From: Acidimicrobiia bacterium
GTDB lineage: Bacteria; Acidobacteriota; Vicinamibacteria; Vicinamibacterales; UBA2999
Assembly: GCA_016871255.1 (NCBI GenBank)
Contig: VFZH01000025.1
Coordinates: 1 to 36,130, forward strand
DNA: 36,130 bases
Direction of reading: 5' to 3'
Under the pieces are notes generated by a model, which was given only the letters and a program-made list of their open reading frames with translations, was not told the origin of the DNA and did no database searches. The first letter of the stretch is position 1. Every line of letters starts with the position of its first letter. A program made the translations under genes and the position numbers. Positions 1-36,130 of this stretch are shown here, in pieces.

Positions 1-27
1 GGGCACATCGGCGAACTTGGCTTCCAT
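1..27 (-). CDS. possible start of a gene running off the left edge
   Basis: On the minus strand an ATG at position 27 opens a frame reading MEAKFADVP before the window ends. A purine-rich GCGGGGG stretch lies just upstream and could serve as a ribosome binding site. It would be the next gene after the VOC gene, 111 bp downstream and in the same direction. Nine codons are far too few to assign a family. The stretch 28-138 shows nothing else except a small GATCA/TGATC inverted repeat near 40-53. Treat this as a hint only. Confidence 0.22.
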
Positions 28-138
28 GCCCCCGCATCAGATCACAGATGATCCGACGACTCAACAGGTTTTAGGATCGGCTCTTACTCGCCCGGGCGGC
101 TCTGCGATGACCGGCGGCGTGCAGGCTCCTGAAAGCGG

Positions 139-561
139 CTACGGCTCCCAGTACTCACCCGGCCGGTAGTTGCCGAAGTACCACAGGTGCCCCTCAGGGT
201 CCCGCGCCATGTAGCCGCGGGCGCCGTAGTCCTCGGTCTGGAGCGGACGGACGATGCGGGCGCCCTCCGCCACCGCCTGCGCGTGGTGGGCATCGGGCTC
301 GGCCACGAACACGCTGAGTGCCTGCGCCTGGCCCGCGAGGTGTCTGGGGCTGACGCGGCCGTCGTCCGGCTTCGGCGAGCTCACCATCACGACGCCCGTG
401 CCAAGGGTCAGCTCGGAGTGTTCGACCCGGTTGCCCTCGCCCGGCACGACGAACCGCTTCGTGAAGCCGAAGGCCCGGCACAGCCACTCGATCGCCGCAG
501 GGGCGTCGTCATACGTCAGGCTCGGATGGATGTCGGAAGGCGTACGTTCGTTCGATGGCAT
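139..561 (-). CDS. VOC (glyoxalase/bleomycin-resistance) family protein
   Basis: A 140-residue protein of the vicinal oxygen chelate fold, closest in feel to PhnB/YwqB-like 'glyoxalase superfamily' members. The N-terminal half has the typical opening LTYDDAPAAIEWLCRAFGF (residues about 14-32), where a beta strand leads into the helix 'AIEWLxxAFGF'. The C-terminal half ends with ARDPEGHLWYFGNY, the usual 'DPxGHxW' metal-side strand. Length is normal for a single two-motif VOC unit. The substrate cannot be told from sequence: such proteins include isomerases, dioxygenases and drug-binding proteins. It lies 97 bp downstream of the permease gene on the same strand and could be co-transcribed, but that spacing also allows independent expression. 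The start is the ATG at 561; the next residues PSNERTPSDIHPSL lead straight into the domain. Confidence 0.85.
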   Translation of the reverse strand: MPSNERTPSDIHPSLTYDDAPAAIEWLCRAFGFTKRFVVPGEGNRVEHSELTLGTGVVMVSSPKPDDGRVSPRHLAGQAQALSVFVAEPDAHHAQAVAEGARIVRPLQTEDYGARGYMARDPEGHLWYFGNYRPGEYWEP

Positions 562-658
562 GGTCGGCTCTCCGCATGGCAGGAGTTGTCTCCGAGGTCC
601 CGGTCTCTTCGATTGCCGTCCTCGGGCCTGGGTTCCGGGCTCCAGGCGTCTGCACGCC

Positions 659-1963
659 CTATTCGTACCGCAGCGCCTCGATCGGGTCCAGCTTCGCGGC
701 GCGCATGGCCGGATACATCCCGAAGAACACGCCGACGGACGTCGAGAAGCCGAGGCCGATGGCGAACGACCACCAGGGGAGCGACAGCGGAAACCCGGTT
801 GCCAGGTGCACGGCCACGCCCAGCGCGGCGCCCAGGACGACGCCGATGAGCCCGCCGGCCGAGGTCAGCACGGCCGCCTCGGTCAGGAACTGCGTGAGCA
901 CCTCCCGCCGACGGGCGCCCAGCGCCTTGCGCACGCCGATCTCGCGCGTCCGCTCGGTCACCGAGATCATCATGATCGCCATGACGCCGATGCCGCCGAC
1001 GAGCAGCGCGATCGACGAGATGACGAGCAGCGAGAGGAACGTGGCCTGGCTGATCTGATCGAACATCGTCAGCACGGCGTCCTGCGTGATCACGTCGAAG
1101 TCGTTCGGCTCGTCCAGGCGGAGCCCGTGCCGGATCCGCATCGTCGTCTCGACCTCACGCATCGCGTCGGCCAGCTCGACGCCTTCGTGCGGCAGGACAC
1201 CGATCATCATGCTCTGCACCATGAGCCCGGCACTCCGGCCCCGCCGGCCGAAGAACCCGCCGCCGCGGAGGCCGAACTGCTTCCGGTAGGCGCTCTCGGG
1301 CACGATGACCACGTCGTCCTGGCCGGCGTTGAAGCCGCCGGGTGACGGGCGCGGCGCGGAGACGCCGATCACGCGGTAGTCGCGCGCACCGACGCGCACG
1401 GTCTTGCCGATCGGATCGATGCCGCGATCGGCGAAGAGCACCTGGAACGGCGTCTGTCCCAGCACGGCGACGGCCCGCGAGCGCTGCACTTCACCCGAGG
1501 TGAAGTAGCGGCCCATGTCGAGCTTCACCACGCTGACGACGGGGAAGTTCTCCGTGGTGCCGATGATCTGCAGCGGCTTCGTGCGCTCGCCGCGGTACGA
1601 CGCCCGCTCCTCGGTGCGCGGCAGGCTCATGCCGAACGACACGTCCACGGCGTCCACGCCGGGGATGCGCTCGAGCGCGCGGGCGTCTTCGATCGTCAGG
1701 TTCGGGCGCCGCAGGAGACGCAGGAAATCGGTGCCGCTCCCGAGACTCATGCCGCTGAAACGTGCCACGAAGATCGTTCGCGGCCCCAGCTCCTCGATGG
1801 CCGCCCGGAGCGACGTGTCCAGCCCGCGGACGAGAGAGGTCACGCCCACGATCGACGTCACGCCGATCACGACACCCAGCACGGTCAGCGCCGAACGCGT
1901 CGCGTTCACGCGCAGGGTGTCCATCGCCATCCGGACGGTTTCGGCGAGCAGCCCGCGTTTCAT
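659..1963 (-). CDS. ABC transporter permease, MacB/FtsX type
   Basis: A 434-residue inner-membrane protein with the MacB architecture minus the ATPase domain. An N-terminal transmembrane helix (about residues 20-45, SALTVLGVVIGVTSIVGV) is followed by a large periplasmic MacB_PCD region of about 230 residues. A C-terminal FtsX bundle of three helices (about 285-425) follows, including the conserved cytoplasmic stretch TERTREIGVRKALGARRREV. It ends DPIEALRYE, the usual family C-terminus. The ATG at 1963 lies one base after the stop of the upstream permease, so the two are translationally coupled and probably form a heterodimer. Its likely role is mechanotransmission, driving efflux through the adaptor rather than forming a classical pore. 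No ABC ATPase is encoded next to it. Confidence 0.93.
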   Translation of the reverse strand: MKRGLLAETVRMAMDTLRVNATRSALTVLGVVIGVTSIVGVTSLVRGLDTSLRAAIEELGPRTIFVARFSGMSLGSGTDFLRLLRRPNLTIEDARALERIPGVDAVDVSFGMSLPRTEERASYRGERTKPLQIIGTTENFPVVSVVKLDMGRYFTSGEVQRSRAVAVLGQTPFQVLFADRGIDPIGKTVRVGARDYRVIGVSAPRPSPGGFNAGQDDVVIVPESAYRKQFGLRGGGFFGRRGRSAGLMVQSMMIGVLPHEGVELADAMREVETTMRIRHGLRLDEPNDFDVITQDAVLTMFDQISQATFLSLLVISSIALLVGGIGVMAIMMISVTERTREIGVRKALGARRREVLTQFLTEAAVLTSAGGLIGVVLGAALGVAVHLATGFPLSLPWWSFAIGLGFSTSVGVFFGMYPAMRAAKLDPIEALRYE

Positions 1964-1964
1964 C

Positions 1965-3188
1965 TCACTCGCGCCTCAGCGCCTCGACCGGATCCAGGCG
2001 CGACGCCTGGAGCGCCGGGTAGGCGCCGAAGAACAGGCCGACGGCCGCGGTGACCCCGATACCGAGGACGACCGACCACCACTCGAGCTGCGCGGTGATG
2101 GGCGAGAGCGCCGTCATCGCGCGGCCGGCCAGGTAGCCGAGCACGATGCCGACCACGCCGCCGAACGTCGAGAGCGTGACCGATTCGGTCAGCACCTGCG
2201 TCATGATGTCGCGCCGCTTGGCGCCCAGCGCCTTGCGGAGGCCGATCTCCCGCGTCCGCTCGCTCACGACCATCAACATGATGTTCATGATGACGATGCC
2301 GCCCACGAGCAGCGAGAGCGCGACCACGCCGATCAGCACGGCGAAGACCCCTTCCGTGGCCTGCTGGTAGATCCCCATGATCGTGCCCGACGAAAAGATG
2401 CCGAAGTTGTCCGGCTCGGCCGGCTTCAGCCGGCGCCGGACGCGCAAGGCGACCGTGGCGTCGTCCATCGCGTCAGGCATGAGCTCCGGTACTTCCGGCT
2501 TGACCAGCAGCGAGAGCGACTGCCGCAGGCCGAAGATCTTCTCGTAGGCGCCGAGCGGGATGACCACGAACTCGTCCTGCGACGCGCCCATCATGCCGCC
2601 CTTGCGCGCGCTCACGCCGACCACGCGGAACGGCCGGCCCACGATCTGGATCTCCTTTTCCAGCGGGTCCACGGCGCCGAACAGCCGCTCGGCCGTGTCG
2701 TAGCCGATGATCGCCACCGGACGCTCGCGATCGACTTCGGCCGTCGTGATCATCCGGCCGCGCTCGGCGTCGAACGTGGAGAACTGGGCGAAGTCGCGGC
2801 TGACGCCCTGGATCTGCGCCTGCTCCAGTTCGGTGCCACGATAGGCGACGGCGCCGCGCGTCTGCGCCTGCGCCATCACGGCCGACACGATCGGGCTGAA
2901 CCGGGTGATGTACCGCGCTTCGTCCAGGGTCAGGCGGGGGTTGTTCCGGGCGCGCTCGATCTCCTCGTCGGTCGTGGTGATGCCGACACGCTGCACCATG
3001 AAGGAGTCGGCGCCCACTTCCGACACGATCGTGTCGCCGATGAAGGCGTTCATCCCCTGAATCAGCGACACGACGGTGACGATCGCGGTGACGGCCACGA
3101 TGTTGCCCAGCACCGTCATGAACGACCGGAGCGTGTTGGCGCGAATCGCCTGCAGCGCCAGCAGCGCCGACTCGAGGATCTGGGCCAC
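1965..3188 (-). CDS. ABC transporter permease, MacB/FtsX type (second copy)
   Basis: A 407-residue paralogue of the downstream permease. An N-terminal helix (LRSFMTVLGNIVAVTAIVTV, about residues 20-39) precedes a periplasmic MacB_PCD domain, and three C-terminal FtsX helices follow from about residue 270. The coupling motif SERTREIGLRKALGAKRRDI and the terminal DPVEALRRE match the family. It starts with GTG at 3188, two bases after the adaptor stop, and ends one base before the next permease start, which indicates one transcript. Sequence is clearly diverged from its partner, so the pair is an old duplication acting as a heterodimer rather than a recent tandem copy. The energising ATPase is not in the window. 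Confidence 0.93.
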   Translation of the reverse strand: MAQILESALLALQAIRANTLRSFMTVLGNIVAVTAIVTVVSLIQGMNAFIGDTIVSEVGADSFMVQRVGITTTDEEIERARNNPRLTLDEARYITRFSPIVSAVMAQAQTRGAVAYRGTELEQAQIQGVSRDFAQFSTFDAERGRMITTAEVDRERPVAIIGYDTAERLFGAVDPLEKEIQIVGRPFRVVGVSARKGGMMGASQDEFVVIPLGAYEKIFGLRQSLSLLVKPEVPELMPDAMDDATVALRVRRRLKPAEPDNFGIFSSGTIMGIYQQATEGVFAVLIGVVALSLLVGGIVIMNIMLMVVSERTREIGLRKALGAKRRDIMTQVLTESVTLSTFGGVVGIVLGYLAGRAMTALSPITAQLEWWSVVLGIGVTAAVGLFFGAYPALQASRLDPVEALRRE

Positions 3189-3190
3189 GG

Positions 3191-4528
3191 CTAGCGTCCC
3201 TGGGCGGTTCCTTCAGGAGCGACGGCTTCGCCGTCCGCCAGCTGACGCACGGATGTGAACGGGCCGGTGATGACCAGGTCACCCGGCTGGATGCCGTCCA
3301 GCACCTCGAAGTACCGCTCGCCCGCGATCCCGGTCCGCACGGGTGTGAAGACGGCGCGCGTGCCGCGGAACAGGAACACGCCTTCGGTCTCGCGGCGCGT
3401 GTGGCCCGGCGGCTCCGCAGCGGTGACGGTTGGCGTGACGACGCTGCCGCCCCGTTCGCGCGAGGGCGGCGGCTCGCGCACGAGGTCGCCGCGGACGTTG
3501 TAGAGCATCTCGCGGACGGTCAGCGCCTGAATCGGAACCGCTAACACCTGCGCGCGGGTGGCGGTGATGATCTCGGCCGTGCAGGTGAAGCCGGGCCGCA
3601 CGTCGGGCACGGCTTCGTCGAGCGTGATCACGACCTTGAAGCTGGTCGCGCGCTGCGACCCGGCCGTCTGGCCGCTCGTCCCCTGGATGGGGCTGCTGCC
3701 AATCTCGGTCACCGTCCCGCGGAAGGTGCGATCGGGGACCGCGTCGATGCCGACGCGCGCGTCCTGCCCCACCGCGACCGTGGGGATGTCGGTCTCGTCC
3801 ACCTCGATCTCGGCCTCGATCACCGACATGTCGGCAATCGTCAGCAGCACGGTGCCGGCGTTGTTCATCGTCCCGACGACGGCCGTCTCCCCTTCCTCGA
3901 TGTTGCGGCGGGTCACGATGCCGTCCATCGGCGCGTTGATGATCACCTGGCTCAGGTTGTAGCGCGTGGTGGCCAGGCTGGCCTGCTCCTGCCGGATCTG
4001 CTGCTCGCGGGTCTGGATCTCCTGCTCGCGGGCCGCCAGGTCGGCCTCGCGGAGCTTCACGTCGTTCTGGGCCTTTTCCAGGTTCTCGCGCGTGGTCAGG
4101 CCGTCTTTCCAGAGTTCCTGCTGGCGGTTGAGCGTCTGGCGGGAGAGGTCGAGCGTGGCGCGCGCCTGCTGGACGGCCGTGCGGGCCTGCCGCAGGCTGG
4201 ACCGCGCGGCGGCCACCGCGGCCTCGCCGCGCTCGAGCTGGCCCGACAGCGACTTGGGATCGATCTCGAGCAGGAACTGCCCGGCCGTGACCGTCTCGCC
4301 CTCGGCGACGGCCAGCCGGGTCACGCGGCCCATGGTGTTGGCGCTGATGTTCACCTGCCGCTTCGGCTGGATGGTGCCCGACGCGGACACCAGGGCTTCG
4401 AGATTCCGCGTGGCCACGGCTTCCAGCGTGACCGTGAGATCCGGCACGCGGCGGAAGTACCACCATCCGGCGGCCGCAGCGGCTGCCAGGACCACGATGA
4501 CCCCGAGGGCGACGAGACGACGAGACAT
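3191..4528 (-). CDS. periplasmic adaptor (membrane fusion protein), MacA/HlyD type
   Basis: A 445-residue efflux adaptor. One N-terminal membrane anchor (about residues 5-24, VALGVIVVLAAAAAAGWWYF) is followed by a first lipoyl half (ASGTIQPKRQVNISA, about 50-64). A long alpha-helical coiled-coil hairpin (about 95-195, rich in Gln, Arg, Glu) comes next. The second lipoyl half (INAPMDGIVTRRNIEEGE, about 197-214) leads into the beta-barrel and membrane-proximal domains. It would bridge the FtsX-type permeases to an outer-membrane channel, which is not in the window. The ATG at 4528 has AGGAG seven bases upstream. It is 28 bp from the stop of the upstream Yip1-like gene and 2 bp from the next gene. 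Length is a little above MacA (about 370) because of a Pro/Arg-rich segment near 345-370. Confidence 0.93.
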   Translation of the reverse strand: MSRRLVALGVIVVLAAAAAAGWWYFRRVPDLTVTLEAVATRNLEALVSASGTIQPKRQVNISANTMGRVTRLAVAEGETVTAGQFLLEIDPKSLSGQLERGEAAVAAARSSLRQARTAVQQARATLDLSRQTLNRQQELWKDGLTTRENLEKAQNDVKLREADLAAREQEIQTREQQIRQEQASLATTRYNLSQVIINAPMDGIVTRRNIEEGETAVVGTMNNAGTVLLTIADMSVIEAEIEVDETDIPTVAVGQDARVGIDAVPDRTFRGTVTEIGSSPIQGTSGQTAGSQRATSFKVVITLDEAVPDVRPGFTCTAEIITATRAQVLAVPIQALTVREMLYNVRGDLVREPPPSRERGGSVVTPTVTAAEPPGHTRRETEGVFLFRGTRAVFTPVRTGIAGERYFEVLDGIQPGDLVITGPFTSVRQLADGEAVAPEGTAQGR

Positions 4529-4556
4529 TGCTTCTCCTGACTACGCCGTGGCCCGG

Positions 4557-5264
4557 CTACCCGTTGGCGAGCACGCCAACCAGCGCCAGCACGCCACCGA
4601 AGGCCACGTACGCCGAGCAGTACGCGGCGACGACCGGCTGGAGCCGCCACCCGGCCACGATCGTCGTGGCCAGGGCCAGCAGCACGAGCCACCACACCAC
4701 GAACAGGTCGATGGCGAACAGGAAGCGGGTAGCAGCCGCCCCCTCGTCCATCATCGGGAAGAACGTGCCCAGCGTCAGCGGGCTGGCGATCGCCTCGCGC
4801 GCGTAGTTCAGCGGCGCGGCGAGGACATCGCGGGTCACCAGCACCAGGTTCGCGTGGGCGGCAAGCGCCAGCGGCGCCCCCCTGGGTGCAGCCGTTCGCG
4901 CAACCAGCCTGAGCCCGGCCGCCACGGCGAGCGGCAGGACCAGGCCGGATCCGACACTCGTCACCAGAGCCCACGCCACGCCCAGGTCCGACAGCTCCAG
5001 GAGCCGGGCGTACTGGTCGTCTGACAACTCGATGCCGAGGCCCTCTGCCTGGCGCACCCACTGGTCGACCAGCGCCAGGCGCCCGACGCCCGTTGCCATG
5101 ACGCTGCCCCGCGCCAGCACCAGCAGCAGGGCCCCGCCCAGCAGCACCGCGCGCCACCTGGGGGCCGCCGCCACCGCGCGCAGTGTTGGCAGCGGACGGA
5201 GAAAGAGCCCGTGGGTCAGCCGCGGGAACGACTGGTGCTCATGTGAGTCCCCGGAGCTGCCCAC
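4557..5264 (-). CDS. Yip1-family polytopic membrane protein
   Basis: A protein of about 235 residues with roughly five hydrophobic helices (about 40-60, 92-118, 130-150, 180-203, 210-232). The penultimate helix FLFAIDLFVVWWLVLLALA and the preceding DEGAAATRF are typical of Yip1-domain proteins found beside MacAB-type exporters in Acidobacteria-like genomes; this is family recall, not a search. No ATG fits. I chose the GTG at 5264, which has AGGGAG four bases upstream; the frame stays open further upstream but is unlike protein. The molecular function is unknown. Its position at the head of the exporter operon suggests a role in assembly or lipid environment of that complex. Confidence 0.72.
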   Translation of the reverse strand: MGSSGDSHEHQSFPRLTHGLFLRPLPTLRAVAAAPRWRAVLLGGALLLVLARGSVMATGVGRLALVDQWVRQAEGLGIELSDDQYARLLELSDLGVAWALVTSVGSGLVLPLAVAAGLRLVARTAAPRGAPLALAAHANLVLVTRDVLAAPLNYAREAIASPLTLGTFFPMMDEGAAATRFLFAIDLFVVWWLVLLALATTIVAGWRLQPVVAAYCSAYVAFGGVLALVGVLANG

Positions 5265-5346
5265 TAGACTCCCTGATACGATGGCCCTTCGCCGAGAGTT
5301 CACCGCGCCCCCGTTGGATTCCTGGCGCCTGCTGACGATCATACCG

Positions 5347-6363
5347 ATGCTTCGACGACGCTTTCCGGCACGGGCGCTCGGCTTCGTGCTGGCCTTCCTG
5401 TGGCTGACCCTGCCGGGCACGGCCGGTTCGGCGTTTGCCCAAATCACCGAGTCCGTTGGCGTTCGGGCGCTCGGGATGGGTGGTGCGTTCGTGGCGGTCG
5501 CCGACGACAGCAGCGCGGTCTGGTGGAATCCGGGCGCGCTGGCCGCCGGTCCCGTCGTGGACGTGTCGTTCTCGCGGCTGGTGGTGGATGGGGGCACGGG
5601 ACTGGCCGCGGGCAGGGATCGCACGACCCTGGTGGCCCTGACGATTCCGGTCTTTGGCATCAGCTATGCGAAGGTCCGGACCACGGAAGCGGGCGTGCCG
5701 GCCGGGGTGGGTCCGCTGACGTCCCGGGTGACCGTGCGCAGCCTCGATGCCAGCCAGCTCGGCATCACGCTGGTGCAGACGGTCACGACCGGCGTACACG
5801 TGGGGACCACGCTCAAGGCGATGAGCGGCGCGGTGCGGACGGGGTCGGCCGATGGCCTGGCCATCGGCGACGCGGCTCTGGACGCGGGGGAGGGGTTGGA
5901 GGTCGGAGACGGCCAGCGCCGCTTCGACCTGGACGTCGGGGCGCTGGCGGTGGCTGGCCCGGTGCGCCTCGGGCTGCTGGTGCGGAATCTCACCACGCCG
6001 GAGTTCGGCGAGGGCGCGGCGGTGGTGGAACTCCCGCGGCAGGTACGTCTCGGCTTCGCCTTCAGCGCCGGGGAGATCGGCGGCCCGCCGCTGGTGGTGT
6101 CGATGGACGTCGACGCGACGCGTGTGGCCGCTGCGGACGGTGAGCGGCGTGGCGTGGCGTTCGGCGCCGAGCACTGGCTGTTCGGGACGCGCGTCGGCGT
6201 TCGTGGCGGTCTGCGGCTGAACACGGTGGGGCGCGAAGAACGTGTGGTCGCGGGCGGCGTCAGCGTGGCGTTGACCTCCAGCCTGCTCGTCGAGACCTAC
6301 GGGACTCGCGGCAGGGAGGACGACGACCGCGGGTGGGGGCTCGGCGGCAGGTTGTCGTTCTAG
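5347..6363 (+). CDS. outer-membrane beta-barrel protein, PorV/UPF0164-like
   Basis: A 338-residue secreted protein. An N-terminal signal peptide (MLRRRFPARALGFVLAFLWL onward, cleavage probably after AFA-Q near residue 31) is followed by VGVRALGMGGAFVAVADD and SSAVWWNPGALA. These are the hallmark opening of the PorV/PorQ/UPF0164 family, which is distantly related to FadL barrels. The rest is alternating short beta strands and turns, and the chain ends LGGRLSF with a terminal Phe as expected for BAM-dependent barrel insertion. I chose the ATG at 5347 because it places Arg residues directly before the hydrophobic core; an in-frame ATG at 5281 would add 22 residues. Only 48 bp separate it from the pilus ATPase gene, so it may be the first gene of the pilus operon. 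Its transported or bound partner is unknown. Confidence 0.75.
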   Translation: MLRRRFPARALGFVLAFLWLTLPGTAGSAFAQITESVGVRALGMGGAFVAVADDSSAVWWNPGALAAGPVVDVSFSRLVVDGGTGLAAGRDRTTLVALTIPVFGISYAKVRTTEAGVPAGVGPLTSRVTVRSLDASQLGITLVQTVTTGVHVGTTLKAMSGAVRTGSADGLAIGDAALDAGEGLEVGDGQRRFDLDVGALAVAGPVRLGLLVRNLTTPEFGEGAAVVELPRQVRLGFAFSAGEIGGPPLVVSMDVDATRVAAADGERRGVAFGAEHWLFGTRVGVRGGLRLNTVGREERVVAGGVSVALTSSLLVETYGTRGREDDDRGWGLGGRLSF

Positions 6364-6411
6364 GAAGCGGGCGGTCAGGTTTCGAACCCTCCGGCCCCCC
6401 GGTTCCCCGGG

Positions 6412-7701
6412 GTGGCGATGACATCTCCATCGGTTCCATCGGGCCAGTGGACGCTGGGCGAGTTCGACGTCGATCCGGCAGGCATCACGCTGATGCCGGC
6501 GGACACGACTCGAAGGGGCGCGGGTGACCATGCGCCGGTCGTGAGCCTGGTGTCCCGCATCCTCGCGTCAGCGGTGCAGAAGGGCGCGAGCGACATCCAC
6601 ATCGAGCCCTACGATCAGGTGCTTCGGGTCCGGTTTCGCATCGACGGCGTGCTGTACCCGGTGCTCCGTCCGCCGGTGGCCCTGCGCGACGCGATCGTGT
6701 CGCGCATCAAGATCATGGCGCACCTCGACATCGCCGAGCGCCGCCTGCCGCAGGATGGCCGGATCACCGTTCGCGTGCGGCAGGGCAGCTCGGTCCGCGA
6801 GGTGGACTTCCGGGTGTCGTGCCTGCCCACCCTTGGCGGCGAGACGGTCGTGCTCCGGCTGCTGGACCGCGCGGCGCTGCTGCTCGATCTGCAGCAACTG
6901 GGGTTCGAGGCCGAGGCGCTCGCGCGGTACGAGGCGGCGATCGCCCGGCCGTGGGGCCTGGTGCTCGTGACCGGCCCGACCGGGAGCGGCAAGACCAGCA
7001 CGCTGTATGCCTCGATCGCCCGGCTCGACACGCCGGGGACCAACATCCTCACGGCCGAAGATCCGGTGGAGTTCAACCTGGCCGGCGTGAACCAGCTCCA
7101 GGTGCGGGACGGCATCGGCCTGACCTTCGCCGCCGCGCTGCGCAGTTTCCTGCGCCAGGACCCGAACGTCATCCTCGTTGGCGAGATCCGCGACACCGAG
7201 ACGGCCTCGATGGCGGTCCGGGCCGCCCTCACCGGGCACCTGGTGTTGTCGACGCTCCACACCAACGACGCCCCCGGCACGATCACGCGGCTGACCGACA
7301 TGGGGGTCGAGCCGTACCTGGTGTCCAGCTCACTGGCGCTGGTCTGCGCACAGCGGCTGGTCCGGCGGATCTGTCTCCGGTGCGCGGAGCCGGAGGAGGC
7401 GTCGCCGGGCGTGTTGGCGGCCGCCGGATTCGGTCCCGAGGACGCGGCGGCGGTCGAACTGCGTCGGGGGCGCGGGTGCGAGTCTTGCAACCGCACCGGG
7501 TTCAAGGGCCGCGTGGGGCTCTTCGAGGTAATGGAGGTCACCGACCACCTGCGCGAGATGGTGGTGGCGGGCGCCTCGCCCGTGCAGATTCGCGCGCGCG
7601 CCGTCGAGGCCGGCATGCGGACGCTGCGCCAGAGCGGCCTGGCGAAGGTGCGCGCGGGGATGACGACGCTGGATGAAGTGGTGCGCGAGACGATGGCCTG
7701 A
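6412..7701 (+). CDS. pilB: type IV pilus extension ATPase, PilB/GspE family (short form)
   Basis: A 429-residue hexameric secretion ATPase that would power pilin polymerisation at the inner membrane. Visible motifs are the N2 domain opening ASDIHIEP (about residues 59-66), Walker A GPTGSGKT (188-195), Asp box AEDPVE (215-220), Walker B ILVGEIRD (254-261) and His box LSTLHTND (279-286). Two CxxC pairs (C321/C324 and C356/C359) form the zinc site that separates PilB/GspE from PilT. Typical PilB is about 560 residues; here the N-terminal MshEN/N1 domain is absent and the N2 domain begins within 50 residues. Upstream sequence is another gene, so this is a real short form, not an obvious frameshift. 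The start is GTG 6412 or ATG 6418; the GGGG near 6408-6411 could serve the latter. Confidence 0.9.
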   Translation: MAMTSPSVPSGQWTLGEFDVDPAGITLMPADTTRRGAGDHAPVVSLVSRILASAVQKGASDIHIEPYDQVLRVRFRIDGVLYPVLRPPVALRDAIVSRIKIMAHLDIAERRLPQDGRITVRVRQGSSVREVDFRVSCLPTLGGETVVLRLLDRAALLLDLQQLGFEAEALARYEAAIARPWGLVLVTGPTGSGKTSTLYASIARLDTPGTNILTAEDPVEFNLAGVNQLQVRDGIGLTFAAALRSFLRQDPNVILVGEIRDTETASMAVRAALTGHLVLSTLHTNDAPGTITRLTDMGVEPYLVSSSLALVCAQRLVRRICLRCAEPEEASPGVLAAAGFGPEDAAAVELRRGRGCESCNRTGFKGRVGLFEVMEVTDHLREMVVAGASPVQIRARAVEAGMRTLRQSGLAKVRAGMTTLDEVVRETMA

Positions 7702-7706
7702 AGGAG
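7701..7706 (+). promoter_or_regulatory. ribosome binding site fixing the pilT start
   Basis: AAGGAG lies eight bases before the GTG at 7715. The frame is open back to 7673, inside pilB, but this strong site and the family's usual N-terminus make GTG 7715 the start. Confidence 0.75.
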
Positions 7707-7714
7707 CGTGCGAC

Positions 7715-8812
7715 GTGACGCTGGCGGACCTGCTCGTACAGACCGTGGCGATGAACGGCTCGGACCTGCACCTGACGGAGGGGTCGCCGCCCCGGGTGCG
7801 GGTGGACGGCGAGCTGCAGGTGCTGCGCGAGGCACCGCTGACGGCGGCGGACACCAGGGACCTCGTGTTGAGTGCGCTCACCGATGCGCAGCAGGCTCGC
7901 CTCCAGTCGGTGATGGAACTCGATGCCGCGTGTCAGGTGGAGGGGCTGGGCCGGTTCCGCTGCAACGCGTTTCACCAGCGCGGCACGCTGGCGGCGGTCT
8001 ACCGCCACATTCCTGACCAGGTGTGCTCGCTGGCGGAGCTGGGGTTGCCGCCGGTCCTCTCGGACCTCGCTCGGCGGCCGAGGGGGCTGGTGCTGGTCAC
8101 GGGCCCGACGGGCAGCGGGAAGTCCACCACGCTCGCGGCGATGGTCAGCCAGATCAACGGGGAGCGGCGGGGACACATCCTGACGATCGAGGATCCGATC
8201 GAGTTCGTGCACGCGCACGGGCAGAGCGTGGTCAACCAGCGCGAGGTCGGGCGCGACACGCCGACGTTCACGGCAGCGCTCCGGGCGGCGCTGCGCGAGG
8301 ATCCCGACGTGGTGCTGGTCGGCGAGATGCGGGATCTCGAGTCGGTGGAGGCGGCGTTGCGCATCGCGGAGACAGGCCACCTGACGCTGGCCACGCTGCA
8401 CACCAGCTCCGCCGCACAGACCATCACGCGGATCATCGACGTGTGTCCTGCCGGACAGCAGGAGCGCGTCCGGACGCAGGTGTCACTGGTCCTCGAGGGT
8501 GTGGTGTGCCAGGCGCTGCTCCCGCGGGCGGGTGGCGGGCGGGTGGCGGCCCTGGAGGTGCTGATCCCGACACCGGCCATCAGGAACCTGATTCGCGAGA
8601 ACAAGGTGCACCAGATCTACGCCGCCATGCAGGCGGGACGCGGGCGGTCCGGGATGCAGACGATGAACCACGCGCTGGCCGCACTCTGCCGGCGCGGGTC
8701 GACCACCCGGGACGCCGCGGTCGCCGTGTCGTCGCTCCCCGAGGAGCTGATCGCGATGCTGGCCCGGCCGGAGGCCGTCGCGGGACGTTGGGCGGCAGCC
8801 CGCGAGCCGTAG
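7715..8812 (+). CDS. pilT: type IV pilus retraction ATPase PilT
   Basis: A 365-residue ATPase of the PilT/PilU branch, which depolymerises the pilus and drives twitching. The N-terminal PAS-like region opens MNGSDLHLTEGSPPRVRVDG (about residues 13-32). Motifs: Walker A GPTGSGKS (130-137), Asp box TIEDPIEF (157-164), Walker B VVLVGEMRD (199-207) and His box LATLHTSS (225-232). The helix LSLVLEGVVCQALLPR-like segment near 257-271 is the usual PilT stretch. It lacks the CxxC zinc pairs of the upstream ATPase. The length matches PilT (about 345-370). The start is GTG 7715, thirteen bases after the pilB stop, so both motors share one transcript. Having both motors together argues for a retractable type IVa-like pilus rather than a type II secretion system. 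Confidence 0.93.
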   Translation: MTLADLLVQTVAMNGSDLHLTEGSPPRVRVDGELQVLREAPLTAADTRDLVLSALTDAQQARLQSVMELDAACQVEGLGRFRCNAFHQRGTLAAVYRHIPDQVCSLAELGLPPVLSDLARRPRGLVLVTGPTGSGKSTTLAAMVSQINGERRGHILTIEDPIEFVHAHGQSVVNQREVGRDTPTFTAALRAALREDPDVVLVGEMRDLESVEAALRIAETGHLTLATLHTSSAAQTITRIIDVCPAGQQERVRTQVSLVLEGVVCQALLPRAGGGRVAALEVLIPTPAIRNLIRENKVHQIYAAMQAGRGRSGMQTMNHALAALCRRGSTTRDAAVAVSSLPEELIAMLARPEAVAGRWAAAREP

Positions 8813-8823
8813 GCCCTCTCTCC

Positions 8824-10041
8824 ATGCCCCTCTTCGCCTACGCCGGCCGGACCCGTTCTGGTGAGCGCGTGCAGGGGGAGCGGACTGCCGACTCGATCGA
8901 TCTGGCTGTTGCCGCGCTCCGGGGCGAGGCGATCGTCGTCACGCGAATCAACGCGGTGGCCCGGCCTCCACGAAACATCCTGGCGGTGTGGCGCGTCCGC
9001 CAGGTCGCTCCACGCACCCTGGCGCAGTTCACGCGCCAGTTGTCCGTGATGATCGACGCGGGCCTGCCGCTGGTACGCGCGCTCGACCTTCTCGCGGACC
9101 AGGAGACCGATCCGCGCTTCGCGCGCGTGATCGTGGCCGCCCGCGCCGACGTGGAGCGTGGGCTGTCGCTCGCAGACGCGCTGCGGGGGCACCCGGACGT
9201 ATTCGACGCGCTGTTCACCGGCATGGTGGCGGCCGGCGAAGCCGGCGGCGTGCTGGATGTCATCCTGGCGCGGCTGGCCGGACACGTCGAGGGCGCGGCC
9301 AGGCTGCAGAGCCGCGTCCGGGCGGCGATGGCGTATCCGGCGCTGGTGCTCGGGATGGCCGGCGTCGTGATCGTCGTGGTGCTCTGGACGGTCGTTCCGG
9401 CGTTCGCCGGGCTCTTTGCCGGCCTCGGTGCTGAACTCCCGCTGCCGACGCGCGCCGTCATCGCGCTCGGCGAGAGCGTCGTGCGGCTGTCGCCCGTGGC
9501 GCTCGTGGGCACCGTGGCCCTCCTCGTCGCGTGGAAGCGCTGGTACCGTTCGGATCGCGGCCGGCGGTTCGTTGACGGCGCCCTGCTCCGGACGGCCGTG
9601 GTGGGACCGCTCCTGCGGAAGGTGGCGGTGGCCAGGTTCTGCCGGACGCTGGGGACGCTGCTGGCCTCCGGCGTGGCGATTCTGGACGCCCTCGACATCA
9701 CCGCCCGGTCGGCGGGGAACGCCGTCGTCGAGGCGGCCGTTCGGACCGTGCGGGCGCGGATCGAGCGGGGCGAGTCGCTGGCCGGGCCGATCGGCGAAAC
9801 CGGGGTCTTTCCATCCATGGTGGCGCAGATGGTCGGAGTGGGCGAGGTGACCGGCGCGCTCGACACGATGCTGGTCCGGATCGCGGATGTCTTCGAAGAC
9901 GAGGTGGACGTGGCGGTGGCAGGCCTGCTGACGCTGCTCGAGCCGCTGATGATCGCGGTGCTCGGGGTCGTGGTGGGCGGCATCGTGATCGCGATGTACA
10001 TGCCGATTGTCGGCCTGATTGCCGGGCTGGCGGGTACTTGA
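8824..10041 (+). CDS. pilC: type IV pilus inner-membrane platform protein PilC/GspF
   Basis: A 405-residue platform protein that couples the ATPases to pilin subunits. The opening MPLFAYAGRTRSGERVQGE is the standard PilC/GspF N-terminus. Two homologous T2SSF domains follow: the first begins near FTRQLSVMIDAGLPLVRALD (about residues 70-89), the second near FCRTLGTLLASGVAILDALD (about 271-290). Each has the 'G..L..AL' helix pair and a GE.(G/T)G motif (AAGEAGGVLD about 138-147, VGVGEVTGALD about 337-347). Hydrophobic helices lie near 177-200, 220-240 and 375-398. The start is the ATG at 8824, eleven bases after the pilT stop. Length and order fit the family exactly. Confidence 0.93.
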   Translation: MPLFAYAGRTRSGERVQGERTADSIDLAVAALRGEAIVVTRINAVARPPRNILAVWRVRQVAPRTLAQFTRQLSVMIDAGLPLVRALDLLADQETDPRFARVIVAARADVERGLSLADALRGHPDVFDALFTGMVAAGEAGGVLDVILARLAGHVEGAARLQSRVRAAMAYPALVLGMAGVVIVVVLWTVVPAFAGLFAGLGAELPLPTRAVIALGESVVRLSPVALVGTVALLVAWKRWYRSDRGRRFVDGALLRTAVVGPLLRKVAVARFCRTLGTLLASGVAILDALDITARSAGNAVVEAAVRTVRARIERGESLAGPIGETGVFPSMVAQMVGVGEVTGALDTMLVRIADVFEDEVDVAVAGLLTLLEPLMIAVLGVVVGGIVIAMYMPIVGLIAGLAGT

Positions 10042-10116
10042 CCTTTCACATGTCGTCGGGGAAAGTGGATCAAGGTGGGCCGGACGGCGGGCGCGGCCGG
10101 TCAGGGAGCAGGCACG

Positions 10117-10638
10117 ATGACGACGAGCAGGACGGCACAGGCGGGGTTCACCCTCATTGAACTGCTGATCGTGGTGGCGATCATCGGTGTGATCGGGGCG
10201 ATGGCCATGCCGCAGTACGGCAGGGTGCGCATGTCGGGCAACGAGACGGCGGCCATTGCGTCGCTCCGGGCGCTCGGTGCCGCGCAGGCGTCCTTCTACG
10301 GGAGCTGCGGTGGCCAGGGCTTCGCGCCCTCGCTCCAGGCGCTCACCACGCCGCCCCCCAACAGCGCCGTGGCGTTCGTGTCCGAGGACCTCGCGTCAGG
10401 CACCAAGCAGGGCTACTCGTTCACCATCTCGGACGGCGGCGCCCCCCAGGTGCTGCCGCAGGCGTCCACGTGCAACAACGTCGCGAACTCGCACGCGGGG
10501 TACTTCATGAGTGCCCAGCCGCAGGACCCCGGCTCGTCGGGGGTGCGCTACTTCGCCACGAATCACACCGGCGTCATCAAGGAAAGCAACGACGCGATCA
10601 CGGTGGCGAACTTCGCCTCGGCCCGCGTGTCCCAGTAG
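10117..10638 (+). CDS. pilA: type IV major pilin (PilA-like)
   Basis: A 173-residue prepilin. The leader of ten residues ends AQAG and is followed by FTLIELLIVVAIIGVIGAMA, with Gly at -1, Phe at +1 and Glu at +5, the canonical type III signal cut and N-methylated by the prepilin peptidase. The mature protein has the single N-terminal helix and a globular head with exactly two cysteines (SCGGQ and STCNN), which could form a disulfide enclosing about 72 residues. I chose ATG 10117 because AGGGAG lies eight bases upstream; the open frame from 10075 would give an abnormally long leader. It sits 75 bp after pilC, leaving room for its own promoter, although I found no convincing sigma-54 site. The order beside pilC and pilD supports the major subunit. 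Confidence 0.9.
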   Translation: MTTSRTAQAGFTLIELLIVVAIIGVIGAMAMPQYGRVRMSGNETAAIASLRALGAAQASFYGSCGGQGFAPSLQALTTPPPNSAVAFVSEDLASGTKQGYSFTISDGGAPQVLPQASTCNNVANSHAGYFMSAQPQDPGSSGVRYFATNHTGVIKESNDAITVANFASARVSQ

Positions 10639-10774
10639 CGCGACCGCTGCCAGCCCTGATGTGCCCCCGCCGCGGCAAGCCCGTGGGGCCGGCCGATGGG
10701 GTGGCGATCTATCGCAACTCCTGCATGGGACACATCCCCGTAGTGAAACGAAACGGAAGGGAGCAGGACGCTGG

Positions 10775-10791
10775 CTGCCAGAGAGTGGCAG
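10775..10791 (+). terminator. weak hairpin downstream of pilA
   Basis: CTGCCA and TGGCAG form a perfect 6-bp stem around a GAGAG loop, followed by GGGTGGTTT. It could be a modest terminator or mRNA-stabilising hairpin that lets pilA be expressed above its neighbours. The rest of the 268-bp gap between pilA and the VKOR gene holds nothing I recognise. Confidence 0.35.
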
Positions 10792-10906
10792 GGGTGGTTT
10801 CTGCGTGGTCATTTCTTCACCGCGAAGTAGACTAGGCGGCGTCTAGGCCACAGGTGACCGGGGTCCGGAGTCGCCTCGGGACAGGTGGCCGCTTCCGCAG
10901 GGTCCC

Positions 10907-12160
10907 ATGAACAGAACCCGCGTTCTGCTGCTGCTGTTCTCGGCCATTGCCCTCGCCACCTCGGTCGCGTCCCTCTACGTCCACTACCAGCTGCTGGCCG
11001 ACAGCTCCTACACCAGCTTCTGCGACGTCAGCGCCACGGTCAGCTGTGAAGCCGTCTATCTGAGCGAATACGGTGCCATCGGCGGCGTGCCGGTCGCCGT
11101 CGGCGGCGTGATCTGGGCCGCGGCGGTCATGCTGCTCGTCTACCGGGGCATGCGCGAGCCGATGTCGGCGGTGGCGGCCAACGTCGCCGAGTACGTGTTC
11201 GTGCTCTCGGTCATCGGCCTCGCCGCCGTGTTGTACCTCGGCTACGCCTCGTACTTCGTCCTGCAGAAGGTCTGCCTCCTCTGCGTGGCCACCTACGTCG
11301 GCGTCTTCGGCGTGTTCTTCGTGGCGGCCGGGGCGACCACCATGCCGTTCGGCACGCTGCCGGCACGGCTCTTCAGGGACCTGCGCGGTCTCCCGTCCAG
11401 CCCGGCGGCCCTCGTCCTGGCGCTCGTGTGGCTGGTGGGATCGGGCGCCCTGGTCGTGCTCTTCCCGGGTGAGGAGGCGGGTACGACATCGGGCGAGGCT
11501 GCGGCGGAGGTCGAGTCCACCGAGGACGCGGGCGGCGGCTCCACGCAGGCGGCGGCTCCCGCGGCGGGCGGCATCACGGATCAGCAGCGCGCGGAGTTCG
11601 GCCGCTGGTATTCCGCCCAGCCGTACGTGCCGGTCGCCGTCGAGGCCGACGGCGCGCAGGTGGTCGTCGTCAAGTTCAACGACTACCAGTGCCCACCGTG
11701 CCGGCAGACGTTCCTGAGCTACAAGCCGGTGCTCGACAAGTTCGCCGAGTCGCATCCCGGCGCCGTGAAGTTCGTGACGCGGGACTTCCCGCTCGATCCC
11801 GAGTGCAACTCCGGCGGAGGCCATACGGCAGGCTGCGAGGCCGCGGCGGCGGTGCGCATGGCCCGCGACGCGGGCCGCGCGGACGCGATGGAGGACTGGC
11901 TGTTCAACAACCAGCCGTCGATGTCGCCGGATCTCGTCCGCCAGGGCGTGCAGCAGGTGGCCGGGGTCGCCGACTTCGACACCCGCTATCCGAAGGTGCT
12001 CGAGCTGGTCAGAGCCGACGTCCGCTACGGCCAGACGATCGGCGTGAACCGCACGCCGACCTTCTTCATCAACGGCCGGAAGATCGAAGGTGCGCTGGAG
12101 CCGCAGTTCTTCGAGATGGCCATCGAGTTCGAGCTGGCGCGCCAGGGCGGCACGCCGTGA
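10907..12160 (+). CDS. VKOR-DsbA fusion, disulfide-bond-forming membrane enzyme
   Basis: A 417-residue fusion of a vitamin K epoxide reductase-like domain to a DsbA-like thioredoxin. The VKOR part (about 1-145) has four helices, the loop cysteines C39 and C47 (CDVSATVSC) and the redox centre CLLC (C123/C126) in the last helix. A further helix (about 167-187) and an Ala/Gly/Glu linker (about 188-225) lead to the thioredoxin part, with active site CPPC (C262-C265) and the cis-Pro region NRTPTFFING near 385. Known VKOR homologues pass electrons from DsbA-like partners to quinone; the fusion makes this intramolecular. It acts in the periplasm. Located between pilA and pilD, it is a good candidate for oxidising the paired cysteines of the pilins encoded here. 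It starts at ATG 10907. Confidence 0.9.
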   Translation: MNRTRVLLLLFSAIALATSVASLYVHYQLLADSSYTSFCDVSATVSCEAVYLSEYGAIGGVPVAVGGVIWAAAVMLLVYRGMREPMSAVAANVAEYVFVLSVIGLAAVLYLGYASYFVLQKVCLLCVATYVGVFGVFFVAAGATTMPFGTLPARLFRDLRGLPSSPAALVLALVWLVGSGALVVLFPGEEAGTTSGEAAAEVESTEDAGGGSTQAAAPAAGGITDQQRAEFGRWYSAQPYVPVAVEADGAQVVVVKFNDYQCPPCRQTFLSYKPVLDKFAESHPGAVKFVTRDFPLDPECNSGGGHTAGCEAAAAVRMARDAGRADAMEDWLFNNQPSMSPDLVRQGVQQVAGVADFDTRYPKVLELVRADVRYGQTIGVNRTPTFFINGRKIEGALEPQFFEMAIEFELARQGGTP

Positions 12161-12163
12161 GGC

Positions 12164-12934
12164 ATGCCGCCCTTCGGACCTGATCTCGCGCTTGCCGCTG
12201 CAGCCGGCCTGGCGGTCGGCAGCTTCCTGAACGTCGCCATCCACCGTCTGCCGCTGGAGGCGTCCGTCGTGGCTCCTCCCTCCAGCTGTCCCGCGTGCGG
12301 CCGCTCCCTGCGTTGGTTCGAGAACATTCCCGTAGCGAGCTGGGTGGCGCTTGGAGGGCGGTGCCGCACGTGCCGTGCGCCGATCGCCGGCACGTATCCG
12401 CTCGTCGAGCTGGCCACGGCGACCCTCTTCGTGGCTGCGTGGGCGGTGTACGGGTGGCAGCCGCTGCTGCTGGTGCGCCTGGCGTTCGCTTGCGCGATGG
12501 TCGTGCTGTTCGTCGTGGACCTGAGGCACTACCTGCTGCCCGACGCGATCACGCTGCCGGGGATCGTCGCCGGCCTTGCCTCCAGCGCGTTTGTGCCCCC
12601 CGGGCTTCTGCCATCGCTCATGGGCGCGGCGCTGGGAGGCGGGCTGCTGCTGGCCCTGGCGGCGACATGGCGCCGGGTGCGCGGCGTCGACGGCCTCGGG
12701 ATGGGGGACGTGAAGATGCTGGCGATGGTCGGCGCCTTCCTCGGGTGGCAGCAGATGCTGGTCACCTTGTTCCTGGCGTCAGTCGCTGGCTCGCTGGTGG
12801 GGATCGGCCTGATCGTGGCCCGGCGCGGGAACCTGCAGTCGCGACTGCCGCTCGGCAGCTTCCTCGCCGCGGGCGCCCTCGTCGCCAGCCTCGCGGGCGA
12901 CCGGCTGCTCGATCTGTACCTCTCCCTCTACTGA
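12164..12934 (+). CDS. pilD: prepilin peptidase / N-methyltransferase (A24 family)
   Basis: A 256-residue membrane protease that removes prepilin leaders and methylates the new N-terminus. The N-terminal domain starts GLAVGSFLNVAIHRLP (about residues 15-30) and has the zinc-type cysteines C42xxC45 and C67xxC70. Catalytic aspartates are D119 (VVDLRHYLLPD) and D182 (GLGMGDVK), the GxGD signature. About seven or eight hydrophobic helices are visible. Length is normal (250-290). The ATG at 12164 is three bases after the stop of the VKOR-DsbA gene, so the two are coupled. It would process all four prepilin-like proteins encoded nearby. Confidence 0.94.
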   Translation: MPPFGPDLALAAAAGLAVGSFLNVAIHRLPLEASVVAPPSSCPACGRSLRWFENIPVASWVALGGRCRTCRAPIAGTYPLVELATATLFVAAWAVYGWQPLLLVRLAFACAMVVLFVVDLRHYLLPDAITLPGIVAGLASSAFVPPGLLPSLMGAALGGGLLLALAATWRRVRGVDGLGMGDVKMLAMVGAFLGWQQMLVTLFLASVAGSLVGIGLIVARRGNLQSRLPLGSFLAAGALVASLAGDRLLDLYLSLY

Positions 12935-13070
12935 CCTGCCAGGGCCACCGGGTACGCAGTTCCTGCGCCCCTGCGGTCACGCCGACCCGGCAGAAACTGC
13001 ACCCTCCATCGCAGCACCTGCCCGAAACCGGCGTGTGTGATTGAGGCCCGCCACTTGCACCGTGTGGGAC

Positions 13071-13460
13071 GTGCGCCCACGGCCTGCTGCCGGTCTCTCA
13101 CTGGTCGAAGTGCTCGTTGCGATGTTCCTGGCGCTGGCAGGGCTCCTGGGGATCGCCAGGGTGCTGGCGCCGACGCTCCTGCTGTACGCACGTGCTGCAG
13201 GATCGGGCGCCGCCGTGGCGCTGGCCGAGAGCCGGATGGAATCGCTGCGCGTGCAGCCGCCACCCGAGCCGCCGTGGCCGGACCACGCGGCCTGTCTCGC
13301 TGCGGGCGTGGCGCCCTATGTCGACGAGCCGCGCGCCGGCGTGAGCCGGCGCTGGTGCTGGCAGGCAGGCCCGGCTCCCGGAACGGCGGTCCTGACGGTG
13401 CGCGTGACCCGGGCCGGTCACATGCCAGTCGATCTCACGACCGTGGTGGCGTCGTGGTAG
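13071..13460 (+). CDS. minor pilin, PilV/GspI-like
   Basis: A prepilin-like protein of about 129 residues. The leader RPRPAAG is followed by LSLVEVLVAMFLALAGLLGI, with Gly at -1 and Glu at +5, so it is a substrate for the peptidase encoded just upstream. The motif 'SLVEVLVA' is typical of PilV/GspI. The mature part has exactly two cysteines (AACLAAG and RRWCWQ). I prefer GTG 13071 because it gives a usual eight-residue leader; GTG 13062 or TTG 13041 are also in frame and no clear ribosome binding site decides. Its stop overlaps the next gene's start by seven bases. Such proteins prime pilus assembly at the tip. Exact orthology to PilV versus GspI cannot be settled by eye. Confidence 0.8.
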   Translation: MRPRPAAGLSLVEVLVAMFLALAGLLGIARVLAPTLLLYARAAGSGAAVALAESRMESLRVQPPPEPPWPDHAACLAAGVAPYVDEPRAGVSRRWCWQAGPAPGTAVLTVRVTRAGHMPVDLTTVVASW

Positions 13461-14122
13461 GCGAGGGTTGTGGCAGGTCCCGCTCGCGCGGCGGCGCCGG
13501 GTTCACGCTCGTCGAAGTCCTGATTGCAGCCGCCTTGACGGTGGCGGTTCTGGGTGCAGCGCTGGGTGTGTCGGCGGACGTGCGCCGCGCGCTGTCGCAC
13601 GCGATCGACGACGCGGCGGTGGAGCAGGAAGCGCGCGCGGCCCTGGCCTGGATCGCGCGGACGGTGTCGGTGGCCGGCAGCAACCCGTACGGCGCGGATC
13701 TCACACCGTGCGCGGCTGACGCGACGCCGTTCGAAGCCCTGCGTCTCGACGCGGATGGCAACGGCGTGGACGACGACGTGCGCGTGCAGGCGGACGTGAA
13801 CCCGCCGAACGGCATGCTGGCCGGCCGGGCCGGCGAGTGTGACGAGGCGGGCGAGGACGTCACGATCGCCCATGACGCGGGGGCGCGGACGCTGACGCGG
13901 CGTGACGCCGCCCGCGACGCTGCGCCGGTGGCGCTGACCAGCGCGATCGTGACCGGTCTCGCCTTCACCGGCTTCGACGCCGCCGGAGCCCCGACGCGTG
14001 CGTTTCGCGAGATCGCGCTGATCCGCGTCGCGCTGACCACCGAGTCGCGGGCGCGGCACAGCGTGCTCGGCGGACCGGTCCGGGCCACGCACACGATGGA
14101 CGTGCATCTGAGGGTTCGGTGA
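13454..14122 (+). CDS. minor pilin, PilW/GspJ-like
   Basis: A 222-residue prepilin-like protein. A 16-residue leader ending GGAG is followed by FTLVEVLIAAALTVAVLGAA, with Glu at +5. The segment after the helix (EQEARAALAWIARTVSVAGSNPYG is its span, about residues 57-80) is the PilW/GspJ pattern where an early Arg/Leu-rich helix leads to an 'AGxNP' turn. The mature domain has exactly two cysteines (LTPCAA and AGECDE); one more lies in the leader. The Asp-rich stretch DADGNGVDDDVRV near 96-108 resembles a calcium-binding loop, which is an inference. The GTG at 13454 overlaps the preceding gene and the stop overlaps the next gene's GTG by four bases, indicating tight translational coupling. Confidence 0.82.
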   Translation: MVGEGCGRSRSRGGAGFTLVEVLIAAALTVAVLGAALGVSADVRRALSHAIDDAAVEQEARAALAWIARTVSVAGSNPYGADLTPCAADATPFEALRLDADGNGVDDDVRVQADVNPPNGMLAGRAGECDEAGEDVTIAHDAGARTLTRRDAARDAAPVALTSAIVTGLAFTGFDAAGAPTRAFREIALIRVALTTESRARHSVLGGPVRATHTMDVHLRVR

Positions 14123-15465
14123 GGCAGCAGACCGGAGTGGCCCTCGTCACTGTCGTGCTCCTGCTCGGCGTGCTGGGCGTGCTCAGCGCCGCGCTGGTGC
14201 TCGGGGCGATCACCGACACGCTGGTCGCGCGCAACCTGCGCTCGGCGTCCGAGGTTCGCGCCGCCGCGGATGCGGGCGTCAGCCACGCGCTGGCGCTGGT
14301 GATGCCGGCGTTGAACCGCTGGCAGGAGTCCGGGTTCGTCTCGCCAGGCGCCGCGATGTCGGCCCTGCTGGCCGGTCCCGACGGCTCGCCCGGTCCTGGA
14401 GCCGCCGCAGCCGACAACGGCAGCCTCGAGGCGCTGGGAATCCCGCGTCCCCCGGCTCGCCTGGCGCTGGGCTCGCCCGGAATCGAATACGAGGTGCAGC
14501 TCGTCGATGACGATGATCCGCAACGTGGGCTGGCGCTCGACTCGAGCGAAGTCGCGCGCATCGGCGAGAACGGGTTGGACAGCGTGGACGCCAACACGCG
14601 GATCGCGGTCCGTGCCACCGGCTACGGCCCCGCCGGAGCACGGGCGTTTGCCGAGGCCACGCTCGGTCCCGCCCCCGCGCCGGCGCTCGTCACGGCCGGG
14701 GCGCTGACGCTTGGCGATGCCGTCACGGTGACCGGCTCGCACGGGAGCGTTCACGTCAACGGCGACCTGGTGGTGGCTGGCGGTGTGTCGGTGGCGGGAG
14801 ACGTGACGGCAACTGGCCAGCTGGCGGTGGCGGCTCCGGTCGCGATCGGGGGCAGGGCGGAAGGCGGCGTCCCGTCCGTGGCGATCCCGGAGACCCTGCC
14901 GCTGGTGTACCGGCACACGGCAGATGTCGTGCTGGGTGCGGAGGGCCTCATGCGGTCGGCGGCCGGGTCCGTGCTGTGCGATGCCAGCCTGGTCCCGGAT
15001 GCCTGCCCGGGGTGGCTCTTCTCCGCACCGGGATGGGTGCAGCAGGGCGCCGTGGCCGGCGGCGTGTACTACGTCGAAGGGAACCTCGATTTGGCCGGGG
15101 TGCTCGGGTCGGTTGCGGCGCCGGTGGCGCTGACCGCATTGGCGGACGGCTCGATCCTGGTCACCGGATCGCTGACGCTGCAGCCGGCGCTGCCGCGTGT
15201 GTTGCTGGTTGCCGGCGGCGACCTCGTCGTCAGTGGAAACCTGGTTGCTGACCGTGAGGAAGCGCTCGTGGCTGCTCGCGGCGGGGTCCTGATCGATGGG
15301 ACCGCCCGCATGGCCGGACAGGTGGTAGCCGAGGGGGCTCAGGGTGTCGGCTCACTGGCGGCAGGCAGCGCCGTGACCGGCTCGCTCGCCCTTCGATACA
15401 CCGGCCTCGTCGGCCATGCGGGTGATCGCGGTGTGGTTGTCGCCGGGTGGCGATGGGAGCCCTGA
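14119..15465 (+). CDS. PilX/GspK-like pilus assembly protein with Gly/Val-rich repeats
   Basis: A 448-residue protein. The start MRQQTG is followed by VALVTVVLLLGVLGVLSAAL, resembling the prepilin signal of PilX/GspK, which likewise lacks Glu at +5. ASEVRAAADAGVSHALA (about residues 42-58) is the usual PilX helix. From about residue 190 it changes to short repeated beta strands of the type 'LxVxGxVxVxGDVxxxG' (for example HVNGDLVVAGGVSVAGDV), and again near 325-420, suggesting a right-handed beta-helix like bactofilins or the DUF7305-type domain. It has exactly two cysteines, LCDAS and DACPG, eleven residues apart. It starts at GTG 14119 within a GTGA overlap with the preceding gene. It may cap the pilus tip and act in adhesion; that is inference. 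Confidence 0.75.
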   Translation: MRQQTGVALVTVVLLLGVLGVLSAALVLGAITDTLVARNLRSASEVRAAADAGVSHALALVMPALNRWQESGFVSPGAAMSALLAGPDGSPGPGAAAADNGSLEALGIPRPPARLALGSPGIEYEVQLVDDDDPQRGLALDSSEVARIGENGLDSVDANTRIAVRATGYGPAGARAFAEATLGPAPAPALVTAGALTLGDAVTVTGSHGSVHVNGDLVVAGGVSVAGDVTATGQLAVAAPVAIGGRAEGGVPSVAIPETLPLVYRHTADVVLGAEGLMRSAAGSVLCDASLVPDACPGWLFSAPGWVQQGAVAGGVYYVEGNLDLAGVLGSVAAPVALTALADGSILVTGSLTLQPALPRVLLVAGGDLVVSGNLVADREEALVAARGGVLIDGTARMAGQVVAEGAQGVGSLAAGSAVTGSLALRYTGLVGHAGDRGVVVAGWRWEP

Positions 15466-15481
15466 GGGGAGGCGAAACACG

Positions 15482-16048
15482 GTGACGATGAGCGCCGGCC
15501 CCAGGCGTTGGAGCGCGGCGGCCGTGGTGTGCGTGCTCCTGGGCGCGACCGGCTGGGCGCAGTCGCTGGGGGAACTCGCCCGGCGAGAGGCCGAGCGCCG
15601 AAGGGCGATCGAGAAGCCGGGCCGCGTCTACACGAACGACGACCTGGAGCCGACGCCGCCACCTGCCGCGCCCGCTGCGAGTCCGGGCCCGACGGCGCCG
15701 CCAGCCGCGCCCGCACCTGCTCCGGCGGTGGCGACCGAGGTCTCCGCGGAAGAGGAGGAGGACCGGGGCGAGGACTGGTGGCGCGAGCGCATCGCCACGC
15801 TGCGCCGGGATCTGGAGCGCGCCGTGCTGCTGCAGGACGCCCTGCAGAGCCGGATCAACGCGCTCACGACAGACTTCACGAACCGTGACGATCCGGCTGC
15901 GCGCGAGCTGATTGCAGCCGATCGCCGCCGTGCCATCGACGAGCTCGATCGGCTGTTCGACGAGGCGCGGGACCTGGAGCAGCAGGTGGCGGATCTCGAG
16001 GAGGAAGCGCGGCGGGACGCGATCCCGCCAGGCTGGCTGCGGCCGTAG
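15482..16048 (+). CDS. secreted coiled-coil protein of unknown function (VYTNDDL type)
   Basis: About 188 residues. An N-terminal signal peptide (core AAAVVCVLLGATGWAQ) is followed by SLGELARREAERRRAIEKPG and RVYTNDDL. This block recurs, in my recall, at the N-terminus of many uncharacterised acidobacterial exported proteins. A Pro/Ala-rich linker (about residues 60-90) joins an acidic patch and a C-terminal coiled coil (about 100-180, rich in Arg/Glu/Asp/Leu) ending PPGWLRP. I chose GTG 15482 because GAGGGGAGG lies nine bases upstream; ATG 15488 is also possible. It is 16 bp after the PilX-like gene, so it is likely in the pilus operon and convergent with aroB. No enzymatic motif is visible; I do not assign a function. 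Confidence 0.7.
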   Translation: MTMSAGPRRWSAAAVVCVLLGATGWAQSLGELARREAERRRAIEKPGRVYTNDDLEPTPPPAAPAASPGPTAPPAAPAPAPAVATEVSAEEEEDRGEDWWRERIATLRRDLERAVLLQDALQSRINALTTDFTNRDDPAARELIAADRRRAIDELDRLFDEARDLEQQVADLEEEARRDAIPPGWLRP

Positions 16049-16057
16049 CGGCGACCG

Positions 16058-17170
16058 TCAGGACGCGGCCGCCCCGATGCCGAGCGTGGCGAGCGCTGCG
16101 ACGAGGTCGTCTTCGGTCACGTCGGTGACCACGTCGGTCGCGCCGATCGCCGTGCAGAGCACGAAGTGCAGGCGGCCGCTCACGACTTTCTTGTCCCGGC
16201 GCACGGCTTCCAGGATCTCCGTCGGCGACAGGTCCGTGACCCTCGGCAGCCGGCCCAGCCTGCGGATCAGCATGGCCAACGCGTCACGATCGCATGCGGA
16301 CAGCGCTCCCCGTCCGACGGCGATCTCAGCGGCGGCCAGCATGCCGACGGCGATCGCTTCACCGTGGCGGAACCGGCGGTACCGGGTGACCGCTTCGAGC
16401 GCGTGGCCGACCGTGTGGCCGAAGTTCAGGATGCGGCGCAGGCCCGACTCGCGCTCATCCGCGCTCACCACATCGGCCTTGATGCGCGACGACCCGGTGA
16501 TCGCCGGAAGCAGCACCGCCGGGTCACGTTTCAGGATGGCTGTGGTGTGGGTGGCGAGCGTGTCGAAGAGCGAGCGGCTCGCGATCATCCCGTACTTCAC
16601 CACCTCATAGAGCCCGGAGCGGAACTCGCGCTTCGGGAGCGTGTCGAGAAGTGCGGGATCGCTGACGACGATCGCTGGCTGGTGGAAGGCACCGATCAGG
16701 TTCTTGCCGAGGGCGTGGTTCACGCCCACCTTGCCGCCGATGGCGCTGTCCACCTGCGCGAGCAGCGTGGTGGGCACGTGGGCGAGCGCGATGCCGCGCA
16801 GGTACGTTGCCGCGGCGAACCCCGCGATGTCGCCGACGACGCCGCCGCCGACCGCCACGACGGCGCTGGCGCGGTCGGCGCCCTTCCGGATCAGGCCTTC
16901 GTAGATGCGGCCGGTGGTCTGCAGCGTCTTGTGGCGTTCGCCGTCAGGAATCAGGATGACGCCGGCCGGATCGAGCGCCCGTTCGATCGTCTCGCCGTGC
17001 AGCCCCCACACGGTCGTGTTCGATACGACGAAGCGTCTCGGCGCGAGTCCCGCGTCGTCGAGCAGTGCGCGCAGGCGCGCGGTGAGGCCGTACCCGATGA
17101 AGATGCCGCACGTGTGCGCGCGGGTCCGGACGTCGATGCGGGCGGGGACCTGAGAGGCGGCGGGCTGCAC
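16058..17170 (-). CDS. aroB: 3-dehydroquinate synthase
   Basis: A 370-residue enzyme converting DAHP to 3-dehydroquinate, second step of the shikimate pathway, using NAD and a divalent metal in the cytoplasm. Seen: PDGERHKTLQT (about residues 67-77), the nucleotide-binding GGGVVGDIAGFAAATYLRG (about 98-116), VPTTLLAQVDSAIGGKVGVN (about 123-142), the metal-site E of FRSGLYEVVKYGM (about 178-190) and the His pair of NFGHTVGHALE (about 253-263). Length is normal (about 360). The start is GTG 17170; another in-frame GTG at 17194 would almost touch nadB. No strong ribosome binding site is visible. It lies 9 bp from the convergent stop of the secreted coiled-coil protein gene and 27 bp from the divergent nadB. 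Confidence 0.96.
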   Translation of the reverse strand: MQPAASQVPARIDVRTRAHTCGIFIGYGLTARLRALLDDAGLAPRRFVVSNTTVWGLHGETIERALDPAGVILIPDGERHKTLQTTGRIYEGLIRKGADRASAVVAVGGGVVGDIAGFAAATYLRGIALAHVPTTLLAQVDSAIGGKVGVNHALGKNLIGAFHQPAIVVSDPALLDTLPKREFRSGLYEVVKYGMIASRSLFDTLATHTTAILKRDPAVLLPAITGSSRIKADVVSADERESGLRRILNFGHTVGHALEAVTRYRRFRHGEAIAVGMLAAAEIAVGRGALSACDRDALAMLIRRLGRLPRVTDLSPTEILEAVRRDKKVVSGRLHFVLCTAIGATDVVTDVTEDDLVAALATLGIGAAAS

Positions 17171-17197
17171 GTGCGATCCACGATACGATAGCACCCG

Positions 17198-18751
17198 GTG
17201 GACGCTCGGAGCGATTTCCTCATCATCGGCAGCGGTATCGCCGGGCTGCGCGCGGCGATTGCGCTGGCCGATGCCGGGGACGTCGTGGTGCTGACGAAAG
17301 CCGACGCCTCGGAGAGCAACACCGGGTACGCGCAGGGCGGGATCGCCGCGGCGGTCGGCCCGGATGACTCGCCCGCGCTGCACATCGAGGATACGCTCGC
17401 GGCCGGAGACGGCCTGTGCGACGACGAGGCGGTCCGCGTGCTCATCGAGGACGGCCTGCGGTACGTGCGCGAGCTCGTCGAGTGGGGCGCCGCCTTCGAC
17501 AGGGACTCCAGGGGGACGCTGGCGCTGACGCGCGAAGCCGCGCACCGCGTGCGGCGTGTGCTCCACGCGCAGGACGCGACCGGGCGGGAGATCGGGCGCG
17601 TGCTCTGGTCGCGCGTGGCCGGCAACCCGCGCATCCGGGTGCTCCAGGGCGCCGAGGCCGTGGAGCTGATCGTGTCGGGCGGCATCTGCATCGGGGCGGT
17701 GTTCGCGGACGCGGCGGGGTCCGGCTCTCGTGTGATCGCCGCCGCCACGCTGCTGGCGACCGGAGGAGCAGGACAGCTGTACCGGGACACGACGAACCCG
17801 GCCGTGGCCACCGGAGACGGCGTGGCGATGGCGTTTCTGGCCGGCGCGGCGGTGATGGATCTGGAGTTCGTGCAGTTCCATCCGACGGTGCTGAGCGTGG
17901 CTGGCGCCCCTCGGTTCCTGCTCTCGGAGGCGCTTCGCGGCGAAGGCGCCGTGCTCGTGAACGACGCCGGCGAGCCGTTCATGACGCGGTACGATCCCGC
18001 CGGCGACCTGGCGCCGCGCGACGTGGTGGCGCGGGGGTTGGCTGCGGAGATGGCGCGGACGGGGGCACCGGTCTGCCTGTCGATGGCGCACCTCGACGCC
18101 GGGTTCGTGCGCGGCAGGTTCCCGACAATCGCGGCCGTCTGCGCCAGGGCCGGACTGGACCTGGCGCGCGATCGGATCCCCGTCAGTCCCGCCGCGCACT
18201 ACGTGATGGGCGGCGTGGAGACCGATCTCCACGGGCGGACGTCGCTGCCTGGCCTGTACGCGGCCGGCGAGGTGGCGTGTACAGGGGCGCACGGGGCGAA
18301 CCGGCTGGCCAGCAACTCGCTGCTCGAAGGGCTGGTGTTCGGCGCACGGGCCGCCGCGGCGATGATCGCTTCGCCCGGCCCGCCGGTCCACCCGGCGCGA
18401 CGCGCGGAGGTGATGTCGTTCGTGCGGTCGCAGGGCTCCCTGCCGGGGGGCTCGGATGTGCGCGAGCTGATGTGGCGCGACGTCGGGTTGCTGCGGACGG
18501 GGGACCGGCTTGCGGGTGCGGTCGAGACGCTCGGAGCGTGGGCGGGCGTGCTCGCGGGGGCGCGCGGGTTCGCGGCGGGGCACGTGGACGCGGCCGCCCG
18601 GCGCACGGCCAGTCTGGTACTGGTAGGGTTGCTGGTGGCCAGAGCGGCCCTGCGGCGCGAGGAGAGCCGCGGCGCGCACTTCAGGACCGATTGCCCTGCA
18701 CGCGACGACGCCCGGTGGCGCACGCACGTAACGGATTCCCTGGCACGGTGA
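17198..18751 (+). CDS. nadB: L-aspartate oxidase
   Basis: A 517-residue FAD enzyme making iminoaspartate for NAD synthesis with NadA, which is not in the window. Seen: the dinucleotide-binding IIGSGIAGLRAA (about residues 8-19), SNTGYAQGGIAAAVG (about 43-57), TGGAGQLYRDTTNPAVATGD (about 188-207), EFVQFHPT (about 223-230), PAAHYVMGGVETD (about 330-342) and GEVACTGAHGANRLASNSLLE (about 354-374). These together mark NadB rather than the succinate dehydrogenase or fumarate reductase flavoprotein. The length is normal. It starts at GTG 17198, very close to the divergent aroB. The stop TGA overlaps a GTG just before proS, suggesting coupling of the two genes. Confidence 0.95.
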   Translation: MDARSDFLIIGSGIAGLRAAIALADAGDVVVLTKADASESNTGYAQGGIAAAVGPDDSPALHIEDTLAAGDGLCDDEAVRVLIEDGLRYVRELVEWGAAFDRDSRGTLALTREAAHRVRRVLHAQDATGREIGRVLWSRVAGNPRIRVLQGAEAVELIVSGGICIGAVFADAAGSGSRVIAAATLLATGGAGQLYRDTTNPAVATGDGVAMAFLAGAAVMDLEFVQFHPTVLSVAGAPRFLLSEALRGEGAVLVNDAGEPFMTRYDPAGDLAPRDVVARGLAAEMARTGAPVCLSMAHLDAGFVRGRFPTIAAVCARAGLDLARDRIPVSPAAHYVMGGVETDLHGRTSLPGLYAAGEVACTGAHGANRLASNSLLEGLVFGARAAAAMIASPGPPVHPARRAEVMSFVRSQGSLPGGSDVRELMWRDVGLLRTGDRLAGAVETLGAWAGVLAGARGFAAGHVDAAARRTASLVLVGLLVARAALRREESRGAHFRTDCPARDDARWRTHVTDSLAR

Positions 18752-18753
18752 CC

Positions 18754-20214
18754 ATGGCCTCAGAGTCGGACATTCCGGATCTCCCCGCTGAAATCACGCC
18801 CCAGTCGCAGGACTTCGGGCGCTGGTACATCGACGTCGTGCGGCGCGCGGAGCTGGCCGACTACTCGCCGGTCAAGGGCTGCATGGTGATCCGCCCGTAC
18901 GGCTACGCCATCTGGGAGCTGATGCAGCAGGCGCTGGATCGCCGCTTCAAGGCGACGGGTCACGTCAACGCGTACTTCCCGCTCTTCATCCCGGAGAGCC
19001 TGCTCCTGAAGGAGACGGAGCACGTCGAAGGGTTCGCGCCGCAGGTCGCCTGGGTGACGCGGGGGGGGACCGAGGAGCTCGAGGAGCGCCTTGTCGTGCG
19101 GCCGACGTCCGAGACGATCATCGGCACGATGTACGCCAAGTGGGTGCAGTCCTGGCGCGATCTGCCGATCCTGATCAACCAGTGGGCGAACGTCGTGCGC
19201 TGGGAGAAGGTCACGCGGCTGTTCCTGCGGACCACCGAGTTCCTCTGGCAGGAAGGGCACACCGCACACGAAACCGCGGAGGAAGCGCAGGAGGAGACGC
19301 TGCGCATGCTGGCGGTCTACAAGGACTTCGCCGAGACCGAGCTGGCGATGCCGGTGGTGGACGGCCGGAAGACCGAGAGCGAGAAGTTCGCGGGGGCCGA
19401 GCGGACGTATTCGATCGAGGCGCTGATGCGGGACGGCCGGGCGCTGCAGGCGGGGACGTCGCACAACCTCGGCCAGAACTTCGCGAAGGTGTTCGACATC
19501 ACGTTCCAGGCGCGCGACAAGTCGCTCCAGTACGTCTACGGCACGTCGTGGGGCGTCTCGACGCGGATGATCGGCGGCGTGATCATGACGCACGGCGACG
19601 ACGGCGGGCTGATCCTGCCGCCGCGGATCGCGCCGCACCAGGTCGTCATCGTGCCGATCTCGCGGGGCAACTGGAAGGAGACCGTGCTGCCGAAGGCGGT
19701 CGAGATCCGCGACCGGCTCGTGGCGCGGGGCGTGCGCGTGCTGCTGGACGATCGCGATTCGCAGACCCCAGGCTGGAAGTTCAACGAGTGGGAGATGCGC
19801 GGCGTGCCGCTCCGGCTCGAGATCGGTCCGAAGGACATCGAGAAGGCGCAGGTGGTGCTGGCCAGGCGCGACCTTCGCGAGAAGAGCTTCGCGCCGATGG
19901 AGGGGCTGGAGGCGCGCGTCGAGACGCTGCTGGCGGAGATTCAGCAGGCGCTGTTCGACCGTGCGAAGGCGTTCCGGGAGGAGCACACCTCCTCGACGAC
20001 CTCCTGGGACGAGTTCCGGCAGATCATGGACGGCCGTCCCGGGTTCGTGATTGCGCCCTGGTGCGGCACGGCGGAGTGCGAGGCTCGGATCAAGACCGAC
20101 ACGCAGGCCACGATCCGGAACATCCCGTTCGGCAGCGAGACGCCCGCCGGGCAGGCGTGCGTGAAGTGCGGCCAGCCGGCGACCGCGTCCGCCTGGTTCG
20201 CGAAGTCGTACTGA
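18754..20214 (+). CDS. proS: prolyl-tRNA synthetase, archaeal/eukaryotic type
   Basis: A 486-residue class II synthetase charging tRNA-Pro. It is the short form lacking the bacterial editing insert between motifs 2 and 3. Seen: DFGRWYIDVVRRAELADYSP (about residues 17-36), motif 2 region NVVRWEKVTRLFLRTTEFLW (about 147-166) with QEGHTAH after it, and motif 3 region GGLILPPRIAPHQVVIVPI (about 286-304). The C-terminal domain has four cysteines (PWCGTAEC and ACVKCG), the zinc-binding extension typical of this type, and ends SAWFAKSY, with the usual terminal Tyr. The start is ATG 18754, three bases after the nadB stop; GTG 18748 is in frame too. The bacterial-type ProRS is absent from the window. 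Confidence 0.95.
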   Translation: MASESDIPDLPAEITPQSQDFGRWYIDVVRRAELADYSPVKGCMVIRPYGYAIWELMQQALDRRFKATGHVNAYFPLFIPESLLLKETEHVEGFAPQVAWVTRGGTEELEERLVVRPTSETIIGTMYAKWVQSWRDLPILINQWANVVRWEKVTRLFLRTTEFLWQEGHTAHETAEEAQEETLRMLAVYKDFAETELAMPVVDGRKTESEKFAGAERTYSIEALMRDGRALQAGTSHNLGQNFAKVFDITFQARDKSLQYVYGTSWGVSTRMIGGVIMTHGDDGGLILPPRIAPHQVVIVPISRGNWKETVLPKAVEIRDRLVARGVRVLLDDRDSQTPGWKFNEWEMRGVPLRLEIGPKDIEKAQVVLARRDLREKSFAPMEGLEARVETLLAEIQQALFDRAKAFREEHTSSTTSWDEFRQIMDGRPGFVIAPWCGTAECEARIKTDTQATIRNIPFGSETPAGQACVKCGQPATASAWFAKSY

Positions 20215-20231
20215 ACGGCTGCGCGCACGAA

Positions 20232-20252
20232 GGGCCGGCGGAAGCCGGGCCC
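20232..20252. terminator. hairpin between convergent proS and tatC
   Basis: GGGCC+GGC, a GGAA tetraloop, then GCC, a single bulged G and GGCCC form an 8-bp G+C stem in the 63-bp gap between the two converging stops. The loop is of the stable GNRA class on the plus strand. No T-run follows on either side, so it may stop or protect both transcripts without being a textbook intrinsic terminator. Confidence 0.45.
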
Positions 20253-20277
20253 CGGAGGTGTCAGCGCGGGTTCCGCC

Positions 20278-21105
20278 TCAGTCGGCCAGATCGTCGGCCT
20301 CGGCCTTCCGCTTCTTCCCGAAGATCCACGCCAGCAGGATGCTGATCAGGTAGAGCCCGATCATCGGCAGCGCGACGATCGTCTGGTTGAACACGTCGCC
20401 GGACGGTGTGATGACGGCCGAGACGATGAAGATCAGGAAGACGGCGTACTTGAAGCTCTTGAGCAGGAACCGCGCCGTCACCACGCCCATGCGAGCCAGG
20501 AAGAGCACCAGCGGCGGCATCTGGAACACCAGCCCGAAGGCCAGCAGCATCTTGATGTAAAGGCCGAATGCCGGCGCGATGCGCGGCATGAACTCCACGT
20601 AGTCGGCGGTGAACGAGATGAAGAACCGCCACATCTGCGGAAAGATCACGTAGTGCGAGAACGCGGCGCCGGCGACGAAGCACGCCGACGTGAGGATGAC
20701 GAACGGGATCGCCATCCGCTTCTCGTGCACGTACAGGCCGGGCGCGATGAAGAGCCACACCTGGCTCATGATCACCGGCGACGCCATGAGCAGGCCCGTG
20801 AGCGCGGCGATCTGGATGTAGAGCGAGAACGATTCGGTCGGTTCGGTGAAGACGAGCGAACTGCCGGCCGGCAGGGCGTCGGCCAGCGGCTTCATCACGA
20901 AGTCGAAGACCGGGGTGATGAAGACCCAGGCGATGACGAAGCCGATGCCGATCGAGGCGGCCGACCAGATGATGCGCTTCCGGAGCTCGTCCAGGTGCTC
21001 CAGGAACGACATCTTGCCGCCGCTGTCACCGGGCCATTCGCTGTCGTCGTCTTCATCCGCAGATGCCGGGTCCGGCACCTGATTCGGGAAGGGCACGAGC
21101 GCCAT
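20278..21105 (-). CDS. tatC: Sec-independent protein translocase TatC
   Basis: A 275-residue six-helix membrane protein that recognises twin-arginine signal peptides and forms the core of the Tat translocase. After a 30-residue acidic N-terminal tail (SADEDDDSEWPGDSGG) comes MSFLEHLDELRKRIIWS (about residues 32-48), the conserved TatC opening with the signal-binding Glu/Arg region. Helices lie near 51-70, 95-120, 135-158, 175-200, 215-232 and 240-262. Further signatures are SPVIMSQVWLFIAPGLYVHE (about 109-128) and SAVITPSGDVFNQ (about 226-238). It ends with a Lys-rich tail. The N-terminal extension is longer than in E. coli. The start ATG 21105 is three bases after the tatA stop, so the two genes form one operon. 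Confidence 0.96.
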   Translation of the reverse strand: MALVPFPNQVPDPASADEDDDSEWPGDSGGKMSFLEHLDELRKRIIWSAASIGIGFVIAWVFITPVFDFVMKPLADALPAGSSLVFTEPTESFSLYIQIAALTGLLMASPVIMSQVWLFIAPGLYVHEKRMAIPFVILTSACFVAGAAFSHYVIFPQMWRFFISFTADYVEFMPRIAPAFGLYIKMLLAFGLVFQMPPLVLFLARMGVVTARFLLKSFKYAVFLIFIVSAVITPSGDVFNQTIVALPMIGLYLISILLAWIFGKKRKAEADDLAD

Positions 21106-21108
21106 GGA

Positions 21109-21405
21109 CTACGCTCCGGCGCTGGTCTGTGAGGCGTCGCTGGGGCGTGCCTGCTCGGGCGTGGACGCGGAGGCGTTCGGGGGCGGTTTCGGCGCGGCGG
21201 TCGCGGACGCCGTGGCCTTCTCGCGGGACTCTTCGATGCGGATCTCCTCCTCGATCGTCGAACGCAGTTCGTTGGACGCCCGCTTGAACTCGCCGAGGCT
21301 CTTGCCGAGGGACCGGCCCAGCTCCGGGAGCTTCCGCGGGCCGAAGACGATCAGGGCGATCACCAGGATGATCACCAGCTCCGTCATTCCGATCGAACCA
21401 AACAT
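21109..21405 (-). CDS. tatA: Tat translocase subunit TatA
   Basis: A 98-residue single-span protein. MFGSIGMTELVIILVIALIV (1-20) is the membrane helix, FGPRKLPELGRSLGKSLGEF (21-40) the FG hinge and amphipathic helix, and the rest is an acidic then Pro/Ala/Ser-rich tail. Both TatA and TatB share this outline; the short amphipathic helix and short tail favour TatA. No separate TatB is in the window, so this protein may serve both roles, as in minimal TatAC systems, or TatB is encoded elsewhere. It is first in a two-gene operon with tatC and has a near-consensus promoter 72 bp upstream. Confidence 0.93.
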   Translation of the reverse strand: MFGSIGMTELVIILVIALIVFGPRKLPELGRSLGKSLGEFKRASNELRSTIEEEIRIEESREKATASATAAPKPPPNASASTPEQARPSDASQTSAGA

Positions 21406-21476
21406 CGTTCGTGCTCCAGACTCCCCCCGGCCAGGCCTGGCACGGCGGTCTTGAATGGCTGCAAATGCTTCATGCC

Positions 21477-21504
21477 ATTATAGAAGCTCGAACGAACCGG
21501 TCAA
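21477..21504 (-). promoter_or_regulatory. sigma-70-type promoter of tatA-tatC
   Basis: Reading the minus strand, TTGACC (21504-21499) and TATAAT (21482-21477) are separated by 16 bases. That is 5/6 and 6/6 matches to the housekeeping consensus in an otherwise GC-rich region. The predicted start of transcription near 21470 gives a leader of about 65 bases before the tatA ATG. Confidence 0.7.
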
Positions 21505-21599
21505 GGAACCAGGGGGTGGGCGCAAAGGAGTGTCCCCGACGCCGGTTTCTGTCCGGAAAGGGGCGCCGGACCGGCCGTGTCTTCTGTTACAGTTCTGCC

Positions 21600-23222
21600 A
21601 TGCGCAGCTACCGGACCTTCTCCGTCGCGTTGATTGCGGTCGCGGTGTCCGCCCTCGTGGGCGGGGTGTTCGGCAGGAGCGCCCTGGCGACCGAGGACCG
21701 CGTTTCCGAGCAGTACAAGCTCTTCACCGCGGCGCTGTCCGCCATAGAAGGGAACTACATCGGGACGGTCGAGTCCGACCGCCTCGTGTACAGCGGCATC
21801 ACCGGGATGCTCCAGACGCTCGATCCCCACTCGAGCTTCATGGACCCGAAGGCCTACGCGCAGATGCGGGAACGGCAGGAAGGCCGCTACTACGGTCTTG
21901 GCGTCTCGATCACGGTGATCGACGGCGACATCACCGTGGTCCAGTTGTTCGAGGGGTCGCCCGCGCACCAGACCGGGCTGCGCCGCGGCGACGTGATCGC
22001 GCGCATCGAGGGCGAGGACACCAAGGGCTGGACGACGGAGCAGGCGGTGGCCCGGCTGAAGGGGCCGAAGGGCACGCAGGTGTCGATCGGGATCCGCCGG
22101 ACCGGCTACGACGACCTGATCCCGCTCGACGTGACGCGCGACGAGGTGCAGATCACGACGGTGCGGGCCTCGTTCATGCTCGACGCGACGACGGGGTACA
22201 TCCAGCTCGCCGAGTTCGCGGAGAACAGCAACCAGGAGGTGGGACGGGCGCTCGACGAGCTGCGCGCGCAGGGCATGCAGCGGCTGCTGTTCGACGTGCG
22301 GACCAATCCCGGCGGTCCGCTGGATCAGGCGATCCGCATCGCCAACCGGTTTCTCAGTCGCGGGGACCTGATCGTCTACACGCGCGGCCGCGTGGCCAAC
22401 TCCGACCAGAACTACCGCGCCACCGAGGACAAGAACTTCGCCGGGCCGATGATCGTGCTCACCAACCGGAAGAGCGCCAGTGCGTCCGAGATCGTCGCGG
22501 GCGCCCTGCAGGATCACGACCGCGCGCTGATCGTCGGTGAGACCACCTTCGGCAAGGCCCTCGTGCAATCGGTGTACCGCGTCAGCCAGGGGGCTGGTCT
22601 CGCGGTGACCACGGCGCGCTACTACACGCCGAGCGGCCGACTGATCCAGCGGCCGTGGGACGGCAGCTTCGACGAGTACCTGACGTACGACCTGCGCGAG
22701 CAGGATCCTAACCGGGCGCACGCACCCGAGGACCTGAAGCTGACCGACGGCGGGCGCAAGGTGTACTCGGGTGGCGGGATCGAGCCGGATCGCCACGTCG
22801 ACGGGCCGATCGACGGGTTCAGCCCGACGCTCTTCGGGCGCATGCTGTACAACCGGCAGCTCTTCGACGCGTTCTCGCAGCGGTTCTCCCGGCAGGGCGA
22901 CACGCGGATCACCGTGGAGCCGAACACCACGCGCCGGGATCTCGGCCCGGGGTTCGTCGTGGACGAGGCGATGCTCGCCGAGTTCCGCGGCATGCTCGAG
23001 ACCATGAAGGTGAACATCGACGAAACCGCGTGGCAGCAGGACGCCGGGTTCATCAAAGCGATGGTGCGCTACGAGATCGACTTCGATCTGTTCGGGGCCG
23101 CCGTCGCGCGTCATCACCTGTCCGAGCAGGATCCGCAGCTGCAGGCCGCCCTGTCGCTCTTCCCGGAGGCCGAAAAGCTGACCGAGCTGGGGAAGGGCGC
23201 CATCCGCCAGGCTCAGCGCTAG
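21600..23222 (+). CDS. S41-family C-terminal processing peptidase
   Basis: A 540-residue exported serine protease of the CtpA/Prc family. An N-terminal hydrophobic segment (VALIAVAVSALVGGVFG, about residues 9-25) acts as signal or anchor. LDPHSSFMDPKAY (about 75-87) is the family cap motif. A PDZ domain runs about 95-185 (YYGLGVSITVIDGDITVVQL). The catalytic domain has RLLFDVRTNPGG (about 231-242), the nucleophile Ser in KSASASEIVAGALQ (about 292-305) and the general-base Lys in GETTFGKALVQ (about 313-323). About 150 residues beyond the core, from 390 on, are longer than in CtpA and may be a dimerisation or regulatory tail. The start ATG 21600 precedes the membrane segment; no Shine-Dalgarno is obvious, and a weak extended -10 (TGTTACAGT) ends seven bases upstream. 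Confidence 0.92.
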   Translation: MRSYRTFSVALIAVAVSALVGGVFGRSALATEDRVSEQYKLFTAALSAIEGNYIGTVESDRLVYSGITGMLQTLDPHSSFMDPKAYAQMRERQEGRYYGLGVSITVIDGDITVVQLFEGSPAHQTGLRRGDVIARIEGEDTKGWTTEQAVARLKGPKGTQVSIGIRRTGYDDLIPLDVTRDEVQITTVRASFMLDATTGYIQLAEFAENSNQEVGRALDELRAQGMQRLLFDVRTNPGGPLDQAIRIANRFLSRGDLIVYTRGRVANSDQNYRATEDKNFAGPMIVLTNRKSASASEIVAGALQDHDRALIVGETTFGKALVQSVYRVSQGAGLAVTTARYYTPSGRLIQRPWDGSFDEYLTYDLREQDPNRAHAPEDLKLTDGGRKVYSGGGIEPDRHVDGPIDGFSPTLFGRMLYNRQLFDAFSQRFSRQGDTRITVEPNTTRRDLGPGFVVDEAMLAEFRGMLETMKVNIDETAWQQDAGFIKAMVRYEIDFDLFGAAVARHHLSEQDPQLQAALSLFPEAEKLTELGKGAIRQAQR

Positions 23223-23295
23223 CCCTTCGACGCCACGCGCATCCCAACCACTTGCTTGGTCATTCGACCCCTTCGGCATCTCTCAAGCTTCAAGC

Positions 23296-23319
23296 GGGGT
23301 CAGACCCGGGTCTGACCCC
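23296..23319. repeat. 24-bp perfect palindrome, REP-like
   Basis: GGGGTCAGACCC is followed directly by its exact complement GGGTCTGACCCC. A related half-site GTGGTCTGAC occurs at 23352-23361. The layout resembles REP/BIME-type intergenic palindromes, which in many bacteria are mobilised by RAYT (IS200/IS605-like) transposases. It follows the S41 protease stop by 73 bp and could also act as a transcription terminator, though no T-run follows. Only one full copy is in the window, so repetition is not shown here. Confidence 0.6.
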
Positions 23320-23368
23320 GTCGGGGAGTTAGGCTCTCAACCCAAAATATTGTGGTCTGACTTTGCCC

Positions 23369-23397
23369 TTGCCACTATGGCTAGGCCTTGTTAGACT
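23369..23397 (+). promoter_or_regulatory. probable smc promoter
   Basis: TTGCCA (23369-23374) and TAGACT (23392-23397) are separated by exactly 17 bases: 5/6 and 4/6 matches to the sigma-70 consensus. Transcription would start near 23404, giving a leader of about 130 bases before the smc ATG. Confidence 0.5.
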
Positions 23398-23534
23398 GGC
23401 GCCGGTTTTCGTCCGTCACTGACCTCCAGGTGGAACCGCGGGTGTCCGCGCAGGTCCGCCACGCCCGCGCGCGATCCCAGTCGCCCAGGTGAGTCTGCAG
23501 GTCGTGACCATCTCCCCCGACGGGAGCAAGGCCC

Positions 23535-26500
23535 ATGCGTCTCGATCGCCTCGAAATCGTTGGATTCAAGTCATTTTCCGAAAGGGCGGAGCTTGCCTTC
23601 GACCAGGGCGTGACCGCCATCGTCGGTCCCAACGGCTGCGGCAAGAGCAACGTCGCCGACGCCATCACCTGGGTGCTCGGTGAGCAGAGCGCCAAGAGCC
23701 TCCGCGGCGACCGCATGGAGGACGTGATCTTCAACGGGAGCGACGCGCGAAAGGCGGGCGCCGCTGCGGAGGTTCGCCTCCGCCTGTCGGGCCTGCCCCA
23801 GCCCAGGGTTGGTGAGGCCGCCGTCCCCCAGGAACCCGCGGCGGGCGGGGCCGTCGGGGACGCCAACGGCCACGGCCGCAGCAGCCACGCCGCGAACGGC
23901 AACGGCAACGGTCACACCAACGGGAACGGCCACCACCTGACGGACGAGATCGAAGCGTTCGTGCGCGACGTGGACGTGACGCGGCGGCTGTATCGGTCGG
24001 GCGAAAGCGAGTACCTGATCAACGGCGAGGTCTGCCGGCTGCGCGACGTGCACGAGCTGCTGATGGACACGGGGCTCGGCGCCAAGGCCTACGCCATCAT
24101 CGAGCAGGGCAAGATCGGGATGATCCTCAGCTCCCGGCCCGCCGATCGGCGCCAGCTGATCGAGGAAGCGGCCGGGGTGACCAAGTACCGCTCGCGTCGT
24201 CGTGCCGCGGAGCTGAAGCTCGACGCCGCCCAGCAGAACCTCACGCGGGTCGACGACATCGTCTTCGAAGTGGAGAAGCAGCGCGGCGTGCTGAAGCGGC
24301 AGGCGGCGAAGGCCCGCCGCTACACGCGGCTCCGCGACGAGCTGCGGCGCTGGGAGAAGGTGCTCCTGGCGCGGCGGTATCGCGAGCTGGCGGAGCACAT
24401 TCGCGTGGCACGCGTCCGGCTCGAGGAGACGCGCGAGGAGGAACGCCTGGCCGCGGGCCGTGTGGCGGAAGCGGAAGCCACGCTGAGCCGCCTGCGGATC
24501 GAGCAGGCCGAGGCGGACGCGCGGGCAGGAGGCATCCGCGAGCGCGCGCACGCCGCCGAGCTCGACATCAACCGGCGCCAGCAGCAACTCGAGTTCGACC
24601 GGCAGCAGGTCGAGACGCTCGGGACGCGGCTCGAAGAGGTGGCGGCGGAAATCGACGACCTCGGTCAGCGGCGCGAGCCGAACCGGATTGCCCTGGAGGC
24701 CAGGCAGGCTGCGGTCGTCGAGGCTGAACGGGCGCGCGACGAGGCGGCGGCGGCGCTCGCGTCGGCCGGCGAGGCGCTGCGGGGGGCGCAGCAGCGGCTC
24801 GAGGTGCTCGAAGCCGACGTGGATGCGGCGCGGCAGGAGACGTTCAACGCGGCCAACGCGATCACGGCGATGCGGCATGCAGCGTCGCACGCAGAGGCGC
24901 AGCGTGCCGCCGTGGCCGAACGGCTCGGCCGGCTGGCCGTCGAGATCGCGGACCTCGACCGGGAGCGCACCGCGGCCGAGGCGCAGCACAGCGAGGCGAC
25001 CGGCGCGCTGGTCCGGGCGCGCGACGCCATGCAGCAGGTCGATCTCGATCGCGCCGCGCGGGAATCGGCGCTGGCCACGGCCCGCACCGAGCTGGACGAG
25101 CGCCTGCGACGTCTCCGCGTCCGCGAGCAGGACCTGGCCGGACTCGGTGCCAGGCTGGCGTCGCTCGAAGAGCTGGCGGCGGGGCACGGCGACTTCGACG
25201 ACGCCGCGCGTGTCGTGCTGGCCGAGGCGAACGGCAAGGTGAGCCAGCAGGGAGCGGTGGCCGACTACCTGGAGGTGGACGGGCCGTACGAACGTGCGGT
25301 CGAGGCGTGTCTCGGCGACCTGCTCCAGCACGTGATCGTCGAGCGGCACGATCAGGCGGCGGCGGGCCTGGCGCTGGTGCGCGAGGCGGACGCCGGGCGG
25401 TGTGGCTTCGTCGTGATCGACCCCGGCTCGAACGGCCATCACCCGGGCAGCGCGCTCGGGATTGCCGGGTCGACCCCGGTCTCGAGCCTGGTCCGGATCT
25501 CCGGTCCGTACGCCGCGACCATCCGGCAGGTGCTGCCGGAGGCCTACGTCGCCGACACCTTCGAGCAGGCCGCCGAAGTGGCGCGGCAGACGTCCGCACC
25601 CGTGGCCACGCTCGCCGGCGACGTCTTTCGCGGGCGCCACCTCGTGTCGGGCGGCGCCCGGGCCGCCGCGCGCGGGATCCTCCAGACGCGCCGGGAGATC
25701 AAGGAGCTCGGTGCCCGCGTGGCGGCCGAACGCGAGGCGCTGTCGCGGCTGGGCGTGGACGTGAGCGCGCTGGAGCTCGCGGTGGCCGAAGCCGCCAGCG
25801 CGATTGCCAACCTCGAGGCCGAGCACCATCGGCTGGAGAAGGTCATCATCGCGCACGAGGCGCAGGCGTCGCGCGCCGCCGACGACCGTGCCCGCCTCGG
25901 CCGCAAGGCGGACACGGTGGGCATGGAGCGCCGCCAGGCGGACGAGGAGCGCCGCGCGCTCGACGCACGGCTCGAAGAGACGGTGGCGTCGATCGAGCGA
26001 CTGCAGGGCGAGCGCCAGGCAGCCGACGACCGGCTCGGCTCAGCGCAGCAGCGGCTGGCAACGGCGCGCGCCGAGGCCGAGGATCTCTCGAAGCAGGCGG
26101 CAGCCGCCGGTGCGGCGCACGCCGGGCTCGTGGAGCGCACGGCGGCGGTGGCGGCCGAGGTGCAGCGGCTGGAGGAGGGTGCCAGGGAACTCGAGCAGCG
26201 TATCGCGGCCCGCACGACCGAGATGGAGCAGACCCGCACCCGCCGCGCGGGCCTGCAGCAGGCGGTGGTGGACGGGCAGCGGTCCGTCGACGACGGCCTG
26301 TTCGCACTCGATGCGCTCCGGCAGGAGCTGCGCGGCGCCGACGAGGCGCTCGGCGGGCTGCGCGAGCAGGTGGAGACGCAGGAAGCGGGCATCCGCACCG
26401 CCCGGCAGGTGCTCGAGTCGGTTCGCGGGAGGCTCAGCGAGCTCGACGTCGTGCGCGCGACGGCCGAGAGTGACCTGTCGCACCTGGCGCAGACCGCGGT

Positions 26501-27326
26501 CGACACGGTGCAGGCGTCGCTGGACGAGGTGCTGGCGGCCGTCGAGGCGATGGAGGCGGCCGGGGAGACACAGCCCGACGCCGCGGCCATCCGTGCGGAG
26601 GAGCCGGACGCCGACGCGGACGAAGGCGAAACCGCCCAGGCCGGGGCGGTGCCCGCGGACGCGCCGCAGGCGTCAGCAGGCTCGATGAGTGCCGAGGAGG
26701 CGATCGTGGCGCTCAAGGGCAAGATCGACCGCCTCGGCCCGGTCAACATGATCGCCATCGAGCAATATGACGAACTGGAGACCCGTCACGCCTTCCTGAC
26801 GACGCAGCGGCAGGACCTCGTCGATTCGATCGCGCAGACGTCCGAGGCAATCCGGCGGATCGACGAGACGACGAAGGCGCGGTTCCGCGAGGCGTTCGCG
26901 GCCATCCAGCACAACTTCCAGGAGACGTTCACCACGCTGTTCGGGGGCGGGCACGCGGGCCTGTCGCTGCTGGACGACAACGATCCGCTCGAGAGCGGCA
27001 TCGACATCGTCGCCTCTCCTCCGGGCAAGCGGCTCCAGAGCGTGCAGCTGCTGTCGGGCGGCGAGAAGGCGCTGACCGCGATCGCGCTGATGTTCGCCAT
27101 CTTCAAGTACAAGCCGAGCCCCTTTTGCGTGCTCGACGAGATCGACGCGCCCCTGGACGACGCGAACGTCGGCCGGTTCGTAGAGATGCTGCGGAAGATG
27201 CTGGACCGGACGCAGTTCATCCTGATCACGCACAACCGGCGCACGATGGAGATCGCGGACCGGCTGTACGGCGTGACGATGGAGGAGCCCGGCGTGTCGA
27301 AGCTGATCTCCCTGCAGTTGAACTAG
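23535..27326 (+). CDS. smc: chromosome segregation/condensation ATPase SMC
   Basis: A 1263-residue SMC protein that compacts and segregates the chromosome with ScpA/ScpB (not in the window). The N-terminal head opens MRLDRLEIVGFKSFSERAEL with Walker A GPNGCGKSN (31-39). ESEYLINGEVCRLRDVHELL (about 157-176) and IIEQGKIGMILSSRPADRRQ (about 188-207) follow. Coiled coils run about 225-540 and 700-1050, with the hinge near 555-690 (QGAVADYLEVDGPYERAVEA). The C-terminal head has the signature LSGGEKALTAIAL (1173-1185) and Walker B PFCVLDEIDAPLDD (about 1196-1207). Unusual: an insert at about 86-135 rich in Asn-Gly and His, and an Ala/Asp/Glu-rich insert at about 1010-1052 just before GPVNMIAIEQY. 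These explain a length about 80 above typical SMC. ATG 23535 is preceded by GGGAG. Confidence 0.96.
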   Translation: MRLDRLEIVGFKSFSERAELAFDQGVTAIVGPNGCGKSNVADAITWVLGEQSAKSLRGDRMEDVIFNGSDARKAGAAAEVRLRLSGLPQPRVGEAAVPQEPAAGGAVGDANGHGRSSHAANGNGNGHTNGNGHHLTDEIEAFVRDVDVTRRLYRSGESEYLINGEVCRLRDVHELLMDTGLGAKAYAIIEQGKIGMILSSRPADRRQLIEEAAGVTKYRSRRRAAELKLDAAQQNLTRVDDIVFEVEKQRGVLKRQAAKARRYTRLRDELRRWEKVLLARRYRELAEHIRVARVRLEETREEERLAAGRVAEAEATLSRLRIEQAEADARAGGIRERAHAAELDINRRQQQLEFDRQQVETLGTRLEEVAAEIDDLGQRREPNRIALEARQAAVVEAERARDEAAAALASAGEALRGAQQRLEVLEADVDAARQETFNAANAITAMRHAASHAEAQRAAVAERLGRLAVEIADLDRERTAAEAQHSEATGALVRARDAMQQVDLDRAARESALATARTELDERLRRLRVREQDLAGLGARLASLEELAAGHGDFDDAARVVLAEANGKVSQQGAVADYLEVDGPYERAVEACLGDLLQHVIVERHDQAAAGLALVREADAGRCGFVVIDPGSNGHHPGSALGIAGSTPVSSLVRISGPYAATIRQVLPEAYVADTFEQAAEVARQTSAPVATLAGDVFRGRHLVSGGARAAARGILQTRREIKELGARVAAEREALSRLGVDVSALELAVAEAASAIANLEAEHHRLEKVIIAHEAQASRAADDRARLGRKADTVGMERRQADEERRALDARLEETVASIERLQGERQAADDRLGSAQQRLATARAEAEDLSKQAAAAGAAHAGLVERTAAVAAEVQRLEEGARELEQRIAARTTEMEQTRTRRAGLQQAVVDGQRSVDDGLFALDALRQELRGADEALGGLREQVETQEAGIRTARQVLESVRGRLSELDVVRATAESDLSHLAQTAVDTVQASLDEVLAAVEAMEAAGETQPDAAAIRAEEPDADADEGETAQAGAVPADAPQASAGSMSAEEAIVALKGKIDRLGPVNMIAIEQYDELETRHAFLTTQRQDLVDSIAQTSEAIRRIDETTKARFREAFAAIQHNFQETFTTLFGGGHAGLSLLDDNDPLESGIDIVASPPGKRLQSVQLLSGGEKALTAIALMFAIFKYKPSPFCVLDEIDAPLDDANVGRFVEMLRKMLDRTQFILITHNRRTMEIADRLYGVTMEEPGVSKLISLQLN

Positions 27327-27384
27327 GAACTGGTCGGGGGCGTCTGGTCGGCGACGTGTCCTGTAGCGGGTCCTGTCGCCGGGT

Positions 27385-27461
27385 TTCCCCACCCCGTGCT
27401 CGGTGCCAAGGGCACAGAGACGGGAGAGGCGCCTGCGGCGCGGGGTGGGGAGGCCCCTCCC
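27385..27461. other. structured intergenic region after smc (nested hairpins)
   Basis: TCCCCACCCCG (27386-27396) pairs perfectly with CGGGGTGGGGA (27441-27451), extendable by one wobble and two more pairs. Inside the loop GTGCC and GGCAC (27403-27415) form a small hairpin. The right arm can instead pair with the following CCTCCC (GGGAGG 27448-27453 with 27456-27461), so two folds exclude each other. It may be the smc terminator or a leader element of the downstream metalloprotease gene. No T-run follows. The rest of the 230-bp gap shows nothing else. Confidence 0.5.
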
Positions 27462-27556
27462 GGCGCCATCCGCGTGAGGGTTCGTCGCCCCGTCTTGTTC
27501 GGGCATTCTGGTGCTGAAGGACGACAGGTGGGCCGGCTTCAGCCGCTCCACGTAAC

Positions 27557-28678
27557 GTGGCCAACGAAGACAAGGCGACCCGCTATCACCGCCTGCGGCG
27601 CCGCGCCGCCCTGCTCGGCGCCGGCACGGGTCTCCTCGTGCTGGTGCTGCTGGTTCTCACCGGCGCGTCGGCTGCCCTCCGGGACCTGGCCGAAGGCGTC
27701 TCGGCCGGCTCATTCACGCTGACCGTCGTTGCCTACGTCGTCATCCTCCTGCTGATCGCGGAGCTGGTGCAGCTTCCGCTGGCGTTCTACCAGGGCGTTG
27801 CGCTCGAGCGGCGCTACGGGCTGTCGGTGCAGGCGACTGCCGCGTGGTGGCGCGATCAGGCCAAGGTCACCGGGCTATCGCTCGCGCTGGGGACGGTGGC
27901 GGCCCTCGTCACGCTGCACGCCATCCGGCTGTGGCCGGAGCGCTGGTGGCTGGTGGTGGCCGCCGTGTTCGGCGCCGGGATGGTCGTGATCGCCCGGCTG
28001 GCGCCGGTGGTGTTGCTGCCGCTCTTCTACGACCTCAAGCCGCTCGATCGACCCGCGCTGAGGGATCGCCTGGTGGCCCTGGCCGAGCGGGCCGGCGCGC
28101 CCGTGCTGGGCGTGTTCGAGTGGCGGCTGGGCGATCGCACCCGGCGTGCGAACGCGGCGCTGACCGGCCTCGGGCGGACGCGTCGGATTCTCCTCTCGGA
28201 CACACTGCTCGCGGACCACTCGGACGACGAGGTGGAGGTGGTGCTCGCCCACGAGCTGGCGCACCACGTCCACCGCGACATCTGGAGCGGCCTGCTCCTG
28301 GAGCTGGCGGTGTTGACGACGGGCTTGTGGGCTGGTGCCTGGGCGCTCGAGGCCACCGAAGGGCTCTTTGGGTTGCGAGCCGGTGCCGATGTGGCCGCTC
28401 TGCCCGTGCTGCTGCTCGCCGGGGGTGCCGTGTCGCTGGCGCTGACGCCGATCGCGCGGGCCGTGTCGCGTGCGCACGAGCGCCGGGCCGATCGGTTCGC
28501 GCTCGACACGACGCGCAATCCAGGCGCGTTCGTGTCAGCGATGAAGCGCCTGGGCGCCTCGAACCTGGCCGAGGACCGCCCGTCCGGCCTGGTCCGGGTG
28601 TGGCTGTCACATCCGTCGCTCAGGGCAAGACTCGCTGCCGCGGAACAATGGTCTCGCACGAACGCCAACCGGGGCTAG
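27557..28678 (+). CDS. M48-family membrane metalloprotease (HtpX/Ste24-like)
   Basis: A 373-residue zinc protease of the M48 clan. Membrane helices are visible near residues 20-40, 55-78, 100-122, 130-155, 250-275 and 285-305. The zinc site is HELAHH (about residues 233-238, within VEVVLAHELAHHVHRD); the third ligand Glu is in SRAHERRADRFALD (about 305-318), the 'ExxAD' pattern. FYQGVALERRYGLSVQ (about 76-91) matches the Ste24/CAAX protease 1 type N-terminal domain better than short HtpX. Its role would be membrane protein quality control; the substrate is not evident. It starts at GTG 27557 and ends 28 bp from the convergent cupredoxin gene. Confidence 0.9.
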   Translation: MANEDKATRYHRLRRRAALLGAGTGLLVLVLLVLTGASAALRDLAEGVSAGSFTLTVVAYVVILLLIAELVQLPLAFYQGVALERRYGLSVQATAAWWRDQAKVTGLSLALGTVAALVTLHAIRLWPERWWLVVAAVFGAGMVVIARLAPVVLLPLFYDLKPLDRPALRDRLVALAERAGAPVLGVFEWRLGDRTRRANAALTGLGRTRRILLSDTLLADHSDDEVEVVLAHELAHHVHRDIWSGLLLELAVLTTGLWAGAWALEATEGLFGLRAGADVAALPVLLLAGGAVSLALTPIARAVSRAHERRADRFALDTTRNPGAFVSAMKRLGASNLAEDRPSGLVRVWLSHPSLRARLAAAEQWSRTNANRG

Positions 28679-28706
28679 CGGGCCGGCCGCGGCGAGGCTG
28701 GACGCC

Positions 28707-29096
28707 TCAGGACTGACGCGGGTGCACCACCAGCGTGCCGCGCGTGGCGCGGCAGCCGGGGTCGATCGTCAGGCTGCAGTAGTAGCTGAACGTGCCGGTC
28801 CGGTCGGCGCGGAACTCGAACGTCGTCGTCCCGCCCGCCGGCACCCGCTTCGCGATCCGGTACTCGTCGATCGTGAAGCTGTGCGCCTGATCGGCGCTCG
28901 TCACCGTCAGGCGGACGATGTCCTCCTGGGCCACCTCGATGCGGTCGGGGTCGAACGCGTAGTTGCGGACGGTGATCTCGAAGAGGCGCCTGTTCGGCGC
29001 CTGGTCCTGCGCGACGGCAGAGTGGAGCAGGGGACCGGCCAGGCCGAGGCCGGTCCCGCCGAGGAGGATCCCGAAGCGCCGTCGGGTCAGGCGCAC
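28707..29096 (-). CDS. Tat-exported cupredoxin-domain protein
   Basis: A 129-residue secreted protein. The leader MRLTRRRFGILLGGTGLGLA carries a twin-arginine motif (TRRRFGI) and ends near SAVAQ at residue 30, so export through the Tat system is likely; tatA-tatC are about 8 kb away. The rest is one cupredoxin fold: FEITVRNYAFDPDRIEVAQE (about 39-58), AHSFTIDEY (71-79) with His72 as the first copper ligand, and SYYCSLTIDPGCRATRGTLVV (104-124) with Cys107. In CoxII/nitrosocyanin-like relatives the last ligands appear as His and Met of 'PGHxxM'; here those positions are Cys115 and Thr118. Copper binding may be changed or lost. The start GTG 29096 has AAGAGG five bases upstream. Confidence 0.82.
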   Translation of the reverse strand: MRLTRRRFGILLGGTGLGLAGPLLHSAVAQDQAPNRRLFEITVRNYAFDPDRIEVAQEDIVRLTVTSADQAHSFTIDEYRIAKRVPAGGTTTFEFRADRTGTFSYYCSLTIDPGCRATRGTLVVHPRQS

Positions 29097-29112
29097 CGTG
29101 ACCTCTTCACAC

Positions 29113-29362
29113 CGGGGTTCGCTGGCGGTGAAGAGCCCGAATCCGTTTGGAGGTGGCCGATCGCTGTCGCCTGACCGCGCGAGAAGGCTCGGGGGGCCAG
29201 CGAGGGTGAGCGCCCCACGACGGACACGGGGCGCGACCCGAGCGGCAAGCGGCCTGCTCCGCCATCCCGCCCCACCGCGCAGGCGTAGGCGGCGGGGACC
29301 CCGACGCAGCGCGGTCCGGCCACCGGAACCGGATTCGGGATGCTCACCGCAGGCGAACCCCG
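29113..29362. repeat. 33-bp inverted repeats bounding a 250-bp intergenic element
   Basis: The segment 29113-29145 and the complement of 29330-29362 match at 28 of 33 positions by eye; shared blocks are CGGGGTTCGC, GCGGTGA and CCCGAATCCG. They enclose 184 bp of GC-rich sequence with further small palindromes (for example CGGGGACCCCG-like near 29292-29304) and no plausible gene. The element fills nearly the whole gap between the pnp stop and the cupredoxin start. It could be a small non-autonomous mobile element, paired repeats of a REP type or a folded leader RNA of the cupredoxin gene. Confidence 0.6.
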
Positions 29363-29365
29363 CTC

Positions 29366-31513
<2,148 letters not shown>

Positions 31514-31540
31514 GTATGGATGTCCTGACTGCCGCCGCCG

Positions 31541-31810
31541 CTACTTGCGGATGCCGAGACGCTGAATCAGCTCAGCGTAGCGTTCCGAGTTGATGCGCTT
31601 CAGGTAGTCGAGCAGCCGCCGCCGCTGACCCACCAGACGCAGCAGGCCGCGCCGCGAATGATGATCCTTGGCGTGTGCCTTGAAATGTTCGGTGAGGTAG
31701 CTGATGCGCTCGCTGAGCAGGGCGACCTGAACTTCCGGCGAGCCGGTATCGCCGTCGTGCGTACGGTAGTCGCCGATGATGCCGATCTTGCGATCCTTGG
31801 TGAGTGGCAC
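31541..31810 (-). CDS. rpsO: 30S ribosomal protein S15
   Basis: An 89-residue primary rRNA-binding protein of the small-subunit platform. Signatures are [17 protein letters not shown] (about residues 20-36), [20 protein letters not shown] (about 40-60) and [20 protein letters not shown] (about 62-82), ending LGIRK. The length is exactly that of S15. The frame extends upstream to 31915, but I chose GTG 31810 because GGAGG lies ten bases upstream and the product then starts at the family's normal position (PLTKDRK). It is followed closely by pnp and has its own promoter. Confidence 0.97.
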
Positions 31811-31820
31811 GGGTTCCTGT

Positions 31821-31825
31821 CCTCC
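31821..31825 (-). promoter_or_regulatory. ribosome binding site deciding the rpsO start
   Basis: On the minus strand GGAGG lies ten bases before GTG 31810. It rules out the longer reading from 31915, whose extra residues do not belong to S15. Confidence 0.7.
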
Positions 31826-31886
31826 ACGAGCGGCCCAGTACCCCGCCAGGTTCCGGACCATGGCCCGGATGGGGAACCGCTCCGCC

Positions 31887-31915
31887 GTTGTACAGCGCGT
31901 AACTGCGCTAGTCAA
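31887..31915 (-). promoter_or_regulatory. probable rpsO-pnp promoter
   Basis: On the minus strand TTGACT (31915-31910), a 17-base spacer and TACAAC (31892-31887) match the sigma-70 consensus at 5/6 and 4/6. It starts just beyond the truB stop and overlaps a small AT-rich stretch. Transcription near 31880 would give a leader of about 70 bases, where S15 autoregulation could act as in other bacteria (inference). Confidence 0.6.
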
Positions 31916-31929
31916 AAAGACTTAGCATC

Positions 31930-32835
31930 TTACCCCAGAACGATGGCCGGATGCAAAGACCGCCCGTCATCGGCGGGCCAGCCCAGGGCGACGAGTGCAC
32001 CGGCGTGGTCGGTGATACGTACCTGGTCCGGCAGGCGCTCCCCGGGAGTTCCGGCAACGGGCCAGGGCCCGATGGCGTGTTCGGGCCCGATGTCGCGGCC
32101 GTGCGACACCCGGGTCAGTCCCTCGGCGGTGACGGCCACCCCCGGAATCTCGGGCAGCAGCCGGTCGAGCGGGATGAAGTACGCCCAGGCGCTCCCGGGC
32201 TCCTCCTGCAGCGCCGTCAGGCTGACGGCGTCGGTCAGGGTGAAGCTGCCGCTCCGCCGCCGCTCCAGCGCCTGCAGGCACGCCCCGCTGCCACAGCGTG
32301 CCCCCAGTTCGTGGGCGAACGAACGCACGTAGAAGCCGGCCGAGCAGACGAGCCGCACCACGGCGACCCCGCGGTCGTACGCGTGCAGGTCGACGACACT
32401 CGCGCGGACCCTCACCGCAGCGGGCTGGACGGGCGTCCCCGCCCTGGCCAGCGCGTACGCGCGCTGCCCCTGGATCTTCTTGGCAGATACCGGGGGCGGG
32501 AGCTGCAGCCGCTCGCCCCTCAGGGCCCGCGCCTCCCGCTCCACGACGGCGCGTTCGGGCACCTCGCCGCTCCGCGAGGTCTCCAGCCCGGTGATGTCAT
32601 AGGAATCGGTGGTGAGGCCGAAGCGGATCTCCGCGAGGTACTCCTTCTCCGATCCCGACAGGAGCGGCGCCAGCCGCGTGGCTCGCCCGCACGCCAGCGC
32701 GAGCACCCCGGTCGCCAGTGGATCGAGGGTGCCGGTGTGCCCGATGCGCCGTTCGCCGAGGGCGCGACGGGCGAGCGCCACGACGTCGTGGGACGTCAGG
32801 CCCTGCGGCTTGTCGACGACGAGAACGCCGTCCAT
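31930..32835 (-). CDS. truB: tRNA pseudouridine-55 synthase
   Basis: A 301-residue enzyme making the T-loop pseudouridine of tRNAs. It opens MDGVLVVDKPQGLTSHDVVA, then GHTGTLDPLATGVLALACG with the catalytic Asp38. SGSEKEYLAEIRFGLTTDSY-type sequence (about residues 60-79) and the stretch VRLVCSAGFYVRSFAHELG (about 168-186) match the TruB catalytic core. The C-terminal region (about 225-301) corresponds to the PUA-like domain of TruB II, ending VALGWPADDGRSLHPAIVLG. Length is normal. It lies 15 bp after the DHH phosphoesterase gene and is part of the infB-rbfA-truB-rpsO-pnp order. Confidence 0.96.
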   Translation of the reverse strand: MDGVLVVDKPQGLTSHDVVALARRALGERRIGHTGTLDPLATGVLALACGRATRLAPLLSGSEKEYLAEIRFGLTTDSYDITGLETSRSGEVPERAVVEREARALRGERLQLPPPVSAKKIQGQRAYALARAGTPVQPAAVRVRASVVDLHAYDRGVAVVRLVCSAGFYVRSFAHELGARCGSGACLQALERRRSGSFTLTDAVSLTALQEEPGSAWAYFIPLDRLLPEIPGVAVTAEGLTRVSHGRDIGPEHAIGPWPVAGTPGERLPDQVRITDHAGALVALGWPADDGRSLHPAIVLG

Positions 32836-32850
32836 CCGGAGCCAGGCTGG

Positions 32851-33843
32851 CTAGCCGACGGGCGCGGTGTCGCGCCTGGCCGGATCCATCTGCTCGAGGA
32901 TGCTCGCCGCGAACCGGGCCTGCAGATCGGCGAGCCGCCCTTCCGCGCTGCACCCCGACGCGTTCCGGTGCCCGCCGCCCCCGAAGCGCCCGGCCACCGC
33001 GCTGACGTCGATCGCGCCCTTCGAACGCAGGCTGACGCGCCAGTCTCCGGGCGCGTGCTCCTTGAAGAACACCACGGCCTGGATGGTCTGGACGGTCAGC
33101 GGCTGGTTGATGAGCCCGTCGGTGTCGTCGAGCGAGGCGCCGCACGCGGCCAGCAGCGCCTTGTCCACCGACAGGATCGCGATCCTCCCGTCGGCGGCCA
33201 GCTCCATGGCGTTCAGCACCGCACCGAACAGCTTCACGCGCCCGAGGGTGTTGCTGTCGTAGAGCCGCCGCGCCACCGCAGGCGGATCGACACCGGCGTC
33301 CATGCACCGCCGGCAGACGTCGAACGTGTGGGTCGAGATGGCGGAGTAGTGGAACGAGCCGGTGTCCGTCAGGATGGCCGCGTACACGTGCACGGCGATC
33401 TCGTACGACAGCGGGACGCCCAGCGCGTCGACGAGGTCGAACACCATCTGTCCGCAGGCGGCGGCGCCAAGGTCGATCCAGTTGAGGGCGCCGAAATTCG
33501 TGTTGCCGGGATGGTGGTCGATGTTGACGACGAACCCGGGATCGAGCCCGGCGACGCCAGTGCGGGCGAGGTTCCCGCACTCCATCACGATGACCGCTTC
33601 CCCCGGGTCCTCGATCCGATCGGTCACCTCGATGCGATCCACACCCGGGAAGTCGCGCATCGAGGGGGGCGGCGGATCGAGGTTCACCACGCGGACGGTC
33701 CTGCCGAGCGCTTCGAGCGCGAACGCCATCGCGAGCTCCGACCCGATGGCATCGGCGTCGGGCCTCACGTGCGACGTGATGACGAACCGGCGCCGGGCGC
33801 GAAGCTCGGCGGCGATGCGGGCCCGCGGGTCGGTGTCAGTCAT
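32851..33843 (-). CDS. nrnA: DHH/DHHA1 phosphoesterase, NrnA-like (nanoRNase / pAp phosphatase)
   Basis: A 330-residue phosphoesterase that degrades short oligoribonucleotides and/or pAp. Motifs: ITSHVRPDADAIGSELAM (about residues 20-37, first Asp pair), VIVMECGN (about 83-90), NIDHHPGNTNFG (about 105-116, DHH), ILTDTGSFHYS (about 153-163) and C-terminal GGGGHRNASGC (about 285-295, DHHA1 substrate site). The second motif reads MECGN where many relatives have 'DTGD'-like Asp/Cys variants, so metal ligation there deserves a look. The start ATG 33843 overlaps the rbfA stop by eight bases. Placement between rbfA and truB is common in Gram-positives and acidobacteria-like genomes. It complements pnp, which leaves short oligos. 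Confidence 0.92.
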   Translation of the reverse strand: MTDTDPRARIAAELRARRRFVITSHVRPDADAIGSELAMAFALEALGRTVRVVNLDPPPPSMRDFPGVDRIEVTDRIEDPGEAVIVMECGNLARTGVAGLDPGFVVNIDHHPGNTNFGALNWIDLGAAACGQMVFDLVDALGVPLSYEIAVHVYAAILTDTGSFHYSAISTHTFDVCRRCMDAGVDPPAVARRLYDSNTLGRVKLFGAVLNAMELAADGRIAILSVDKALLAACGASLDDTDGLINQPLTVQTIQAVVFFKEHAPGDWRVSLRSKGAIDVSAVAGRFGGGGHRNASGCSAEGRLADLQARFAASILEQMDPARRDTAPVG

Positions 33844-34264
33844 CGTCGGTCCGGCCGGCGTCGATCGCCGTGTCCTCGGTGACCGGCGCCGCGGCATCCG
33901 GGAAGAGCGGTTCGGGCGGATGGTCGTGCAGATCCCGCAGGATCCGCTCGATGCGGTCCTGGTGTTCCACGCTGTCGTCGAACCGGAACTGGAACTCGGG
34001 GACGCGGCGGAGGCCGAGCTGTTCGCCCACGCGGCGCCGGACGAACGGCGTCGCCCGATCGAGGGCCCGCGCCGTGTCCGTGCGGGCGCGCTCGTCGCCC
34101 AGCATCGTGTAGTAGACGCGGGCGATCTGGAGGTCGGGGGTCATGGTGACGCGCGTCAGCGTGATGAAGCCGATCCCGGGGTCGTGCAGATCGCCCCGGG
34201 CCAGCATGTCGCTGATACCCCGGCGAATCTGGTCGCCGACACGGTCAGGCCGGAAGTGAGTCAT
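33836..34264 (-). CDS. rbfA: 30S ribosome-binding factor RbfA
   Basis: A 142-residue late small-subunit assembly factor with a type II KH-like fold. Signatures: [18 protein letters not shown] (about residues 4-21), [20 protein letters not shown] (about 28-47), ARVYYTMLG (48-56), [20 protein letters not shown] (about 76-95) and [17 protein letters not shown] (96-112). About 25 residues of acidic and Pro-rich tail extend beyond the usual 115-120. It lies 40 bp downstream of infB and overlaps the next gene, in the standard order. Confidence 0.96.
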
Positions 34265-34304
34265 GACCCCAGTGCGCCGCGGCGCCCGGGCCGGGCGGTC
34301 GCGG

Positions 34305-36130
<1,826 letters not shown>

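Follow-up and report, generated by a model that had tools for sequence, protein, structure and literature searches.

The window analyzed here, a 36,130-nucleotide stretch of contig VFZH01000025.1 from a genome of the order Vicinamibacterales, contains a gene cluster for a type IVa pilus in which pilB, pilT, pilC, pilA, pilD, and minor pilin genes lie together, all on the forward strand. A pilB-like ATPase gene of the GspE family (positions 6412 to 7701; PF00437, E = 6e-137) is followed by a pilT-like ATPase gene (7673 to 8812; PF00437), pilC for the inner-membrane platform protein (8824 to 10041; PF00482, E = 2e-61), and pilA for the major pilin (10117 to 10638), whose product has an N_methyl motif (PF07963) and a start matching the NCBIfam PilA_Myxo model. 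Next comes a gene for a fusion of VKOR and DsbA domains (10907 to 12160; PF07884, E = 2e-19; PF13462, E = 4e-17; PF01323, E = 4e-9), and 4 bp past its stop starts pilD, encoding the prepilin peptidase (12164 to 12934; PF06750 and PF01478). The cluster continues with a PilV-like minor pilin (13041 to 13460; N_methyl slightly under the cut-off and a weak TIGR02523 match), a PilW-like minor pilin (13457 to 14122), and a PilX/GspK-like pilin (14119 to 15465), the last assigned only from its location and N-terminal sequence (PilX_N match, E = 0.14). The gene coordinates and Pfam matches bear out the original prediction that a VKOR-DsbA fusion sits between pilA and pilD. Promoter and terminator scans of the window were uninformative.

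The fusion protein contains eight cysteines: four in the VKOR domain (C39, C47, C123, and C126), two in a CPPC thioredoxin site (C262 and C265), and an extra pair in the DsbA domain (C300 and C310). In an alignment of 22 diverse homologues all eight were invariant. The VKOR assignment is supported by its PF07884 match together with the four invariant cysteines, and the DsbA assignment by the C262-P-P-C265 site and by T383-P384 at the cis-Pro position, of which P263, T383, and P384 were likewise invariant. Relatives in the PDB were the VKOR-like 6wv9 and DsbA chains. Fusions of VKOR with DsbA or thioredoxin, as in Synechococcus and a Clostridium sp., have the same domain order, with four VKOR cysteines and a thioredoxin CXXC (PMC12453122). 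In such enzymes DsbA oxidizes substrates while VKOR re-oxidizes DsbA and reduces quinone, and the Clostridium sp. VKOR-DsbA complements an Escherichia coli dsbA dsbB double mutant (PMC12453122). The fusions of Vicinamibacterales differ in that their DsbA domain has a second pair of invariant cysteines, and membership in a pilus cluster is not described for the known fusions (PMC12453122).

We searched for VKOR regardless of location, first across the phylum and then in 100 genomes of the order, 93 of which contained it. G221 was rejected as a VKOR-free genome, its gene being interrupted by a contig end. Flanking sequence was fetched for 69 close relatives of the fusion, 66 of them scorable upstream and 68 downstream. 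As linkage represents one ancestral event, the genome counts that follow are not independent: in 59 of 66 loci the distance from pilA to the downstream fusion was at most 400 bp; pilH came next after the fusion in 58 of 68, and in 5 others, the window among them, pilD followed immediately. The usual gene order was therefore pilA, VKOR-DsbA, pilH-pilI-pilG, pilD. An identical order recurred in a separate set of 80 named records, almost all labelled Acidobacteria and overlapping in part with these genomes, where pilC was usually 4 to 6 kb upstream of the fusion and pilA within about 150 bp. By contrast, no pil genes were found near distant VKORs of the same genomes (0 of 8 fetched loci), nor were any recognized around VKOR loci retrieved from elsewhere in the phylum, in other orders and classes. 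The fusion is thus not found away from pil genes equally often, and the 59/66 adjacency set against 0/8 rules out co-location by local chance.

The adjacency of the fusion and pilA persisted at a median identity of 45%. Rank correlations of distances between the fusion and PilD, PilH, and PilC were 0.51 to 0.61, and those among the latter three were 0.46 to 0.56; judged by these distances, the fusion tracks PilD, PilH, and PilC as closely as they track one another. Comparative sequence data thus strongly support a link between the fusion and the pilus.

In most relatives, pilH, pilI, and pilG, which were named by resemblance to the myxobacterial cluster and encode a repeat-like protein along with an ABC transporter, separate the fusion from pilD. 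All three are absent between these genes in the window (12160 to 12164), and pilI and pilG queries gave no match in the window genome. In the excerpted description of the Myxococcus xanthus type IVa cluster, the gene set is comparable (pilA, pilGHI, and pilD, with pilGHI as the ABC transporter) and no VKOR or DsbA is mentioned (PMC6060248); relative to that description, the window cluster lacks pilI and pilG and does not have the myxobacterial arrangement of pilGHI between pilA and pilD. The fusion was nonetheless still in place at the loci missing pilHIG, namely the window and G199, G393, G364, and G370.

We then considered the cysteines of the pilins. In the window translations, each of the four mature pilins contains exactly two, as originally predicted: C54 and C109 in PilA, 67 and 88 in PilV, 70 and 113 in PilW, and VLCDASLVPDACPGW in PilX. 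The leader peptides of PilV and PilW contain further cysteines, which processing removes. Two cysteines, no more and no fewer, are present in 141 of 145 distinct PilA sequences from the order; 3 others have three and 1 has none. An alignment of 53 PilA proteins placed the cysteines in only three columns (54, 70, and 109/110 in mature window numbering), and in the larger set the commonest pair was 54 with 110; 18 proteins had 70 with 110, and two had 54 with 70. Conservation of the PilA pair on this scale is more than chance would give. A pair that moves among three positions, stays paired, and once vanishes as a pair fits an intramolecular disulfide, as does the presence of exactly one pair in 141 of 145 proteins, almost always at two of these three positions. 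In the predicted PilA fold (pLDDT 96.6), C54 lies immediately past the long helix; a PDB fold search returned weak pilin matches only (best E = 0.08) and no close solved structure. Proteobacterial type IV pilins have a head stabilized by one DsbA-made disulfide; the dsbA and dsbB genes there are general ones not known to be linked to pil genes, and the oxidase used is DsbB. Outside the order, PilA-like proteins were taken from 30 loci; most had zero or one cysteine and some had two to six, and such a pair is lacking in most of those from other orders, where the pil-linked fusion was not seen.

Conservation of the pairs in the minor pilins was uneven. The PilW-like pair was kept in clear homologues, one or both columns being shifted in some, and within these alignments it too appears to be conserved beyond chance. 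PilX homologues had two, four, or more cysteines that aligned only partly, and the PilV pair was missing from mature homologues and is private to the window genome. The expectation that the pairs of all four pilins would be conserved was therefore rejected: it holds for PilA and for clear PilW homologues, in part for PilX, and fails for PilV.

Taken together, these data suggest that the fusion works as a self-contained membrane enzyme for quinone-linked disulfide formation and is now a fixed part of the type IVa pilus cluster of the order, with pilins as its main but not exclusive clients, a reading we consider probable. The DsbA domain would oxidize PilA as it leaves the Sec channel, forming a disulfide that would join the end of the alpha-1 helix to a loop of the head, and it may also oxidize the cysteine-bearing minor pilins; the VKOR domain, judging from its family, would then re-oxidize DsbA and pass the electrons to quinone. 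We infer that the window fusion acts on the window PilA in this way. Pilin folding and the enzyme appear to be evolutionarily tied, because the gene lies beside pilA and PilA almost always has two cysteines. Since pilins are abundant, they are probably the main clients and those that keep the enzyme under selection. The fusion probably has other client proteins too, because searches of about half of the pil-linked genomes turned up no second enzyme of this type.

This last observation also speaks for a general disulfide oxidase that merely sits in the pil cluster, with pilins as some of many clients and its location a frozen ancestral gene order. We regard this as the most credible alternative, although clearly less probable than the reading above. 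The fusion is the only VKOR, with DsbB not found, in 30 of 66 pil-linked genomes, where it would have to serve every client. DsbB occurs in at most 25 of the 100 genomes of the order, an upper bound with 17 partial matches, most of them within reading frames of 490 to 700 residues. Previously described VKOR-DsbA fusions have a general role and can stand in for both E. coli DsbA and DsbB (PMC12453122), and G175 retains the fusion with a cysteine-free PilA, along with a PilW-like pilin with four cysteines. Persistence of the adjacency at 45% median identity, and where pilHIG is missing, argues against this alternative, as does G376, in which DsbA alone, with an N-terminal membrane anchor, occupies the spot of the fusion (L103, 9336 to 10052) and a full-length DsbB is encoded elsewhere. 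By sequence, G376 represents a natural replacement of the VKOR part by DsbB, with DsbA remaining beside pilA. Cysteine parity lent a general oxidase no support, as exported proteins of two genomes in which the fusion is the only oxidase found showed no excess of even counts (28 even, 31 odd; cytoplasmic proteins, 85 to 102), but with crude gene calling and signal-peptide rules this count is too weak to be decisive.

A fusion dedicated exclusively to pilins would account for the pil linkage and the fixed PilA pair, and the window genome (243 contigs, 99.8% complete) would suit it, since its single VKOR is the pil-cluster fusion and a separate DsbB and DsbA pair on contig 17 could do other work; another DsbA-like protein is encoded on contig 20. 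We nevertheless consider exclusivity improbable, as in many other genomes the fusion is the only oxidase found, no specificity feature was seen in the enzyme, and close copies are unlinked in G347 and G400, with a third unlinked case in G390. The PilA pair and the enzyme were also not lost together: besides G175, the coupling is broken in G253 (94% complete), where three PilA copies carry the pair, no gene lies between pilA and pilH, and matches to VKOR-DsbA, VKOR, DsbB, and DsbA-like proteins were all absent. The original proposal of a pilus-dedicated rather than housekeeping enzyme thus stands as regards linkage (59/66 versus 0/8) and is not supported as regards exclusivity; a separate general oxidase exists in the window genome, and none was found in 30 of the 66 pil-linked relatives. 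That the pilin cysteines instead serve metal binding, inter-subunit links, or a reversible redox switch whose state the enzyme keeps or resets, functions of which cysteine pairs are capable, is very improbable, because PilA has exactly two cysteines drawn from three positions and no further conserved cysteine or histidine among its nearly invariant positions, which fits an intramolecular disulfide.

A stronger form of the favored reading would make the fusion an actual component of pilus biogenesis that meets nascent PilA at the membrane beside PilD, so that fibre assembly would depend directly on the quinone pool; we hold this to be an unlikely extension. A related system is found in Actinomyces oris, in which VKOR re-oxidizes the DsbA-like MdbA needed for pilus assembly and electrons pass to menaquinone (PMC5478893). 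The likeness lies in a VKOR and DsbA-like pair linked to pili, but the A. oris pili are sortase-assembled Gram-positive structures, the two proteins are separate, and MdbA is essential and general (PMC5478893). VKOR-DsbA fusions and VKOR-dependent pili are thus each known, whereas fixed residence in a type IV pilus cluster appears to be new; among open-access papers we found no report of a VKOR inside such a cluster. Disulfide-making enzymes are usually regarded as general housekeeping factors. The order studied here, which comprises many families of Acidobacteria from soil and water, has kept the fusion in its pilus cluster along with a major-pilin cysteine pair that is nearly invariant, and so provides a natural setting in which to ask how specialized an oxidative folding enzyme can become. 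It also raises the question of whether pilus production in these abundant and mostly uncultured bacteria is limited by respiration through the quinone redox state.

Several further observations were made during this analysis. Tandem pilA genes, two or three per locus and almost all encoding the cysteine pair, lie directly upstream of the fusion in several relatives (e.g., L043, L053, and L105) and upstream of pilH at L101. DsbB-like matches of ∼80 residues inside reading frames of roughly 500 to 700 residues (e.g., G377:C449 and G349:C96) could possibly represent a DsbB fusion or an unrelated membrane protein, and in other orders of the phylum VKOR domains occur within reading frames of 700 to 1600 residues (e.g., G019:C105:6024-6404, L092). 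The acidobacterial fusion gene or its cluster also turned up in public bins labelled Acidimicrobiia, Bifidobacterium breve, Woeseiaceae, or Cyanobacteria (L159, L188, L206, L209, L212, and L218), which are probably mislabelled or mixed. Finally, a non-prepilin membrane protein encoded on contig 23 of the window genome (about 11.9 to 12.6 kb; L262, 1300 to 1990) has a PilA-like head domain at its end, including the PilA cysteine pair (ACGNG ... ACNGT), so that a pilin head serves here outside the pilus.
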